A stretch of DNA of 64,000 nt from Fulvivirga marina (GTDB lineage: Bacteria > Bacteroidota > Bacteroidia > Cytophagales > Cyclobacteriaceae): assembly GCF_016775155.1 (NCBI RefSeq), contig NZ_JAEUGD010000067.1:357622-421621 (forward strand), read 5' to 3'. Under the pieces are notes generated by a model that had not been told where the DNA came from, did not search any database, and worked only from the letters and a program-made list of their open reading frames with translations. Position 1 is the first letter of the stretch, and the number at the start of each line of letters is the position of its first letter. A program made the position numbers and the translations under genes. Positions 1-64,000 of the stretch are shown here, one piece after another.

Positions 1-296
1 TCAGGGATATTCAGTATCTTTTTTTCAAAAACCTGAAGGTTAGGTAATGAGTGCTTTTCCAATTTTACCATACAAAAAGCAATCAACTCACAGCCTATCT
101 TTTCGCCATCGAGCAATGCCACATACTTTTTAATAACTCCTGTTCTCTCCAACCTTTTTATCCTCTCATAAACAGGTGTTACTGTGAGATTTAGCTCTGC
201 AGCAAGTTCTTTATGTTTCATTTTAGCATCGCGCTGAAGCAAATCCAACAACCTCAAATCAATTTGATCAAGTTTAAGAAAAGATACATTTTCCAT
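1..296 (-). CDS. Lrp/AsnC family transcriptional regulator (3' end outside window)
   Basis: The gene reads leftward from an ATG at 294-296 and runs off the window, leaving about 98 N-terminal residues. It opens with the family layout: a short leader (KLDQIDLRLLDLLQRDAK), then a winged helix-turn-helix (about residues 25-50, ELAAELNLTVTPVYERIKRL), the linker GVIKKYVALLD, and the start of the ligand-binding RAM domain (LIAFCMVKLEK). Lrp/AsnC proteins are DNA-binding regulators that usually sense amino acids. It is divergent from a sulfur amino acid lyase gene across a 132-bp AT-rich gap, the classic layout of a local regulator and its target, so control of that lyase is a reasonable inference. 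The effector cannot be told from the sequence. Confidence 0.9.
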   Translation of the reverse strand, partial: MENVSFLKLDQIDLRLLDLLQRDAKMKHKELAAELNLTVTPVYERIKRLERTGVIKKYVALLDGEKIGCELIAFCMVKLEKHSLPNLQVFEKKILNIP

Positions 297-364
297 GGCA
301 TAGAATAAAAAAGCAATTAAAAAGAATATATAACTACAAAAATAAAATTAATAGCTGTATTTTC

Positions 365-397
365 TAGTAATATTTATTTTAAAAGAATAAAATACTA
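365..397. promoter_or_regulatory. imperfect AT-rich palindrome between the Lrp-type gene and the lyase gene
   Basis: The stretch begins TAGTAATATTTATTTT and ends AATAAAATACTA, giving an imperfect inverted repeat centred in the divergent gap. Its left half matches roughly 11 of 15 positions of the E. coli Lrp consensus by hand comparison, which is weak in AT-rich DNA. It is a candidate operator only. Confidence 0.25.
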
Positions 398-428
398 AAT
401 TCGAGATGGATTTTAAAATTATTTAGAC

Positions 429-1673
429 ATGAACTTCTCACCAGAAAGCTTAATGATGTCATATGGCTACAAACCGGAACTTTCCGAAGGTGCCATAAAA
501 TGTCCCATATTCCAGACCTCCACATTTGTATTTAAAAATGCCGAAGAGGGGAAAAACTTTTTCGAAGTAGCATATGGCCTACGTGAAAAGCACCCTGACG
601 AAGAGTTGGGTTTGATCTACAGCAGACTGAACAACCCTGATCTGGAGATATTGGAAAACAGGTTGACCTTATGGGATAAAGCTGACGATGCGGCTGTTTT
701 TGAAAGCGGCATGTCTGCCATAAGCACCACGCTCATGGAGTTTTTAAAGCCTGGGGATCTTATACTATACTCGAGCCCAGTGTACGGTGGCACTGATCAT
801 TTCATTTCCAAAATACTTCCATCATATGGTATCCACACGCTGGGAGTTACGGCTTATGACACGAAAGAAGAAGTCTTGGAAAAACTTCAAAACCATGAGC
901 ATGGTGATAAGCTGGCATTTGTTTATCTGGAAACTCCTGCCAACCCTACCAATGCTCTCATTGATATCAGCATGTATAAAGACGTAGCAAACCAATACTC
1001 TTCTGAAGAAAAACAAGTATACATGGCAGTTGACAATACTTACATGGGACCTCTCTGGCAACATCCATTGGAGCATGGCGCAGACCTTGTCATATACTCT
1101 GCTACAAAATACATCGGTGGACATAGCGATGTTATTGCAGGAGCTTGTCTGGGCTCAAAAGAGCTCATCGGCCGGGTAAAAGTATTACGAACATTTTTGG
1201 GTTGTATGGCCGGACCATGGACAGGCTGGCTACTCATGAGAAGTCTTGAGACGCTGAAAGTAAGGATGGACCAGCAAGCGGCAAATGCTGAAAAAGTTGC
1301 AGAATTTTTAAGCAATCACCCTTTGGTAGAAAAAGTTTACTATTTGGGAAATATCACTCCTGAGGATGGACGTCAATATGATATCCATAAAAAACAAAGT
1401 AAAAGCAATGGTGCCATGGTGTCATTTGACATCAAAGGGGGGGAGCAGGAAGCATTCCGCTTCTTAAATAACATGAAGCTCATAAAGCTGGCGGTGAGCT
1501 TAGGAAGCACAGAAAGTCTGGCTGAGCACCCTGCCACCATGACCCATGCCGATGTAGACTCGGGGCTAAGGAAGAAAATGTCAATAACTGATAAAATGAT
1601 CAGATTATCCGTGGGTGTGGAAAACCACAAAGATATCATCTGGGATATTGAGCAAGCACTAGAAAAAGTATAA
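429..1673 (+). CDS. Cys/Met metabolism PLP-dependent lyase (methionine gamma-lyase/cystathionine gamma-synthase type)
   Basis: This 414-residue protein belongs to the Cys/Met metabolism PLP enzyme family (fold type I), which is usually about 380-430 residues. Visible marks are the substrate and cofactor region YSRLNNPDLEILENRL, the SGMSAISTTL phosphate-binding segment, YGGTDHF, the DNTYMGP Asp loop, and the Schiff-base lysine Lys227 in SATKYIGGHSD. Members eliminate or replace the gamma-substituent of methionine, cystathionine or O-acylhomoserine. A conserved tail (AVSLGSTESLAEHPATMTH, then IRLSVGVE) is present, so the enzyme looks intact. Methionine gamma-lyase is favoured by general resemblance, but cystathionine gamma-synthase cannot be excluded. 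It is divergent from an Lrp/AsnC-type regulator and ends in its own terminator. Confidence 0.88.
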   Translation: MNFSPESLMMSYGYKPELSEGAIKCPIFQTSTFVFKNAEEGKNFFEVAYGLREKHPDEELGLIYSRLNNPDLEILENRLTLWDKADDAAVFESGMSAISTTLMEFLKPGDLILYSSPVYGGTDHFISKILPSYGIHTLGVTAYDTKEEVLEKLQNHEHGDKLAFVYLETPANPTNALIDISMYKDVANQYSSEEKQVYMAVDNTYMGPLWQHPLEHGADLVIYSATKYIGGHSDVIAGACLGSKELIGRVKVLRTFLGCMAGPWTGWLLMRSLETLKVRMDQQAANAEKVAEFLSNHPLVEKVYYLGNITPEDGRQYDIHKKQSKSNGAMVSFDIKGGEQEAFRFLNNMKLIKLAVSLGSTESLAEHPATMTHADVDSGLRKKMSITDKMIRLSVGVENHKDIIWDIEQALEKV

Positions 1674-1703
1674 ATCATTATAAGTTGGCTTAAACTACCT
1701 AAT

Positions 1704-1735
1704 GGAGCTCGGTTTACGGTCCGGGCTCCTTTTTC
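1704..1735 (+). terminator. Rho-independent terminator after the PLP lyase gene
   Basis: A 9-bp stem (GGAGCTCGG with CCGGGCTCC, one G-U pair) and an 8-nt loop are followed by a T-rich run. It lies 30 bp past the stop codon. Confidence 0.8.
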
Positions 1736-1800
1736 TTATCGCTTATTTCCTGAAAAATCGTCCATACGAGTACCTCCTCAAATGCGAATATTTAACACAA

Positions 1801-2649
1801 TTAAGAACTCTCCCTCTTTAATTTCCAGCGCTTGTGAGACCATAAATAACCAGCCGGATCTTCTTTAACAAGTTCTTCAGTAGCCTTGGCATATGCTTCT
1901 AAAATTGCATGGTTATCTTTTTCATAGGGTGGTTCTGTCAATTTTACTAACTCCACGGTATAATACCCTCTCTTGACCCTGTTGACTTTAAAAAAAAATG
2001 TAGGGTATTTAGCCAACTTGGCTATCTGCTCAGGTCCCAGAAAAAAGGCAGTATCCTGACTCAAGAAGTTGGTCCAATATTTTGGCGATTTTCTTCTAGG
2101 AGACTGGTCTGCTACAATCCCCAATGCCCTGAGCCTGTCAGGGTTCTTAAGCACCGCACGTAGTATATTGCTTTTTTCTATAGGCTGGCCCCCAAACCTC
2201 GATCTGGTCTTTAGCATGAGATCATTAAAGCCTTTGTTAGATAGTTTCTGGTAAACAGCATCAACAGGAAAAGGAAGCACAATGCACCCTGTTAACAGCG
2301 CCCATTCCCAATTAAATTGATGTGACGCTATTACCAAAATGGACTGTTGCTTATCAGCATAAGACTGTACATCCTGAACATTGGTAAACTTTACTCTAGC
2401 GGTAAGCTCCTCACCTGTGATAGTAAAGGCCTTCAATGTTTCCATAACAAAGTCCATAAACCTACGGTAAAATTCCTTTACAGCTGACTTCACTTCCTGT
2501 TCAGACATTTTTGGGAATGAATTTCTGATATTGTTAGCAACTACACGCTTTCTATACCCCGCCAGGTAGTATATTGTTACAAACATAAGATCTGAAAGGG
2601 TGTAGAGCAGCCACATGGGTAGCCGAGAAAAAAGTTTCAGTAAAATCAT
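1801..2649 (-). CDS. lysophospholipid/lipid A-type acyltransferase (LpxL/HtrB family)
   Basis: The 282-residue protein has the HtrB/LpxL acyltransferase layout: a hydrophobic N-terminal anchor (about residues 5-30), then the catalytic HX4E motif at His110-Glu115 (HQFNWE), a conserved FGGQPIEK segment and the ADQSPRR region that follows the active site. Family members transfer an acyl chain from acyl-ACP to lipid A precursors or related lipids at the inner face of the cytoplasmic membrane. Length is close to that of LpxL proteins (about 290-310). In Bacteroidota the same family also includes acyltransferases for amino-acid lipids, so the acceptor is uncertain. The gene stands alone, with an intergenic region upstream shared with a divergent SDR gene. 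Confidence 0.85.
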   Translation of the reverse strand: MILLKLFSRLPMWLLYTLSDLMFVTIYYLAGYRKRVVANNIRNSFPKMSEQEVKSAVKEFYRRFMDFVMETLKAFTITGEELTARVKFTNVQDVQSYADKQQSILVIASHQFNWEWALLTGCIVLPFPVDAVYQKLSNKGFNDLMLKTRSRFGGQPIEKSNILRAVLKNPDRLRALGIVADQSPRRKSPKYWTNFLSQDTAFFLGPEQIAKLAKYPTFFFKVNRVKRGYYTVELVKLTEPPYEKDNHAILEAYAKATEELVKEDPAGYLWSHKRWKLKRESS

Positions 2650-2960
2650 ATCATCTAAAAGTCAGCCAAAATTAGCCAATTCCTTAAAAGATAAGTTAAA
2701 TAAAACCTAATCAATTATTTTAGAAAGGGTAAACTATGATATCAAGCGGAACCTTTAGAACAAGTTATAGAGATGAAGTAACAAGCCCTACCCTATTAGA
2801 AAAAGACCGTCCTGATCATAATGATTCTATTAATTCATGATTGATACCAACCCATAATAGCATATGGTAAACTTGTACCACTGAAATATTACCTGATCCA
2901 CAAACATCTCACTATCTTTGAGGCCTGTGGGTTACAAATAATATCTTAAACAATTACCTC
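2650..2960. other. divergent intergenic region between the acyltransferase and SDR genes
   Basis: This 311-bp AT-rich stretch separates two divergent genes. Apart from a -7 box match near its right end, I see no open reading frame, tRNA-like fold or strong hairpin in it. Confidence 0.6.
2913..2920 (+). promoter_or_regulatory. candidate -7 box (TATCTTTG) for the SDR gene
   Basis: TATCTTTG matches the Bacteroidota -7 element TAnnTTTG and lies 41 bp before the ATG at 2961. No good TTTG -33 element is visible at the usual 19-20 bp spacing. Confidence 0.5.
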
Positions 2961-3767
2961 ATGCAAAACAAAGTAGTAATTATCACGGGCGGATCCTCCG
3001 GAATAGGCAAAGCTCTGGCTGAAGTATTTGGCAAAAATGGATCAAAAGTCATGATCACCGGCCGAAAGCAAGAGCCACTTGACAAGGCTGTCAAAGAGCT
3101 TCAAAATAAAGGTATTGAGGTAATTGGCTTTCAATCCGACGTCAGCAGAGAAGAGGATAATAAAAAAATGGCAGAGGAAGCCATCAGGCACTATGGCCAT
3201 ATCGACATTCTGATCAATAATGCCGGCATATCTATGAGAGCACTATTCGAAGAAGTAGATCTGGATGTAGTGAAACAAGTGATGGACATCAATTTCTACG
3301 GGGTGTTGTATGCCACCAAATATTGTCTCCCTTCAATACAAGAAAATAAAGGCTCTGTAATCGGCATATCATCCATTGCAGGGTTTCGTGGGCTTCCCGG
3401 CAGAACGGGTTATTCCGCATCAAAATTTGCCCTTCAGGGTTTTCTGGAAGTACTTAGAACTGAAATGTTAAAAAAAGGTGTGCATGTTTTGACAGCATGT
3501 CCTGGTTTTACTGCATCCAATATCAGAAAATCTTCACTTACTGCCGACGGCTCCCTGCAAGGTGAATCCCCTCGGAAAGAGGAAAAAATGATGACTGCAG
3601 AAGTCTGTGCTGAACACATTTATAAAGCCACCCAAAAGAGAAAAAAATACCTTGTACTTACAGGTCAAGGTAAAATGACTGTTTTTCTCAATAAATGGTT
3701 TCCTGGCATGATGGATAAAGTGGTTTATAATGTAATGGCAAAAGAGGAGAACTCCCCTCTCAAGTAA
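2961..3767 (+). CDS. short-chain dehydrogenase/reductase (SDR) family oxidoreductase
   Basis: The 268-residue protein is a classical SDR. It has the dinucleotide-binding motif TGGSSGIG (about residues 9-16), the NNAG motif at 86-89, and the catalytic set Ser138, Tyr151 and Lys155 (YSASK). The Arg in ITGRKQ after the second strand suggests NADPH preference. The C-terminal part (residues 190-268) is longer than in FabG-type SDRs and contains a hydrophobic stretch near FLNKWFPGMMDKVVYNVM, as in membrane-associated DHRS7-like or keto-lipid-reducing SDRs. The substrate is unknown. Its stop codon is one base from the stop of the convergent metallo-beta-lactamase gene, so the two transcripts must overlap or share a terminating signal. 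Confidence 0.85.
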   Translation: MQNKVVIITGGSSGIGKALAEVFGKNGSKVMITGRKQEPLDKAVKELQNKGIEVIGFQSDVSREEDNKKMAEEAIRHYGHIDILINNAGISMRALFEEVDLDVVKQVMDINFYGVLYATKYCLPSIQENKGSVIGISSIAGFRGLPGRTGYSASKFALQGFLEVLRTEMLKKGVHVLTACPGFTASNIRKSSLTADGSLQGESPRKEEKMMTAEVCAEHIYKATQKRKKYLVLTGQGKMTVFLNKWFPGMMDKVVYNVMAKEENSPLK

Positions 3768-3768
3768 G

Positions 3769-4488
3769 CTACTTATACCCAAGTAACTCAATCGTATTTT
3801 CAACAGCTCCCGGATCATAATTGCCGTGCCCAGGAACGACTATTTTTGGGGAGGGGAAATGTTTTTGCATATTTTCAATACTTTTTCCCCAAGAGTCCAG
3901 ATCAGCATCTTCTGTATTGCCCAGATTTGTTGATGAGCTGCTTTTAATAAAACAGCCACCATAAAGCACATCGTAAGGAGATATGTAAACAATGGTATTA
4001 TCCACGGTATGCCCGGCTCCAGGATAAAATACCCTAATGGAGTGGTCCCCAAAATTCAAAGTGATCTCCTTATGGAATACTTTTGTCGGTGCTTCAAAAC
4101 CACGCTTTAAGGCGTAAACTTTTGTAAGCTGACTACTTACTGTTTTTATATTTCTTTCATGCAATACGGAAATCCCCCCAATCCTATCGCTGTGAGCATG
4201 AGTGATCACAACTGCTGCTATAGGCTTGCTAATTTCAGTCTCAATCCAATCAAGTAATTGCACCGTCTGTTCATTATCCCATGGCGAATCAATAATTACT
4301 ACACTATCTTTTGTCACAACGACCATACCATTAGCAGACACCTTATTGCCATTATAGTCACCATAAGAATGGTAGAGAAGAAGACCTTTATCGAGTTCCG
4401 TAACATCAATTTGAAAGGGTACTTCCTCCTGAGCATAACAGTTTACAATAATTAGTAGCAGCAGTAATGTGGAAAGTAGTTTTTGCAT
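3769..4488 (-). CDS. subclass B1 metallo-beta-lactamase
   Basis: This 239-residue protein has every metal ligand of a subclass B1 metallo-beta-lactamase. The Zn1 ligands are His97 and His99 in HAHSDR and His160 in GAGHTVDN. The Zn2 ligands are Asp101, Cys179 in GGCFIKS, and His221 in VVPGHG. Lys182, three residues after the Cys, fits the B1 residue that binds the beta-lactam carboxylate. LGNTEDADLDSW is also a B1 hallmark. A Sec signal peptide (MQKLLSTLLLLLIIVNCYA) directs it to the periplasm; the Cys in it lies in a poor lipobox, so cleavage after CYA is more likely than lipidation. B1 enzymes hydrolyse penicillins, cephalosporins and carbapenems. Its neighbours are ordinary chromosomal genes and no mobile element is nearby, which points to a resident gene. 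Confidence 0.92.
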   Translation of the reverse strand: MQKLLSTLLLLLIIVNCYAQEEVPFQIDVTELDKGLLLYHSYGDYNGNKVSANGMVVVTKDSVVIIDSPWDNEQTVQLLDWIETEISKPIAAVVITHAHSDRIGGISVLHERNIKTVSSQLTKVYALKRGFEAPTKVFHKEITLNFGDHSIRVFYPGAGHTVDNTIVYISPYDVLYGGCFIKSSSSTNLGNTEDADLDSWGKSIENMQKHFPSPKIVVPGHGNYDPGAVENTIELLGYK

Positions 4489-4612
4489 AAGGGTAGATCT
4501 AAATGGTCAAGATACGCTACATGCCCTTTCTGTCAAAGCAGTGATGTAATATTATTGGTCTTATTACATGATCATTTATTACTTTTTAATCTCATACTTG
4601 AAAAGAAACTAT

Positions 4613-4620
4613 TATATTTG
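4613..4620 (+). promoter_or_regulatory. -7 box (TATATTTG) that decides the start of the next gene
   Basis: TATATTTG matches TAnnTTTG and lies 20 bp before the ATG at 4640. It falls inside the longer open frame from 4568, arguing that the upstream ATG is not used. Confidence 0.55.
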
Positions 4621-4639
4621 GCAGGTCAAAAATATAATA

Positions 4640-5143
4640 ATGATTCAGAAGTATTTTTCACTGGATAAAAACTATATACTCGAAAAGGCACAACTCGATC
4701 AGGAGCAGCAGCTTATCGTTTATTTGATAGATTTTGCCAAGAAATTTTATCTTACCCAGTTTAATCCACTTGGCTTGGAAGATGATACAGTAAAGCGCAT
4801 TATAGCTCATAAAACTGAATACACTGATCGTCTAGAGGAGTTTTACCGCAACCTGGCAGGTGTTTACAGGTACAAACATGGGAATAATCAGCTGGAGTTC
4901 CTGTTTGATGGCGCTGACCATTATGAAAAATATACGGTCGACTGGGTTAAAGCCTACGAAGAGTGGCTTGTTGATTTTTGTATTAGACCCAACTTTCTCA
5001 AAGCAGTATTAGAGCTTACCGTTTTTTATCCTGAGGGGCGCAAAGCGGAACTTGCTGAGAGTAGAATGAAAGCATTCATTAATCAGCATTTTGAGCTTAA
5101 AATCTATAAGCATAAGGGCATTGTTAAAATGAAGGTAGCATAA
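4640..5143 (+). CDS. conserved-looking protein of unknown function
   Basis: A 167-residue soluble protein begins at the ATG at 4640 (MIQKYFSLDKN). The open frame extends upstream to 4568, but that part is rich in Tyr, Ile and Leu and contains the -7 box, so the shorter start is chosen. The protein is mostly helical by composition and carries many aromatic and charged residues (EFYRNLAGVYRYKHGNNQ, then YEKYTVDWVKAYEEWLVDF). I see no signal peptide, membrane segment or recognisable catalytic motif and do not recognise the family. It is divergent from the metallo-beta-lactamase and convergent with the acylphosphatase gene. Codon use looks like its neighbours. Confidence 0.7.
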   Translation: MIQKYFSLDKNYILEKAQLDQEQQLIVYLIDFAKKFYLTQFNPLGLEDDTVKRIIAHKTEYTDRLEEFYRNLAGVYRYKHGNNQLEFLFDGADHYEKYTVDWVKAYEEWLVDFCIRPNFLKAVLELTVFYPEGRKAELAESRMKAFINQHFELKIYKHKGIVKMKVA

Positions 5144-5170
5144 GGACAGTCCCTTAAACAGTTCGTCTAC

Positions 5171-5443
5171 CTAATTTTCTATCTCAAACTTAGTAAAGTT
5201 TTTTAGTGGACCTGTAGGCTTGACTTGCACCTCGTCTACCTTAGCCCTGTCAGGCCCCGTTTTGCACCAAGACACAAATTCATTAAGCTTATTAAGATTT
5301 CCCTCTACCTCAATATACACACTACCATCAGGCTCATTGCGTACGTATCCGGTTAGCCCTAGTTCATAAGCCTTTTTGCGTGTATTTGCTCTGTAAAAAA
5401 CCCCTTGAACCTTTCCTACAACCCTAATATTAAAGTGCTCCAT
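5171..5443 (-). CDS. acyP: acylphosphatase
   Basis: The 90-residue protein matches acylphosphatase over its whole length. It has the phosphate-binding signature GKVQGVFYRANTRKKA (Arg19 as the catalytic arginine) and the second signature GLTGYVRNEPDGSVYIEVEG, whose Asn is the catalytic asparagine. The enzyme hydrolyses the carboxyl-phosphate bond of acyl phosphates such as 1,3-bisphosphoglycerate or acetyl phosphate in the cytoplasm. It lies 8 bp downstream of deoC on the same strand and is probably cotranscribed with it. Confidence 0.93.
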   Translation of the reverse strand: MEHFNIRVVGKVQGVFYRANTRKKAYELGLTGYVRNEPDGSVYIEVEGNLNKLNEFVSWCKTGPDRAKVDEVQVKPTGPLKNFTKFEIEN

Positions 5444-5451
5444 GGCTTTAT

Positions 5452-6105
5452 TTATTTAGCTTTAGCTAACATTTCTACTCCAGAAGATGTGCCTATTCTA
5501 TCTGCTCCAGCCATAATGAGTTCAACGGCCTGCTCGTATGTTTTAATACCTCCTGAAGCCTTTATCCCAACATTAGATGGCAATACTTTGCGCATGAGCT
5601 CAATATGCTCTACTTTGGCTCCTTCTCCGGCAAATCCTGTTGACGTTTTAACAAAGTCAACCCCCGCATCAGCGCATAGCATACAGGCCTCCTCTATCTC
5701 CCTGATTGATAAATAGGCCGTTTCAATAATAACCTTTACAAGCTTATAATTATCATGAATCAGGTTGCAGCATTTGGCCAATTCAATCTTTGTCCAGGGA
5801 AGTCCGGTTTTAAATGAAGATATATTCATAACAATATCCAGCTCATCGGCACCATTATTCATGGCTAACTCTATTTCCTGAATCTTGGTTTCAGTCATAT
5901 TATACCCTAACGGAAAACCAATAACGGTAACCAGTTGAATATCTTTATCTCCAATCTCCCTACTAACTTTTTTGACCCAAAAAGGAGGCACACATACACC
6001 CAAAAAGTTATGTTCAAAAGCCTGATTTACAATCACATCTACATCACCAGCTACAAAAGTTGGTTTCAGATTGGTCTGTTCAATGAATCGATTGAGGTTG
6101 TTCAT
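5452..6105 (-). CDS. deoC: deoxyribose-phosphate aldolase
   Basis: The 217-residue protein is a DeoC-type class I aldolase that cleaves 2-deoxyribose-5-phosphate to acetaldehyde and glyceraldehyde-3-phosphate in deoxynucleoside breakdown. The Schiff-base lysine is Lys153 in VDFVKTSTGF; the second active-site lysine is Lys182 in GIKASGGIKT; Asp90 sits in ELDIVMN. The phosphate-binding GAD segment near the C-terminus (MAGADRIGTSSG) is present. Length is typical of the family (about 215-260). It heads a two-gene unit with acylphosphatase; no other deoxynucleoside genes are adjacent. Confidence 0.95.
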   Translation of the reverse strand: MNNLNRFIEQTNLKPTFVAGDVDVIVNQAFEHNFLGVCVPPFWVKKVSREIGDKDIQLVTVIGFPLGYNMTETKIQEIELAMNNGADELDIVMNISSFKTGLPWTKIELAKCCNLIHDNYKLVKVIIETAYLSIREIEEACMLCADAGVDFVKTSTGFAGEGAKVEHIELMRKVLPSNVGIKASGGIKTYEQAVELIMAGADRIGTSSGVEMLAKAK

Positions 6106-6176
6106 TGAATCTAAGATAAGAAATACTACTGGTAAACGTGTGTACTTAACAGGTCAATGGGTCATTTTTTTGAAAC

Positions 6177-6563
6177 TTAGTGTACAATCCCACACTCTTT
6201 GCAGAACTTTCTTTTACTAGGCTTCCTTTTTTTAGGTTTGTTCTTATGACCGAAATACGATGGATCAGAATACTGAGGTTTAATCATTTGGCGTTGTTTT
6301 TTGCGTTCGCTTTTGGCGTTGGCCTCCATACGCTTGGCAAACTCCTCCCTTTTCTCCTCAAGTGTTTTGTTATATTTACTACTAAATGACTTTTTACGCT
6401 TTTTATTACTCTTTTTTACTGGAGCCTTAACTTCCTCAGGCCTGAAAGGTTCAAATGAATTGTCAGCTTTTTGAGCTTTATTTTTGGGCTTATTAACCTT
6501 TTGAGCACTGGCATTAAATGCAATTCCAAAAAGACAAATCAAAGTAACTAACAAAAATCTCAT
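6177..6563 (-). CDS. small basic secreted protein of unknown function
   Basis: The 128-residue product has a signal peptide (MRFLLVTLICLFGIAFNASA, predicted cut before QKVNKP) and a mature part extremely rich in Lys, Arg and Asn, with runs such as KKSNKKRKKS and KNKPKKRKPSKRK. It ends in KFCKECGIVH, a lone CxxC pair that could bind metal or form a disulfide. Composition suggests a disordered polycation that may bind nucleic acid, anionic polysaccharide or lipopolysaccharide outside the cytoplasm. I do not recognise the family. It lies downstream of the nuclease-fold gene on the same strand, separated by 98 bp. Confidence 0.65.
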   Translation of the reverse strand: MRFLLVTLICLFGIAFNASAQKVNKPKNKAQKADNSFEPFRPEEVKAPVKKSNKKRKKSFSSKYNKTLEEKREEFAKRMEANAKSERKKQRQMIKPQYSDPSYFGHKNKPKKRKPSKRKFCKECGIVH

Positions 6564-6661
6564 AGCTATTTATTTCATTCAGTCTATTAACAGTAATCAA
6601 CGCTCTTTATTGTGCCCAAACACTATAAATCGCTAAGCTACAAGATATTCAAAATATATTG

Positions 6662-7141
6662 CTACCGTCCTTTCGGGGCCATCATGGTTTGTTGTCTTCT
6701 ATAGACCCAAGGTGGAGTAGGGTCGTCATGCCCCCATAATCCATTCTTACTTTCCTTTGCTGCCTGCTGCATACTTAATAGAGACAGATTATCTTCTTCT
6801 CTAGCCCAGGCCAATCCACTTTTTAACAGTTCATGATGCAACAACTTTCCATTATTCAAAACTACCTGCCCAAGCTTATTTCCCCACCTATCTTTTCCCT
6901 TCATTTCAACAACAACCCTTTTCCTAAGCACCAGTTTTTCTGTGAATTTTTTAGCCTCCTCGGCATACTCCTGACCTGGCTCAGGACAATCAACTTCGCT
7001 AAGCATTATTTTAACTACTTCCTTGTCTGGGTTAAGAAGTTCTATGGTGTTACCGTCAATAACGCGAATGACTTTTCCTGATACTTTTTCAGGTCCTGAG
7101 GGACTAAAAACAAAGAAAAATGAAATAAAAAGTTTGATCAT
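6662..7141 (-). CDS. SNase-fold (thermonuclease-like) secreted protein with altered active site
   Basis: The 159-residue protein shows the staphylococcal nuclease fold in order: GKVIRVIDGNTIELL (about 22-36), KIMLSEVDCPEPGQEYAEEAKKF (44-66), and DRWGNKLGQVVLNNGKLLHHELLKSGLAW (84-112). By hand alignment, three S. aureus nuclease active-site residues are changed: Asp21 is Asn31, Arg35 is Met46, and Arg87 is Asn88. Asp40 (Asp51) and Glu43 (Glu54) remain. A short hydrophobic N-terminus (IKLFISFFFVF) looks like a signal peptide. The protein is therefore probably exported, and either catalytically weak or a nucleic-acid/ligand-binding relic. The gene follows the giant TPR gene on the same strand but after that gene's own terminator. 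Confidence 0.82.
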   Translation of the reverse strand: MIKLFISFFFVFSPSGPEKVSGKVIRVIDGNTIELLNPDKEVVKIMLSEVDCPEPGQEYAEEAKKFTEKLVLRKRVVVEMKGKDRWGNKLGQVVLNNGKLLHHELLKSGLAWAREEDNLSLLSMQQAAKESKNGLWGHDDPTPPWVYRRQQTMMAPKGR

Positions 7142-7210
7142 GATAAGTGGTCTGGCTAGTAAACGTATATACGCGAAGGGGGGGCCAGGTAACAGAGTTT
7201 TTAAATAAAA

Positions 7211-7238
7211 TGCCCAGTCAACTATCAGTTACCGGGCA
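7211..7238 (-). terminator. probable terminator after the TPR gene
   Basis: On the minus strand a stem TGCCCGG...CTGGGCA, with inner AACT/AGTT pairing, is followed by TTTTATTT. It begins about 28 bp past the TPR stop codon. Confidence 0.6.
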
Positions 7239-7265
7239 CACTTTAAAATCAAACTCTTTGGATCA

Positions 7266-10200
7266 TTATTTACAATATTGACCGATAAAATATGAAGCTT
7301 TTTTGTCACCAAGTTCCACTGCTTTCCTCCAACTCTCACAAGCTTCTCCACCCCGCTCTAATTGATACAAAATATTACCTTTTACTTTATGGTAAGATGC
7401 CTCAGTACCATTTAGCTCAATTGCCTTATTAATAGCCTCCAAAGCTCCTCCCACATTGCCGGAAGACACGGTAACGTTAGCAAGATGGTAGTGTGCCCCG
7501 GCATCTTCCGGAGTAAGTTCTATAACCTTTTTGTAATCACTAATGGCTCCCTCGTAGTTTTCTGCCTCCTCTTTTAAGTATGCCCTATTGTAATATGCAT
7601 CTGCATTACTCGGGTCTTTCGCTATAACATCATCGAGGTCATTAGATGCCGCACGTAGATTTCCTAAATAAAGATTGGCCCTTGCCCTATCCATATAAAC
7701 CGAAGCATCCTTTTTGCCTGCATTCAATGCGTTTTGCAAATCAGATATAGCCGCCTCATAGTCTTGAGTTTCCATCAATGTTCTTGCTCGGTGCTGGTAA
7801 GTTTCTCCACTCTTGTTACCCGCTTCAATGGTTTTGTCAAAAAAGGACAGTGCTCTCACATATTCTTCCATGTGGTAATATGATTCTGCCAGATAAAAAA
7901 TAGCCTCTCCATCAGGCTTTTCCTCCAGTTTTTCATATCTGGAAAGATCTTTTGCTGCAGTTTCGTACCTTTCCATTATAAAATAGACCTTACCCCTATT
8001 TTCATAAGCTCTGGAGTAGTTTCCATCAATCTCAATAGCTTTAGTATAACTCTCAATGGCCTGATCCAGGTTTTCAGATAATTGATGAGCTTTACCTTTG
8101 TTATTATAAATGATTGGATTCTTTACCCCTTTGACAATAGCCTCATCATAATCTTTAATGGCGCTTTCGTAATTTTTTAATCGAAACTTGGCGTTTCCCC
8201 GATGGAAATATGCCGAACCATAATCACTTCTGACACTTATGGCTTTATTAAGTGCAGAAATCGCCCCCTCAAAGTCATTCATCTCATAAAGTGAATGTCC
8301 GAGGTTATGAAATACTTCCGCACCAGAAGCTCCCAATTCCACAGCTTTTTTTAGATCCGTAGTTGCTGCCTGATACTTTTCAAGCTTATATTCAGCAGCC
8401 CCTTTGTTTGCATAGGTCTGTGCATCTTCCATTCCCATCTGGACGGCTTTTTCCAGGTTGGGCAGTGCTTTTTCATAGTCTCCCTTATAGTATTGAGCAT
8501 TACCTACCCCATAATAAAGCAATTTATCATTTATACCTAAAGAGCGTGCCTTATCCAAGGCAGTAAGTGCCCCTTCGTAGTCTTTAGTCCGAAACTTTGA
8601 TACCCCTAGATAAAGGTACTCTTCCTTACCTCCCTGGCCAGCATCTATAATTTTATTCAAATCAGCGATAGCTCCTTCATAATCTTGAGAAAGGTATTTA
8701 GCAGTACCTCTATTGAGCAGAGCCACATTATAACCTGGCTTAACCTGAAGGGCTTTATCAAAATCGCCAATAGCCTCAGACAATTTATTGATCAGCATTT
8801 TTGCTTTACCTCGGTTATTATAAACAAGCTCATCATTAGCTCCCAATGTTATAGCCTGATCGTAACTCTTGATAGCCTGACCAAATTGCTCAAGTCTGAA
8901 CTGTGCGTTACCAAGGTTGTAATAAACCTCTTTATCCTTGGAGCCCTTGGATACGGATTTTTGCAAACTACCAGCAGCCTCACTATAACTCTTCAACTCA
9001 TACAGTGAAATACCTATCTTCGCATACACATCAGCATTTGCTACACCTGACTTTTCCACACGACCCAAGTCATCTACTGCCCCCTGATAATTTTTTAAAT
9101 TATATTTAGCAAAACCTCTTTTTTCATATATCTCATCAGATTTTTCACCCAACTCTTCTGCCATATCCAAGTAGCTGACAGTTTTCTTATAATCACCCTG
9201 ATCATAACTTAACAATCCGCTATACACATATACATGAGCATCTTTTATTCCTTCCTGAATAGCCTTGTCTAGGTACTTTTGTGCATCTTGCTTATTTCCC
9301 GTTTCATAGTAGGCAAGCCCTAGCATTTTAACTACTCCTTTATTTGGCCCTGAGGCCTCTTTTGCTTTTTCCAGATCAGCAATGGCGCCAGAATAATTCT
9401 TAAGCTCAAACCTGGCCGTCCCACGATTGAGCAGACCCTTCCCATAATCAGGTTTAAGGGCTATGGCTTTATCAAAATCATCAACAGCTCCCTGATAGTT
9501 TTTGAGTAGAAGCTTAGCTTTACCTCTATTATTCAACACTATATGGTCATCAGCTTTAATGTCAACAGCTTTATCGTATGCACCAATTGCATTTTCAAAT
9601 TCGTTACGAGAGTAATATATATCTCCTAATGATTTAAAAGTTTCATAATCCGCAACTCCCAGAGATTCAGCCTTTTTAAAATCGTCAAATGCACCCTGCA
9701 CATTACTGATTGAATACCTTGCGGCTCCCCGATATTTATAAAGCTCATTATTTTTAATTCCGCCATCCAATGCTTTGGTGATATACTCTTCAGCTTTGCC
9801 ATAGCTTGTATTTTCGTAAGCAGAAACACCTAGCATCTCATAAACTTCCGGGGTAGCGTGTCCGGCAGCTTCAGCTTTTTGTAGATAAGAATAAGCTTCT
9901 TTATTTCCCCCTGTTTCATAGAGGGCCATACCAAGCTTCAGGTTTAAGTCATCGCCTGTAGCCCCTCTCTGGATGGCTGACTTCAGTTCAGTAACTGCAC
10001 CCTGAAAATCCCCACTATTGAAACGAGCAACACCTATCTTTTCATAAACAGTAGCATCAGAGCTTCCTGATTTTTTGATAGCCTCATAATCTGTAATCGC
10101 TCCCGACCAGTCCTCAGCTGCAAACTTTGCTTCAGCACGGTTTTCCAAAGCTTTACTATAATCATTCTGTAAAGCAAGTGCTTTATCAAAATCAACAATT

Positions 10201-12176
10201 GCTTCATTGTATTTCTTAAGGTTAAACTTGGCTTTACCTCTATTGTTAAATACTACGGCATCAGAAGCTTCTATAGCAACGGCCTTGTCATAACTGGCAA
10301 TAGCATTTGCAAATTCATCTTTTTTAAATTGCAGGTTACCCAAGTAGTGGTATGCATTATAGTCTTTTATCCCTTTGGATACGGCTTGCTGTAAATCCGA
10401 CAAAGCTCCATCATCATTTTTCAATTCGTACCTTGCCAAACCTCTGTACAAATAGCTGTTGTCACCGGCACTACTCTTACTTATGGCATCTGACAATGTG
10501 GATTCTGCAGCCGCATAATTTTTATTAAGAAAATATGCTTCACCTAATTTGGTAGTCAGGTCAGCTGCCTCTACACCTGCACGCTGAGCCTGCTCATAAT
10601 AAAGGGCCGACTTCTTATAGTCTTCCTTGGCAAACCATGCATTCCCCAGATAATAAGTTAGCTCTTGGCTCTTGCTTCCCCGCTGGACCGCACTCTCTAA
10701 GTCCTTGATAGCTTCGTCATATTTATTTTGCTTGTAAAGGGCAATACCTCTTCTAGCAAAACTTTCATCAGTTACTTTACCCGATTTTATCAATACATCA
10801 TAATCATTTACAGCTTCCTGCCATTTCTCTAGTTTAAATTGGACCTCTGCCCTGTTTTCAAGTGCCTTGTCGTAATCCGCCTTAAGTGTTAGCGCCTTAT
10901 TATAATCTTTCAGTGCCTCCGCATACTTGTCAAGGTTAAATTTTGATTTACCCCGGTTGTTAAAAACGACCGGATCAGTCGCTTCAAGTTCTATAGCCTT
11001 GTCGTAGCTGACCTCAGCCAGATGGTACTCCTCTTGTTTAAACTGTAAATTACCTAGGTAGAAGAAGGCATTGTAATTCTTTTGTCCTTTATCTATAGCC
11101 TGCTTAAGATCTTGGTATGCACCATTATCATCTTTCAACTCATATCTCGCCAGCCCACGATACAGATAATTAGCAGGAGCGTTTTCACCCTTGTTAATAG
11201 CATTGTCAAAAACAGTTTCTGCCGCCGAATAATTATTGCTGAAAAAGTACGCCTGTCCAAGTTTCGTATTTAAATCACTGGCCTCTGCATTGGCCCTCTG
11301 GGCCTGCTCGTAGTATAGTGCTGCTTTTTTATAGTCTTTTTTGCCAAAAGAAATATTCCCAAGGTAATAGGTCAATTCCGGTATTTTACTACCTCTTTTA
11401 ACTGCACTTTCCAGGTCCTTGGCAGCCTCATCATTGTTCTTCAGTTGATATAAGGCTATGCCTCTTCTTGCAAAGTTTTCATCGGTTACCTTACCTGATT
11501 TAATAAGTGCATCGTAATCATCTGCGGTTTCCCTCCATTTCTTCAACTCAAAATAAGCTTCGGCACGGTTCTCCAAAGCTTTATCATACTTGCTATCAAC
11601 GGCAAGTGCTTTATTGTAATCCTGAACAGCTGCATCATAACTCTTCAAGGTAAATCTTGCCTTGCCTCTGTTATTAAAAAGTGTGGCATCCCGATACCCT
11701 GCACCCTCTGCTTGGTCATAGTATTTAATAGCATCTTGGTAGCTATCCATTCTATACTTGGCATTACCCAGATTAAATAAGCCTTCAGGGTTTTTAAAAC
11801 CCATATTAACGGCTTTCTCCAGATCACCAGCAGCACCTTGATAGTCTTTTTGCTCATATTTTGTCAGTCCACGATACCCATATAATTCCGGGCTGTCAAC
11901 ACGCGCTTTAACAGCATCATCAAAGTCATCAGCAGCCTTGCTGAAATCCTTCATTTGGTAATAAGCCATACCTCGTTTCACATACACCTCATCATTACCA
12001 AATTTCGAATTGATGAGTTGCGAATAATCCAGTATAGCACTTCTAAAGTCTCCACTTTCAAGCTTTTCATTAGCTCTGGCGTAGGTCTTCTCGAGAGCCT
12101 CATCCCCCTGAGCCAACATAATAGTCGTAATCAGACAAAAAAATACCGTAGAGAGTATGTAAACATGTTTATTCAT
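7266..12176 (-). CDS. giant exported tetratricopeptide-repeat (TPR) protein
   Basis: The 1636-residue protein has a signal peptide (MNKHVYILSTVFFCLITTIMLAQ) and then almost nothing but 34-residue TPR units, about 46-47 in all. The TPR pattern (W/L-G-Y-A-F-A-P positions) is clear in, for example, VFNNRGKAKFNLKKY and ALENRAEVQFKLEKW. TPR arrays form superhelical scaffolds that bind proteins or peptides. No enzymatic or membrane domain is present; the C-terminus ends shortly after a last repeat (YFIGQYCK). The protein is presumably periplasmic or surface-exposed. Its internal order is unusual: five consecutive units of exactly 238 residues (7 TPRs), described under the repeat entry. It has its own terminator and no functional partner next to it, so a scaffold role is inferred from the fold alone. 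Confidence 0.92.
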   Translation of the reverse strand: MNKHVYILSTVFFCLITTIMLAQGDEALEKTYARANEKLESGDFRSAILDYSQLINSKFGNDEVYVKRGMAYYQMKDFSKAADDFDDAVKARVDSPELYGYRGLTKYEQKDYQGAAGDLEKAVNMGFKNPEGLFNLGNAKYRMDSYQDAIKYYDQAEGAGYRDATLFNNRGKARFTLKSYDAAVQDYNKALAVDSKYDKALENRAEAYFELKKWRETADDYDALIKSGKVTDENFARRGIALYQLKNNDEAAKDLESAVKRGSKIPELTYYLGNISFGKKDYKKAALYYEQAQRANAEASDLNTKLGQAYFFSNNYSAAETVFDNAINKGENAPANYLYRGLARYELKDDNGAYQDLKQAIDKGQKNYNAFFYLGNLQFKQEEYHLAEVSYDKAIELEATDPVVFNNRGKSKFNLDKYAEALKDYNKALTLKADYDKALENRAEVQFKLEKWQEAVNDYDVLIKSGKVTDESFARRGIALYKQNKYDEAIKDLESAVQRGSKSQELTYYLGNAWFAKEDYKKSALYYEQAQRAGVEAADLTTKLGEAYFLNKNYAAAESTLSDAISKSSAGDNSYLYRGLARYELKNDDGALSDLQQAVSKGIKDYNAYHYLGNLQFKKDEFANAIASYDKAVAIEASDAVVFNNRGKAKFNLKKYNEAIVDFDKALALQNDYSKALENRAEAKFAAEDWSGAITDYEAIKKSGSSDATVYEKIGVARFNSGDFQGAVTELKSAIQRGATGDDLNLKLGMALYETGGNKEAYSYLQKAEAAGHATPEVYEMLGVSAYENTSYGKAEEYITKALDGGIKNNELYKYRGAARYSISNVQGAFDDFKKAESLGVADYETFKSLGDIYYSRNEFENAIGAYDKAVDIKADDHIVLNNRGKAKLLLKNYQGAVDDFDKAIALKPDYGKGLLNRGTARFELKNYSGAIADLEKAKEASGPNKGVVKMLGLAYYETGNKQDAQKYLDKAIQEGIKDAHVYVYSGLLSYDQGDYKKTVSYLDMAEELGEKSDEIYEKRGFAKYNLKNYQGAVDDLGRVEKSGVANADVYAKIGISLYELKSYSEAAGSLQKSVSKGSKDKEVYYNLGNAQFRLEQFGQAIKSYDQAITLGANDELVYNNRGKAKMLINKLSEAIGDFDKALQVKPGYNVALLNRGTAKYLSQDYEGAIADLNKIIDAGQGGKEEYLYLGVSKFRTKDYEGALTALDKARSLGINDKLLYYGVGNAQYYKGDYEKALPNLEKAVQMGMEDAQTYANKGAAEYKLEKYQAATTDLKKAVELGASGAEVFHNLGHSLYEMNDFEGAISALNKAISVRSDYGSAYFHRGNAKFRLKNYESAIKDYDEAIVKGVKNPIIYNNKGKAHQLSENLDQAIESYTKAIEIDGNYSRAYENRGKVYFIMERYETAAKDLSRYEKLEEKPDGEAIFYLAESYYHMEEYVRALSFFDKTIEAGNKSGETYQHRARTLMETQDYEAAISDLQNALNAGKKDASVYMDRARANLYLGNLRAASNDLDDVIAKDPSNADAYYNRAYLKEEAENYEGAISDYKKVIELTPEDAGAHYHLANVTVSSGNVGGALEAINKAIELNGTEASYHKVKGNILYQLERGGEACESWRKAVELGDKKASYFIGQYCK
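8010..11579 (-). repeat. five tandem 714-bp (238-residue, 7-TPR) super-repeats inside the TPR gene
   Basis: Five consecutive units, each exactly 238 residues with no net insertion or deletion, occupy 10866-11579 (A), 10152-10865 (B), 9438-10151 (C), 8724-9437 (D) and 8010-8723 (E). Each starts at ALENRA, GLLNRG, ALLNRG or a similar motif and carries NNRGK or NNKGK at unit positions 207-211. Units A and B are the closest pair, about 158 of 238 residues identical by hand count. Residues 1-199 align in register with positions 40-238 of a further unit, and 1390-1636 form a diverged last unit. Confidence 0.85.
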
Positions 12177-12490
12177 ATGCTTTTCAAAAAATTGGCGGAT
12201 AGTAAAGTTATTAAAATACGGCTTTAAACGATATCAATTTACAAAAATCATCATTAAAAGCATTGACTGACAGTATGGCCTTTACTCACAATAAACTCTA
12301 TAATGGGCGGCATTAATCTCATTACTGTCGATCATATTGACGTGTACCTGTTCAGTTTGAAACAAAATCAGAGTTATTCAATGAATCCACCCCTGTTTCT
12401 GAAATACATTTCACTACCTTGAGATTTTATAACAAGCAAAAGGCCATTTCCCGAGGAAATGGCCTTTATGTTACAGACAATTTTATTTCC
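12177..12490. other. intergenic region upstream of the TPR gene
   Basis: This 314-bp region holds the 5' region of the TPR gene and, at its right end, the terminator of the LamG-like lipoprotein gene. I see no other gene or clear promoter box in it. Confidence 0.6.
12439..12467 (-). terminator. terminator after the LamG-like lipoprotein gene
   Basis: A perfect 13-bp stem (AAAGGCCATTTCC with its complement) closes on a 3-nt loop and continues into TTTTG on the minus strand, 24 bp past the stop codon at 12491. Confidence 0.8.
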
Positions 12491-13279
12491 TTATTTGGTT
12501 TGAGCCGATGCTGATTTAAGATCATATAGAGCACTTACCTCTTCTGGAGTAATAACTCTGTTGAAAATGTACACTCCATCAACGGTTCCCTTCAAATCAT
12601 AATCCTCTTCACACCAGTTTGAGTGACCAATATAGTTTTGATTACGCACCACATTAGCAACAGGGTGCCCATTAGCTTTCTCTGCTACCAACATACCATT
12701 TACAAAAATCTTCATTTCTCCGCTTGGACTAATGGTTGCCGCATATAACTGGGTCACCCCATCAACTATAGCATCACGAGCTATTAGCCTACCTTTCTCC
12801 CGATTAGTCAAAGAATCAGAATCAATCCAACTGGTTAATACCAAGTCAGTGGAGCGAGCCAGGCGAGATAGGGTAATATTCATCCCACCATGTTCTCCCC
12901 AGCCATTACCAAAATCAATAATTCTTTCATAATATCGAGCTTTATCCTTAAACTCTACCCAGGCAGCTATTGCAAAACCATTGCTCCAAATAGATTCAAG
13001 TGTATCTAATTTAACATAATCACCGCCGGGCATTCCGCACCCATTATTTTCATCGGTAAGATTAAATGTATACCTTGTTCCCATAATTTCAGGATCCCCA
13101 ACAACATCAAATGAAATTCTAGTAGAATCAGAGGAAGTTGCAAAACTTAGTGAGGGAATCGGCGGATCAACTACTTCTTCGGGGTCAATAGATGGGTCAT
13201 CTTCTTCTGAACAACCAGCAATCGCAATTGCCAGTGCCAGGTATAATATCCTGAGTACATAAATAGATGGTTTCATCAT
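12491..13279 (-). CDS. lipoprotein with a LamG-like (concanavalin A-like) domain
   Basis: The 262-residue protein starts with a lipoprotein signal ending in the lipobox IAGC (Cys23), followed by an acidic linker (SEEDDPSIDPEEVVDPP). The rest resembles LamG-like jelly-roll domains of the LamG_3 type: IWSNGFAIAAWVEFKD, RIIDFGNGWGEHGG, then the conserved MKIFVNGMLVAEK and YIGHSNWCEEDYDLKGTVDGVYIFNRVITPEEVSALYDL near the end. Such domains bind carbohydrate or protein ligands at the cell surface. No catalytic residues of a glycoside hydrolase are recognisable. It is a single-gene unit with its own terminator. The binding partner is unknown. Confidence 0.82.
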   Translation of the reverse strand: MMKPSIYVLRILYLALAIAIAGCSEEDDPSIDPEEVVDPPIPSLSFATSSDSTRISFDVVGDPEIMGTRYTFNLTDENNGCGMPGGDYVKLDTLESIWSNGFAIAAWVEFKDKARYYERIIDFGNGWGEHGGMNITLSRLARSTDLVLTSWIDSDSLTNREKGRLIARDAIVDGVTQLYAATISPSGEMKIFVNGMLVAEKANGHPVANVVRNQNYIGHSNWCEEDYDLKGTVDGVYIFNRVITPEEVSALYDLKSASAQTK

Positions 13280-13838
13280 AATAACAGTTTAAGTGAGTTA
13301 CAACATATACTAGACTTAAGGCAACTTTCGCACCTAAACTCACCTATTAAATTTTGAAACCTGTTTAGTTGATATAGCACTATCAACTCAATAACCCAAA
13401 TCAGAGAAGATTAATTCACTTATTTTTTAATTAATTAAAAGAAAACCACTATAAGGTTAACTGATCCTTCCAATATATTACAATAAACTGAAACCTGCCT
13501 GTTAACAATGGAACAGGGCAAACCACTTTCCTTGCAAATGTTTGATTAATCAACAGTTTGGGGAATAGAATAACCTCAAAAAGGGTATGCCAAGAATATA
13601 TAGGAAAATGATAGTCAACCCAAGTCAAGAACTTCTCTTTTCAACAAAGCCATGACATCCGATTCTTATAATTGCCCTTGTAAGCCTGAGATATTGGCTC
13701 TTGGTTAGCAGTTAGCTGAAAATATAAAAAAGAAAGGGACTGTATCAAAGGTCAAGTAACTTAAGCACTTGTCAATAGTCGGCAGACATGACACTTGCCC
13801 TGACCTCTGAACAGTCCCTTTCGGGTGATAGTCTTAAA
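13280..13838. other. 559-bp intergenic region with two hairpins and no recognisable gene
   Basis: The region lies upstream of the LamG-like lipoprotein and downstream of lpdA, both on the minus strand. It contains a small hairpin (13368-13387, GTTGATA/TATCAAC with a 6-nt loop) and the long imperfect hairpin at 13732-13822. I see no open frame with coding character and no tRNA. Its length is unusual for this gene-dense window, so a small RNA is possible but unsupported. Confidence 0.5.
13726..13822 (-). terminator. long imperfect hairpin plus T-run after lpdA
   Basis: GAAAGGGACTGT at 13732-13743 pairs perfectly with ACAGTCCCTTTC at 13811-13822. Pairing continues inward with one bulge and one mismatch (TCAAAGGTCA with TGACCTCTGA), giving a stem of about 22 bp enclosing about 46 nt. 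On the minus strand the stem is followed by TTTTTT, as in a Rho-independent terminator, and it starts 17 bp past the lpdA stop. The stem is much longer than needed for a terminator. Confidence 0.65.
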
Positions 13839-15233
13839 TTATATGTGGATCACTTCATCATAAGCCGCTGCTGCTGCTTCCATCACTGCCTCTGACATAG
13901 TAGGGTGAGGGTGTACCGCTTTTATGATTTCATGACCAGTTGTTTCCAGTTTTCTAACAGCAACGATCTCCGCTATCATTTCAGTAACGTTAGCACCGAT
14001 CATATGCGCTCCAAGCAATTCACCATATTTAGCATCAAAGATAAGTTTCACAAAACCATCTTTAGCTCCAGCCGCACTAGCTTTACCTGATGCTGAGAAT
14101 GGGAATTTACCTACTTTAAGTTCATAACCTGCTTCTTTTGCTGCTGCCTCCGTATATCCAACAGATGCAATTTCAGGGCTACAATAAGTACATCCGGGAA
14201 TGTTGTTATAATCAAGTGGTTGAGGATTTTCTCCTGCTATTTTCTCTACGCAAATAATACCTTCTGCCGAAGCTACGTGAGCCAGTGCCGGACCGTGAAC
14301 TATATCACCGATAGCATACACTCCAGGTATATTGGTCTTATAGTAATCGTCAACAATCACTTTTCCTTTATCTGTAGCTACACCTATATCTTCAAGACCA
14401 ATACCTTCAAGGTTAGTAGAGATACCTACCGCCGACAGCACGACATCACAGTCAATTGTTTCATCACCTTTTTTGGTCTTCACAGTAACTTTACAGCCTG
14501 TGCCTTTGGTATCCACATTGGTAACTTCTGAGCTGGTCATCACTTTCATACCTGCTTTTTTGAAATTTCTCTCAAGTGCCTTAGAAACTTCCTCGTCTTC
14601 AACAGGAACAAGCCTTGGCATGAACTCAACAATAGTTACCTCAGTACCTATGGTATTGTAGAAGTATGCAAACTCAACGCCGATGGCTCCTGACCCCACG
14701 ATAACCATTTTCTTAGGCGCTTTATCAAGAACCAGAGCTTCTCTGTAACCTATGATCTTCTTGCCGTCTATTGGCAGGTTAGGCAATTGTCTTGAACGAC
14801 CACCTGTTGCAACTATAATATGATCAGCACTATAGATCTCAGTTTTTCCATCCTCAGTTGCAACTTCTATTTTCTTCCCAGCTTTTAGCTTACCAAAGCC
14901 CATAATAGCATCGATCTTGTTCTTCTTAAATAAGAACTGAATACCCTTACTCATACCTTCGGCAACTCCACGGCTTCTCTTAACCATGCCATCCAGGTCA
15001 GCCTTAGCATCTTTTACGCTAATTCCATAATCAGCAGCATGTGATATGTATTCAAAAACATTAGCACTTTTTAATAAAGCCTTGGTAGGAATACACCCCC
15101 AGTTAAGACATATTCCACCTAAAGATTCCTTTTCTACAACCCCTACTTTTAATCCCAACTGAGCAGCACGAATAGCGGCAACATAACCGCCAGGTCCACT
15201 ACCTAATACTAAAAGATCATATTTCTTTGACAT
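13839..15233 (-). CDS. lpdA: dihydrolipoyl dehydrogenase (E3), stand-alone copy
   Basis: The 464-residue flavoprotein reoxidises dihydrolipoamide in 2-oxoacid dehydrogenase complexes, passing electrons to NAD+. Seen in order: the FAD-binding GSGPGGYVAAIRAAQLG (about 11-27), the redox disulfide in GGICLNWGCIPTK (39-51), the NAD-binding GSGAIGVEFAYFY, the second FAD motif YAIGDIVHG, and the catalytic HPHPTMSE near the C-terminus. It is one of two E3 genes here; the other sits in the odh operon. The CLNWGCIPTK variant and lone position suggest service to pyruvate or branched-chain dehydrogenase complexes encoded elsewhere. A -7 box lies about 41 bp upstream and a strong hairpin follows the gene. 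Confidence 0.95.
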   Translation of the reverse strand: MSKKYDLLVLGSGPGGYVAAIRAAQLGLKVGVVEKESLGGICLNWGCIPTKALLKSANVFEYISHAADYGISVKDAKADLDGMVKRSRGVAEGMSKGIQFLFKKNKIDAIMGFGKLKAGKKIEVATEDGKTEIYSADHIIVATGGRSRQLPNLPIDGKKIIGYREALVLDKAPKKMVIVGSGAIGVEFAYFYNTIGTEVTIVEFMPRLVPVEDEEVSKALERNFKKAGMKVMTSSEVTNVDTKGTGCKVTVKTKKGDETIDCDVVLSAVGISTNLEGIGLEDIGVATDKGKVIVDDYYKTNIPGVYAIGDIVHGPALAHVASAEGIICVEKIAGENPQPLDYNNIPGCTYCSPEIASVGYTEAAAKEAGYELKVGKFPFSASGKASAAGAKDGFVKLIFDAKYGELLGAHMIGANVTEMIAEIVAVRKLETTGHEIIKAVHPHPTMSEAVMEAAAAAYDEVIHI

Positions 15234-15273
15234 GTTATAATGTGTTTTAATTTCCTGTTTAATCGTGGGATTG

Positions 15274-15304
15274 CAAATTTAAGCGAAATGGTCTTAGAAA
15301 AAAA
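15274..15304 (-). promoter_or_regulatory. promoter of lpdA (TTTT-N19-TAAATTTG)
   Basis: On the minus strand TAAATTTG (15274-15281) matches TAnnTTTG and is preceded, after 19 bp, by TTTT in the -33 position (three of four bases). It lies about 41 bp before the lpdA start and is followed by CAATCC. Confidence 0.6.
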
Positions 15305-15500
15305 TTTGCCTTCTGCATAGCTGGCACAATCAGCGACACATACACACATCAATTTGTAGAGAAATACAACAGTCAAACCTTATACCTACAATTAGAATTA
15401 TTTTAATTCATTGATAATCAGCCAATTAAATCCTAATGGGGGTTTTGGCATAGTTCTCTCTTTTTTCATGTATAAATGATGTTTAACCAAAACGATTATA

Positions 15501-15836
15501 ATGATGAAGATGACTAAAATATTCATAGCCGCATTTACTCTTACTTTTACTGCCCTTGTTTCTTCTTATGCAAACACCACTCAAATAAAATCAGATGATG
15601 AGATTGTTTTGAAGATGGATCCAAAAAAAACTGAAATAAGACCCTCAGAACTTCCTTCACCCGTTAAAGATGTTATTTTGAATAGCGAATTTGCTAAGTG
15701 GAACGTTGCCAAGGTTTATAAAATCACCTATTCGGAGAATAAAGAAAAGGTAGAGTATGAAGTTCATTTTTCTAATGATAAAAAGGAAAAGCAAATAAAG
15801 GTTTACAATAAAGAAGGAGCGCTGATTGATGGCTAA
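15501..15836 (+). CDS. small secreted PepSY-like protein
   Basis: The 111-residue protein has a signal peptide (MMKMTKIFIAAFTLTFTALVSSYA) and a mature domain of about 85 residues. The pattern ELPSPVKDVILNSEF, WNVAKVYKITYSENKEKVEYEVHF, then KQIKVYNKEGALIDG is that of PepSY-like (beta-lactamase-inhibitor-like) proteins common in Bacteroidota periplasms. Those domains are thought to bind or inhibit proteins, but no function is established for this type. It is a single gene with its own strong terminator and stands just before an NtrC-type regulator gene. Confidence 0.75.
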   Translation: MMKMTKIFIAAFTLTFTALVSSYANTTQIKSDDEIVLKMDPKKTEIRPSELPSPVKDVILNSEFAKWNVAKVYKITYSENKEKVEYEVHFSNDKKEKQIKVYNKEGALIDG

Positions 15837-15884
15837 CAGGATAGGTTAGTCTTTCAACAGCTAATAGCACTTCTTTAACTCCCG

Positions 15885-15918
15885 AAAGGCCCGCTTCAAC
15901 AAGTGGGCCTTTATTTTT
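15885..15918 (+). terminator. terminator after the PepSY-like gene
   Basis: A 12-bp stem (AAAGGCCCGCTT with AAGTGGGCCTTT, one G-U pair) and a 4-nt loop are followed by ATTTTTG. Confidence 0.85.
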
Positions 15919-15982
15919 GTTAGCTTAAAGATCACATTTGCTTTAACAAAACGTTAAAGGATTAACCAAGTAAAGGATAATA

Positions 15983-17332
15983 ATGGCGAGTATTTTAATA
16001 GTTGAAGATGATGCCTCTTTTGCAGCTATGCTAAAAGGTTTTCTAGCAAAGAATAAGTTTGAGTGCGACCATGTATCGAACGGGATAATGGCCCTAAGAA
16101 AGCTTAATGAAAAATCTTTTGACATTATACTCTCAGACCTTAAAATGCCTGACTTGGATGGCCTCGACCTCCTCAAAGAAATAAAAAAGAAAAGCCATGA
16201 ATGCGCTGTCATAATTATGACCAATTATGCGCATATTAAAAGTGCTGTCAAAGCTATTAAGCTCGGTGCATTCGAATACATAGCCAAGCCAATTAACCCC
16301 GACGAGCTATTAAGTATTACCTACAAAGCACTGAACGCAAAATCGCCCAAAGAAGAGCGTCCGATACCCATAACACCTAACTTTGAGTTTGTACACGGAC
16401 AAAGCCCCGACTTCCAAAGGATAATTCAACATGTAGGCTTGGTGGCCGAAACTGATATGTCAGTTCTGATACTGGGTGAAAGTGGCACAGGCAAAGAATA
16501 CATTGCACGCCTGATACATCAGAAAAGCAAAAGAAAAGACAAACCTTTTGTATCAATTGATTGCGGAGCCTTGTCAGAAAATCTCGCTGCCAGTGAACTG
16601 TTTGGTCATGTAAAGGGAGCCTTCACCGGAGCAATAAACGACAAAGACGGGCAGTTTCAGCTTGCAAACGGAGGTACGCTCTTTTTAGATGAAATTGGAA
16701 ATCTTTCTTATGAAGTACAGGTAAAACTGCTTCGCATATTGCAAGAAAGGAAAGTTCGCAAAGTAGGAGGCACCAAAGATTTCGACGTAGATGTCAGGCT
16801 AATTACCGCCACAAATGAAAGCCTTAGCCCTACGGCATCCTCTGATAATAACTTCAGAGAAGACCTATTTCACAGGATCAATGAATTCCAGATCAATATA
16901 CCTGCATTAAGGCAAAGGAAGCAAGATATTGAAATATATGCCCAGTATTTTCTGGGAAAAGCCAATCAAGAACTTAACCGCAGTGTCAAGGGCTTTTCCA
17001 ATGAAGCTATGGAGGTATTTTTGAACTACGACTGGCCTGGAAATATTCGAGAACTCAAAAACATGGTGCGCCGGTCAGTTTTACTTGAAACCGAAGAGTA
17101 CCTAGGCATTGACAATTTATCAGAACTAACCTCAGTAGAAAGCCTAGCTATGACCAACAAAGAACATAGCCAGCCCAAAGATTTGAAGACACTTGCAATT
17201 CAAAATGAAAAAGCACTGATAGCTCAAACTTTAAAGGATGTAAAATTCAATAAATCAAAGGCAGCACGGATTCTGAAAATTGACCGTTCCACACTATACA
17301 ATAAAATCAGGAAATATGAACTTGAAGTCTGA
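15983..17332 (+). CDS. sigma-54-dependent response regulator, NtrC family
   Basis: The 449-residue protein has three domains. The receiver (1-120) has acidic residues Glu8-Asp10, phospho-acceptor Asp52 in LSDLKMPD and Lys102 in IAKPINP. The AAA+ domain (about 135-370) has Walker A GESGTGKE at 165-172, the sigma-54-contacting GAFTGA loop at 212-217, and Walker B TLFLDEIG. A C-terminal Fis-type helix-turn-helix reads NKSKAARILKIDRSTLYNKIRKYE. It should activate sigma-54 promoters when phosphorylated. No histidine kinase is adjacent. It converges, 12 bp apart, with a receiver-Hpt gene that could feed it phosphate. Target genes are unknown. Confidence 0.95.
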   Translation: MASILIVEDDASFAAMLKGFLAKNKFECDHVSNGIMALRKLNEKSFDIILSDLKMPDLDGLDLLKEIKKKSHECAVIIMTNYAHIKSAVKAIKLGAFEYIAKPINPDELLSITYKALNAKSPKEERPIPITPNFEFVHGQSPDFQRIIQHVGLVAETDMSVLILGESGTGKEYIARLIHQKSKRKDKPFVSIDCGALSENLAASELFGHVKGAFTGAINDKDGQFQLANGGTLFLDEIGNLSYEVQVKLLRILQERKVRKVGGTKDFDVDVRLITATNESLSPTASSDNNFREDLFHRINEFQINIPALRQRKQDIEIYAQYFLGKANQELNRSVKGFSNEAMEVFLNYDWPGNIRELKNMVRRSVLLETEEYLGIDNLSELTSVESLAMTNKEHSQPKDLKTLAIQNEKALIAQTLKDVKFNKSKAARILKIDRSTLYNKIRKYELEV

Positions 17333-17344
17333 TCAGCTCAACCA

Positions 17345-18031
17345 TTAAAACCAAACCTGCTTACGAATACCGCTAAGCAATTTACCTGAATGATGTTCAA
17401 TTTGCTGTATATCATCCAAAATCTGTTTCTTGCTCATTTCAGAAGCATACAATTCTAGTTTTTGCAAAAGTTCAATCAACGAACCCTGATCATAATACGA
17501 CACCGAAGATAGCATTTTATGCGCAAGGCTTTCCACCTCCTTATTATTACCATTGCTGACCTCTCGTTTTAACATAAGAAGGTCTTTTTCATAGTTTTCA
17601 ATAAAAGTACTGACATACCTCCTCAGTAGCCCCTGATCTCCGCAGGCAAATTTGAGTACTTTACTAAGATTGACCTTTACTTCTTCCTCAGGCAATAGCT
17701 GTATAACTGCTTTTATACCTTGATCACTTAAGGGCTTTTCTATTACCAGATTTGCACCCGGCACCTCAACTGCTACCCCACTTAATACCACCAAGGAGTG
17801 AGTATGAGCCATTTTTATACTCTTTATTAATTGAGCAGGATCGTGTCCATGGACATGCAAGTCTGTAACCACAATATCGCACTTGTCTTGTTCCAGGGTT
17901 TTCATCAGCTCATCAAAGGAGGAGAAAGCATCTACAGAAAAACCAGCATTTTCAAATTGTGACTTAACCATCTGGCGTGTAAACTCATCATCTTCGAGGT
18001 AGATTATCCTTTTTTTGCTGCTTGCCATCAT
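17345..18031 (-). CDS. response-regulator receiver fused to a histidine phosphotransfer (Hpt) domain
   Basis: The 228-residue protein has an N-terminal receiver (about 7-112) with acidic pocket LEDDE (13-16), phospho-acceptor Asp57 in VVTDLHVHG, Ser84 and Lys99 in IEKP. The C-terminal Hpt four-helix domain (about 120-225) carries His171 in SLAHKMLSSVSYYD, the expected HK-x-x-S context. There is no kinase or output domain, so the protein looks like a relay piece between a hybrid kinase and a final regulator. It is convergent with the NtrC-type gene. That pairing suggests, but does not prove, that the two belong to one phosphorelay. The hybrid kinase would have to be encoded elsewhere. Confidence 0.88.
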   Translation of the reverse strand: MMASSKKRIIYLEDDEFTRQMVKSQFENAGFSVDAFSSFDELMKTLEQDKCDIVVTDLHVHGHDPAQLIKSIKMAHTHSLVVLSGVAVEVPGANLVIEKPLSDQGIKAVIQLLPEEEVKVNLSKVLKFACGDQGLLRRYVSTFIENYEKDLLMLKREVSNGNNKEVESLAHKMLSSVSYYDQGSLIELLQKLELYASEMSKKQILDDIQQIEHHSGKLLSGIRKQVWF

Positions 18032-18249
18032 AAAGTGTTACAAGCAAAAACCACACCTCAGTATGCAATTCCTGACTTCATTTTTGCCGGTGTTATTTCT
18101 TTTATTTTTCTTTGGATCACCAAAGGGATAAATATTTAGTAAAACCAATAAAAGCCCTCAATTTTAGAAACATATAGTTCATTACCTAAAACTTAAACAT
18201 GTATTGATCTACTAGTCATGCATGCGAATCATTTAAAGTTAATTATACC

Positions 18250-18996
18250 ATGAAATTATTAGAAGGAAAAACCGCACTTGTAACAGGAGCCTCAAAGGGT
18301 ATAGGATATGCCATTGCTCATAAATATGCGGAACAGGGTGCCAATGTTGCATTCACTTACCTATCCAGTGTTGAAAAAGGACAGGCCCTTGAAAAAGAGC
18401 TTCAGGAAAAAGGTATCAAAGCAAAAGGCTACAGATCAGATGCCTCTGATTTTGCTGCAGCAGAACAACTGATTAGCGATGTGGTTAATGATTTTGGTTC
18501 TTTAGATATTCTTGTTAACAATGCTGGGATCACAAAAGACAACCTTCTGCTCAGAATCAACGAAGCTGATTGGGATGATGTGATCAACATTAACCTGAAA
18601 TCTTGCTTCAATACGGTAAAAGCTGTCACCAAGACCATGATGAAGCAAAGAAGTGGTTCCATCATCAACATGACATCCGTGGTAGGATTAAAAGGTAATG
18701 CAGGACAAACCAACTACTCTGCCTCCAAAGCTGGCATAATAGGTTTTACCAAATCAGTTGCCCTTGAATTAGGGTCGAGAGGCATTAGGTCAAATGCAGT
18801 TGCCCCCGGCTTTATTGAAACTGAAATGACTGATAAATTAGATGAAAAAACTGTTCAGGGCTGGAGAGATGCCATTCCTCTTAAGCGAGGTGGAAGACCT
18901 GAAGATGTAGCTGATGCATGCGTTTATCTTGGCTCCGACATGTCATCTTACATCACCGGACAGGTGATCCAAGTTGATGGAGGTATGCTTACCTAA
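18250..18996 (+). CDS. fabG: 3-oxoacyl-[acyl-carrier-protein] reductase
   Basis: The 248-residue SDR reduces 3-oxoacyl-ACP with NADPH in fatty-acid elongation. Visible motifs are TGASKGIG (12-19), NNAG (90-93), and the triad Ser143, Tyr156 and Lys160 (YSASK). The C-terminal SYITGQVIQVDGGM is highly typical of FabG, and the length equals the usual 244-248. The 5' region shows no clear -7 box. A hairpin follows the stop. Other fatty-acid synthesis genes are not adjacent, though accD lies about 9 kb away. Confidence 0.92.
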   Translation: MKLLEGKTALVTGASKGIGYAIAHKYAEQGANVAFTYLSSVEKGQALEKELQEKGIKAKGYRSDASDFAAAEQLISDVVNDFGSLDILVNNAGITKDNLLLRINEADWDDVININLKSCFNTVKAVTKTMMKQRSGSIINMTSVVGLKGNAGQTNYSASKAGIIGFTKSVALELGSRGIRSNAVAPGFIETEMTDKLDEKTVQGWRDAIPLKRGGRPEDVADACVYLGSDMSSYITGQVIQVDGGMLT

Positions 18997-19007
18997 TGAT
19001 TATTCAC

Positions 19008-19035
19008 AGAGTCGTATGGTTAACCATGCGACTCT
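19008..19035 (+). terminator. hairpin after fabG
   Basis: AGAGTCGTATGGTT pairs with AACCATGCGACTCT over 14 bp with one G-U pair. The T-run is short (TTTA), so the hairpin may attenuate rather than fully end transcription before the radical SAM gene. Confidence 0.6.
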
Positions 19036-19125
19036 TTACCTCAAGCAAATTTCCCTATTACGGTTACCTCAATATAACTCCCCCGGAACCATTGGCAGAT
19101 GAAAAAGTAATCGTAACTTCAACAA

Positions 19126-20103
19126 ATGCGACTCATTTCACACCCTGTATTATGCAATTACTATGTCACTTACAGGTGTAATGCGCGCTGTAGTTTTTGC
19201 GATATTTGGGAGCGCCCATCTCCATACATTGACTTACACACTGCTGAAAGGAACTTCAAAGATCTAAAAAGACTGGGGGTGAAAGTGATTGACTTCACTG
19301 GAGGTGAACCGCTACTACACAGGGAGATAGACAAACTATTGAACCTTGCTAAAGACTATGGCTTCATTACCACCCTAACGACCAATTGCCTGCTTTATCC
19401 GAAATGGGCGGAGAGACTAAAAGGGAAAGTTGACATGCTACACTTTTCACTCGACTCTCCTGTTAAAGAAAAACATAACCAGTCCAGAGGTGTAGATTGT
19501 TATGATTTTTTAGTTGAATCAATCGTCCAAGCCAAAATGCTAGGTGAAAAACCAGACATACTTTTCACCGTATTTGAAACTAATGTACACCAAATAGAGG
19601 AAGTCTACCACAAATTCTGCAAACCTAATAAACTTGTGCTCATCCTTAATCCCATCTTCGAGTACAACAACGTCGAAACAGGAGAAAAATTTTCAGTGGC
19701 AACTTTACAGCAATTAAAGGGATGGACTAAAAAGCCCGGGGTTTATCTCAATGAGGCCTTTATCCAATTAAGAAAAGATGGGGGAAACCATGTAAATAAC
19801 CCTATTTGCAAGGCAGCAAGCTCCACAATAGTTATCTCGCCAAAAAATGAACTGGTGCTACCTTGCTACCATTTAGGCCTTAAGTCGCTCTCTATAAATG
19901 ACAACCTCTACCAACTTTATAAATCAGGGGAGGTGCAAAACCTGATTTCACTGGAAGGCAAACACCCCCAATGTGAGGGCTGTACGATTAATTGCTATAT
20001 GCAACCATCCTTTACTGTAGAACTCAATAAATATTGGTGGAAGGCCCTGCCCAGCACCATCAAATACAACCGTATGAAGGGCACATGGAAACAGTTGCTT
20101 TAG
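19126..20103 (+). CDS. radical SAM protein with C-terminal cysteine-rich (SPASM/twitch-like) region
   Basis: The 325-residue protein starts with the radical SAM cluster motif CNARCSFC (Cys18, Cys22, Cys25) and has the GGEP motif at 59-62, which contacts S-adenosylmethionine. It opens almost directly at the barrel, with no N-terminal extra domain. The C-terminal third holds further cysteines (CKAASS, LPCYH, HPQCEGC, NCYM) in a pattern that could bind one or two auxiliary iron-sulfur clusters, as in SPASM or twitch domains. Such enzymes often modify peptides or make cofactors. No peptide precursor or maturation partner is recognisable beside it; it follows fabG by 130 bp. The substrate is unknown. 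Confidence 0.85.
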   Translation: MRLISHPVLCNYYVTYRCNARCSFCDIWERPSPYIDLHTAERNFKDLKRLGVKVIDFTGGEPLLHREIDKLLNLAKDYGFITTLTTNCLLYPKWAERLKGKVDMLHFSLDSPVKEKHNQSRGVDCYDFLVESIVQAKMLGEKPDILFTVFETNVHQIEEVYHKFCKPNKLVLILNPIFEYNNVETGEKFSVATLQQLKGWTKKPGVYLNEAFIQLRKDGGNHVNNPICKAASSTIVISPKNELVLPCYHLGLKSLSINDNLYQLYKSGEVQNLISLEGKHPQCEGCTINCYMQPSFTVELNKYWWKALPSTIKYNRMKGTWKQLL

Positions 20104-20214
20104 TGCTTTTCAAAAAAAGCTAATTAACTTGATTTACTACTGACATAAGGCTGTCACTACTCTCTATTTTCTTGCATATAAGAAATTAACGATCCTTTTA
20201 ATATTAAACAAATA

Positions 20215-21138
20215 ATGACAAGCCTTGTTTATCCCAAAACTCAAACTGCTGTAGTAGAGACGGTAATTTACAAAATCAAACCAGACCATTCTGACGATTT
20301 TGAAGAAGTACTTTCTATAGCCCGCTCAACAATAGAAAAGTTTCCCGGTTTTATAGAGTATAAAGCTCTGAGATCAATTAGCAGGGACCTATTATTTATT
20401 GATCTTGTAAAATGGAATTCAATAGACTTGGCCAGAAAGGCAGAGCTAGAATCTTTTATAGCTGTCTTTGATGAAATCCTCATAATGGATCATTTTGAAC
20501 CATTCACAGATGACATCACTCGGCATATAAGAAAACTGGATCTATTCAGGGCAGACCCTAATTATTACCAAGCCAGCCAAGAACCTCATATCATTGAACT
20601 CAAACCATTGAAATATTTATCAATTAAAGGTATTGGCACTCCTGAAAATATGAATTTCAAAAATGCTGTAGAGGCTATTTATTCTATCTCTTACAACTTG
20701 AAGTTTACAAGTAAGTCTATAGGTAAAGACTTTGTAGTTGCTAAAATGGAGGGGCAATGGTGGGTAGAGTCAGGGGCACCCATTGCCGAGGCGCCACCTG
20801 AAGAATGGCAATGGAACATCCTGATACGTATGCCAGAGTTCATAAGTACGAATAAAGTCGATAAAGCGGTAGAAGAGGTAATTCATAAAAATAACATCTC
20901 ACTGGCCAACGAGGTACAGCTCATAACACTTAATGAATCCCGAAGCGTTCAAATAATGCATACTGGCTCTTATAATGATGAAAAGTCAACTATTGATAGA
21001 CTAATGAAATTTATCCGTGAACATAGTCTAAAAGTGAATGGATATCACCACGAAATTTTTGTTTCAGACCCTCGCAATACTCCAATTGAAAAGCTAAAAA
21101 CGATCATACGATACCCAGTGAAGCAGGCAGTCAATTAA
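20215..21138 (+). CDS. ABM-like domain fused to a GyrI-like small-molecule-binding domain
   Basis: The 307-residue cytoplasmic protein seems to join two domains. Residues about 10-105 (AVVETVIYKIKPDHSDDFEEVL, FPGFIEYKALRS, DLVKWNS) resemble the antibiotic-biosynthesis monooxygenase/dimeric alpha-beta barrel fold. Residues about 125-305 (IIELKPLKYLSIKGIG, WWVESGAP, EEWQWNILIRMPEFI, QIMHTGSYNDEKSTIDRL) resemble GyrI-like effector-binding domains in their Lin2189-like form. There is no DNA-binding domain. The pairing suggests binding or turnover of a small, possibly toxic molecule, but neither ligand nor reaction can be named. It is a single gene followed by two short direct repeats. Confidence 0.75.
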   Translation: MTSLVYPKTQTAVVETVIYKIKPDHSDDFEEVLSIARSTIEKFPGFIEYKALRSISRDLLFIDLVKWNSIDLARKAELESFIAVFDEILIMDHFEPFTDDITRHIRKLDLFRADPNYYQASQEPHIIELKPLKYLSIKGIGTPENMNFKNAVEAIYSISYNLKFTSKSIGKDFVVAKMEGQWWVESGAPIAEAPPEEWQWNILIRMPEFISTNKVDKAVEEVIHKNNISLANEVQLITLNESRSVQIMHTGSYNDEKSTIDRLMKFIREHSLKVNGYHHEIFVSDPRNTPIEKLKTIIRYPVKQAVN

Positions 21139-21185
21139 AGTGACACCTCGAGAGGTAACCCAAAAATCAGAATTATTTTCTTTAT

Positions 21186-21217
21186 TTCATCGACAAATAT
21201 GTTGATTCATCGACAAA
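21186..21217. repeat. two 12-bp direct repeats spaced two helical turns apart
   Basis: TTCATCGACAAA occurs at 21186-21197 and again at 21206-21217. The 20-bp start-to-start spacing puts both copies on the same DNA face, as in a tandem operator. They lie between the ABM/GyrI-like gene and the 68-residue gene, 96 bp before the latter. Confidence 0.5.
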
Positions 21218-21312
21218 AAACTCAAAATAGAGTAAAAAATTGGGTTCTTTTAAAATAACCACAAATAAAATACTGATTTAAATCGTTATCAGTTTTTAAG
21301 ACAAATAAAACC

Positions 21313-21519
21313 ATGCAAAACGAGAGAAAAGAAATCAAGTTAAAAAGAGCCCTGATACTTGGGAACTTTTACAACAAAAGCGTTCGTATCGTTAAGGTCA
21401 TTAACGAAGGTTATGAAACCATTGTCGACACTGTTATAGGTTTGAAGCAAGACCTAGTTTTAACTAAAGGAGGTTTATCAATCCCCAAAGCTTCTATAAA
21501 GACCATATATCAGCTTTGA
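21313..21519 (+). CDS. short protein of unknown function (68 aa)
   Basis: A 68-residue basic protein (MQNERKEIKLKRALILGNFYN...) has predicted beta-rich character with alternating hydrophobic residues (SVRIVKVINEGYETIVDTVIGLKQDLVLTKGG). It has no signal peptide, membrane segment or known motif. An ATG in good context, a free-standing position and normal codon use support it as a real gene. It ends 26 bp from the convergent 1240-residue gene, with only a weak hairpin between them (AGCC/GGCT near 21527-21542). I do not recognise the family. Confidence 0.6.
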   Translation: MQNERKEIKLKRALILGNFYNKSVRIVKVINEGYETIVDTVIGLKQDLVLTKGGLSIPKASIKTIYQL

Positions 21520-21545
21520 CATTTAAGGCAGCCTAAAAGGCTTTC

Positions 21546-24500
21546 TTAAAACATAAATCCTAACCGGATATAAAAAAGAGTTTCCTCCACGGAGTGGCCC
21601 ACTTCGGCAGATACAACTGCTGTGTTAAAAGGAGCAATCCAAAGTCCTCCTCCATATCCGTGATGCCATAAGTTGGAATCTTCACCGTCCAACCAAACTC
21701 TTCCTATATCGTTGAAAGCCAATATCCCCATACTGGCGGGAAATATATATGTGCGAAAAGAAAGCAGATTCCAACGCACTTCAAAATTATTAAATAGCTT
21801 ACTATCACCATAAAATCGTGTTTTGCGGTATCCACGCAACTCCGACTTACCATCTAATACCTGTGCTTGATAAAATTCATAATCACCCAAATTCGTACCA
21901 ACACCGAAGCGTGTAGCCATTGTAAATGAAGAAGGTAGCTTTAATGTATAGTAGAATGCAAGAGAAGAGCTAAGTGATGAAAAAGTCTTTTGCGCATGAC
22001 TGATTCCGGTAAGTACTGACGCCTCATTACTCCAGAAAACCCCGGAAGTAGTTATTAGTGAACTATTGCGCTTATCAAAAGTCAGGTTTATCGCCCCTCC
22101 GGTATAGCTTTTGTAAATATCAAAGTCTATTTCACCGGTAGCATTACTATAGTCGGTAATAAAACGATCATCACCTTCAATATCCTCAATCTCAATAGCC
22201 TGGAATTTATGAGAAACAGAAAATGTTGCAAAACCTCCAATTCTCTTGTAAAGACCAATATCCGAAGACATTTCCTGAAAACGCAGTCTGTAATAGCTGA
22301 TTGAACGCCCTACATTAGTTGTTTCATCAATATCCTGGTTAAATTCACTTTCATTCCCCAGACCAAAGAAGTTATTTACATAATTAGGTTGCTTCACACT
22401 GAGCTTCACGCTTAAATTCCAGTCACTGACTGCATCGATAAAATCTCCTGAATACCTAAAATCATATGATGAGGTTTTCAATGCATAACTTGCCAATAAT
22501 GTATGCTTGCTCTTATATGGTTCCTTTCTAAAGCCATGAGTAGTATACATAAATCCACCTCCGACAAACAGGCCATCATCTGGGTTAAGATTTCCCGTAA
22601 CCAATGGCATTAATACATCATATTTAAATTCCTTTCGATTATAATAATGCACTTTAGGGTTACTTGACAACCGCTTTTTACTTTCTGCATTAAGTTCAAT
22701 ATCATTACCAGTTCTGGTATCATAAAAAATATTTCTACGACCCAGGCCAGCTACATGCGACTGGTCCTTCATTATATCCTCATCTTCTCCACCTATTACT
22801 CGTACTTTAATACTTCCTTTACTATCTCCCTCAATCAAAAATTCATCTTCTCCCCCCAAACCATATAACCTCACTTCCTCTGTTTCTCCTAATTTAAAAA
22901 GTCGACTGTAGATCTTTTTCTTTTTTTCACCGTCTTTCTTCATCTTAAGAACCTCAACATGCACATCTCCATTCGCAAGCCTTTTAACATGGAAATATTC
23001 ATGCTTATCACTACCAACTACATCAACTTCCCTGGCCAGGAACAGGTAGTGCTCCAAAGCATAACCCTTCAGCTTATCTCTCCTGGCTTTTATTTTAGCT
23101 ACAACCTCTTTTCCGTGTAATGCATAGATTGAATCTGGCCATTGCCGTATGGCTGCCTCAATTTCAGCATCAGTCAGGTCGTTTTGAATAGCCTCAGCGG
23201 CAGCCTCCCAATCTTCTTTAGAAAGCCCTGTAAGAAATGACCTGTCAAAGTATCGTGCATTGAACATAAAACCTGAAGGCCATCTTACGTCATAATCAAA
23301 ACCCTCAAGTTTTGGCAAAGCCCACCTTCTACTTACCAGGCCAGGAAGCAGGCCTTCATTTACAAAAAACACCTGATCACGGTCACGAGGAATTGGTCGA
23401 TACAAATCACCTTTCTCTCCTTTTTTTTCAAATTTAGCCCAACGCCACTGGTCATCATGTCGATCCCAGTCCCCTATTACCAAATCAAAAAGACGAGATT
23501 TCAGTACAAATTGCTGATCTACTTCATTATCGTTATCATCAACCAACTTATCCAATACTTTCGAGGTACTTACAATCTTTTCAGAGTTACCAAAAAATGA
23601 AGCATCAGACCAGTCATCATCAGGCCTCTCTTCATAGAGCGCCAGAGTATTTGCAAAGGTACTTTGATAATCCCCAAACCTTGGGTCATCAGGAATATAT
23701 ACCAACTTGGGGTTGGTATGATAAATACCAACTGCTTCTGCAAGAGGAGGAATAACAAAGGCTCCATAAGGATGCGCTGCGGAAATCTGATCCTGCACTA
23801 AGTCAACTGCAAAAGTCTCTCGTAAGAAAGCAGGAACGGCATTCTCTGGGTACTTCTCTACAGATCTTAAAACATATTGCTTTCCGTTAGAAGCTTCAAG
23901 CCGAAGGGATTTAGTCTGCATACCCCCTCCACGCTGCACAATCTTTAGCCCTCCATGCTCACCACCAATATCAAATACAGGAACTTCAATTTTTTGCCTC
24001 CACTCAGCTCGATAGTTTGCCCCCATTAGCTTTTCTCCCAGCCCCTTTTTGACTCCGTATTGATTACTCGCACTGGCAAAAACAACACTGTCTTTAAGAT
24101 CAAATTTTTGCACAAACTCCTCTGAAGTAAGCTTTGGCTGGAAGCTTTTTTTAAATAGTGTTTTTTCGAAAGACAATTTACCTGAAGCACTTTCCTTTGA
24201 GGGTTTCCAAAACTCTACACGCACCTCTCCATTCTTGTAAAAATCTAACCGGGCAAACCCATTAACAGACTCCGTATACTCTGCATAACCTTTGGTACGC
24301 ACATATTCTGTTTTGCAACCGGAACCACTGACGATATAGTGTATGCTATCTTTATTGATATACTGCAAAGCATGCTCATGGCCTGAAACATGAATGAGGT
24401 TTGGATAGTTTTCAAAAATATTGACCATACTATTTCGCATGGCTTTATACTTCGGGTGCGAAATATCTTGAATATTACCGAAAACTTTGCGAAAGAAGGG

Positions 24501-25268
24501 GTATATAGAACCCACAACAGGCATGGGAATATATAAGGGAGAAGCCAACTCTGTGAGTGGAAAAAAATGATCTTTGACAGTGTTAAAACCCCCATGATTA
24601 CCATAGGAATACATGGGGTGGTGCGTAGCGACAATGATTTTTTTCTCAGGGTTCTTTTTGATGATGTCATCCATTAATTGCATGACCTCAATCGGGTTAG
24701 CTACAGGACAATCACCCTGTAACTCATTAGGCTTATCCCACCCATGCAAAAACCACTGTGTATCTACAATAATTAACTCTACCTCTTCACTTAGAGACAC
24801 GGCAACGGGACCCGGACAACCATTATCAGGAAGAAAGACATTCTCTCCACCTGACTTTCCTTCAATATAGTTCTCCTGATTTTGCACATAATCCCACCCA
24901 TAACTCCTGCCCTGAGCCCAATCATGATTTCCAGGAACAAAATAATATTTACCTTTATAATCAGTAGTTAAGGATAGTTGCTTATCAATAGCATCTTCAG
25001 AAGCCGCCCTATCCGTACTGTATGCCGGAGGCATGCCCTTTGGGTATAAGTTATCTCCAAGAAATATTAAACCACTGTTTTCTCCAACTAAAGCAAGTTG
25101 TTGCTTTAAGACTTCAAAGATTTTTTGCTGCCCGGGAGTAATTTTACCCGCATCACCAATCAGAAAAACAGAATAAGAAAGTGTATCAGTAGAATTTCTT
25201 TGCCCATAAATGCCAGTGGAGAAAAATAGCACCAGGCCTAAAATCGCTAAAATCAAAAGATTCTTCAT
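21546..25268 (-). CDS. metallophosphoesterase - kinase-like domain - outer-membrane beta-barrel fusion
   Basis: The 1240-residue protein has a signal peptide (1-22) and three parts. Residues about 30-350 are a calcineurin-type metallophosphoesterase with all five motifs: GDAG (Asp39), GDN (Asp72), GNHD (113-116), THHP (His216) and GHEH (296-299). Residues about 440-745 resemble an atypical protein-kinase fold of the CotH/FAM20/HipA kind: a glycine-rich RGGGMQTKSL, YVLRSV, FLRETFAVDL as the C-helix Glu484, a hinge-like LVYIPDD, a catalytic-loop-like GDWDRHDDQ (599-607) and RPIPRDRDQVF with Asp629/Asp631. After a GGEDEF-containing linker, residues about 880-1240 form an Omp85/BamA-like barrel that ends in Phe (IRLGFMF). 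Phosphatase and barrel assignments are firm; the kinase-like reading is inference. Confidence 0.85.
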   Translation of the reverse strand: MKNLLILAILGLVLFFSTGIYGQRNSTDTLSYSVFLIGDAGKITPGQQKIFEVLKQQLALVGENSGLIFLGDNLYPKGMPPAYSTDRAASEDAIDKQLSLTTDYKGKYYFVPGNHDWAQGRSYGWDYVQNQENYIEGKSGGENVFLPDNGCPGPVAVSLSEEVELIIVDTQWFLHGWDKPNELQGDCPVANPIEVMQLMDDIIKKNPEKKIIVATHHPMYSYGNHGGFNTVKDHFFPLTELASPLYIPMPVVGSIYPFFRKVFGNIQDISHPKYKAMRNSMVNIFENYPNLIHVSGHEHALQYINKDSIHYIVSGSGCKTEYVRTKGYAEYTESVNGFARLDFYKNGEVRVEFWKPSKESASGKLSFEKTLFKKSFQPKLTSEEFVQKFDLKDSVVFASASNQYGVKKGLGEKLMGANYRAEWRQKIEVPVFDIGGEHGGLKIVQRGGGMQTKSLRLEASNGKQYVLRSVEKYPENAVPAFLRETFAVDLVQDQISAAHPYGAFVIPPLAEAVGIYHTNPKLVYIPDDPRFGDYQSTFANTLALYEERPDDDWSDASFFGNSEKIVSTSKVLDKLVDDNDNEVDQQFVLKSRLFDLVIGDWDRHDDQWRWAKFEKKGEKGDLYRPIPRDRDQVFFVNEGLLPGLVSRRWALPKLEGFDYDVRWPSGFMFNARYFDRSFLTGLSKEDWEAAAEAIQNDLTDAEIEAAIRQWPDSIYALHGKEVVAKIKARRDKLKGYALEHYLFLAREVDVVGSDKHEYFHVKRLANGDVHVEVLKMKKDGEKKKKIYSRLFKLGETEEVRLYGLGGEDEFLIEGDSKGSIKVRVIGGEDEDIMKDQSHVAGLGRRNIFYDTRTGNDIELNAESKKRLSSNPKVHYYNRKEFKYDVLMPLVTGNLNPDDGLFVGGGFMYTTHGFRKEPYKSKHTLLASYALKTSSYDFRYSGDFIDAVSDWNLSVKLSVKQPNYVNNFFGLGNESEFNQDIDETTNVGRSISYYRLRFQEMSSDIGLYKRIGGFATFSVSHKFQAIEIEDIEGDDRFITDYSNATGEIDFDIYKSYTGGAINLTFDKRNSSLITTSGVFWSNEASVLTGISHAQKTFSSLSSSLAFYYTLKLPSSFTMATRFGVGTNLGDYEFYQAQVLDGKSELRGYRKTRFYGDSKLFNNFEVRWNLLSFRTYIFPASMGILAFNDIGRVWLDGEDSNLWHHGYGGGLWIAPFNTAVVSAEVGHSVEETLFYIRLGFMF

Positions 25269-25312
25269 AAAATAAGGTTGAAATTAAAATTTAGCCAAAA
25301 CCATTTTAACTT

Positions 25313-26203
25313 CTAATTAGACTTATAACTAATTTTAAAAATTTTGCCCCTTGCCCCATCACCTTCACTAGAGAGATACATGGTACCATCCTGAGCAAAG
25401 CATATACCTTCTGGCTGCTTATAAATACCTCTATCGAGACGTACCACCTCCTTCAGGTGAAAGGCAGGCGATAATACCACCAACACTTTATCTGCAGAAA
25501 GCCAATATATATCTGAAGTTAAGGGATGCACCGCAATTGCAGACGGATCAAAACTATGTATTTTATTAAAAAACTTTCTTCCCTTAATAAAATCTTCAAT
25601 CTCCTCTTCCCTGAAATGAAAAAGAGGTTCTGCACTCACTTTCTTCTCCTTGATATTATAGCTATAAACCGCCTTTCCCTTGACTTTTTTATCATTAATT
25701 TCACCTTTCTTTTTACAAGCCACAAGTAGCCTATCCTCCAAAACCGAAAGCCCTTCAACATCATTCTGAGAAGAAAAATCCGTATCAACCTCATCAGGCG
25801 CTACCGTTTCACTTCCTGAGACTTTAAAAGAGTAAATATCTCCGTTGCTCTTCACCACATATATACTATTACCGACCACCTCAATTCCCTCATAGTCGCC
25901 AGACTTGGCAAATTTTATTTTACGTACTAATTCGCCATTTTCTGCTTTCAACACATATACATAACCTAGCTCGTCTTGTACTACTGCCAAGTGAGCATCT
26001 CCTAACATAGACAACCCCGAGATTTCCTCCAGATCATAATGGAGCAAATACTTCTGATCAGGAGCATATAATTTGTAGGGAACTTTCTGATAATCATAAT
26101 CCATATATACACTATCGGTTACCAGATTCGTGATACTATTGCAGTTAAGGGCAGTCAGAGCTAAAAGCGAGAAGGCAAAACATGTAAAAATCAGGCTTTT
26201 CAA
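25313..26203 (-). CDS. SdiA-regulated-like (YjiK-type) beta-propeller protein
   Basis: The 296-residue protein has a signal sequence (MKSLIFTCFAFSLLALTALNC), which ends in a weak lipobox (LNC), so lipidation is possible. The mature part has propeller-like blades typical of SdiA-regulated proteins: EEISGLSMLGDAHLAVVQDELGYVYVL, GDYEGIEVVGNSIYVVKSNGDIYSF, NDVEGLSVLEDRLLVACK, HSFDPSAIAVHP, then YKQPEGICFAQDGTMYLSSEGD. Acidic Glu-Gly pairs in successive blades resemble phytase or lactonase-like propellers, but no catalytic set is clear. It is transcribed toward, and 44 bp upstream of, the phosphoesterase-barrel gene. Cotranscription is therefore likely and a shared envelope role is plausible. Confidence 0.78.
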   Translation of the reverse strand: MKSLIFTCFAFSLLALTALNCNSITNLVTDSVYMDYDYQKVPYKLYAPDQKYLLHYDLEEISGLSMLGDAHLAVVQDELGYVYVLKAENGELVRKIKFAKSGDYEGIEVVGNSIYVVKSNGDIYSFKVSGSETVAPDEVDTDFSSQNDVEGLSVLEDRLLVACKKKGEINDKKVKGKAVYSYNIKEKKVSAEPLFHFREEEIEDFIKGRKFFNKIHSFDPSAIAVHPLTSDIYWLSADKVLVVLSPAFHLKEVVRLDRGIYKQPEGICFAQDGTMYLSSEGDGARGKIFKISYKSN

Positions 26204-26289
26204 AATGATGTATTTTGGTTTTCAACAAATTTCCAGAAAAATGGATTGACAAAAAAATAGAGCATATTTTTATTAATTATCCGTAGGAG

Positions 26290-26297
26290 TATCTTTG
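26290..26297 (+). promoter_or_regulatory. -7 box (TATCTTTG) directly before hemE
   Basis: TATCTTTG matches TAnnTTTG and ends only 3 bp before the hemE ATG at 26301. If used, transcription would start at or within a few bases of the start codon. No good -33 element is visible at 19-20 bp. Confidence 0.45.
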
Positions 26298-26300
26298 TGC

Positions 26301-27335
26301 ATGCAATTGAAAAATGATCTTATTCTTCGCACTATCAGAGGCGAAAAAACAGAGCGCACACCGGTATGGCTTATGCGCCAGGCCGGACGGATTCTACCAG
26401 AGTACAGAGAGGTGAGAAACTCTCTATCTGGTTTCAAGGAACTAGTAGAAACGCCAGAACTAGCAGCAGAGGTAACTATTCAGCCTGTTGACATTTTGGG
26501 GGTTGATGCTGCTATTATATTTTCTGATATACTGGTAATCCCTGAAGCTATGGGACTCCCTTACGAAATGATTGAGAAGAAGGGACCGCGCTTTCCCTCT
26601 ACTATAAAGTCAGCAGCAGATCTTAAAAAGATTAAAATTGCAGAAGCTGACGATATCAAATACACAATAGACGCCATCAAAATAACCAAGAAAGAGCTCC
26701 ATGGACGTGTCCCTCTTATTGGATTTGCAGGAGCTCCATGGACCATATTTGCCTATATGGTGGAGGGTACCGGGAGTAAAACCTTTTCAAAGGCTCGCGC
26801 ACTACTTTACAGAGATCCAAAAACAGCTCACCAGCTACTGCAAATGATCACTGACAGTACCATCAACTACCTCAAAGGACAAGTAGCTGCAGGTGCAGAC
26901 CTCGTACAAATATTTGACTCATGGGCTGGCATACTACCGCCTTACCAGTATGAAGAGTTTAGCCTTAAATATATCAGCCAAATCTGTGATGCAATCACAG
27001 AGGTACCTAAAACTGTATTTGCGAAGGATGCCTATTTTGCCAGAAGATCACTCGGTCAAATCAACTGCGATACTGTAGGACTCGACTGGTGCATGGACAT
27101 AAAAGAATCGAGACAATTGGTAGGTACTGACAAAACTTTACAGGGTAACCTTGACCCTTGTGTATTATATGCTGATGAGCAGCGCATAAAGGAAGCCGTA
27201 ATAAATATGCTTGACCAATTTGGTCCACAGCGTCACATTGCTAATTTAGGTCATGGGGTGTACCCGGATACAGATCCAGGAAAGGTTAAGTTATTTATAG
27301 ACACGGTTAAAGAATATAGTGCCACTATACATTAA
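26301..27335 (+). CDS. hemE: uroporphyrinogen decarboxylase
   Basis: The 344-residue enzyme decarboxylates uroporphyrinogen III to coproporphyrinogen III in haem synthesis. The N-terminal signature [19 protein letters not shown] and the second signature [16 protein letters not shown] are both intact, and length is normal (about 340-355). The start is set at the ATG of MQLKNDL, which matches the usual HemE beginning; a TTG two codons upstream lies inside the -7 box. No other haem genes are adjacent. A small secreted protein gene follows on the same strand. Confidence 0.95.
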
Positions 27336-27405
27336 ATTATTCTCTTTCCTCCTTATTTTTCTCATAAAATGCTATTAATTTGTCTTAGGCAATTATAAAA
27401 ATATC

Positions 27406-27903
27406 ATGAAGAAAACCTTACTCTATCTAGCCCTTTTGCTGCTTGGCGCAGCAGTACAAGCCCAGAACAAAGCCGTTCACTATAAGGAATTGCAAAAACA
27501 TCTACCTGCGTCTCTGGCAGGATTCTCTGCTGAGAGTGCCCCGGAAGGCAATATGTTTGAAATGAATGAGATGTCATACTCTTCAGCCATGAGAGAATAT
27601 AGCAAAGGAAATTCCTGGCTGACTATCACAATCATGGATTACAAAGGTGCCGCAGAAATGTATGAAGGCTCTACTATGGCATGGAACAATTCCATGTCTT
27701 ATGAAGACGATCAACAAAAAGCCCATAGTGTTAGCATCAATGGAATGAATGGGTGGTTCAGTTACGATAAACACAATCAAGAGTCTACGCTCATTCTTGG
27801 AATTAACGGCAGATATTTGATAACCATCAACATCACCGAAAATGCAGATGAAAGCCTGGCTGAAAAAGTATCAAAAGACTTAGACTTAGACTCCTTACCA
27901 TAA
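27406..27903 (+). CDS. secreted protein of unknown function
   Basis: The 165-residue product has a clear signal peptide (MKKTLLYLALLLLGAAVQAQ) and a mature domain of about 145 residues with mixed alpha-beta character: KELQKHLPASLAGF, SYSSAMREYSKGNSWLTITIMDY, VSINGMNGWFSYDKHNQESTLILGINGRYLITINI. The last part resembles periplasmic proteins that carry a low-complexity beta-sheet, but I do not recognise the family and see no catalytic motif or lipobox. It lies 70 bp downstream of hemE and ends in a hairpin. Confidence 0.75.
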   Translation: MKKTLLYLALLLLGAAVQAQNKAVHYKELQKHLPASLAGFSAESAPEGNMFEMNEMSYSSAMREYSKGNSWLTITIMDYKGAAEMYEGSTMAWNNSMSYEDDQQKAHSVSINGMNGWFSYDKHNQESTLILGINGRYLITINITENADESLAEKVSKDLDLDSLP

Positions 27904-27914
27904 AATAGCTTAGT

Positions 27915-27949
27915 GGCTGTTTCGGCCTACACCGAATCCCGAAACAGCC
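27915..27949 (+). terminator. hairpin after the secreted protein gene
   Basis: A perfect 11-bp stem (GGCTGTTTCGG with CCGAAACAGCC) has a 13-nt loop. No T-run follows, so it may be a 3' stabiliser rather than a strict intrinsic terminator. Confidence 0.6.
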
Positions 27950-28241
27950 CTACTCACTTCTTAACAACTGCGCAGGGTTTGCAATTTCAGTCTTTATTGC
28001 CTGATAATTATACCGTAAGACAGGCAACTTGCAATATAGCCGACCCATTACATCAATAAGTATATACCTTATTATTGATCAGGTTTCTTAAAGCAACTTT
28101 TATACAATTACCGATTATGGCGGAATGGTTTGAGGGTATACACCCGCACTTACCTTATAAGTTGCATGCTAACAACCATTAACCTACACATAAAGACATG
28201 CAACAGCGACCGACAACCCGACAATACTCCCAATAAAACAA

Positions 28242-28274
28242 AAAATCTCAGCCGGACTCACCAACTGAGATTTT
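28242..28274 (-). terminator. terminator after accD
   Basis: A perfect 10-bp stem (AAAATCTCAG with CTGAGATTTT) and a 13-nt loop continue into TTTTTTG on the minus strand, 23 bp past the accD stop. Confidence 0.8.
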
Positions 28275-28296
28275 CAAGTTTTGTCTCAATATATTT

Positions 28297-29136
28297 TTAC
28301 TGAAGCATTTTGAGCAAAATAGAGAGCTTGCTCTTCAGGTTTCTTCTATCGACTATAAAATCCAGAAACCCATGCTCAAGCACAAACTCGGCACTTTGAA
28401 AGCCCTTAGGCAAATCCTTACCTATTGTCTCCCTGATTACCCTTGGTCCGGCGAACCCAATCAACGCCCCTGGTTCAGCAATATTAAAGTCACCCAGCAT
28501 AGCATATGAAGCTGTAACACCACCAGTTGTGGGGTCCGTGAGTAATGAGATATACGGGATCCCTGCCTCACTCAACAAGGCAAGTTTAGCTGAAGTTTTT
28601 GCCATTTGCATTAATGAAAGCCCGGCCTCCATCATTCTGGCACCCCCAGATTTTGAAATCATTAAAAAAGGTATCTTCTCTTTAAGAGAATGATCAATAG
28701 CTCGTGCTATCTTCTCTCCCACTACTGACCCCATGGATCCTCCAATGAAATTAAAATCCATACAGGCGATGGTAATATCAATTCCATTAAGTTTACCATA
28801 GGCTGTCCTAACAGCATCTTTAAGGTCCGTTTTTTCCTGAGTAGCCTTTATTCTATCCGGATATGGCTTACTGTCCGCAAATTTTAGCGGATCCGCAGAC
28901 TCCATTTCGGGGTCCAACTCAGTGAATTTGTTATTATCAAAAAGTATTTCAAAATACTCTTTTGAACCTATTCTCGCATGATAGCCATCTTCAGGGCTTA
29001 CATAAGCATTATTTTTCAACTCCCTGGTGTGGACAATTTTGCCACTTGGGGTCTTAAACCAAAGTCCATCCGGAGCTTCTTTCTTAGCTTCAGTCGGGGT
29101 TTGAATACCTTTATCTTTTCTTTTAAACCAGCTCAT
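28297..29136 (-). CDS. accD: acetyl-CoA carboxylase carboxyltransferase subunit beta, lacking the zinc ribbon
   Basis: The 279-residue protein is the beta half of the carboxyltransferase that moves the carboxyl group from biotin to acetyl-CoA. The crotonase-fold core is intact: [38 protein letters not shown] and [18 protein letters not shown]. In other bacteria an N-terminal zinc ribbon uses two CxxC pairs. Here the aligned stretches are TPSG (29-32) and SPED (47-50), so all four cysteines are replaced while the surrounding sequence ([19 protein letters not shown]) stays alignable. The start is supported by the [20 protein letters not shown] leader. It is a single-gene unit; accA is not in this window. 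Confidence 0.93.
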
Positions 29137-29327
29137 GAGGTTAATTTTGTATGAATCAATCCTTTAACAGATATGACGAGTCAATATAAGTAAAATTATC
29201 ATTGCAAATATCTACAGTATAAGCCAGCTTTCAAAAATTAGCCTTAAGAATGTGACCTACTTGAATTATTTAGTTTATTTGCAAGGCTTTTAAAGCTAAT
29301 TATTTTTAACCTCTAAAAAACTTAAAA

Positions 29328-30401
29328 ATGTCCGCTTCACAATTTAAAGCCGGAGTTTTGACCGGTGATGACGTACAGAAACTCTTTCAGTTCGCAAAAG
29401 ACAAGCAATTCGCACTTCCCGCTGTAAATGTGGTAGGTACAAACTCTGTTAACGCTGTAATGGAAACCGCCAGCGAATTAAATTCCCCGGTAATCATTCA
29501 GTTTTCTAATGGAGGAGCAAGCTTTTTTGCCGGTAAAGGCCTGTCTAATACCGATCAAAAAGCCGCTATTGCCGGAGCTGTTTCTGGCGCGCACCACGTT
29601 CACCTTCTTGCAGAACAGTATGGCGCAAGGGTAATTCTTCATACCGACCACGCCGCAAAAAAGCTATTACCCTGGATAGATGGTATGCTGACAGCTGGTG
29701 AAGACTTTTATAAAGTACATGGAAAATCACTCTACAGCTCTCACATGATCGACCTTTCTGAGGAACCCCTCGAAGAAAACATCGAAATATGCAAGAGATA
29801 CCTTGAGCGTATGAGCAAAATGGACATGACCCTGGAAATTGAACTTGGAGTTACCGGAGGTGAAGAAGACGGTGTTGATAATACAGGAATAGATAGTTCA
29901 AAACTATATACTCAGCCTGAAGAGGTGGCTTATGCTTATGAAGAACTCAAAAAAGTAAGCGATAAATTTACAATTGCTGCGGCATTTGGAAATGTTCACG
30001 GTGTATATAAACCTGGCAACGTAAAGTTGACCCCAGTTATACTTAAGAATTCTCAGGATTACATTCAAGAGAAGTACAGTACTGGTGAGAAACCGGTTGA
30101 CTTCGTATTCCATGGAGGTTCAGGCTCTACTGTTGATGAGATAAGAGAAGGTATCTCATATGGAGTAATAAAAATGAATATTGACACTGACTTACAGTGG
30201 GCATACTGGGACGGTATTCGCCAATACTATAAAGAGAATGAAGGGTATCTACAAGGGCAAATAGGAAACCCTGAAGGAGATGATGTACCTAACAAGAAAT
30301 TTTATGATCCTCGAGTATGGTTACGCAAAGGAGAGGAAAGTTTCAAAGCCAGGCTTAAACAAGCTTGTGAAGACCTTAACAACGTAGGTACTCTTAACTA
30401 G
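29328..30401 (+). CDS. fbaA: class II fructose-bisphosphate aldolase
   Basis: The 357-residue enzyme matches the E. coli FbaA type (359 residues), a zinc-dependent aldolase that interconverts fructose-1,6-bisphosphate with two triose phosphates in glycolysis and gluconeogenesis. The catalytic Asp107 and the zinc ligand His108 lie in LHTDHAAKKLLPW; LEIELGVTGGEEDGVDN and FHGGSGSTVDEI supply further metal and phosphate ligands. It is a single gene with a striking bidirectional terminator shared with rplS. Confidence 0.96.
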   Translation: MSASQFKAGVLTGDDVQKLFQFAKDKQFALPAVNVVGTNSVNAVMETASELNSPVIIQFSNGGASFFAGKGLSNTDQKAAIAGAVSGAHHVHLLAEQYGARVILHTDHAAKKLLPWIDGMLTAGEDFYKVHGKSLYSSHMIDLSEEPLEENIEICKRYLERMSKMDMTLEIELGVTGGEEDGVDNTGIDSSKLYTQPEEVAYAYEELKKVSDKFTIAAAFGNVHGVYKPGNVKLTPVILKNSQDYIQEKYSTGEKPVDFVFHGGSGSTVDEIREGISYGVIKMNIDTDLQWAYWDGIRQYYKENEGYLQGQIGNPEGDDVPNKKFYDPRVWLRKGEESFKARLKQACEDLNNVGTLN

Positions 30402-30413
30402 TCCCTACTTTCA

Positions 30414-30465
30414 AAAGGACATAAAAAAAGATCGTCAATGTTGACGATCTTTTTTTATGTCCTTT
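30414..30465. terminator. perfect bidirectional terminator between fbaA and rplS
   Basis: Two 25-bp arms (30414-30438 and 30441-30465) are perfect reverse complements around a 2-nt centre. The core GATCGTCAA stem is flanked by A7 and T7 tracts, so each strand gives a GC-containing stem followed by a T-run. It lies 13 bp after the fbaA stop and 17 bp after the rplS stop. Confidence 0.9.
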
Positions 30466-30481
30466 ACGAATAAGGAAGGCA

Positions 30482-30835
30482 TTACAACTTTTCTTTAATC
30501 CTTGCTGCTTTACCTTGTCTTCCTCTCAAGTAATAAAGTCTCGCTCTTCTTACTTTACCTCTTCTCACCACATCAATTTTCTCGATATTAGGTGATAAAA
30601 TGGGGAATATTCTTTCGATACCAATACCATTGGAAACTTTTCTAACGGTAAAAGTCTCACCGTTTGAATTGGGATGTCTCCTTTGTATTACAGTACCTTG
30701 GAATTGCTGGATTCTTTCTTTGTTACCCTCAGTAATTTTTACGTGCACGTTAACAGTATCACCAGCCTGGAAAGAAGGGAACGCAGCTCTTCTCTCGTTA
30801 TTTTCTGCTTCCAATGATTTGATAATATCGTTCAT
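30482..30835 (-). CDS. rplS: 50S ribosomal protein L19
   Basis: The 117-residue protein lies at the 30S-50S interface. [29 protein letters not shown] and the signature region [41 protein letters not shown] are both typical. The start is set at [13 protein letters not shown] longer open frame from 30889 would cross the -7 box at 30878-30885, so it is rejected. It is the last gene of the rpsP-rimM-trmD-rplS order, but a 260-bp gap and its own promoter indicate partly separate transcription. Confidence 0.95.
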
Positions 30836-30877
30836 GATTTCTATCGCTAAAAAGTCTCTGTTCCAAAAATCGGACTG

Positions 30878-30885
30878 CAAATATA
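30878..30885 (-). promoter_or_regulatory. -7 box of rplS (TATATTTGCAGTC)
   Basis: On the minus strand TATATTTG matches TAnnTTTG and continues as CAGTCC, the same sequence found at the rpsP and rplU promoters. It lies 43 bp before the rplS ATG. Confidence 0.7.
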
Positions 30886-31095
30886 ACAATAATTTTAGAA
30901 ATACACGATACTACATTAAAAATATGAAAATGCACAAAAATATTTTGTTTAGCTTTATCTTGACTAATCCAAACAAAACATTCCCGATCGCGTCATAGAA
31001 ATAGGGTATTATTTGGTGTATTGTAAGTTTATGAATAGAAGTCCTAAATTATAACAAACATCAAAATTAGCTAAGGAGATTGCAAAGATTAACTA

Positions 31096-31770
31096 TTATT
31101 TCAATAGATTAGGTCTCCGTTTTTTTGTTCTTTTCACCGCCTGATCAAAACGCCAGTCATCTATTTTTTTCTCATGCCCAGACAGCAATATATCAGGCAC
31201 AACCATTCCTTCAAAGTCCGCAGGCCTGGTATAGACAGGTGGAGCAACCAAATCATCCTGAAAAGAATCAGTCAATGCCGAGGTTTCATCTGAAAGCACT
31301 CCGGGAAGTAAGCGGATAATAGCGTCTGAAACTACAGCTGCGGCAAGCTCACCTCCTGACAGGACATAATCACCAATACTAATTTCTCTGGTTATAAAAT
31401 GCTGACGCACACGCTCGTCAACACCTTTATAGTGCCCACATAGTATGATTATATTTTTATACATAGAAAGCTGATTAGCTATACTCTGAGTAAACTGCTC
31501 TCCATCGGGACTCATATATATCACTTCATCATATGCACGCTTAGATTGCAAATCACGAATACAGTTTGCTATCGGCTCTATCATCATCACCATACCTGCC
31601 CCACCACCAAAAGCGTAGTCATCAATCTTTTGATGTTTGTCGGTAGAATATTTCCGCAAATCATGGATATTAACCTCCACAAGTCCTTTCTTTTGAGCTC
31701 GCTGTAAGATAGAGTCCGAAAATGGACTATCCAACAAACGTGGCAAGCATGTAATAATATCTATTCGCAT
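31096..31770 (-). CDS. trmD: tRNA (guanine-N1)-methyltransferase
   Basis: The 224-residue SPOUT-class enzyme methylates G37 of tRNAs using S-adenosylmethionine, which prevents +1 frameshifting. The knotted SAM-binding motifs are present: [31 protein letters not shown], and [17 protein letters not shown]. Length is normal for compact TrmD (about 225-250). It lies 4 bp downstream of rimM in the classic rpsP-rimM-trmD-rplS operon order. Confidence 0.96.
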
Positions 31771-31774
31771 ATCA

Positions 31775-32299
31775 TTAGTCCAGGTAAATATCCAATAAGC
31801 CTTCGGGTAGATTCACATTTAGAGTACTTTTTTCATGATCAACCTTACCTATGATCTCATCATTAATAGGAACCAACACCTCTTTACCCCTATGGTCTAT
31901 CGCAAGCAAATCCTGATTTGGAGAGGTGTAGACATCAACAATAACACCTACATCACCCGCCGTTGTATCAATTACATGGTACCCCATAACCTGATGGTAG
32001 TAAAACTTATCATCATCCAACTCAGGAAGCATCGAAAGAGGTAAAAAAAGCCCTTTCCCTTTTAGTTCATCAGCTTGTTCCAGAGTATTAACATCTTCAA
32101 ACCTGACAATGGCCTTGTTGCCTTTAATAGAAATGGATTCAATAAAAAAAGGAACCAGTTTATCGTTTATTTCAACGAAAACTGATTCCAATTCCTGATA
32201 TTCATGTGGAACATCAACATCCAATATGATGCTAACCTCTCCACTCAAGCCATGCTTTTTGATGACGTAACCAAGCTGGAAACACTCACCAACATTCAT
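31775..32299 (-). CDS. rimM: 16S rRNA processing protein RimM
   Basis: The 174-residue protein helps mature the 30S subunit head by binding S19 and processing 16S rRNA. The N-terminal beta-barrel begins [18 protein letters not shown] (the usual GxVxKxHGLxGE pattern), and the PRC-barrel C-terminal half contains [12 protein letters not shown] and DLLAID. It lies 5 bp after rpsP and 4 bp before trmD, so translation is probably coupled. Confidence 0.94.
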
Positions 32300-32304
32300 A
32301 GCTA

Positions 32305-32868
32305 TTATTCTCCTTTATTCTCTTCTCCTTCAGCAGGAGTTTCGTCTTTAGGCTCTTCTACAGCCTCAGCAGATTCTGCTACAGCTTCCTCGGCTGCTGC
32401 TGCATCTTCAGCTTCGCTTTTCTTTTTAAGCGCTTCCGCTCTAGCTTCCTTAACTTTAGTTTCAGCTTCTTTTCTAGCTTTAGCACTAGCAGCAGCTTCT
32501 TTGGCAAGTTTATCTTTCTTCGACTCGATTTTAGATTCTTTCTCTTGCAACCAAGCTTCGAATTTTTTATCTGCCTCTTCCTGAGTAATCGCTCCTTTAT
32601 TAACACCTATTTGCAAGTGTTTCTTAAGCATAATTCCTCTGTATGAAAGCATAGCCCTTACTGTGTCAGTAGGTTGTGCTCCATTCATTACCCACTGAAA
32701 AGCTTTCTCCTCATTCAACTCAATAGTTGCAGGGTCAGTGTTCGGATTGTATCTACCAATCTTCTCAATGTAGCGACCATCACGTGGTGCTCTAGCATCT
32801 GCTACGACTACATCGTACAATGCTTGTTTTTTACGACCTCTACGGGCCAATCTGATTTTTACTGCCAT
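32305..32868 (-). CDS. rpsP: 30S ribosomal protein S16 with a long charged C-terminal extension
   Basis: The first 88 residues or so are S16 ([44 protein letters not shown]). A further 99 residues follow: a Lys/Glu/Ala-rich probable coiled coil ([20 protein letters not shown], then [21 protein letters not shown]) and a very acidic tail ending EGEENKGE. S16 is normally 80-90 residues, so the protein is about twice the usual length; extended S16 proteins are seen in other Bacteroidota. The role of the extension is unknown. It heads the rpsP-rimM-trmD unit, with a -7 box about 50 bp upstream. Confidence 0.94.
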
Positions 32869-32920
32869 TTTTTTATTTAGTTTCTAAAACTACGGATCAC
32901 GTCCGCCCTTTAAAAGACTG

Positions 32921-32928
32921 CAAAGATA
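32921..32928 (-). promoter_or_regulatory. -7 box of rpsP (TATCTTTGCAGTC)
   Basis: On the minus strand TATCTTTG matches TAnnTTTG and continues as CAGTC. A weak -33 candidate, TGTG, lies 20 bp upstream. The rpsP start is 52 bp downstream. Confidence 0.7.
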
Positions 32929-33154
32929 AGGTTATTTTCCAAATAATTCACACAGCCAAAGTAAAAGAAGGACGCATACCTTGAAATACATCTTATTGGG
33001 AAGAAGGGTTAGTTATTTTGCAAACAAATAGCTGTCGCTAGTGTTCCAATTTTAACCAGAAAAGTGTGAATCCCTAAAAAGCCCTCAACTATACTGAAAA
33101 TTAAACAAATTTGTTAAAGCGAATAAACGATTTTTTAATTGTATTTATCTTACC

Positions 33155-33162
33155 TACATTTG
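33155..33162 (+). promoter_or_regulatory. -7 box of odhA (TACATTTG)
   Basis: TACATTTG matches TAnnTTTG, with TTTT at the -33 position (three of four bases, 19-bp spacing). It lies 26 bp before the ATG at 33189 and inside a longer open frame from 33111, which decides the start. Confidence 0.65.
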
Positions 33163-33188
33163 TTTTACAATTTCACAAGAACAAACCC

Positions 33189-35906
33189 ATGGATAAATAC
33201 TCCTACATTTCCAACGCTCACGGCCATTATCTGGATGAGCTGTATCAAGCATACAAGCAGGATCCCTCATCAGTAGATCAATCATGGCAAAAGTTTTTCG
33301 AAGGTTTTGAATTTTCTCAACAGAAGTTTGGGGAAAACGGACATGTCTCCACTGAAGAAAGCTCTAAGGAGACCCAGGTGCGCAACCTGATTCACGCATA
33401 CCGCTCAAGGGCGCATTTAAAGTCAGATACAAACCCGGTACGTACAAGGCGTAACCACAATGTAACGCTATCATATAAGGATTTCGGTTTATCAGATAAT
33501 GACTTGAATACGGAATTTGAAGTTGGCAGTGAAATAGGTTTGGGTAAAGCCAGCCTAAAAAAGATCATTGAAACGCTGGACACAATTTATTTGGGCCATA
33601 TAGGTTTTGAATATATGCACATCCGTGATTCAGAAATTCTTGATTGGTTCAAAAGAAAATGTGAAAAAGAAGGCCTCGACACGAACCCAGATAAAAGCAC
33701 TAAGCAAAGAATTCTAAGCAAGCTGAATGAAGCTGTAGTCTTTGAAAACTTTCTGCACACAAAATTTCTTGGTCAGAAAAGGTTCTCTCTCGAAGGTGGA
33801 GAAAACACCATTCCGGCCCTTGATCAGATCATACACTATGCGACAAACTTCGATGTAAAAGAGGTTGTTATTGGTATGGCACATAGAGGCCGCCTTAACG
33901 TACTGGCCAACATCATGGGCAAAACCTATGAGGAAATATTCAGTGAATTTGAGGGAACAACAGACCCTGACCTTACCATGGGTGATGGTGACGTAAAGTA
34001 TCACATGGGATATTCCAGCCGGATAAAAACTGTCTCAAACAAAGATGTTTATGTAAAATTGACACCAAACCCATCTCACCTTGAAGCAGTGGATCCTGTC
34101 GTTTTAGGTTATACACGAGGTCAAATTGATGACGAGTACAGCGGAGACCCAAAAAAGGCCATGTCAGTATTAATTCATGGAGACGCAGCATTAGCGGGTC
34201 AAGGTCTTGTTTACGAGATCATACAAATGTCAGAGCTTGATGGCTATTCCACAGGCGGAACTATTCACTTTGTAATTAATAACCAGGTTGGTTTTACTAC
34301 CGATTATGATGATGCCAGATCAAGTATCTACTGTACTGATGTTGCCAAAATCATAGATGCCCCGGTACTTCACATCAATGGAGATGATCCTGAAGCTGTA
34401 GTGTTTGCTTCAAAATTGGCGGTAGAATATAACCAAAGATTTGGCAAGGATATTTTTATTGATCTCCTATGCTACAGAAGACATGGTCACAACGAAGCTG
34501 ACGAACCAAAATTCACTCAGCCAAAATTATATAGCCTCATCGCCAAACACCCTAACCCAAGAGAAATCTATGTAAAGACTCTAATTGAGCGTGGGGATAT
34601 TGATGAGGAGAATTCCAAAAAGCTTGATAAAGAATTTAGAGACCTATTACAAGACAGGCTTAACGAAGTGAAGCAGAAGCCTCTTCCTTACAAACCTCAA
34701 AAGGTAGAAGAAGAATGGCAGCTCTTACACAGGGCTAAACCAGAAGATTTTGATGAGTCTCCAGACACGAGCATAGATCTGAAAGTTGTTGATAAAGTAG
34801 CTAAAGCGCTTACTTCTCTTCCTAAAGGGTTTAAACCCTTAAAGCAAATCGATAAGCTCATTAAAGACAGAAAAACTAATTTCTTAGAGAAGAAGGAACT
34901 CAATTGGGCTGATGCGGAATTGCTGGCTTACGGATCTTTATTGACCGAGAATAAGTTGGTTCGTATGTCTGGCCAGGATGTGAAAAGAGGTACATTCTCT
35001 CACAGACACTCGTTTGTATTCGATGCCAATACTAACGAGCCATATTGCAACCTCAATCATATTGAAGAAGGTCAGCAAAAATTCCAGATCTATAACTCCC
35101 TGCTTTCTGAGTTTGGTGTTCTAGGTTTCGAATATGGATATGCAATGGCCACACCCAATGCATTGGTACTTTGGGAAGCTCAATTTGGAGATTTTGCCAA
35201 TGGTGCCCAAGTTATGATTGACCAGTTTATAACCAGTGCCGAATCCAAGTGGCAGCGTATGAATGGTCTTGTAATGTTACTTCCGCATGGTTATGAAGGA
35301 CAGGGGCCTGAGCACTCCAATGCCAGACCTGAAAGGTTTTTGCAGTTAGCCGCTGAAGAAAACATGATTGCAGCCAACTGTACTACTCCTGCAAACATAT
35401 TTCATTTACTAAGAAGACAAGTAACCTGGAGCTTCAGAAAGCCTTGTATCGTATTTTCTCCAAAATCGCTTCTTAGGCACCCTAAGGTGATATCTCCAAT
35501 CACAGATTTTACGGAGAGTAAATTCCAAGAGGTAATCGATGACAACTATGTTACTAAAAAATCGGTTAAACGGGTATTGCTATGTAGTGGTAAAGTCTAC
35601 TATGACTTGCTGGAAGAGCAAGAAAAGAAAAAAATCAAAGACATTGCCATTGTAAGAATTGAGCAATTGTACCCTTTCCCTAAAAAGCAACTTGACAAGG
35701 TACTGAAACAGTATAAAAATGCTGAACTATATTGGGTACAGGAAGAACCCTCAAACATGGGGTATTGGTGGTTCATCAAGCGATTTAAGGAAGACTCCAA
35801 ACTAGAATTAGTTTCTAGAAAAGCCAGTGCATCTCCGGCAACCGGTTATGCAAAAGTGCATAAAGTAGAACAAGCACGTATAGTAGAAAAAGCATTTGAC
35901 AAGTAA
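33189..35906 (+). CDS. odhA: 2-oxoglutarate dehydrogenase E1 component
   Basis: The 905-residue thiamine-diphosphate enzyme decarboxylates 2-oxoglutarate and transfers the succinyl group to lipoyl E2. The N-terminal E2-binding helix reads SYISNAHGHYLDELYQAYKQDP. Core motifs are GMAHRGRLNVLANIMGK, the diphosphate/Mg region HGDAALAGQGLVYE, VINNQVGFTTD, and the transketolase-like C-half EAQFGDFANGAQVMIDQF with LPHGYEGQGPEHSNARPERFLQ. The start at MDKYSYISN is preferred because an upstream in-frame start at 33111 lies before the -7 box. It forms an operon with odhB (23-bp gap) and lpd. Confidence 0.96.
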   Translation: MDKYSYISNAHGHYLDELYQAYKQDPSSVDQSWQKFFEGFEFSQQKFGENGHVSTEESSKETQVRNLIHAYRSRAHLKSDTNPVRTRRNHNVTLSYKDFGLSDNDLNTEFEVGSEIGLGKASLKKIIETLDTIYLGHIGFEYMHIRDSEILDWFKRKCEKEGLDTNPDKSTKQRILSKLNEAVVFENFLHTKFLGQKRFSLEGGENTIPALDQIIHYATNFDVKEVVIGMAHRGRLNVLANIMGKTYEEIFSEFEGTTDPDLTMGDGDVKYHMGYSSRIKTVSNKDVYVKLTPNPSHLEAVDPVVLGYTRGQIDDEYSGDPKKAMSVLIHGDAALAGQGLVYEIIQMSELDGYSTGGTIHFVINNQVGFTTDYDDARSSIYCTDVAKIIDAPVLHINGDDPEAVVFASKLAVEYNQRFGKDIFIDLLCYRRHGHNEADEPKFTQPKLYSLIAKHPNPREIYVKTLIERGDIDEENSKKLDKEFRDLLQDRLNEVKQKPLPYKPQKVEEEWQLLHRAKPEDFDESPDTSIDLKVVDKVAKALTSLPKGFKPLKQIDKLIKDRKTNFLEKKELNWADAELLAYGSLLTENKLVRMSGQDVKRGTFSHRHSFVFDANTNEPYCNLNHIEEGQQKFQIYNSLLSEFGVLGFEYGYAMATPNALVLWEAQFGDFANGAQVMIDQFITSAESKWQRMNGLVMLLPHGYEGQGPEHSNARPERFLQLAAEENMIAANCTTPANIFHLLRRQVTWSFRKPCIVFSPKSLLRHPKVISPITDFTESKFQEVIDDNYVTKKSVKRVLLCSGKVYYDLLEEQEKKKIKDIAIVRIEQLYPFPKKQLDKVLKQYKNAELYWVQEEPSNMGYWWFIKRFKEDSKLELVSRKASASPATGYAKVHKVEQARIVEKAFDK

Positions 35907-35929
35907 TAACATATTAAAAATATATTCCG

Positions 35930-37471
35930 ATGAGTTTAGAAATCAAAATTCCTGAAGTAGGTGAGTCAATCACCGAAGTAGTTATAGGCTCTTGGTTAAA
36001 GAGCGACGGAGACTATGTAGAACAGGACGAAATCATTGCTGAAATTGAAACTGATAAAGCTACTCAGGAATTTCCAGCAGAAGCTTCTGGCGTGCTACGC
36101 ATTAAGGCCAACGAGGGAGATACTGTTGCGGTTGGTGCAGTAATAGCAGAAATCGATACCGACGCTAAGGCTGGCGGGAAAAGTGATGCTCCTAAAGAAA
36201 GTACGGCAAGTACCACTACTTCTTCCGATGACTCTGAAGAGGGTAAGAAAACCGGAGAAATAAAAGAAATGCATGTATCAGAGCTTGGGGAGTCTATTAC
36301 TGAGGTCACATTAGCTTCTTGGTTTAAAAAAGATGGAGATTTTGTAGAGCTCGACGAAACAATAGCAGAAATCGAATCAGATAAGGCCACTTTTGAACTA
36401 CCTGCTGAAGCGAATGGAATACTTCGTACGGTAGCCAGTGAAGGTGATACTTTAGAAATTGGTGCTCTACTTTGTAAAATTGAAGTTATGGAAGGAAAAC
36501 CTTCTGGAACAACTTCTTCAACAAGCCAAGAAAAGCCCGCAGAAACATCATCAGTATCAGTTTCAGGAGAAACAACATATGCGACTGGGCACCCTTCACC
36601 TGCTGCAGCAAAAATTCTCGAAGAAAAGGGTATTAATGCCGGAGACGTAAAAGGTAGTGGTATTGATGGACGTATTACTAAAGAAGATGCTGAGAAAGCT
36701 CAGAAGCCTACTCAGCAAGCACCAAAAGATACCTCCAAACCAGCAGCCACCAGTACAAGTGCTGCAGGAGCCAGAGACGAGCGCAGAGAAAAAATGACTA
36801 ACCTGCGTAAAACCATCTCCAGAAGACTTGTAGCTGTTAAAAATGAAACAGCTATGTTGACTACCTTCAACGAGGTGGATATGAAACCTATTATGGATCT
36901 ACGTAAAAAATATAAAGATCAATTCAAAGAAAAATACGGTGTTGGTTTAGGTTTTATGTCATTCTTCACCAAAGCATGCTGTCAGGCTCTTAAAGAATGG
37001 CCGGCAGTAAACGCAGCAATTGATGGCGATGAAATAGTTTACCATGACTATTGTGATATTTCAATCGCCGTTTCGACCCCTAGGGGGCTCGTAGTTCCAG
37101 TGGTTAGAAGTGCTGAGGCAATGGATTTTCAGAGTATCGAAAGTGAGATTATCAGACTTGCCGTAAAAGCACGCGATGGGAAGCTCACAATTGATGAAAT
37201 GACCGGTGGCACATTCACGATTACTAATGGAGGTGTGTTTGGCTCAATGCTTTCAACACCGATCATAAATGCACCACAGTCTGCAATTCTTGGAATGCAT
37301 AATATTGTAGAAAGACCTGTAGTAGTTAATGGTGAAGTCCAAGTCAGACCGATCATGTACGTTGCACTATCTTATGATCATAGAACCATTGACGGTAGAG
37401 AGTCGGTAAGCTTCCTTGTAAGGGTAAAAGAGTTACTTGAAGATCCTACTCGCTTAATGTTGGGAGTATAA
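35930..37471 (+). CDS. odhB: 2-oxoglutarate dehydrogenase E2 (dihydrolipoyl succinyltransferase) with two lipoyl domains
   Basis: The 513-residue protein has two lipoyl domains in tandem, with lipoyl-lysines Lys43 ([11 protein letters not shown]) and Lys152 ([11 protein letters not shown]). The usual SucB has one lipoyl domain in about 400 residues. Ser/Thr/Pro/Ala-rich linkers separate the domains. A peripheral subunit-binding domain follows ([35 protein letters not shown]), then the acyltransferase core, with catalytic His484 and Asp488 in [11 protein letters not shown]. It transfers succinyl groups to CoA. The position between odhA and lpd, and the [15 protein letters not shown] segment typical of succinyltransferases, support the substrate assignment. 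Confidence 0.95.
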
Positions 37472-37499
37472 ATAAAACTTTGGTTTAAAAAATATTAAC

Positions 37500-38900
37500 A
37501 TGCAATACGACGTAACAGTAATTGGTTCAGGCCCTGGTGGATATGTAGCTGCTATCCGCAGCGCACAGCTCGGTTTTAAAACAGCCATTATTGAAAAGTA
37601 TAATACCCTTGGTGGAACCTGCTTAAATGTAGGCTGTATTCCATCCAAAGCAATGTTGGATTCGACAGAGCACTACCATAATGCGGTAACTCATTTTAAA
37701 GAGCATGGCATTGAGATCAGTAAGCCAAAGGTAAACCTAAAGCAAATGATTGACCGAAAGGCAAGTGTGGTAAAACAGACCTGCGATGGCATTGATTTTT
37801 TAATGAAAAAAAACAAAATCGATGTTCACCATGGTGTAGGATCTTTTGTTGATAAGAACACCATTAAAATCACCCCTGAAAAAGGTGATGCCAAGGAAAT
37901 AAAAACCGATAAAGTAATCATTGCCACAGGTTCAAAACCTGCGGATCTGCCTTTTGCCAAAATAGATAAAAAGCGCGTGATTAGCAGCACTGAGGCATTG
38001 GAGTTAAAAGAAATACCCAAACACCTTATCGTGATTGGTGGTGGTGTGATAGGTATGGAGCTGGGTTCTGTTTATTCAAGAATTGGCTCCAAAGTTACCG
38101 TGGTTGAATATATGGACAAGATAATACCTACTATGGATGGCACCATGGGCAAAGAGCTTACAAGGTCTGCCAAAAAATTAGGTATGGATATTAAGGTCAG
38201 TCATAAGGTAACTTCTGTAGAACCCAAAGGTAAGGAGGTTGTTGTTAAAGCTGAGGACAAAAAGGGCGGCATCGTTGAGATCAAAGGCGATTACTGCCTC
38301 GTTGCTATCGGCAGGAAACCATATACTGCTGGTCTTGGGCTTGAAAATGTAGGTATTAAAACCGACGATCGAGGGAGAATAGAGGTCGACAATCACTTAA
38401 AAACTAACATTGATAATATCTATGCTATTGGTGACGTAGTGAAAGGTGCCATGCTTGCGCATAAAGCCGAGGAAGAGGGCACAATGGTAGCAGAGCAATT
38501 TGCAGGTCAGAAACCGCATATTAACTACCGCTTAATACCAGGTGTGGTATATACCTGGCCAGAGGTTGCCAGTGTAGGTTATACAGAAGAGGAGCTGAAA
38601 GAGGAAGGTAGAGCTTATAAAACAGGAGCTTTCCCTTTCAAAGCCTTAGGCAGAGCCAGAGCTAGTATGGATATCGATGGACAAGTAAAAGTGCTTGCTG
38701 ATAAGCAAACAGATGAAATTCTTGGCATTCATATCATCGGTGCAAGAGCAGCCGATATGATCGCAGCAGGAGTTACAGCCATGGAGTTTAGAGCGGCAGC
38801 TGAAGATGTGTCACGCATGTCACACGCTCACCCAACGTACATGGAAGCAGTAAAAGAAGCCTGTCTGGCGGCAACTGATAATAGACCCATTCACATTTAA
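37500..38900 (+). CDS. lpd: dihydrolipoyl dehydrogenase (E3) of the 2-oxoglutarate dehydrogenase operon
   Basis: The 466-residue flavoprotein has the FAD motif GSGPGGYVAAIRSAQLG, the redox disulfide in GGTCLNVGCIPSK, the NAD motif GGGVIGMELGSVYSRIG, YAIGDVVKGAMLAHKAEEEG, and the catalytic HAHPTYMEA near the C-terminus. It differs from the stand-alone copy at 13839-15233, which has GGICLNWGCIPTK and HPHPTMSEA, so the two are paralogues rather than a recent duplication. It is the third gene of odhA-odhB-lpd and is followed by a strong terminator. Confidence 0.96.
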   Translation: MQYDVTVIGSGPGGYVAAIRSAQLGFKTAIIEKYNTLGGTCLNVGCIPSKAMLDSTEHYHNAVTHFKEHGIEISKPKVNLKQMIDRKASVVKQTCDGIDFLMKKNKIDVHHGVGSFVDKNTIKITPEKGDAKEIKTDKVIIATGSKPADLPFAKIDKKRVISSTEALELKEIPKHLIVIGGGVIGMELGSVYSRIGSKVTVVEYMDKIIPTMDGTMGKELTRSAKKLGMDIKVSHKVTSVEPKGKEVVVKAEDKKGGIVEIKGDYCLVAIGRKPYTAGLGLENVGIKTDDRGRIEVDNHLKTNIDNIYAIGDVVKGAMLAHKAEEEGTMVAEQFAGQKPHINYRLIPGVVYTWPEVASVGYTEEELKEEGRAYKTGAFPFKALGRARASMDIDGQVKVLADKQTDEILGIHIIGARAADMIAAGVTAMEFRAAAEDVSRMSHAHPTYMEAVKEACLAATDNRPIHI

Positions 38901-38906
38901 TTATAG

Positions 38907-38939
38907 AATGCCCGGAATCCAATCCGGGCATTATTTTTT
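38907..38939 (+). terminator. terminator of the odhA-odhB-lpd operon
   Basis: A perfect 10-bp stem (AATGCCCGGA with TCCGGGCATT) and a 6-nt loop are followed by ATTTTTT. It ends 9 bp before the rhomboid start. Confidence 0.9.
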
Positions 38940-38947
38940 AGCCAATT

Positions 38948-39568
38948 ATGTCAGTGACATTAATACTTGTAATTATCACTGTTCTTGCCAGCTTATATGC
39001 ATGGAACAATCAGGATCTGCTTAGGAAATGGATATTCAATCCATATAGTGTAAACGAATACCGACAGTATTACCGTTTTGTCACATCAGGGTTCATTCAT
39101 AATGACTTCGTACATTTACTATTCAATATGTTGGTACTTTGGATGTTCGGAGAGCAAGTTGAATATGTTTTTGCTGCAATTTATGGTATTAGTGGAAAGG
39201 CCATTTTCGTAGCACTCTATCTGTTGGGGATAATAGTTTCTGACATACCAACTTACTTAAAGCATAAAAACCACGCATATTACAACGCCTTGGGAGCCTC
39301 TGGTGGTGTTGCTTCGGTTTTGTTTAGCTTTATCCTGTTTGCCCCAGCTCAAAAGCTATACCTCTATGGTATTATCGGACTACCTGGTATAGTGTGGGCC
39401 GCATTGTACCTCCTATACTCAGCCTACATGGGTAAAAGAGGGGCTGACAATATCAATCATGATGCTCACCTTTATGGCGCTTTGTTTGGGGTTGGATTTA
39501 CTATATTGGTCTATCCCAAAGTTATTCTACATTTTATAGATCAACTGGGCAACCTCAGTCTTTTCTAA
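38948..39568 (+). CDS. rhomboid family intramembrane serine protease
   Basis: The 206-residue protein has six predicted membrane segments. The catalytic serine is Ser118 in LGASGG, and the partner histidine is His174 in HDAHLYGALFG. The transmembrane-2 region FIHNDFVHLLFNMLVLWMFGEQVE carries the conserved His and Asn residues that shape the oxyanion site. Such proteases cut transmembrane substrates within the membrane. It follows the odh operon terminator and faces a convergent DUF4249 gene. Its substrate is unknown. Confidence 0.9.
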   Translation: MSVTLILVIITVLASLYAWNNQDLLRKWIFNPYSVNEYRQYYRFVTSGFIHNDFVHLLFNMLVLWMFGEQVEYVFAAIYGISGKAIFVALYLLGIIVSDIPTYLKHKNHAYYNALGASGGVASVLFSFILFAPAQKLYLYGIIGLPGIVWAALYLLYSAYMGKRGADNINHDAHLYGALFGVGFTILVYPKVILHFIDQLGNLSLF

Positions 39569-39661
39569 CACCTTAACAAAGCCTATTGGTTAAGACAACG
39601 ACTTTGACAGTACTTACTACGGTCTAGTTGTTTAGAACCCTAATTTATAGGGAATTGCCAT

Positions 39662-40792
39662 TTATCTAATCCACCATTCCGGTTTTTCCAGTGTAGCCTT
39701 GCCATTGGGGTATCCAAGACAATCCTTGCAAGGATCAATATCTCCAATAGCTGGAGGTCCATAAGGCTTGAGACATTCTTCGCGCAAATGATTATATACA
39801 TAGTATGATAAATCAGTGATATCAAAATACCACCTTTTTGCCTGCTCTGAGGCTATCCAAAAATACCCAACAACCTTTTTGTCACCCTCTACGCTGTTAA
39901 TATTAGTCTTTAGGTTGTAAGGAGGTTTATCGAAAAAGGCTCCTGCTGTAGCCTGTTCCTGCAATTCTTGGAAGAAATAATAGTCTTTTTCATTGAGTAT
40001 ATACTGTTTTACCAGCAGAGAGAACTTCTCAAACAATCGCTCATTGCCGTGCGTTTCCATAAAGAAAAGGTCATTTGCATATCCGCCTACATGATCCTCC
40101 TGCAAAGTATAGTTTGGCAAATAGGTGCTGCTGCGTATCCAACATGTTTTATTAATATAAGGTCTTAAAGGAACAGTATATTCCCATATAGGCTCAAAAT
40201 CCCATTTGTAGTACCTAGGTAGTCCACTTTCATTTTTAGGGATACCAACATTCACATTAATACCCTCTATGGTTTTAACCTTTTTCTCTCCCGCCACAAT
40301 CTCATGGACCTCTTTTGATAACTCTGTAAACGACACATCCCCCATTTCCTGACCATCAACCTCAGGAAGTCTCAGCCATTCAGATTCAAATTTATCACCA
40401 TCAGGAAGAGAGATTGATAGCTTATAATCCATCCCCGGGCTTGCGGCAAAATCACCATAAGCAAGCCAATATTCGCCTTCATTAATCTCATGATACCACC
40501 AACTATTTTTACTATCTCCGGATAATAACTGGATTGAGGCTCCAACCACAGGCTCCCCTCTCTTGTTCGTAACATCGCTTGTATAGCTTAGCTTAACCTT
40601 GAAGTAGCGACCATCATTTGGGTATGCCCTTGACTGTTCATACGAAACATCCGTAATAAATCCATCAACTATCAATACAGGCGTATCATCCTTGATAACA
40701 AACTCATAAGGCTCAATACATCCTATAATTGCAATGAAAAGCAGTACATAAAAAAACCTGAAGCCCATACTATTTATAATTTTGATAATCAT
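39662..40792 (-). CDS. DUF4249 family outer-membrane lipoprotein (copy 2)
   Basis: The protein of about 376 residues is a lipoprotein with the lipobox IIGC. The beginning of the mature part (CIEPYEFVIKDDTPVLIVDGFITDVSY) and the pattern NDGRYFKVKLSYTSDVTNKRGEPVVGASIQL are typical of DUF4249. The start at 40792 lies 3 bp after the upstream stop; an alternative ATG at 40768 would give a shorter signal peptide. A still longer frame to 40864 overlaps the upstream gene and is rejected. DUF4249 lipoproteins commonly accompany TonB-dependent receptors and are presumed to help bind their ligand at the surface. It is a clear paralogue of the gene just upstream. Confidence 0.85.
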   Translation of the reverse strand: MIIKIINSMGFRFFYVLLFIAIIGCIEPYEFVIKDDTPVLIVDGFITDVSYEQSRAYPNDGRYFKVKLSYTSDVTNKRGEPVVGASIQLLSGDSKNSWWYHEINEGEYWLAYGDFAASPGMDYKLSISLPDGDKFESEWLRLPEVDGQEMGDVSFTELSKEVHEIVAGEKKVKTIEGINVNVGIPKNESGLPRYYKWDFEPIWEYTVPLRPYINKTCWIRSSTYLPNYTLQEDHVGGYANDLFFMETHGNERLFEKFSLLVKQYILNEKDYYFFQELQEQATAGAFFDKPPYNLKTNINSVEGDKKVVGYFWIASEQAKRWYFDITDLSYYVYNHLREECLKPYGPPAIGDIDPCKDCLGYPNGKATLEKPEWWIR

Positions 40793-40794
40793 TA

Positions 40795-41880
40795 TTACTT
40801 TTTCCACCAAACCGGGGGGCTTGTACTTGGAACACCGTTTCCATATGCCATACAATCCCAACACAAAGGGCCTTTATCTGAAAGTGGATTCAAACAATAC
40901 TCCCTAATTTTATCTTTAAGTACATATGAAAGATCTCTCTGACTAAAATACCAACGTGTTGCTCTTTCACTAACCACTGTAAAATACCCTTTTACACCTG
41001 TTCCATCCTTTGCTTTAAGGTTTGTTTGCAGATTATAAGGAAGAGCGTCGCTAAGCGAAGTATTTGTTTGTTTTTGCATATCACTCATGAACTGGTAGTA
41101 ATCCTTGCTAATAGCAAACTGTTTTACAAGAAGTGAAAAATCCCAGAGTAGTCTCTCATTACCTACTGTCTCCATAAAGAATAACTTTTTGTCATACCCT
41201 CCGACGTTATCTTCATGAAGTACATAATCAGATAAATAAACGTCGCTGCTTATCCAGCACCTTCTATTTACAGAAGGATTGCTAGGTGATTCAAATTTCC
41301 ACGTAGGCTCAAATTTCCAAAGATAGTAAACACTACTTTGGGTTTCATTTATAGGCAAGCCTATCCTAACATCAACCCCCTGAATTTCTCGAATTACTTC
41401 CTCCTGGGCAACATACTGATAGCTAAGCTCCTCCGTTTCTTCATATGATATATTCCCAATAGGTGCTAAATTTCCATCAGGCACAGCTTCCCATTCGCTT
41501 TCATAATGCTCACCTTCAGGAAGGTCCACTAATATCCTGTACTTACCACCCTTCATCGCTTTAAAATCTTTATCCAAAAGTAGGTACTTTCCATCACCCT
41601 CCTCAGTGTATAACCATCCTTGATTACTCTCATTTTCAAGCTTGACCACTGCACCAGTAACTGCCTCCCCTCTACGGTTAGTAACGTCACTAGTATAGCT
41701 GAGTTTAACATAGAAATACCTGCCATCATTTGGGTATTCCAGTGTTTCATTATATGAAACATCCGATATAAACCCCTCAACTACCAAGGCTGGTGAATTG
41801 TTCCTTATTACAAACTCGTATGGCTCTATACAGCCATTACTAAATAAGATAAATAAACAAAACAAGAGCCCCCTCTGCAT
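40795..41880 (-). CDS. DUF4249 family outer-membrane lipoprotein (copy 1)
   Basis: The 361-residue protein begins at MQRGLLFCLFILFSNGC (lipobox SNGC, Cys17). The 41922 start of the longer frame would overlap the receptor gene by 38 bp, whereas 41880 leaves a 4-bp gap. The mature part starts CIEPYEFVIRNNSPALVVEGFISDVSY and has NDGRYFYVKLSYTSDVTNRRGEAVTGAVVKL, nearly matching copy 2; both end with a DC..Y.NG....WW pattern. Two such proteins behind one receptor suggest either a two-part ligand cap or duplication with altered specificity. The ligand is unknown. Confidence 0.86.
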   Translation of the reverse strand: MQRGLLFCLFILFSNGCIEPYEFVIRNNSPALVVEGFISDVSYNETLEYPNDGRYFYVKLSYTSDVTNRRGEAVTGAVVKLENESNQGWLYTEEGDGKYLLLDKDFKAMKGGKYRILVDLPEGEHYESEWEAVPDGNLAPIGNISYEETEELSYQYVAQEEVIREIQGVDVRIGLPINETQSSVYYLWKFEPTWKFESPSNPSVNRRCWISSDVYLSDYVLHEDNVGGYDKKLFFMETVGNERLLWDFSLLVKQFAISKDYYQFMSDMQKQTNTSLSDALPYNLQTNLKAKDGTGVKGYFTVVSERATRWYFSQRDLSYVLKDKIREYCLNPLSDKGPLCWDCMAYGNGVPSTSPPVWWKK

Positions 41881-41884
41881 TTTC

Positions 41885-44548
41885 CTAGAAAGTAAAATTG
41901 TATGATATCGAAGGGAAAGCACTACCTAGAACAGAAAGCTTACTTGCCTTTCCGTATCTATCGAAAAATATCGAATAGGCGTTATTTCTACTATAAACAT
42001 TAAATACAGAAATTATCCATTCACCCATAAACCGCTTATTCTTTCTTGGTTTATCTTTAATAGTTAACGAAAAATCCAATCTGTGATAATCCGGTATACG
42101 ATATTCATTTCTTTCAGAGTAATTCAACACTGAAAGATACGCCTCATAAGAAAATTTCGACACGGGTATAGTAATAGGTCTACCCGTACTATAGCTAAAG
42201 TTTGTGGAGAAGGTTGCTCTCCCTCCCAGTCGGTAGTTAAACACTAAGGATAGATTATGAGGCTGATCATATGTAGCAGGGTAATAATCTCCTTTATTGA
42301 TAACCTTAGTTTCATGTACATCCGAATCAAACTTCCTAAGGCTTCTTGAAAAAGTATAAGCTATCCAACCGTTAACTGTACCCTGATTCTTCTTCAGTAA
42401 GAATTCCACTCCATAGGCCAATCCTTTACCAGAAGTTAAGCCTGCTTCGAGAGATGGGTTAAGCGTGATATCGGCACCTTCTATATAATCAATAGAATTA
42501 GAAACCTGTTTATAAAACCCTTCTACAGATAATTCATATACGTTATCCTTAAAGTTTTTAAAAGCCCCTAATGAAAACTGATCACCCATTGCAGGCTTTA
42601 AATAAGGACCACTTGCAACCCAATAATCCTGAGGGGTTGTAGATGTTGTGTTAGAAATTAAATGTAAATACTGATAGCCCCTATAATAACTTGCTTTAAG
42701 AGAAGAGCTCTCTGATAACAAAAATCTTAGCGATACTCTTGGTTCCAGACCTCCAAACGATTTAATAACATCTCCATCCTCATAAACCAAGGTATCTACA
42801 ATAGCAGGATACCTCCCATTGATATCGGCATAATCAAATTTATATATTTCATCACTACCCAGCCTCATGAAGCGGGAATATCTCAACCCTGCAGATAACG
42901 ATAACTTGGCAGATAATTGTACATTTGATTGGAGATAGGCCGCTGTTTCAAGCGCCCTCTGATCATTCATGTCAGATCCAATGACATTACTACCCTCTAT
43001 TAAGGGCTCAAGCCTGCCTGGCTCTATAATCAAACCTTCCCCTTCAATACCAGCTAACAGCTTTAATTTATCATCTTTACTATAATTGAACTCTGCCTTT
43101 AGCCTGATATTATTGATAGCATTTTCGTAAGTAAAACCCTCAATAGGATCAGGGTTATCAACCTTACTCAAATAATTACTGCTGGCAACATTAACTGAAG
43201 AAGATAAATTTTGGTTAAAGGTATGATCCCACCTGATTGAAGCATTTGTGGTTTCCCAACTAAAGGTTGAATCGCTGGCAAGCTGAAAACCATCACTGCT
43301 TCTATATCCAGAAACGGTTATGAAATTATTTTCATTGATCGTCTGAAATACTTTAGCAGTCACATCATAAAATTCTGCCGAACTGTTTTGCAATTGAATA
43401 TCGTCTGTCGCCTTTAGTAGCCAATTACTATAAGAAATTCTACCACCTAATAAATAAGAAGATTTACTTCTCTTTATTGGCCCTTCAACTGTCAATCTAC
43501 TGGACACAAGCCCTACTCCTCCGGATACCTTATGCTTACCAGCATCACCGTTCCTTAACTTCACATCCAGAACTGAGGATACCCTACTTCCGAAATTGGC
43601 TGGGCCACCTCCTTTATATAGTACAACATCACTAACCATATCTGGGTTAAAAGCCGAAAAGAACCCAAACATATGAGCTGGATTGTATATGGTTGCTCCA
43701 TCCTGTAAAATCAAATTTTGTCCGGTTTCCCCACCTCTTACATTGAACCCGGAGGAAAGTTCGCCGACAGTACTTACACCCGGCAATGTGGTCAAACTCT
43801 TAATAGGATCAACCTCGCCTAAAAATGTAGGTAAAGACTTAATGGTCTCAATACCCAATGCCTCTACACCTGTAAGTTCACTTGTAACGTTTCTATCAAT
43901 TCTCTCAGCTGTAATAGTCACCCCATCAAGCTCCTTCGACTCAGGAAAAATTGAGGATTCAATCTGCTGTTGATCTCCATATGGACTAAAGGCTACTATC
44001 AAAGTAGTGGTTTCATACCCAACAAAACGAATGTCTATTTTATAGGTATCAGGATCAACAGAGAACTTAAATCGTCCATTTACATCCGTGAGAGCACCTT
44101 TATTCAATTTTGATATATATACCTGAGCACCAACTATCGGATCATCGGTTCCGGCATCCGTAACAACACCCTCAAGGGTTACAATGCCACCCTTCGTATT
44201 AGCTTTAACAGCTACATAGTTATCCTTTCTCTTACCAAATTCCTCTCCTAGATGTTTATCTACAATAAAGAGGATGTTATCATGAGTCTTGACTACTTTA
44301 TATTGAACAAGATAGTAATCCAGGTAATCTATAATTCTGATTCTTTCCTGAATTCCATTAACTGTTAGTGCCTGGATTTTTTGTTCATCAAAAATAAAAT
44401 CAACCCCATACTTTTTTTCAAGGTCGTATAAGAATTCAGAGAAGATTTTACCGTTATCAGAAGGGTCTACAAAAACATCTTTGAGGTTCTGTGCCTTTAG
44501 GGAAAGGCAACCCAAACCCATTATTAAAATAAGGAGTGCATTTTTCAC
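41885..44548 (-). CDS. TonB-dependent outer-membrane receptor with STN and carboxypeptidase-regulatory-like domains
   Basis: The protein of about 887 residues is read from a GTG at 44548, which gives the signal peptide MKNALLILIMGLGCLSLKAQ. An ATG at 44596 lies inside the upstream gene's terminator hairpin and is rejected. Domains in order: a secretin/TonB short N-terminal (STN) domain (FSEFLYDLEKKYGVDFIFDEQ), a CarboxypepD_reg-like domain (VTLEGVVTDAGTDDPIVGAQVYI), a TonB plug (GFNVRGGETGQNLILQDGATIYNPAHMFGFFSAF), then a 22-strand-type barrel ending in Phe. STN domains often signal to an anti-sigma factor, but none is adjacent. It heads an operon with two DUF4249 lipoproteins, presumably for uptake of an unidentified ligand. 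Confidence 0.9.
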   Translation of the reverse strand: MKNALLILIMGLGCLSLKAQNLKDVFVDPSDNGKIFSEFLYDLEKKYGVDFIFDEQKIQALTVNGIQERIRIIDYLDYYLVQYKVVKTHDNILFIVDKHLGEEFGKRKDNYVAVKANTKGGIVTLEGVVTDAGTDDPIVGAQVYISKLNKGALTDVNGRFKFSVDPDTYKIDIRFVGYETTTLIVAFSPYGDQQQIESSIFPESKELDGVTITAERIDRNVTSELTGVEALGIETIKSLPTFLGEVDPIKSLTTLPGVSTVGELSSGFNVRGGETGQNLILQDGATIYNPAHMFGFFSAFNPDMVSDVVLYKGGGPANFGSRVSSVLDVKLRNGDAGKHKVSGGVGLVSSRLTVEGPIKRSKSSYLLGGRISYSNWLLKATDDIQLQNSSAEFYDVTAKVFQTINENNFITVSGYRSSDGFQLASDSTFSWETTNASIRWDHTFNQNLSSSVNVASSNYLSKVDNPDPIEGFTYENAINNIRLKAEFNYSKDDKLKLLAGIEGEGLIIEPGRLEPLIEGSNVIGSDMNDQRALETAAYLQSNVQLSAKLSLSAGLRYSRFMRLGSDEIYKFDYADINGRYPAIVDTLVYEDGDVIKSFGGLEPRVSLRFLLSESSSLKASYYRGYQYLHLISNTTSTTPQDYWVASGPYLKPAMGDQFSLGAFKNFKDNVYELSVEGFYKQVSNSIDYIEGADITLNPSLEAGLTSGKGLAYGVEFLLKKNQGTVNGWIAYTFSRSLRKFDSDVHETKVINKGDYYPATYDQPHNLSLVFNYRLGGRATFSTNFSYSTGRPITIPVSKFSYEAYLSVLNYSERNEYRIPDYHRLDFSLTIKDKPRKNKRFMGEWIISVFNVYSRNNAYSIFFDRYGKASKLSVLGSAFPSISYNFTF

Positions 44549-44582
44549 TATGTCGGGTCCAATTGATTGACACAATAATAAA

Positions 44583-44619
44583 AAAAGCCATCCCAAAAAC
44601 AGCTTTTGGAATGGCTTTT
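44583..44619 (-). terminator. terminator between the SusCD unit and the second receptor unit
   Basis: A 16-bp stem (AAAAGCCATCCCAAAA with TTTTGGAATGGCTTTT, one G-U type mismatch) continues into a run of seven T on the minus strand. It starts 25 bp past the stop codon of the Ig-like lipoprotein gene. Confidence 0.85.
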
Positions 44620-44643
44620 TATATGAATGGTAATATCTATGTG

Positions 44644-45936
44644 TTAATTCACTGTAAAACTATCTGATGAGATAGGACTCATATTACCTGCAAGATCTTC
44701 ACCTATGAAGTAAATATTATAATTTCCAGCCTCTAACGGCACATTATAAATAACATAGGTACCCGCATTTATTTGCTTGGTTCCACTAACAACACCATTT
44801 TCAAATTCCTCTAAACTAGCAGGTGCAGCTGCTCCACTAGGGAATACAGCATAATAACCTGTTCCAGCCTCAGCAGGCCCCATGCCAAGTAAAATAAATC
44901 CAACCTCGGCATATCCTGTAAACTCATCTATATACCAATCAATACCAGGTGCTGTATTATCAGCAACCAACTCATATGACGAGATTTCAGATGTATTACC
45001 AGCTAGATCAGCAATATTACTAACGATAACCTCTACTTGTCCATTACCTTCTCCATTTAATGTATACTGATAAGTATAAACCAATGGATCTTCAGTAGCA
45101 ATTAAAGTATCAGTTTCAGTAGCAACACCTGCATTAGCAAATGAAATTAGCAACGAACTATCAACCGCAGGATTAGCTGCCATTACCAACTCACTGAAAG
45201 TAACAGTTACAGTTATTACTGTGCTGTCCATTGCCAGTGCAGGTGAGTAATCAATAGTTGCAACAGGAGCTATATTGTCAACTCTGTAAAGTTTTACAAA
45301 AGCACTGTCAATATTCACATCACCATATGTAGCCGTAGATTTAATATCCTGGAACAATGCCTCAGATGTACCATTTCCATCACCTGCGGTATAGATTGCA
45401 TAGTAAGAATCCGCATCCACTTTAACCAATGGACCTAATGAACCTGACACAAATGGCGTTCCTCCATTAAACTGAGTTGAATCTGTTGTATTCATTGCAA
45501 AACTAGGATCAAGTGCCAAAGGAGCATCAAACTCGAAGAACACTGTATCAGCCTCTCCAGTTCTTAGAGTACCACCACCATTGTATGATACACTAACAGT
45601 TGGTTCTGTATTAGCTACTTCAACACCAAATGTACCAGTATCCGTGCCATTAGTAACAGTAATAACAACATCACCTACCTCTCCAAAAGTAATAGAAACT
45701 GTATTACCTGTAGCACTACCACTGACAGTCGCTGGACCTGAAACAGTCCATGTATATGAATCGGCACTAGTAAAATCACCTATAGTATATTCGTGAGTGG
45801 ACTCAGGTCTAACCTCACTAGATCCCGCTATATTCAATCTGAAGGGACCATTAAAAGTTGAGTCGTCGTCACCACAAGCCGTAAATAGTACGGCTGTGAT
45901 GAGAGACAATATAAATATCGATAGTTTATTCTTCAT
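44644..45936 (-). CDS. surface lipoprotein with Ig-like/PKD-like domains
   Basis: The 430-residue protein starts at MKNKLSIFILSLITAVLFTAC (lipobox FTAC, Cys21); a longer frame from 46005 overlaps the SusD gene and is rejected. The mature part appears to hold a PKD-like segment (SADSYTWTVSGPATVSGSATGNTVSITFGEVGDVVITVT) and bacterial Ig-like segments (APVATIDYSPALAMDSTVITVTVTFSELV, YELVADNTAPGIDWYID, then YNIYFIGEDLAGNMSPIS). No catalytic motif is seen. Following SusC and SusD on the same strand, it takes the place often held by a SusE/F-like surface ligand-binding lipoprotein, so a ligand-binding role is inferred. Confidence 0.82.
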   Translation of the reverse strand: MKNKLSIFILSLITAVLFTACGDDDSTFNGPFRLNIAGSSEVRPESTHEYTIGDFTSADSYTWTVSGPATVSGSATGNTVSITFGEVGDVVITVTNGTDTGTFGVEVANTEPTVSVSYNGGGTLRTGEADTVFFEFDAPLALDPSFAMNTTDSTQFNGGTPFVSGSLGPLVKVDADSYYAIYTAGDGNGTSEALFQDIKSTATYGDVNIDSAFVKLYRVDNIAPVATIDYSPALAMDSTVITVTVTFSELVMAANPAVDSSLLISFANAGVATETDTLIATEDPLVYTYQYTLNGEGNGQVEVIVSNIADLAGNTSEISSYELVADNTAPGIDWYIDEFTGYAEVGFILLGMGPAEAGTGYYAVFPSGAAAPASLEEFENGVVSGTKQINAGTYVIYNVPLEAGNYNIYFIGEDLAGNMSPISSDSFTVN

Positions 45937-45961
45937 TATATTATTCTTTTTAGAGTTGAGA

Positions 45962-47410
45962 TTATAATACGTCCCAGAAGACTTTAGTAGAAACATCATC
46001 CCCACCTATTGCAGTACCCGCTTTAGCGTATTGCTCACCGTTCAACTGAGCTTCCTCAAGTGGATAGGTAAATCTCACAGGAATATCAGCCACTGCCATT
46101 TCTGGTGGAGCATTCAAGCCTGTAAAGTCAAGTCTTCTCCATGTAGTCCAACCTTCAAATCCCTGATTGTAAAGAGCTAACCACATCTGAATACCAATTT
46201 TTTGCTTCCAGTCTCCAGGAGCTGAAGCATAAGCAACATCAGGATGGGTTATGTAAGAAGAATACCCTTCAGCATCCCACTGATCAAAAGAAGCTTCAAT
46301 GCCAGCATAGTAATACCCTTCAGCAGTACCACTTACACTGTATCCTCCTCTTTCAACAGCTTCTGCTTTCAAAAATTGAACCTCTGCATAGTTCAAAATA
46401 ACGCCTTTCAATTCAGGAGTATGAAGTATATCTCCAACTTGAGTAAACCCAGAGTAATTATTAGCATCACCATAAGTACCACCATTAAACGTACCAGCAC
46501 CTAGGTTCTCTCTGAAATAAATAGCTCTTCTTGGATCACCCAAAGAATTCATTTTATCTACAATAGTATTAGCAGCAACAAAATCCTGTCTTCCACTTAG
46601 CACTAAATCCTCATAAATAGGGCTGGTATTAGGTGAAGCACCATAATAAGTCATTGCAGCATTATCGTCATTACTAGTGAATACACCAGCTGATAAAGCA
46701 GCATTAACAATACTTACTGAGGCCGTTTTATCAACATCAGCCAGTCTCATACCCATTCTAAACTTCAATGAGTTGGCAAAAAGAACCCACTTGCTCATTT
46801 CACCTTCATACATAGGGTCCTGATCAGCCGGGAATCCAGCCGCGCCAGCATCTATAGCTGCTGTGGCAGCATCAAGATTAGAAATTATGCTATTGTAGAC
46901 TGTTCTTGCATCATCGTATGCAGGAGTCAAATTATCCGGATCAAGAGCCTCTGTGTAAGGAATATCACCAAAAGCATCAACCAAAACAGAATAAACATAT
47001 CCAGTCATGATGTCGATACAAGCTATTCTATTTTGCAAAACTTCGGTAGAAACTCCAGCAGCCCCAGACTCGACCTGCTCTTGGATTAATAATTTCGCAT
47101 TTTTCAAATTACTAAGTGACTCACGATACCCATTTCTCCAGAAGTTTCTTGGAATTGATCTTCCAGTTAAGTTATACTGACTTTCATCAGGATACGTAGT
47201 TTGTGCCCAGTATTGAGCGTATAAATTAAATGGATTGTCGTTAACACTGATGCTAACCATCATATCCACTGACTCACGCATCGCTCTTGTAAATAATGAC
47301 GTTGGATCAACATTTGCCGGATTTCTTTTATCCGTGTTAAGCTCTTCCAATCGATCATCACACCCTACAAAAAAGAGGGCAATAAGTGATATATATAATA
47401 ATTTTTTCAT
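45962..47410 (-). CDS. SusD/RagB family nutrient-binding outer-membrane lipoprotein
   Basis: The 482-residue lipoprotein has the lipobox FVGC (Cys17) and the SusD-like_2 beginning DDRLEELNTDKRNPANVDPTSLFTRAM. TPR-like helices and the conserved patches VLVDAFGDIPYTEAL, WVLFANSLKFRMGMRL, LPxxNYAEVQFLKAEA (here LNYAEVQFLKAEA) and FEGWTTWRRLDFTGL are all typical. SusD proteins form a lid over their SusC partner and capture the substrate, commonly a glycan or peptide. The gene is 18 bp downstream of SusC. No glycosidase or peptidase gene lies near, so the substrate cannot be guessed. Confidence 0.93.
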   Translation of the reverse strand: MKKLLYISLIALFFVGCDDRLEELNTDKRNPANVDPTSLFTRAMRESVDMMVSISVNDNPFNLYAQYWAQTTYPDESQYNLTGRSIPRNFWRNGYRESLSNLKNAKLLIQEQVESGAAGVSTEVLQNRIACIDIMTGYVYSVLVDAFGDIPYTEALDPDNLTPAYDDARTVYNSIISNLDAATAAIDAGAAGFPADQDPMYEGEMSKWVLFANSLKFRMGMRLADVDKTASVSIVNAALSAGVFTSNDDNAAMTYYGASPNTSPIYEDLVLSGRQDFVAANTIVDKMNSLGDPRRAIYFRENLGAGTFNGGTYGDANNYSGFTQVGDILHTPELKGVILNYAEVQFLKAEAVERGGYSVSGTAEGYYYAGIEASFDQWDAEGYSSYITHPDVAYASAPGDWKQKIGIQMWLALYNQGFEGWTTWRRLDFTGLNAPPEMAVADIPVRFTYPLEEAQLNGEQYAKAGTAIGGDDVSTKVFWDVL

Positions 47411-47428
47411 ATCTCAATAGTTCTAAGA

Positions 47429-50400
47429 TTAAAATTCAACTTCTACCTTGAAGCCCATTGTACGAACGGTAGGATAAGCTCCTGAAAGGTAACCTTGAGC
47501 AGGACCTACACCCAATCCTGACTCAGGGTCAGCATAAGGTACATTTTTATGAATTATCCATAGGTTTCTACCTACTAATGAAAGATCTACTCTATTAGCA
47601 AATGACTCAGTAATGCTTGAAGGTAGACGGTATGACAATGACAACTCTCTCAATTTCACATAAGAAGCGTCATATACAGTTAGAGCCCCTGGGTTTCTAC
47701 TAGCATTGCCCCAGTAGAAAGCACCTCCATAGTAATCAGCTCTAGCATAAGTGGTATTTGCCTCACCTGTTTCAGTAACACCAGGGTTCAATACACCACC
47801 TCCCTCAGAAAGAGGGTTTCTTATAGGATTACCCAGGTCATTAGTCCCAACAGTATTATCGGTTACACCGGTACCTTGTCCATAGTGCATATCAAGGGAA
47901 TAAACATCTCCACCACTTTGAATATCAACAAGGAAGCCTAAGCTTAGGCCTTTGTAAGAAACAGTATTGTTAATACCCATTACCCAATCTGGATTGGGAT
48001 CGCCAATGATCTGGTCAGCAACTGCTTTGTAGTAACCATTTCCGTCAACTACTTTCTCTCCGTTAAGGTATTCAAATCCTGTACCTCTCAACACTCCGAA
48101 AGGCTCACCAACAGTAGCATTAGCTGATACGCCTCCCTGGAAACTCTGGAACACGTAGTTATTAGCTCCTTCGAGCAATTCAATTACTTCACTTCTGTTT
48201 CTGGTGTAGTTAATAGTAGTGTTAAATTTCAAATCATCAGTTCTGATGATATCACCACCAATAACCAATTCAATACCTTTATTTTCAATATCACCAGCAT
48301 TTACATACTTTCTAGAGTAACCAGTAGATGAAGAAATATCAATACCTAATAACTGATCAAAAGTATTTCTTTTATAGTAGGCAATATCAACATTAAGTCT
48401 ACGATCTAAACCAGTGAATTGCAAACCAAACTCGATTTCCTCAGTTTCTTCAGGTAATAAGTTTTGGTTGTTTTTGGTGTAAGGCAAACGGGTAAGGATA
48501 GCATTACCAAAGTTATCTTCACGAAGATAAACATCTTTAACCCTCAAAGGTCTTGTATCATTACCTACAGTACCATAACTGGCTCTTACTTTACCAAAAT
48601 CCATCCAGTCTAGGTCAACCAATTCAGAGAACACAAAACCCAGACCTATTGAATAGTAGTTATACTGATTGTTGTCTACCGGTAGAGCTGAAGAAATATC
48701 TGTTCTGTAGTTACCATCCAAGTATAGGAAGTTTCTGTAACCAACATTGGCGTTAGCAAAATACCCGTATACTTCCTTTTCCCTGAGGTACTCATAAGGG
48801 AAAGGGTTTGTAGAAACAGAGTTACTTAGAGAATACAGCCCTGGGACAGCTAAACCACCACTGGTTGAAGCCTGGCTGTAGTCATAGCTCTCTTTTCTTA
48901 GGTTAAAACCGATTAACCCTGACAATGAAATATCATCTGTAAGTTGCTTGTTAGCAGACAACATAGCATTGTAGTTATACTCAGAGCTTTCTATGTTAGT
49001 TCTTTGATATCCAGAACCTTCATCTGTTCTATTAACTCCAAAGGCTGTTGCAATACTACCTACGGCCCTTCTCTCCTCTCTAACTTCCGTATAAGAGTCT
49101 ATTGAAGCAGAAACATTTGCACTCAACCAATCGGTGAATTGGTAACTTAAACCAACTTTAGAAAGCGTACGATCTCTGTTATCAGAGTTGTAGTTCTCAT
49201 ACCTTGTCCAATAAGGGTTATCCCAATATATTGGAGTTGTTGGATCATTGTAATCTGCAGGGTTCCAAGTGTAGTTACGGTGTGTTTGATTATAAATATC
49301 TTCAAGAGCCTTAACATCAACATTCACTTGCCACCACTGACGGAACTGAGTCATTAGGTTATCGCTATAACCAGTAGAGAAACGGCCAACTACATCCTGA
49401 ATATTGTACTGGAATAATACATCCGCTGTTAACTTATCTGTCAGTTTAGAAGATCCAGTAAAGTTAATAGTATGCTTAGTCATTTCACTATTTGGAAGAA
49501 TATCTTCCATATCCAAATTAGTATAACTCATTCGGAAAGTAGTCTTGTCGTTACCTCCAGCAAAGGAAATACTATTATTCCATGTAGTTTGTGTTTCAAA
49601 GAAGTCCACAGGAGTATTTTCAGCAGCTACCCAAGGACGTTTTTTACCAAAGTTTGGTGACTCAGGCACGAAAGAATCCCAATGATAAACATTAAGATTA
49701 GGATTGAACTGACCACCAAAAGAAGCATCTTCAGTTGTAGGTACAATGTAATCAACTACACCGTCTCCATCGATATCCTCTTCCTCAAAGTATCCATTAT
49801 CTCCGTAGTATTTACCATAACCAGCACCATATTGATCCTGATATTCAACGAAAGTCTCTTTGTTAATTTTACCAATAGTAACACCGCTGGTAAAAGTCAC
49901 GCCAATACCTTTTCTCTTAGTTCCTTTCTTTGTTGTAATTAAGATTACGCCATTCTGTCCCCTTGAACCATATAACGCTGTAGCCGCAGCACCTTTCAAT
50001 ACTGACATTGAAGCAATATCTTCAGGGTTAATATCAGCAGCAGGGTTACCATAGTCATAACCATATCCACCACCTTGCTGAGCAACTGAGTTATTAGTTT
50101 CGTTACTTACAGGAACACCATCAATTACAAATAAAGGCTGGTTGTTACTGAAAGATGAGTTACCACGAATAGTGATATTGGTAGAACCACCCATAGTATT
50201 GTTAGTTCTCACCTGCACACCGGCAACTTTTCCTGAAAGAGAGTTAATAAAATTGCTTTCCTTTACTTTAGTAACAGCATCTGCCTCCAAAGTTTGCTGA
50301 GAATAACCTAATGAAGCCTTCTCCCTAGAAACGTTAAGTGCAGTTACAACAACTTCACTTAGTTGCTTAACATCTGATGCCATTTGTACATCAATCACTG

Positions 50401-50662
50401 ACCGGGAACCCATTTCAACCTCTTGGGTTTCCAAACCAACAAATGAAAAGATCAAAGTGCCTCCCTCAGAAGGAACACTAAGTTTGTAGTTTCCATCTAT
50501 ATCGGTAACCGTACCGGTAGATGTGCCTTTTAAAATTACGTTTACTCCAGGAAGAGTCGAGCCGTCATCCAATGACGTAACCTTCCCAGAAACAGTCCTG
50601 TCCTGACCCCATGTAATAAATGAGACCAAGAAGAAACTCATAAATAGTAATAGTTTCCTCAT
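47429..50662 (-). CDS. SusC/RagA family TonB-linked outer-membrane transporter
   Basis: The 1077-residue protein has a signal peptide (MRKLLLFMSFFLVSFITWGQ), a CarboxypepD_reg-like domain (RTVSGKVTSLDDGSTLPGVNVILKG, about 22-100), a TonB box region (QLSEVVVTAL), the plug with the SusC signature LKGAAATALYGSRGQNGVILITTKKG, and a large beta-barrel ending VEVEF. Its length fits SusC (about 1000-1100). With SusD it forms the import complex for an unknown oligomer. The 5' region contains a -7 box about 89 bp upstream and a palindrome within the presumed leader. Confidence 0.94.
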   Translation of the reverse strand: MRKLLLFMSFFLVSFITWGQDRTVSGKVTSLDDGSTLPGVNVILKGTSTGTVTDIDGNYKLSVPSEGGTLIFSFVGLETQEVEMGSRSVIDVQMASDVKQLSEVVVTALNVSREKASLGYSQQTLEADAVTKVKESNFINSLSGKVAGVQVRTNNTMGGSTNITIRGNSSFSNNQPLFVIDGVPVSNETNNSVAQQGGGYGYDYGNPAADINPEDIASMSVLKGAAATALYGSRGQNGVILITTKKGTKRKGIGVTFTSGVTIGKINKETFVEYQDQYGAGYGKYYGDNGYFEEEDIDGDGVVDYIVPTTEDASFGGQFNPNLNVYHWDSFVPESPNFGKKRPWVAAENTPVDFFETQTTWNNSISFAGGNDKTTFRMSYTNLDMEDILPNSEMTKHTINFTGSSKLTDKLTADVLFQYNIQDVVGRFSTGYSDNLMTQFRQWWQVNVDVKALEDIYNQTHRNYTWNPADYNDPTTPIYWDNPYWTRYENYNSDNRDRTLSKVGLSYQFTDWLSANVSASIDSYTEVREERRAVGSIATAFGVNRTDEGSGYQRTNIESSEYNYNAMLSANKQLTDDISLSGLIGFNLRKESYDYSQASTSGGLAVPGLYSLSNSVSTNPFPYEYLREKEVYGYFANANVGYRNFLYLDGNYRTDISSALPVDNNQYNYYSIGLGFVFSELVDLDWMDFGKVRASYGTVGNDTRPLRVKDVYLREDNFGNAILTRLPYTKNNQNLLPEETEEIEFGLQFTGLDRRLNVDIAYYKRNTFDQLLGIDISSSTGYSRKYVNAGDIENKGIELVIGGDIIRTDDLKFNTTINYTRNRSEVIELLEGANNYVFQSFQGGVSANATVGEPFGVLRGTGFEYLNGEKVVDGNGYYKAVADQIIGDPNPDWVMGINNTVSYKGLSLGFLVDIQSGGDVYSLDMHYGQGTGVTDNTVGTNDLGNPIRNPLSEGGGVLNPGVTETGEANTTYARADYYGGAFYWGNASRNPGALTVYDASYVKLRELSLSYRLPSSITESFANRVDLSLVGRNLWIIHKNVPYADPESGLGVGPAQGYLSGAYPTVRTMGFKVEVEF

Positions 50663-50702
50663 AATTAGTTGTTTTAAGGTTATTATTTAGAACAGAAATC
50701 CC

Positions 50703-50714
50703 CCCCATATGGGG
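50703..50714. promoter_or_regulatory. 12-bp GC-rich palindrome in the susC-type gene leader
   Basis: CCCCATATGGGG is a perfect palindrome in an otherwise AT-rich leader, adjoining a run of seven C. It lies 41 bp upstream of the SusC-type start and downstream of the -7 box, so it could act as an operator or an RNA structure. The function is not known. Confidence 0.4.
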
Positions 50715-50750
50715 TATGATCCGCCAAGATAACCCACAAACAACGAAAAA

Positions 50751-50758
50751 CAAAATTA
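50751..50758 (-). promoter_or_regulatory. candidate -7 box (TAATTTTG) of the SusCD operon
   Basis: On the minus strand TAATTTTG matches TAnnTTTG about 89 bp before the start at 50662. No convincing TTTG lies at the -33 position. Confidence 0.45.
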
Positions 50759-50889
50759 TATTTCTACATAAATATTGTTTCGAGGCGAATATTAGGACAT
50801 TTTGAATAAATGAAACATTTAATATGTAAATACCACAAAATGAGGGATAAATGTACTTGCAGGAGTTAAGGAAAGGAAAAGTTTGGAGA

Positions 50890-50919
50890 ATAAAAAAGCA
50901 CGAGCTTCCGCCCGTGCTT
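50890..50919 (-). terminator. terminator after rpmA
   Basis: A 7-bp stem (AAGCACG with CGTGCTT) is followed by TTTTTT on the minus strand, 26 bp past the rpmA stop. Confidence 0.8.
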
Positions 50920-50945
50920 CATATTTAGTATCTTAAGATTCGTGT

Positions 50946-51203
50946 TTATGCTTCAGCCTCAACCGAAACAAATGACCTGTTATTTCTTCCTTTTTTAAAG
51001 GTAACAACGCCATCTGTTAAAGCAAACAAAGTATGATCTTTACCAATTCCTACATTTTGACCAGGATGGTGCTGAGTACCTCTTTGTCTTACAATAATAT
51101 TTCCAGCAATTGCTTTTTGTCCACCAAAAATCTTAACGCCAAGTCGTTTACTTTCCGACTCTCTTCCGTTTCGCGAACTACCTGCTCCTTTTTTATGTGC
51201 CAT
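50946..51203 (-). CDS. rpmA: 50S ribosomal protein L27
   Basis: The 85-residue protein has the L27 start [24 protein letters not shown] and the signature [29 protein letters not shown]. Its N-terminal tail reaches the peptidyl-transferase centre. There is no N-terminal extension of the kind cleaved in Firmicutes. It lies 9 bp downstream of rplU in the usual pair. Confidence 0.97.
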
Positions 51204-51212
51204 GGTGTTTTC

Positions 51213-51524
51213 TTATTTTGAAATATTCTCGATTAAAACCTTAGTAAATTCCTGACGGTGACCATTTCTTTTCTTGTAGCCTTTTCTTCTCTTCTTTTTA
51301 AAAACTACAACCTTGTCACCTTTAACATGTCCCAGGATCTTTCCTGCTACTTTGGCACCTTTCACTAATGGTGCACCTACTTCGACTGCTTTGTCATCAC
51401 CAAATAACAAAACTTTGTCGAACTCAACGGAAGCGCCTTCTTCGCCGTCCATCTTTGGAGCGTATACGAATTGGTCTTTTGTTACTTTGAACTGCTTTCC
51501 GGCTATGTCAACTATTGCGTACAT
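51213..51524 (-). CDS. rplU: 50S ribosomal protein L21
   Basis: The 103-residue protein starts [14 protein letters not shown], exactly where L21 usually starts. A longer frame to 51584 would run across the promoter and is rejected. The C-terminal [37 protein letters not shown] is typical. It binds 23S rRNA and precedes rpmA by 9 bp. Confidence 0.96.
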
Positions 51525-51554
51525 GTAACTTTGAATTTTTTGAAAAATGGACTG

Positions 51555-51585
51555 CAAAGGTAATTCAATATTCTTAAATATCAAA
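51555..51585 (-). promoter_or_regulatory. full consensus promoter of rplU-rpmA (TTTG-N19-TACCTTTG)
   Basis: On the minus strand TTTG (51582-51585) is followed after exactly 19 bp by TACCTTTG (51555-51562), matching both Bacteroidota elements. The -7 box continues as CAGTCC. It lies 31 bp before the rplU ATG. Confidence 0.8.
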
Positions 51586-51726
51586 TACTTTACCTAATTT
51601 CAAAATTAGGCACATTGCAGGCAGACTAAATATGCTATATTAAGAGTAACATATAGTCACAACCAACTTACACGCATGTCGCTTGCCCTGCTTGCTTTTA
51701 ACGCTTGACTTGCTTCTGTTTTTGCG

Positions 51727-51743
51727 ATATATTGCCAATATAT
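51727..51743. promoter_or_regulatory. 17-bp inverted repeat before the coiled-coil/winged-helix gene
   Basis: ATATATTG and CAATATAT form perfect 8-bp arms around one central C, 22 bp before the ATG at 51765. The site is well placed for an operator, possibly autoregulatory. Confidence 0.45.
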
Positions 51744-51764
51744 TGTTGAAATAAGTTTCTCGAA

Positions 51765-52265
51765 ATGAAAATTAATGTTCCTGAGAAATATGCAGACTTA
51801 TACCTGAAGGCTCTTAGCGAGAAAAAAAAGATTTTGGAGGCCAAAATAGAAGATTTCAAAAGAGAAATACAAGAAATAGATAATCACATAAGTGCTCTTA
51901 CCAGCATGCCAATATTTCACGACACCCCTTCATATGCCCCCAGATGGGAAGCCCGAAGCTATCAAGAAGAGTGGCCATGGACAAAAAAAATAACTCATTA
52001 CCAGGAAGTTAAGACAAAAATATTCACCTCTTCCGAAATAGTTGACTACATTATACAAAAAGAGCCCAAACTAACCAAAAGCAAAGTGCGCAGCTCGATT
52101 TCTGCAGCGCTTTCTAATAAACACAAATCTGGTAAATACATAAAGTTTATCGACCCTGTAACAAGCACCACTTACTATGGTCCATCTGACTGGTTTCTGA
52201 ATGAACACGAACCTCATTTGGATTACATACCCGACGACTTAAAAGAACGGTTATTCAAGAAGTGA
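51765..52265 (+). CDS. coiled-coil and winged-helix-like protein of unknown function
   Basis: The 166-residue cytoplasmic protein begins with a probable coiled coil (about 15-47, EKKKILEAKIEDFKREIQEIDNHISAL), then a Trp/Tyr/Pro-rich linker. Residues about 85-145 look like a winged helix: IFTSSEIVDYIIQKEPKLTKSKVRSSISAALSNKHKSGKYIKFIDP, where SKVRSSISAALSNK would be the recognition helix and TTYYGPSDWF the wing. This suggests a dimeric DNA- or RNA-binding protein. The exact family is not recognised. The inverted repeat just upstream is compatible with autoregulation. It stands alone between rplU (divergent) and nrdB. Confidence 0.65.
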   Translation: MKINVPEKYADLYLKALSEKKKILEAKIEDFKREIQEIDNHISALTSMPIFHDTPSYAPRWEARSYQEEWPWTKKITHYQEVKTKIFTSSEIVDYIIQKEPKLTKSKVRSSISAALSNKHKSGKYIKFIDPVTSTTYYGPSDWFLNEHEPHLDYIPDDLKERLFKK

Positions 52266-52665
52266 TTTTCATGTAAGAAATTCGGACTTTCCCAATAGAC
52301 GCAAACACATGTATCCCGCTTGAGAATGTGGAAAACTTTTTAATTTTTTTAGAACCTTCATTTTTGGCTAAATACGGCACAAGTTATAATTAACAAAAAT
52401 CAATTAAACTACTTACTATCAATAAGTTAACGCAAATACACAATTTCCTTACATACCTTGCTACCTGACTTTGATTTTAACGCTCATTTGTTAATATTTG
52501 TAGGGCCTAATGGCTGCTATCAATGCCAATTAAATGCCTAATGATTCCTTGTAATTTTTTGGCATAAAATCAACGAAAAACAAAAAAATAATCTGGGAAC
52601 TTTTAAGTTCTCCAGTTATCTCTTTTGGTCAGATGTTTTCAAATTTTTAAAAATTGAGTGATAAG
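52266..52665. other. 400-bp intergenic region upstream of nrdB
   Basis: The region should hold the nrdBA promoter, but no TAnnTTTG box in a good position was found; the nearest is an imperfect AATATTTG around 52494-52501. No gene, tRNA, NrdR-like box or riboswitch was recognised. Just before the start, AGTGATAAGATGAGTGAT gives an in-frame TTG (52654) and ATG (52666). Confidence 0.5.
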
Positions 52666-53661
52666 ATGAGTGATATTGAAACCGGAGCTGTAGAGCCAAT
52701 TCTTAAAGAAAATAAAAATCGCTTTGTACTCTTTCCCATTAAGCATGATGATATTTGGGAATTTTACAAAAAAGCAGAAGCGAGTTTCTGGACCGCGGAA
52801 GAGATTGATCTGAGCCAGGATATGAGGGATTGGGATAAAATGTCTGACGGAGAAAGACATTTTATTTCGCATGTTTTAGCATTTTTTGCAGCCAGTGATG
52901 GCATTGTTAATGAAAATCTCGCAGAACACTTTGTTGCTGAGGTTCAATACACTGAAGCAAAGTTTTTCTATGGTTTTCAAATAGCTATAGAAAATATTCA
53001 CTCAGAAACATATTCATTATTGATCGATACTTATGTAAAGGATGCTGCAGAAAAAGACAAGCTCTTTAATGCGATCGACACTATGGATTGTGTTAAGAAA
53101 AAAGCTGACTGGGCTTTACGTTGGATCGACGAGGGTAGCTTTCAGGAAAGGCTTATAGCTTTTGCAGCTGTTGAGGGAATTTTCTTTTCAGGTAGCTTCT
53201 GCTCTATATTTTGGTTAAAGAAAAGAGGCCTCATGCCCGGTCTAAGCTTTTCAAATGAGCTTATATCAAGAGATGAAGGACTACACTGTGACTTTGCCTG
53301 CTTAATTTATAATAATCACGTGGTAAATAAGTTACCTAAAGAAACTATTATAAGCATTATTAAAGATGCTGTAAGCATAGAGAAAGAATTTGTTACCGAT
53401 GCTCTACCTGTAAGCCTTATCGGGATGAATGCAGATCTCATGTGTCAATATATTGAGTTTGTTGCTGACAGATTGTTGCTAGAACTGGTTAATGAAAAGC
53501 TATATGGTGCAACAAACCCTTTTGATTTTATGGAAATGATTTCTTTACAAGGAAAAACCAACTTTTTTGAAAAAAGAGTTGGAGATTACCAGAAAGCTGG
53601 TGTAATGAAAGGAAATAAAGATGATGATGCACCAAAATTCTCGCTAGATGAAGACTTTTAA
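52666..53661 (+). CDS. nrdB: class I ribonucleotide reductase, small (radical-bearing) subunit
   Basis: The 331-residue ferritin-like protein houses the di-iron site and stable tyrosyl radical that start ribonucleotide reduction. Ligands and radical site are recognisable: AEEIDLSQD (Asp48), ENIHSETY (Glu109, His112, radical Tyr116), [10 protein letters not shown], and RDEGLHCDF (Glu and His). The sequence [20 protein letters not shown] and the tail FSLDEDF are close to the eukaryotic R2 subunit rather than E. coli NrdB. The ATG at 52666 is preferred over an in-frame TTG at 52654. The large-subunit gene follows after 38 bp. Confidence 0.96.
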
Positions 53662-53699
53662 TTTTTTAAACTTAATTAATAACCCAAAAACCCCATGAC

Positions 53700-56081
53700 A
53701 TGCTAGTTATAAAAAGAGATGGAAGACGGGAGTCCGTTAAGTTCGATAAAGTAACGGCCCGCATTGAAAAGCTATGCTATGGACTAGATCTCAATTACAT
53801 TGAGCCCGTTGATATAGCAAAAAAGGTTATTAACGGTATTTATGATGGAGTAACTACCGTAGAGTTGGACAATCTGGCCGCTGAAACAGCTGCTTCATTA
53901 ACAACGAAGCATCCTGACTTTGCCTTGTTAGCAGCGAGAATTGCCATTTCTAACCTTCATAAGGTTACCAGTAAGTCCTTTTCAAATACCATGAAAAGGT
54001 TATACACTTATGTAGATCCCAAAACTGGGGAAAACGCGCCGCTACTTTCAAAGGAAGCATATGGGGTTATCAAGAGACATGCGGCGTTGCTAGATTCATC
54101 TATCATTTATGATCGTGATTTTAGTTATGATTACTTTGGGTTCAAAACATTAGAGCGCTCTTACTTGATGAAAATTGATGGTAAGATAGTGGAAAGACCA
54201 CAGCACATGCTCATGAGGGTTGCAGTAGGTATTCATATGGATGATATAGAAGCCGCTATTGAAACATACAATTTGTTAAGTGAAAAGTGGTTTACTCATG
54301 CAACACCAACTCTTTTTAACGCAGGTACTCCCAAACCTCAGCTTTCTTCTTGCTTCTTGCTAACTATGCAAGATGATAGCATCGATGGCATCTATGATAC
54401 CCTAAAACAATGTGCCAAAATATCACAGTCAGCAGGAGGTATAGGCCTAAGCATTCACAATGTAAGAGCTACAGGTTCATATATTAAAGGAACAGGTGGA
54501 GTTTCCAATGGTATTGTTCCTATGTTGAGAAACTTTGACATGACCGCTCGTTACGTTGACCAAGGTGGTGGTAAAAGAAAGGGCAGCTTTGCTATCTATC
54601 TTGAACCTTGGCATGCTGACATCTTCGATTTCCTTGACTTGAAGAAAAATCATGGTAAAGAAGAATTAAGGGCAAGAGATCTTTTTTACGCCTTATGGCT
54701 CTCTGACCTTTTCATGAAAAGAGTCGAAGATAACGACATTTGGTCTCTTTTCTGTCCAAATGAAGCTCCAGGTCTTTCAGATAGCTACGGCGAAGATTTT
54801 GAGAAGTTATATGCCAAATACGAAAGAGAAGGTAAATATAGAAAACAAGTAAAAGCACAGGATCTTTGGTTCGAAATCCTTGAAGCTCAGATTGAGACCG
54901 GTACACCTTACATGTTGTACAAGGATGCAGCTAATAAGAAGTCAAACCAAAAAAACCTGGGAACAATAAAGTCTAGTAACTTATGTACAGAGATCATGGA
55001 GTACACTGCTCCTGATGAAGTAGCTGTATGTAACTTGGCTTCAATAGCTTTACCAAAGTTTGTTACAGAGGACGGCAAATTTGACCATCAGAAACTTTAT
55101 GAGATCACAAAGGTGATCACCAAAAACCTTAACAAGGTAATTGATGTTAATTACTACCCTGTTGAAGAGGCTAAAAAGTCAAACCTCAGACACCGACCAA
55201 TAGGTATTGGTGTTCAAGGGCTAGCCGACACTTTCCTAATGTTAAAGATGCCATTTGACTCTGAAGAAGCTCGTGGATTGAATAAGCACATTCATGAGAC
55301 CATATACTTTGCTGCTATGACTTCTTCTATGGAAATAGCTAAAGAGCATGGCCCATACGAAACATTCAAGGGGTCTCCTGTATCTAAAGGAATATTCCAA
55401 TTTGATATGTGGGGTGTTACTCCTGACTCCGGCAGATGGGATTGGGACAGCCTTAAAAAAGAAGTAAAGAAAAATGGAGTACGAAATTCTTTACTTTTAG
55501 CTCCAATGCCTACTGCGTCAACATCGCAGATATTAGGAAACAACGAGTGCTTTGAGCCATATACATCTAATATCTATACCAGAAGAACACTTTCAGGAGA
55601 ATTTATCATTGTGAATAAGCACTTGATGAAAGACCTAATAGGCCTGGGACTTTGGAATGATGGTATGAAAAATAGATTGATAGAAGCAAACGGATCCATT
55701 CAAAATATTCCGGAGATTCCTCAATATATTAAAGATCTTTACAGAACTGTATGGGAGATTTCTCAAAAAGCAATTATCGATATGGCTGCTGATAGAGGTG
55801 CATACATTTGTCAGAGCCAGAGTATGAACGTACATATTCAGGATCCGAATTTTGGAAAACTTACTTCTATGCACTTCTATGCATGGAAGAAAGGGTTAAA
55901 GACTGGTATGTATTACCTTAGATCAAAAGCTGCCGCTTCTGCTATTCAGTTCACGGTTGATAAGTCTGCCAAACAACAACCTGCTGCAAACCAACCTGTA
56001 GCGACGAATGAAGATCAAAAGCGTGCAGATATGGTCTGTTCACTTGATAATCCCGATGCATGCGAAGCATGTGGAAGTTAA
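53700..56081 (+). CDS. nrdA: class I ribonucleotide reductase, large (catalytic) subunit
   Basis: The 793-residue subunit binds nucleoside diphosphates and allosteric effectors and reduces the ribose 2' position. An ATP-cone begins the protein ([29 protein letters not shown]), giving activity control. Catalytic residues lie in [16 protein letters not shown] and the [21 protein letters not shown] loop; the C-terminal swinging cysteines are in CEACGS. The beginning and end are strikingly like eukaryotic RRM1, which ends ECLMCGS. A strong terminator follows, so nrdB-nrdA is a two-gene operon. Confidence 0.97.
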
Positions 56082-56114
56082 TTTTAATGTTAATGTCTAG
56101 TTGGTTTTAATTTG

Positions 56115-56146
56115 AAAGCCTGGCTGTGGTGGCCAGGCTTTTTTTA
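56115..56146 (+). terminator. terminator of the nrdBA operon
   Basis: A perfect 10-bp stem (AAAGCCTGGC with GCCAGGCTTT) and a 7-nt loop are followed by TTTTT, 34 bp past the nrdA stop. Confidence 0.9.
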
Positions 56147-56282
56147 TTCATAACAGTCAGACTTTTTAGAGCGACTCACACCACATATATCCTTTCACAT
56201 TCAAACTTAACCCTTCGTCCCTCTCCCAAACCCTGGATAAATTATTTATATTGACCAAGGCCATTAATATCGTGCAGAATAA

Positions 56283-57551
56283 ATGTTCCGAAGCAAATCA
56301 CTATTTAAAAATTTTACCTGGCTATCTATTTCGCAGGGAGCCAACTTTCTGGTTCCCCTTATTGCATATCCATATCTGTTAAGGATTACCCAGATTGAAG
56401 AATTTGGGCTTATAGCATTCGCTCAGGCAGTCGTAACATATTTAGTTCACTTTGTTGATTATGGTTTTTCCATTACGGCCGTTCGTGAAATATCATTAAA
56501 CCGAGAGCGGCCAAATAAAGTATCTGCAATATTTAATAAGTTATATTTCACGAAGCTAATGTTGTTGTTACTCAGCTTTGTAATATTTTATCTACTAACA
56601 ACGATGATTTCGGCCTGGAGCAACTTTTCACCACTCTTTCTATCCAGTTTTTTGATTGTTATCGGGCAAATGCTACTTCCAATATGGTTTTTTCAAGGAA
56701 TAGAAAAAATGAGCGGTGTGGCACTAATGAACATCATTTCAAAAGTATTGTTTGCATTGTTTATTTTTCTATTTATTAATGAGAGCAACGATTTCCAATG
56801 GGTGAATTTCTACCTCGGGGCAAGCCAAATTATGGTAGGTTTGGTTGCAATCCGTTTCATTTTTGTTAGACATCATATTAAAATTAATCCCCCCTCATTC
56901 GTTATTATTATAAGTCAGCTTAAAGCAAACTGGAGCATTTTTCTATCAGTATTTTCGGGCTTTGTTGCTAATAATTCAAACTTGGTCATACTGGGTTTAA
57001 TGACTGATCCGGTAAGTACAGCTTATTACGCCATTGTAGAAAAAGTATTACTGGCAATTCGTGCTCCAGCAGTACTATTATACCAAACAATATTTCCAAA
57101 AGTATGTTTGCTAGCCGAAAAATCCTTTGATCACCTTATTTCCTTCCTTAAAACCATTGTCAGACTAACGCTCCTGAGCTTTATCCCTTTAGCTATTATC
57201 GTATACATTTTTTCAGATGATATAGTACACCTCTTCTCAGGAGAGTACCTTAAACCCTCCTCTTATCTCTTAAAAATCATTTGCGTGATACCATTATTTG
57301 CTGCGTTAAATATTCCTGCGACACAGACAATGTTGGCATATGACTTAAAAAAAAGCTATGCCAATATTACTATAGGTGGAGCAGTATTTAATATAACCAT
57401 TAATATCATTCTGGTTTCTGCATTTTCAGCTTATGGTAGTGCTGTGGCTGCTTTGGCAACAGAGTTATTTATTACCCTTATGCTATTTCTAAACCTCAGG
57501 TTATTTCATAGTAAGTATTCAGTGTTTGGTGCATTTAAACTAAGTCGATAA
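56283..57551 (+). CDS. polysaccharide flippase (Wzx/RfbX family)
   Basis: The 422-residue membrane protein has about 12 predicted transmembrane segments and the Wzx beginning FTWLSISQGANFLVPLIAYPYLLRITQIEEFGLIAFAQAVVTYLVHFVDYGFSITAVREIS, typical of the MATE/MOP-type O-antigen flippases. Further family marks are MLLPIWFFQGIEKMSGVALMNI and the late SAYGSAVAALATELFI. It moves lipid-linked oligosaccharide units across the cytoplasmic membrane. It is the first gene of the surface-polysaccharide cluster and lies 6 bp before the first glycosyltransferase. Confidence 0.92.
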   Translation: MFRSKSLFKNFTWLSISQGANFLVPLIAYPYLLRITQIEEFGLIAFAQAVVTYLVHFVDYGFSITAVREISLNRERPNKVSAIFNKLYFTKLMLLLLSFVIFYLLTTMISAWSNFSPLFLSSFLIVIGQMLLPIWFFQGIEKMSGVALMNIISKVLFALFIFLFINESNDFQWVNFYLGASQIMVGLVAIRFIFVRHHIKINPPSFVIIISQLKANWSIFLSVFSGFVANNSNLVILGLMTDPVSTAYYAIVEKVLLAIRAPAVLLYQTIFPKVCLLAEKSFDHLISFLKTIVRLTLLSFIPLAIIVYIFSDDIVHLFSGEYLKPSSYLLKIICVIPLFAALNIPATQTMLAYDLKKSYANITIGGAVFNITINIILVSAFSAYGSAVAALATELFITLMLFLNLRLFHSKYSVFGAFKLSR

Positions 57552-57557
57552 TTAACA

Positions 57558-58406
57558 ATGTCTAGAAAAATTCCTATTGATGATATACTAGCAACCATAG
57601 TCCTTTACAATACGTCTCTTGAGGAGTCTCTCACATTTCGGTCTCTTTCGGAGTCATTATTACGCTCATCGGATCGGCTTGAAGTATTAGTTTATGATAA
57701 CTCTCCATTTAAAATGCATATGGGAAACAAGTACAGCTCATGGCATATTCACTATTACCATGACCCAACAAACAGCGGTGTTAGTAAGGCTTTTAATCAT
57801 GGAGGTAGTTTGGCCAAAACCCTGAGCAAAAAATGGCTCTTACTGTTGGATCAGGATACTTTTTTCCCAAAAGAGGCTATCAACGCTTATGCTCATTGTA
57901 TAAAACATAGTATGTCCACTTTATTTGCACCCCGACTTCTCTCAAAGAAAAAATTAATAAGCCCCTTTAAAATAAAATTTGGAGAAGGAGAAACAGTATC
58001 TGTTATACATACAGGAAAGTATCCATTGAATCAGTTTATGCCTATCAATAGTGGATTACTTGTAAATGTTGAAGACTTCTGGTCTTGCGGTGGTTATAAT
58101 GAGAGTTTTCCACTTGATTACAGTGACTTTGCCTTTATTGAGAGATTCAGGAAAATACGACCTGATTTCGAAATTATTGACATGACATGTGCGCATCAAT
58201 TTTCAGGACATGACAATTCGGGGAATAAACAAAGCACATTGAAACGTTTTCAACATTTCTGCAATGCCACCTTAAGGTATAAAATGGAAGTAAACCATCA
58301 GCTGAATTGCAAAAAATTAATAATGCGGAGAGCCGCTAGACTTAGTATCGCTTACAAATCAATGGCATTTATAAAAACAGCCATTTTGGCAATAAAAAAC
58401 AAATAA
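57558..58406 (+). CDS. family 2 glycosyltransferase (rhamnosyltransferase-like)
   Basis: The 282-residue enzyme has a GT-A layout: ILATIVLYNTSLEESL at the start, VLVYDNSPF for the donor-binding Asp, NSGVSKAFNHG, and the metal-binding DQD in WLLLLDQDTFFP. The acceptor part includes PINSGLLVNVEDFWSCGGYNESFPLDYSDFAFIERF. This arrangement resembles the rhamnosyltransferase branch of GT2, although the sugar cannot be read from sequence. It lies between the flippase and a polymerase-type gene, with gaps of only a few bases. Confidence 0.88.
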   Translation: MSRKIPIDDILATIVLYNTSLEESLTFRSLSESLLRSSDRLEVLVYDNSPFKMHMGNKYSSWHIHYYHDPTNSGVSKAFNHGGSLAKTLSKKWLLLLDQDTFFPKEAINAYAHCIKHSMSTLFAPRLLSKKKLISPFKIKFGEGETVSVIHTGKYPLNQFMPINSGLLVNVEDFWSCGGYNESFPLDYSDFAFIERFRKIRPDFEIIDMTCAHQFSGHDNSGNKQSTLKRFQHFCNATLRYKMEVNHQLNCKKLIMRRAARLSIAYKSMAFIKTAILAIKNK

Positions 58407-58408
58407 CA

Positions 58409-59626
58409 TTGAGAGCACTTGGGACCATATTACTCCAAATTATACTTCTGGAACTCGTACTCGGTGGAGGTGGTAGACTTACGGCTATAGGGCCACTAAG
58501 TCTTAGAATGGCATTATTTGGTGCTGCAATAACCTATACAGCTTATCAGTTACGGAGAAAGGAAAAAATAAACACCCAGTATTTGACTCTTGTCTTTGTT
58601 TTCATTGCCGTTACAGCATTTTCAACATTGATCGGTTTTTTAGCGGGAGCTGATCATACACTTATATTTCAGGATATAAAGCCTCTCTCATACTTTTTAA
58701 TTCTACCATTTTTTGCTTTAACAATTCAGAACAAAGGATTACTGATCCCTATATCAAAACTTTTCATATATGGATCATTATTTCTAAGCATAACATATTT
58801 GATAACAATTAGTCTTATAAATGGTGGAATTATTTCTTTCAAAGCTTTTTATGGCCTTACCTCTCAAACAGAAGAGCTTTTTTATCGGGGAGAATTAGCT
58901 TTTTTTTATAAAGGATTCGTTTTTTTAAGTATAGGGTTAATTTTTACTTATTTTATAAGGCCTAAATTCTCAGTAATAATTGCTGCTATTATCATTTTAG
59001 CTCTTATACTCACTTTTACAAGAGGTTTTATCTTTGCCCTGTTCCTAACTGCATTTACATACCTTCTACAACATACTGTCAAATTAAAATTTAAACTGCC
59101 CATACTCTTTATTTTACTAATGGCCACAGTTGCATTGGTCTACTATGGTAATGATATCTACTCAGGTGTGAGCCGTATAATATCAAAAACCGATTTGAAA
59201 TATGGGTTCACCCGACAGTTTGAACCTGATAAGCTTTTAGGCAATCGCGAATTCTCAGATAATGAAAGGAAGAAGCAATTAAACCAGGTATTAGAACATA
59301 CTACAATTAGATCCACATTTATTGGTCATGGGTTTGGTGTTGGTGTACCTGTACGTCCAGTCCACATGGAGATTTCTTACTTGGAGATTTTTCATAAACA
59401 GGGGCTGTTAGGATTACTCTTTTGGGGTGCTATTTTCATCTTACTCACAAAAAAATTCCTAGCTTCAAAAGCTAGTCAATTTGCCATTTCAAATGCTTTC
59501 TATTTTGGCTCATTATTCATCTTTTTCCAATCTGCCACCAATCAGTATTTCAATAACCCCATAGGAATGTCATTTATTCTAGTCGCTTTAGTATGTCTGG
59601 AATTAACTTCAAAAAATGATGACTAA
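58409..59626 (+). CDS. O-antigen polymerase-type membrane protein (Wzy candidate)
   Basis: The 405-residue protein begins at a TTG codon 2 bp after the preceding stop; the next in-frame ATG (MALFGAAITYT) would remove the first membrane segment (LGTILLQIILLELVLGGGG), so TTG is preferred. About 10-11 transmembrane helices are predicted. A large loop and the late motif STFIGHGFGVGVP...HMEISYLEIFHKQGLLGLLFW resemble the Wzy_C pattern of O-antigen polymerases and ligases. It probably joins repeat units on the periplasmic side. It overlaps the next gene by 11 bp. Confidence 0.82.
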   Translation: MRALGTILLQIILLELVLGGGGRLTAIGPLSLRMALFGAAITYTAYQLRRKEKINTQYLTLVFVFIAVTAFSTLIGFLAGADHTLIFQDIKPLSYFLILPFFALTIQNKGLLIPISKLFIYGSLFLSITYLITISLINGGIISFKAFYGLTSQTEELFYRGELAFFYKGFVFLSIGLIFTYFIRPKFSVIIAAIIILALILTFTRGFIFALFLTAFTYLLQHTVKLKFKLPILFILLMATVALVYYGNDIYSGVSRIISKTDLKYGFTRQFEPDKLLGNREFSDNERKKQLNQVLEHTTIRSTFIGHGFGVGVPVRPVHMEISYLEIFHKQGLLGLLFWGAIFILLTKKFLASKASQFAISNAFYFGSLFIFFQSATNQYFNNPIGMSFILVALVCLELTSKNDD

Positions 59627-60323
59627 GATATCGGTTTGTATAGCCACACATAATGGAGAAAAATATATTCGCGAACAAATTGACTCTATACTTCCACAAT
59701 TAAGTGTTCATGATGAAATAATTGTTTCTGATGATGGCTCAACGGACACAACCATTTCAATTTTACTTTCGTACCGGGATAAACGCATAAAAATAGTTGA
59801 ATGTTCATGGGCAAACAGTCCTATAAAAAACTTCGAAAATGCACTCAACTATTGCTCTGGCGATATAATTTTTCTATCCGATCAAGATGATATATGGCTT
59901 GCCGGAAAAGCTAAAACTATGATACAGGCCCTTGAAACAAACGATTTGGTAATGAGTGACTGCTATGTGGTAAATGAAAAGTTGCAGCCATTACATCAAT
60001 CATTATTTTTTATTAATAAAGCGCGTACGGGATTTTGGAAAAATTTATGGAAAAACAGCTATACAGGATGTTGTATGGCCTTCAGCCGAAAAGTATTAAA
60101 CAAAACTTTGCCATTTCCAAAAGATATACCGATGCACGATCAATGGATTGGCCTGGTTGGAGAGCTGTTCTTTAGAACAACTATAATTAATAAAAAGTTA
60201 ACTCTGTATAGGAGGCATGACAGTACTGCCACGAGAACAGGATACAAAAGTAGTTATGACTTAATATCTAAGATAAAGTTTCGATTTAAACTATTAAAAA
60301 ACCTAATCCTACTATATAGATGA
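59616..60323 (+). CDS. family 2 glycosyltransferase
   Basis: The 235-residue GT2 enzyme shows the family start ISVCIATHNGEKYIREQIDSILPQL, the nucleotide-binding IIVSDDGSTD, and the metal-binding region IIFLSDQDDIWLAGK. A later MHDQWIGLVGELFF and LTLYRRHDSTATR are typical of the WcaA-like subgroup that adds sugars in O-antigen and capsule synthesis. It starts 11 bp inside the polymerase gene and ends 4 bp into the next glycosyltransferase, indicating translational coupling. Confidence 0.9.
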   Translation: MMTKISVCIATHNGEKYIREQIDSILPQLSVHDEIIVSDDGSTDTTISILLSYRDKRIKIVECSWANSPIKNFENALNYCSGDIIFLSDQDDIWLAGKAKTMIQALETNDLVMSDCYVVNEKLQPLHQSLFFINKARTGFWKNLWKNSYTGCCMAFSRKVLNKTLPFPKDIPMHDQWIGLVGELFFRTTIINKKLTLYRRHDSTATRTGYKSSYDLISKIKFRFKLLKNLILLYR

Positions 60324-61144
60324 ATCTCACCGCATCCATCGTAGTTTATAAAAATGATCTAAGAATCCTAAACAGCACAATTAAAAGCTGCCTGGAAAGC
60401 TACCCTGACATGCACCTTTACATTGTAGATAACTCTCCTGTAGATGGTGCAAGAGCACTTTGCAAAGATTCAAGAATAAGCTACATTTTTAATGGTAAAA
60501 ACCTAGGTTTTGGAGCTGCCCATAATATTGCACTGGAAAAGGCACTATGCACATCAAAGTATCATATTGTAATTAACCCTGATGTATACTTTAATAAAGA
60601 AGTCATTCCAGAAATGTATCAATTCATGGAAGACAACCCCGATACAGGTTTATCGATGCCTAAGGTTCTTTACCCTGATGGAGCTCTACAACATTTATGT
60701 AAACTGCTACCTAAACCTCACAATTTGATATATCGTCGCTTCTTAAAGTTTTATAAAGCTTTTGAAAAATATGACCACTTATACGAAATGCGCTTTACGG
60801 GTTATGACAAAGTAATGGACGTTCCCTTCCTTTCAGGTTGCTTCATGTTTCTCAGAACTGCCACCCTAAAAGATACCGGTCTATTTGACGAAAATATTTT
60901 CCTATATACAGAAGATATAGATTTAAGTAGAAGAATACATCGGTATTGCCGTACGGTATTCTTTCCGCAAGTATCAATATATCATTACCATGAAAAAGGG
61001 TCATACAAAAAATTTCACCTGTTATTATACAATATTCAAAGCGCAATCAACTATTTCAATAAGTGGGGCTGGTTTGTTGATAAGGAAAGAGATGAGATCA
61101 ATAGAAAGATACTATTAAATTACTTAGCAAATGATCGGTTTTAA
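60320..61144 (+). CDS. family 2 glycosyltransferase (WbbL-like)
   Basis: The 274-residue enzyme has LTASIVVYKNDLRILNSTIKSCL, YIVDNSPVDG, NGKNLGFGAAHNIAL and the metal-binding NPDVYFN, followed by the WbbL-type acceptor region MDVPFLSGCFMFLRTATLKDTGLFDENIFLYTEDIDLSRRI. WbbL-like enzymes often transfer rhamnose, but the sugar is not certain. It overlaps both neighbours by a few bases. Confidence 0.9.
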   Translation: MNLTASIVVYKNDLRILNSTIKSCLESYPDMHLYIVDNSPVDGARALCKDSRISYIFNGKNLGFGAAHNIALEKALCTSKYHIVINPDVYFNKEVIPEMYQFMEDNPDTGLSMPKVLYPDGALQHLCKLLPKPHNLIYRRFLKFYKAFEKYDHLYEMRFTGYDKVMDVPFLSGCFMFLRTATLKDTGLFDENIFLYTEDIDLSRRIHRYCRTVFFPQVSIYHYHEKGSYKKFHLLLYNIQSAINYFNKWGWFVDKERDEINRKILLNYLANDRF

Positions 61145-62450
61145 AATCATTCACCGGCAGCTTCTTGTAGTCTTCACCGTTCTTTGCATGGTTACTTTAC
61201 CATTTTCCATAAAGTGGAGTAGCATATCGATTATATTGTTAACTGCCAATTGGCTTATTGAGGGAAACCTCAATAAAAAGTGGCAAATAGTAAAACAGAA
61301 TAAGCTAGTATGGATACTCTCGGGGTTTTATATTCTCTATGTTGTCGGTATGCTAATCACCGAAGATACCAGTAGTGGTCTTTATGATCTTGAAAAAAAA
61401 TTATCGCTCTTTGTCTTTCCTGCCGTTTTAGGCACTTCAGAAAGGTTATCTTCCAAAGAAATAAAAGTTATTTTCAGTGGGTTTGTCATTGCGTGCCTTA
61501 TTGCCATCATTGTAAGTCTCATATTTATTATATTCTCAGCACATAATGTTTCCGACCCTGAGCACTTAAACTTTGATTACCTGAATAAGGATAAATTTCG
61601 CGACTCCTTTTCAGGCCCCTCCGAAATGTGGAACCTGATTTCTTATGTAGGTTTAGGCTCCTTCCTTGCAATACACCCAACATACTTCTCCCTATATATT
61701 GGTTTTGCAGTCGTATTACTGATTCACCTGTTCAGAAACAATTTTCAATGCCAAGGATTTTTTATTAAGTCTTCTGTAATCATTTCACTTCTAATACTGA
61801 TAACCGCACTAGTTTTTCTTTCTTCCAGGGTTGTTATAGTTTCTTTCTCCACTTTATGCATTGTTTTATTAGGAAGTTTCTTCATTCGTAAGCAGAAGTA
61901 TTTGCGAGGAGCATTATGTTTATGTGCCTTTCTCTCAATTATACTTTTATTAATTTATATTAATCCTGTAACACACTTCCGGGTTATACAAGAGCCTCTT
62001 AATACTGGCCTCAAGTACCCTGCTCCGAACGACCACTGGAACTCATGGAATCTAAGATTATTACAATGGGAGTCATCATTAAAAATTATAAAGAGTCAAT
62101 GGCTGACTGGAGTTGGCACAGGAGACGCACAAAAATATCTCAATCAAGAATATGATAAGATTGGACTTGGTATTTTCCAGTCTGAGTTCAATGCACATAA
62201 TCAATATTTGCAAACAACATTGGATCTAGGAGTTTTTGGTTTTTTGTGGCTCATTTTGTCATTTTTTTATCCTGTTTTCAAATCATTAAATCATCAAAAG
62301 ACATTATTCCTATCATTTATATTTCTTTTTGGCATGTGTTGCCTTTCTGAGTCGATGCTGGAAGTTCAAAAAGGTGTAGTGTTTTATAGTCTGTTCAATT
62401 CACTATTAGTATTTCATGTTTTGCACCCTAAACCAGAAAATTATGCCTGA
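61131..62450 (+). CDS. O-antigen ligase-type membrane protein (WaaL/Wzy_C family)
   Basis: The 439-residue protein has about 11-12 membrane helices and a large loop followed by the Wzy_C signature WLTGVGTGDAQKYLNQEYDKIG and FNAHNQYLQTTLDLGVFGFLWLILSFF. The NAHNxYL motif with its histidine is a hallmark of WaaL ligases and of some polymerases. Together with the other polymerase-type gene (58409-59626), this cluster has two such proteins, one perhaps for polymerisation and one for ligation. It overlaps the upstream gene by 14 bp and the nucleotidyltransferase gene by 8 bp. Confidence 0.88.
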   Translation: MIGFKIIHRQLLVVFTVLCMVTLPFSIKWSSISIILLTANWLIEGNLNKKWQIVKQNKLVWILSGFYILYVVGMLITEDTSSGLYDLEKKLSLFVFPAVLGTSERLSSKEIKVIFSGFVIACLIAIIVSLIFIIFSAHNVSDPEHLNFDYLNKDKFRDSFSGPSEMWNLISYVGLGSFLAIHPTYFSLYIGFAVVLLIHLFRNNFQCQGFFIKSSVIISLLILITALVFLSSRVVIVSFSTLCIVLLGSFFIRKQKYLRGALCLCAFLSIILLLIYINPVTHFRVIQEPLNTGLKYPAPNDHWNSWNLRLLQWESSLKIIKSQWLTGVGTGDAQKYLNQEYDKIGLGIFQSEFNAHNQYLQTTLDLGVFGFLWLILSFFYPVFKSLNHQKTLFLSFIFLFGMCCLSESMLEVQKGVVFYSLFNSLLVFHVLHPKPENYA

Positions 62451-63399
62451 ACCTGCACGTAACTACGACCTATTATTAGAAAGTCAACTATCCAACGACT
62501 TACTAAAGACCCTCTTATATTTTGACATATTCCAATATCCTCTTACAAAAGAAGAGCTATTATTCTTCTGTCCGGCAAGTTGTAAAGATCACCAAGTGGA
62601 CCTTGCACTGGTTGAACTAATTAACAAAGGCATGATATATAAGTTTGAGCGATTTTACTCTTTGCACAATGAACCAGCTTTGATAGAAAGAAGGCTCACC
62701 GGAAATAGCCTGGCGGCTCAAAGAATGAAAACTGCAAAGCGAGTATCCAGACTTATTTCCTGGTTTCCATATGTAAGGTCAATAATGCTCTCAGGATCCT
62801 TATCCAAGGGCTATATGGACAAGAGTAGTGACATTGATTTCTTTGTGATGACAGCTCCTGGGAAACTCTGGATCACTAGAATGTTTTTAGTGCTCTTTAA
62901 AAGAGCATTTCTTTTCAACTCACACAGAAATTTCTGTGTGAATTATTTCATTGATACAGAAAATATTGAAATCGAGGAACATAACTTGTTCACAGCTATT
63001 GAGTCAGTAACACTGATCCCTACTTATGGAGAAAACTATTATTACGAATTCTGGACGGCAAACCAATGGATACAGGACTATTTCCCTAACTGCTCTCCAC
63101 GAGAAACAGAAGACACTACAAACGGCAATGCTATAATAAAATCCCTTGCAGAACTGGTGCTTAACAATCGGTTGGGTACCGCTCTTGATCAATACTTTAT
63201 GAACATGACGTTGAAACGCTGGAAGGCCCTCTTTGAAAAACGCTTTTCCAAAAAAGACTTTGACGTCGCCTTTAAAACCAAAAAACATGCATCTAAGAAC
63301 CATCCCAGATTTTACCAGAAGAGTATTCTCGATAAGTATCAGGATAAAATCAGTCAGTTCGAAGAAAATTTTAACATAAAACTTAGCTCAACGGTATAA
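62443..63399 (+). CDS. winged-helix and nucleotidyltransferase-domain protein
   Basis: The 318-residue protein starts at MPEPARNYDLL, overlapping the ligase-type gene by 8 bp; a longer frame to 62416 would add nine residues and a larger overlap. Residues about 20-80 look like a winged helix (LLYFDIFQYPLTKEELLFFCP, VELINKGMIYKFERFYSLHNE). Residues about 115-200 carry the DNA polymerase beta-type nucleotidyltransferase signature GSLSKGYMDKSSDIDFFV (Gly118-Ser119, Asp130, Asp132), with the two metal-binding Asp residues in place. The C-terminal region is basic and helical. The target is unknown. It overlaps the next gene by one base (TAATG), suggesting a joint role with the B12 radical SAM protein. 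Confidence 0.85.
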   Translation: MPEPARNYDLLLESQLSNDLLKTLLYFDIFQYPLTKEELLFFCPASCKDHQVDLALVELINKGMIYKFERFYSLHNEPALIERRLTGNSLAAQRMKTAKRVSRLISWFPYVRSIMLSGSLSKGYMDKSSDIDFFVMTAPGKLWITRMFLVLFKRAFLFNSHRNFCVNYFIDTENIEIEEHNLFTAIESVTLIPTYGENYYYEFWTANQWIQDYFPNCSPRETEDTTNGNAIIKSLAELVLNNRLGTALDQYFMNMTLKRWKALFEKRFSKKDFDVAFKTKKHASKNHPRFYQKSILDKYQDKISQFEENFNIKLSSTV

Positions 63400-64000
63400 T
63401 GAAAAAAGTACTTTTTACTCACTCCTTTTTTTATAAGCTGGACTATAAACAATGGAAGTTCAAGCAGCCGTACCCGCCGCTAGGTACCATCTTTGCTGCT
63501 TCACTTTTGAGAGAAAACAATTATGCAGTTTCTTTATTTGATACTAATCTTAAAGATACTCCCCATGAACTGCTGGAGGTACTTGAAAGAGAGGTTCCAG
63601 AGTATCTCGTTATTTATGATGATGGTTTTAACTACCTCACAAAAATGTGCCTTACCAATATGCGTGAGGCCGCATTTGAAATGATAAAAATAGCAAAAGG
63701 ATTTGGGTGCACCATAATAGTTTCCAGCTCTGACTCTTCCGATCACTACCAACAATATCTGGATCATGGTACCGATTATGTACTTATCGGTGAAGCTGAG
63801 ATTACTCTGCAGAAATTACTAAATGAGCTTCAAAAGCCTTCACCACAGACTGAAGACATAAATGGCATCGCCTTTAAAAATGACAATCGCACACATTTGA
63901 CAGGCACAAGACCAGTGCTTCGAGATTTGGATACCCTACCCATACCCGCCTGGGATCTCATAAACATTGATGAATACAGACAAATATGGATGGAGAACCA
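63399..64000 (+). CDS. B12-binding radical SAM protein (3' end outside window)
   Basis: The frame from the ATG at 63399 is open to the window edge, giving about 200 residues. They match the N-terminal cobalamin-binding (Rossmann-like) domain of B12-dependent radical SAM enzymes: QPYPPLGTIFAASLLRENNYAVSLFDTN, EVPEYLVIYDD, DYVLIGEAEITLQKLL, then GIAFKNDNRTHLTGTRPVLRDLDTLPIPAWDLIN, the usual link to the radical SAM barrel. The CxxxCxxC motif should lie just beyond the edge. Such proteins often methylate unactivated carbons. Its place in a polysaccharide cluster, coupled to a nucleotidyltransferase gene, is notable. The substrate is unknown. Confidence 0.85.
   Translation, partial: MKKVLFTHSFFYKLDYKQWKFKQPYPPLGTIFAASLLRENNYAVSLFDTNLKDTPHELLEVLEREVPEYLVIYDDGFNYLTKMCLTNMREAAFEMIKIAKGFGCTIIVSSSDSSDHYQQYLDHGTDYVLIGEAEITLQKLLNELQKPSPQTEDINGIAFKNDNRTHLTGTRPVLRDLDTLPIPAWDLINIDEYRQIWMEN

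Follow-up and report, generated by a model that had tools for sequence, protein, structure and literature searches.

The gene described here, from Fulvivirga marina, encodes a single chain with an acid-phosphatase-like domain, a domain of predicted kinase fold and an Omp85 outer-membrane barrel, and we consider it probable, though well short of certain, that the protein is an outer-membrane-tethered atypical kinase and TRAP-like phosphatase acting on an envelope substrate at the periplasmic side. All coordinates refer to the window, i.e., the whole stretch of 64,000 nucleotides that was analyzed. The three-part make-up (phosphatase, kinase-like segment, barrel) had been noted in an initial annotation made from the sequence alone and is confirmed here; the open reading frame lies exactly at 21546-25268, as given there, on the minus strand, which had not been given. 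The features are as follows.

21546-25268, minus strand: whole gene, 1240 aa (ORF list and translation; single copy in its own genome)
25203-25268, minus strand: likely signal peptide, approx. residues 1-22 (by eye from sequence)
24219-25181, minus strand: TRAP/purple-acid-phosphatase-like metallophosphoesterase, approx. 30-350 (Pfam PF00149, 1.1e-10; profile A4 against PDB 1war, 8.5e-14)
23034-24056, minus strand: predicted atypical kinase-fold domain, approx. 405-745 (AF2 model and Foldseek)
23913-23933, minus strand: glycine-rich loop RGGGMQT, 446-452, between model strands 442-447 (strand 1) and 454-458 (strand 2)
23853-23867, minus strand: R468 (in strand 3) and K472, basic residues that may bind phosphate (conservation)
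23448-23474, minus strand: GDWDRHDDQ, 599-607, predicted catalytic loop with D602 as predicted catalytic Asp (conservation, CtkA/CotH alignment)
23376-23384, minus strand: D629-R-D631, the DxD that follows strand 8 and is predicted to bind metal (conservation; aligned on the D-x-D of CotH)
22674-23030, minus strand: beta-rich linker domain, approx. 747-865 (model)
21561-22616, minus strand: Omp85 barrel, approx. 885-1236, 16 strands of at least 7 residues (model strand list; Foldseek)
25313-26203, minus strand: SdiA-regulated-like beta-propeller gene, probable lipoprotein (PF06977, 3.7e-8; lipobox by eye)

Pfam models for Metallophos (residues 34-233) and Omp85 (1.8e-6 at 933-1202) matched past their cut-offs; the region between these two matches showed no Pfam match at E ≤ 1, nor did a PDB sequence search with the whole protein at the same threshold. 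Near-full-length relatives at approx. 29-46% identity were found throughout the phylum, and the domain arrangement is thus not due to chance. The motifs listed in the initial annotation were found where it had placed them, both for the phosphatase (GDAG at 38, GDN at 71, GNHD at 113, THHP at 215 and GHEH at 296) and for the kinase landmarks (RGGGMQT at 446, YVLRSV at 465, LRETFAVDL at 482, GDWDRHDDQ at 599 and RPIPRDRDQ at 624).

The AF2 model of residues 396-750, which cover the middle domain of approx. 345 amino acids, has a pLDDT of 94.9. All 11 matches at E ≤ 0.001 in a Foldseek search against the PDB were kinases (CtkA, 4.8e-6; CotH, 5jd9, 3.1e-4; PI4KII-alpha, 3.9e-4; Rio2, 6.3e-4); for these 11 leading matches TM-scores were modest (0.36-0.51), with an rmsd of 8-10 Å and 10-14% identity. 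The order of secondary structure elements in the model is that of a bilobal kinase (b1-Gly loop-b2-b3-aC-b4-b5-hinge-aE-catalytic loop-DxD/DFG), i.e., of the protein-kinase-like (PKL) fold. These predictions support the kinase-like reading of the middle segment put forward in the initial annotation.

Sequence comparisons place the domain at a distance from named families. A profile of the middle domain against the PDB gave CtkA of Helicobacter pylori as best match, weakly (E = 0.12) and with the DRH motifs in line, and CtkA, with 12-14% identity, was also the best structural match; CtkA is HipA-like and is not known to carry a barrel or a phosphatase. The comparison with the CotH profile scored 34.7, as compared to 15-18 for five unrelated profiles, with the catalytic Asp and DxD in register, at a probability of just 16%. 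HipA_C (PF07804) was rejected, as its profile score (15.8) did not rise above these controls. With respect to CotH (PF08757), the window protein had no match at E ≤ 1 and the best of 35 members reached 0.029; one of these 35 matched Fam20C (PF06702) at 7e-4. None passed the Fam20C cut-off, and across 148 genomes the sole match to that model (4.8e-4, below cut-off) fell inside a member of the middle-domain family. A second set of 70 members gave no match to either the CotH or the Fam20C model of Pfam at E ≤ 0.1; scanned against all of Pfam and NCBIfam, 70 middle domains yielded scattered chance-level matches only. Of the likeness to CotH, FAM20 and HipA proposed earlier, the CotH part thus stands and the Fam20C part stands weakly, while the HipA profile gives no such signal even though CtkA is the nearest structure. 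CotH and Fam20C are described as alike in sequence (PMC12189002, sections consulted); the window protein differs from both in falling below their Pfam cut-offs and in its fusion to a phosphatase and an outer-membrane barrel. The middle domain is best explained as a new family within the protein-kinase-like superfamily, probably on the side of CotH, Fam20C and CtkA. By sequence, none of its 70 members examined is a convincing match to a Pfam or NCBIfam model, and it could be among the KINtaro families (PMC10870513, as far as the portion consulted goes).

The predicted active-site residues are close to invariant. In 98 fused proteins, among which close relatives were not thinned and which include those from the best 80 of at least 594 loci confirmed in a contig scan (pattern Dxx[ILM][GSA]DWDRH), R468, K472, D629 and D631 were present in 98 of 98 each and D602 in 96, the other two carrying Gly; the conservation of D602, D629 and D631 expected by the initial annotation was thus observed. 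As the pattern itself selects for D600 to H604, the invariance of these residues in pattern-found loci follows from it; the 36 fused relatives obtained by homology search are free of this effect, and 34 of them carry D602. Alignment A1 comprises 35 of 45 non-redundant middle domains and its invariant columns flatter the family, since ten divergent or degenerate rows were left out. In a broader count over 66 middle domains, which includes those ten (and excludes L004, L070, the duplicate L009 and matches spanning under approx. 170 residues), D602 was present in 88%, D629 in 91% and D631 in 86% of cases; approx. ten divergent members were without several catalytic residues, so that the conserved catalytic and metal-binding Asp of the PKL superfamily are present in the family and lost in some of its divergent members. 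Most kinases have Lys in strand 3, where Arg is found here, and kinases usually carry an Asn at the metal site, where 95 of the 98 fused proteins (again including those from the best 80 of at least 594 loci) have Gln and 3 have Asn. Mean identity to the window protein was highest for the kinase domain (49%, as compared to 36-40% elsewhere) and lowest for the barrel (36%).

The calcineurin-type phosphatase site was complete, as the initial annotation had it, with all five motifs present and a PF00149 score of 42.7 bits (cut-off 21.5); in the profile search the nearest structure was mammalian TRAP, i.e., human purple acid phosphatase (1war). The presumed metal ligands, chosen from the motifs of such enzymes (D39, D72, N114, H115, H216, H217, H297 and H299) were kept in 82 to 91 of the 98 fused proteins, and the site was degenerate in 18 (one of which, L106, is a truncated ORF with gaps), the best 80 of at least 594 loci contributing to both counts. 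The protein resembles TRAP/ACP5 in its profile match and differs from it in its fusion to a kinase-like domain and barrel and in this degeneracy. Moreover, 51 of 149 middle domains (likewise including those from the best 80 of at least 594 loci) had no phosphatase in the same ORF, a number that includes two rows cut by the locus end (L130, L132) and two with a separate phosphatase gene (L050, L051). On these sequence grounds the phosphatase is dispensable in the family, being degenerate in some members and missing from the ORF in others.

The barrel that the initial annotation had called BamA/TamA-like and ending in Phe is borne out by the Omp85 match (28.2 bits, cut-off 24), the 16 strands of the model, Foldseek matches to BamA/TamA/Sam50 (best 1.8e-10) and the C-terminal Phe; NCBIfam Omp85_fam (NF047779) matched at 1.9e-34 over 893-1240, with 119.8 bits against a curated cut-off of 200. 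No POTRA match was found with Pfam in the window protein, and the model shows nothing but beta structure in the domain ahead of the barrel. A profile of this beta-linker found no convincing relative in the PDB (best E = 0.17); where the domains are split between genes (L050 and L051), the linker is on the kinase-bearing one. PlpD also has an enzyme domain N-terminal to an Omp85 barrel, reported to lie in the periplasm (PMC11116518, sections consulted); it differs in that its enzyme domain is a patatin-like lipase, in having a POTRA domain and in having no phosphate chemistry. The outer-membrane anchor envisaged earlier holds; by analogy with this precedent, both enzymes probably face the periplasm and not the cell surface. 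The window protein very probably belongs to the Omp85 "Metallo" subfamily of Heinz and Lithgow 2014 (PMC4104836), in which PF00149 precedes a POTRA-less Omp85 barrel; in the main text that domain is called a metalloprotease and the word kinase occurs 0 times, whereas PF00149 is a phosphoesterase fold, here TRAP-like. A further paper from the Omp85/metallophos/Bacteroidetes literature search (PMC10281475) was set aside as irrelevant, as it concerns, in the portion consulted, the TonB-receptor-like OMP76.

The kinase-like domain was found in 114 of 296 genomes of the phylum; carriers include, among the best 80 of at least 594 loci, cultured strains of Pontibacter, Mucilaginibacter, Larkinella and Rufibacter. 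Some loci carry the domains as split adjacent genes, in the order kinase-phosphatase-barrel (L050 and L051, whose kinase and phosphatase genes have lipoprotein-like N-termini) or phosphatase-kinase (L070, its kinase gene cut by the contig end), and two ORFs with the kinase-like domain are barrel-free (L052 and L053). The SdiA-regulated-like propeller gene placed just upstream by the initial annotation does adjoin on the upstream side; it shares the strand, only 44 bases separate the two genes, and they are likely co-transcribed. The propeller recurs directly upstream across loci, where polyphosphate kinase (ppk) and HD-PycTM genes are also recurrent neighbors, with histidine-phosphatase, PAP2 and NUDIX genes as further ones. 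A ppk gene within 4 kb was absent from 78 of the 96 loci having enough flank, and such neighbor fractions lean high, rows with a match having been kept whatever their flank and rows without one only with >2.5 kb on both sides. Co-occurrence with PPK1 is uninformative, as 273 of 296 genomes match; given this near-universal presence, only linkage points to polyphosphate. In the window's own genome the nearer ppk lies approx. 65 kb away and a second is on another contig. The HD-PycTM gene is there tail to tail with PPK1, which makes a polyphosphate-related role as likely as Pycsar defence, and a defence reading of this neighbor was set aside.

It is tempting to ask whether the kinase-fold domain is catalytic without being a phosphotransferase, i.e., whether it changes its target in another way (adenylylation, glutamylation or the like), as SelO and SidJ of the same superfamily do, while the TRAP-like domain acts on other phosphoesters. 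The invariant catalytic Asp residues would suit any nucleotide-dependent transfer, and the Arg in strand 3 and the Gln at the metal-site position depart from ordinary kinases; we nevertheless hold this to be rather unlikely, as the 11 nearest folds are phosphotransferases and neither SelO nor SidJ is among the 50 Foldseek matches listed. We give still less credence to a mainly phosphate-scavenging system, in which phosphatase and propeller would act on organic phosphates to free the phosphate, with the role of the kinase-like domain limited to binding polyphosphate or inositol phosphates. The TRAP-like phosphatase, the weak phytase-like similarity of the propeller (8.2e-4, below cut-off) and the ppk, histidine-phosphatase, PAP2 and NUDIX neighbors would fit such a role, but the kinase-like domain persists where the phosphatase is missing or degenerate, and its near-invariant Asp residues point to catalysis rather than mere binding.

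Least probable, in our judgment, is a BamA/TamA-like assembly or lipid-handling factor with a functional barrel and regulatory enzymes. The general function of Omp85 proteins (PMC4104836, section 10) and the 16-strand barrel nearest to BamA/TamA/Sam50 speak for it; against it, the barrel is the least conserved domain, POTRA is missing and the kinase-like domain also occurs in barrel-free ORFs.

If the outer-membrane-tethered kinase and phosphatase that we favor operates as proposed, a catalytically competent atypical kinase would be held at the periplasmic side of the POTRA-less barrel by the small beta-domain and would move phosphate onto an envelope substrate, which may be a protein, a glycan or a lipid. 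The TRAP-like phosphatase that shares its chain, and that is intact in most of the fused proteins, would strip phosphate from this pool or one related to it. The probable lipoprotein encoded by the adjoining propeller gene would be a likely partner, and the recurrent polyphosphate kinase and HD-PycTM neighbors may tie the system to polyphosphate or phosphate status. As ATP is generally held to be absent from the periplasm, a phosphate donor for the kinase domain must be found. A bolder version, which we regard as a long shot, is an ATP-free two-enzyme phosphorylation switch at the Bacteroidota outer membrane, in which the phosphate would come from polyphosphate (made by linked PPK1) or from some other phosphoanhydride that is exported, and in which the TRAP-like domain would reset the mark. 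If true, the extracytoplasmic kinases would gain a new class, and within the literature searched no kinase would have been described on an Omp85 barrel before.

Very little reversible phosphorylation has been described beyond the bacterial cytosol, and how it might be powered is not settled; phosphatase-like and kinase-shaped domains on one outer-membrane barrel suggest such reversible extracytoplasmic phosphorylation. Overall, a widespread family pairs a predicted kinase fold, its catalytic residues near-invariant, with (in most fused proteins) an acid-phosphatase-like domain on a shared outer-membrane anchor, and as cultured carrier strains exist, the question is directly testable.

The protein encoded in the window is a single ORF in which Pfam recognizes a calcineurin-like phosphoesterase at residues 34-233 (1.1e-10) and an Omp85 barrel at residues 933-1202 (1.8e-6), in agreement with the fusion read in the initial annotation; the motifs quoted there are also present at the residues named. 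The scan of this protein gave no Pfam model for the residues between these two matches. The NCBIfam model Omp85_fam matched residues 893-1240 (1.9e-34, yet under its curated cut-off). The gene is present in one copy in its own genome (6.78 Mb), and its closest named relative on the tree is that of Chryseolinea lacunae (65% identity over the middle domain), which places the host in the Bacteroidota, probably among the Cytophagales. A propeller gene is located just upstream, as had been noted, on the same strand and 44 bases apart.

Genes in the window
21546-25268, minus strand: ORF of 1240 aa, phosphatase, middle domain and barrel
25313-26203, minus strand: SdiA-regulated-like propeller; TTG start, lipobox-like ALTALNC (by eye), weak phytase-like similarity (8.2e-4, under the cut-off)

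Some relatives of the propeller also appear lipoprotein-like by eye.

An AlphaFold2 model of the middle domain, built from 70 sequences, reached a pLDDT of 94.9 and a pTM of 0.93. When this model was compared to the PDB with Foldseek, all 11 matches at E ≤ 0.001 were kinases, i.e., seven chains of CtkA (best 4.8e-6), two CotH entries, PI4KII-alpha and Rio2. HipT and COQ8A ranked next; the overlays were partial (TM 0.36-0.51, rmsd 8-10 A). The order of elements in the model is that of a kinase. The middle domain, for which the initial annotation had noted kinase landmarks, is thus a kinase fold as judged from its predicted structure.

Elements of the middle-domain model (residues)
442-447, strand, leading into the Gly-rich loop 446-452 and strand 454-458
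464-469, strand carrying R468
486-497, helix carrying D493
521-525 and 541-547, strands, the latter with E546
585-598, helix, followed by loop 599-607 (GDWDRHDDQ)
608-614 and 621-627, strands, followed by D629-R-D631

Sequence comparisons weakly pointed in the same direction as the fold. In the PDB, the middle-domain profile matched CtkA best (E 0.12), with the DRH loop aligned. Among the three families suggested initially, CotH resemblance was supported by profile comparison with 20 CotH proteins (score 34.7, probability 16%, compared to 15-18 for five unrelated profiles), which placed the catalytic motifs in register, but none of the 70 aligned members matched Pfam CotH or Fam20C at E ≤ 0.1. 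In a set of 35 members, one each touched Pfam Fam20C (7e-4) and CotH (0.029), and the sole match of the Fam20C model over 148 genomes fell inside a member of the middle-domain family (4.8e-4, under the cut-off); Fam20C likeness is thus weak. HipA membership was rejected at the profile level, as a profile of 20 HipA proteins scored 15.8, within the range of the unrelated profiles. As the middle domain is not covered by any Pfam or NCBIfam model in the 70 members scanned and family matches are weak, it is best classified as a new family within the kinase-like superfamily, distinct from CotH, Fam20C and HipA.

Among the matches listed, 98 fused proteins were counted, including that of the window. 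All 98 have R468, K472, D600, D629 and D631, whereas D493 and E546 each occur in 97 and D602 in 96; among 36 relatives found without the DWDRH pattern, D602, D629 and D631 are retained in 34, 36 and 36, respectively, so the conservation proposed for these three residues holds. The phosphatase site, on the other hand, has fewer than 7 of 8 positions in 18 of the 98 (one a truncated ORF). In the set of 149 middle domains, 80 are accompanied by an intact phosphatase, 18 by a degenerate one and 51 by none in the ORF (these 51 include two ORFs truncated at the locus boundary and two with a separate phosphatase gene). A tree built by a quick method requires at least 21 changes among these states, without assigned direction (11 for degenerate versus intact and 10 for absence; the starred branches by themselves require 9 and 7, respectively). 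Averaged over 97 relatives, identity to the window protein was 0.486 for the kinase-like domain, 0.401 for the beta-domain, 0.395 for the phosphatase and 0.362 for the barrel. Together, these sequence data mark the kinase-like domain as the constrained core and the phosphatase as an accessory with many losses or gains. A minority of divergent members, mainly middle domain plus barrel, miss several catalytic residues and may be pseudoenzymes. D602, D629 and/or D631 are missing in relatives at loci L054, L055, L056, L057, L058, L064 (2476-5115), L067, L068 and L069, which are candidate pseudokinases on outer-membrane barrels.

The whole-protein search gave matches in 175 of 296 genomes of the phylum (some phosphatase-only or barrel-only) and the middle-domain profile in 114. 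Among the matches listed (the collected loci include the best 80 of 594 found by the DWDRH pattern), 97 ORFs besides that of the window combine phosphatase, middle domain and barrel (1043-1384 aa). Middle domain and barrel form ORFs of 818-1028 aa (those placed on the tree), while the middle domain alone or with the beta-domain forms ORFs of 420-545 aa, a few incomplete; phosphatases stand alone at L071-L074. At L050/L051, three adjoining genes encode middle plus beta-domain (518/545 aa), phosphatase (403 aa) and barrel (394/395 aa), and at L070 a phosphatase gene is overlapped by a middle-domain gene that runs off the contig end. This natural variation, with adjacent split genes, speaks for a joint function of the three parts and for a middle segment that forms a module of its own. 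By eye, the N-termini of stand-alone kinase-like ORFs are lipoprotein-like (L050, L051), Sec-type (L052) or membrane-anchor-like (L053, L090, L093), and the module is thus probably exported; the stand-alone phosphatase of L074 had no clear signal by eye. Kinase-like genes also occur in clusters (three at G072:C27:62470-66739 and two divergent at G166:C1:1087843-1090375; frames of 531-586 aa). In three Rufibacter loci, an additional kinase-like gene is located on the minus strand (L090 2691-4304, L093 2657-4270, L094 2-1318) near a fused gene with a degenerate phosphatase site; its N-terminus is anchor-like in L090 and L093, and the L094 copy is incomplete.

A profile of 36 phosphatase domains matched mammalian purple acid phosphatase/TRAP first in the PDB (8.5e-14). 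A model of residues 386-1240 (pLDDT 91.8) has an all-beta domain (747-865) between the kinase-like domain and a barrel with 16 strands of at least 7 residues (885-1236), the latter nearest to BamA, TamA and Sam50. In PlpD, an Omp85 protein, the N-terminal enzyme domain is reported to be located in the periplasm (PMC11116518); by analogy, both enzyme domains here would face the periplasm.

Neighbours within 4 kb were surveyed at 150 loci, many short-flanked; families were named from one scanned representative each. HD-PycTM was the most frequent, at 55 loci, ahead of the propeller at 41, of which 39 of 41 copies are located upstream on the same strand (median gap 0).

Other neighbour families
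Class III cyclases: clusters of 23 and 18 loci
PAS-histidine kinases: 18 loci
PPK1: 17 loci
Unnamed 785-aa family: 15 loci, e.g. L114 5169-7523, plus strand; no Pfam match at E ≤ 0.001 (one representative)
PAP2: 12 loci
Helix-turn-helix protein: 12 loci
Histidine phosphatase (SixA-like): 11 loci
NUDIX: 11 loci

Among tree rows kept, a PPK1 neighbour was recorded in 18 of 96 (at least 10 changes), a propeller in 38 of 106 (at least 19), HD-PycTM in 57 of 107 (at least 20) and the SixA-like protein in 11 of 95 (at least 5); these fractions lean high, as neighbour-bearing rows were kept at any flank and others only with more than 2.5 kb on both sides. By our own arithmetic (one or two ppk per ~4.5 Mb), chance alone would place PPK1 near fewer than one of the 96 loci. 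PPK1 is directly convergent in L037, L046 and L063, convergent behind another gene in Pontibacter and Rufibacter loci (L124-L127, L135), and upstream on the same strand in L088, L091, L092, L114 and L149. In the window's own genome, PPK1 and HD-PycTM are arranged tail to tail on the contig of the fused gene, ~65 kb away from it; another ppk is located on a different contig. In these bacteria HD-PycTM, named "Pycsar effector" in Pfam, may act in connection with polyphosphate and not in defence. At L201 (own genome, contig C64), HD-PycTM (6760-7968, plus strand) and a polyphosphate kinase (7937-10042, minus strand) lie tail to tail with a 32 bp overlap.

The architecture is already known in outline, but misread: in Heinz and Lithgow 2014 (PMC4104836), the Omp85 "Metallo" subfamily is defined by PF00149 and treated as a metalloprotease, whereas the profile indicates a TRAP-like phosphatase here, and the word "kinase" is absent from the main text. 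No other relevant description of this domain combination was found in the literature searched (journal papers with free access, apart from the KINtaro family list). What appears to be new is the kinase-fold domain, together with its invariance and its linkage to polyphosphate. Genomic linkage suggests that the role of the kinase-like/phosphatase barrel protein may be tied to polyphosphate or phosphate state.
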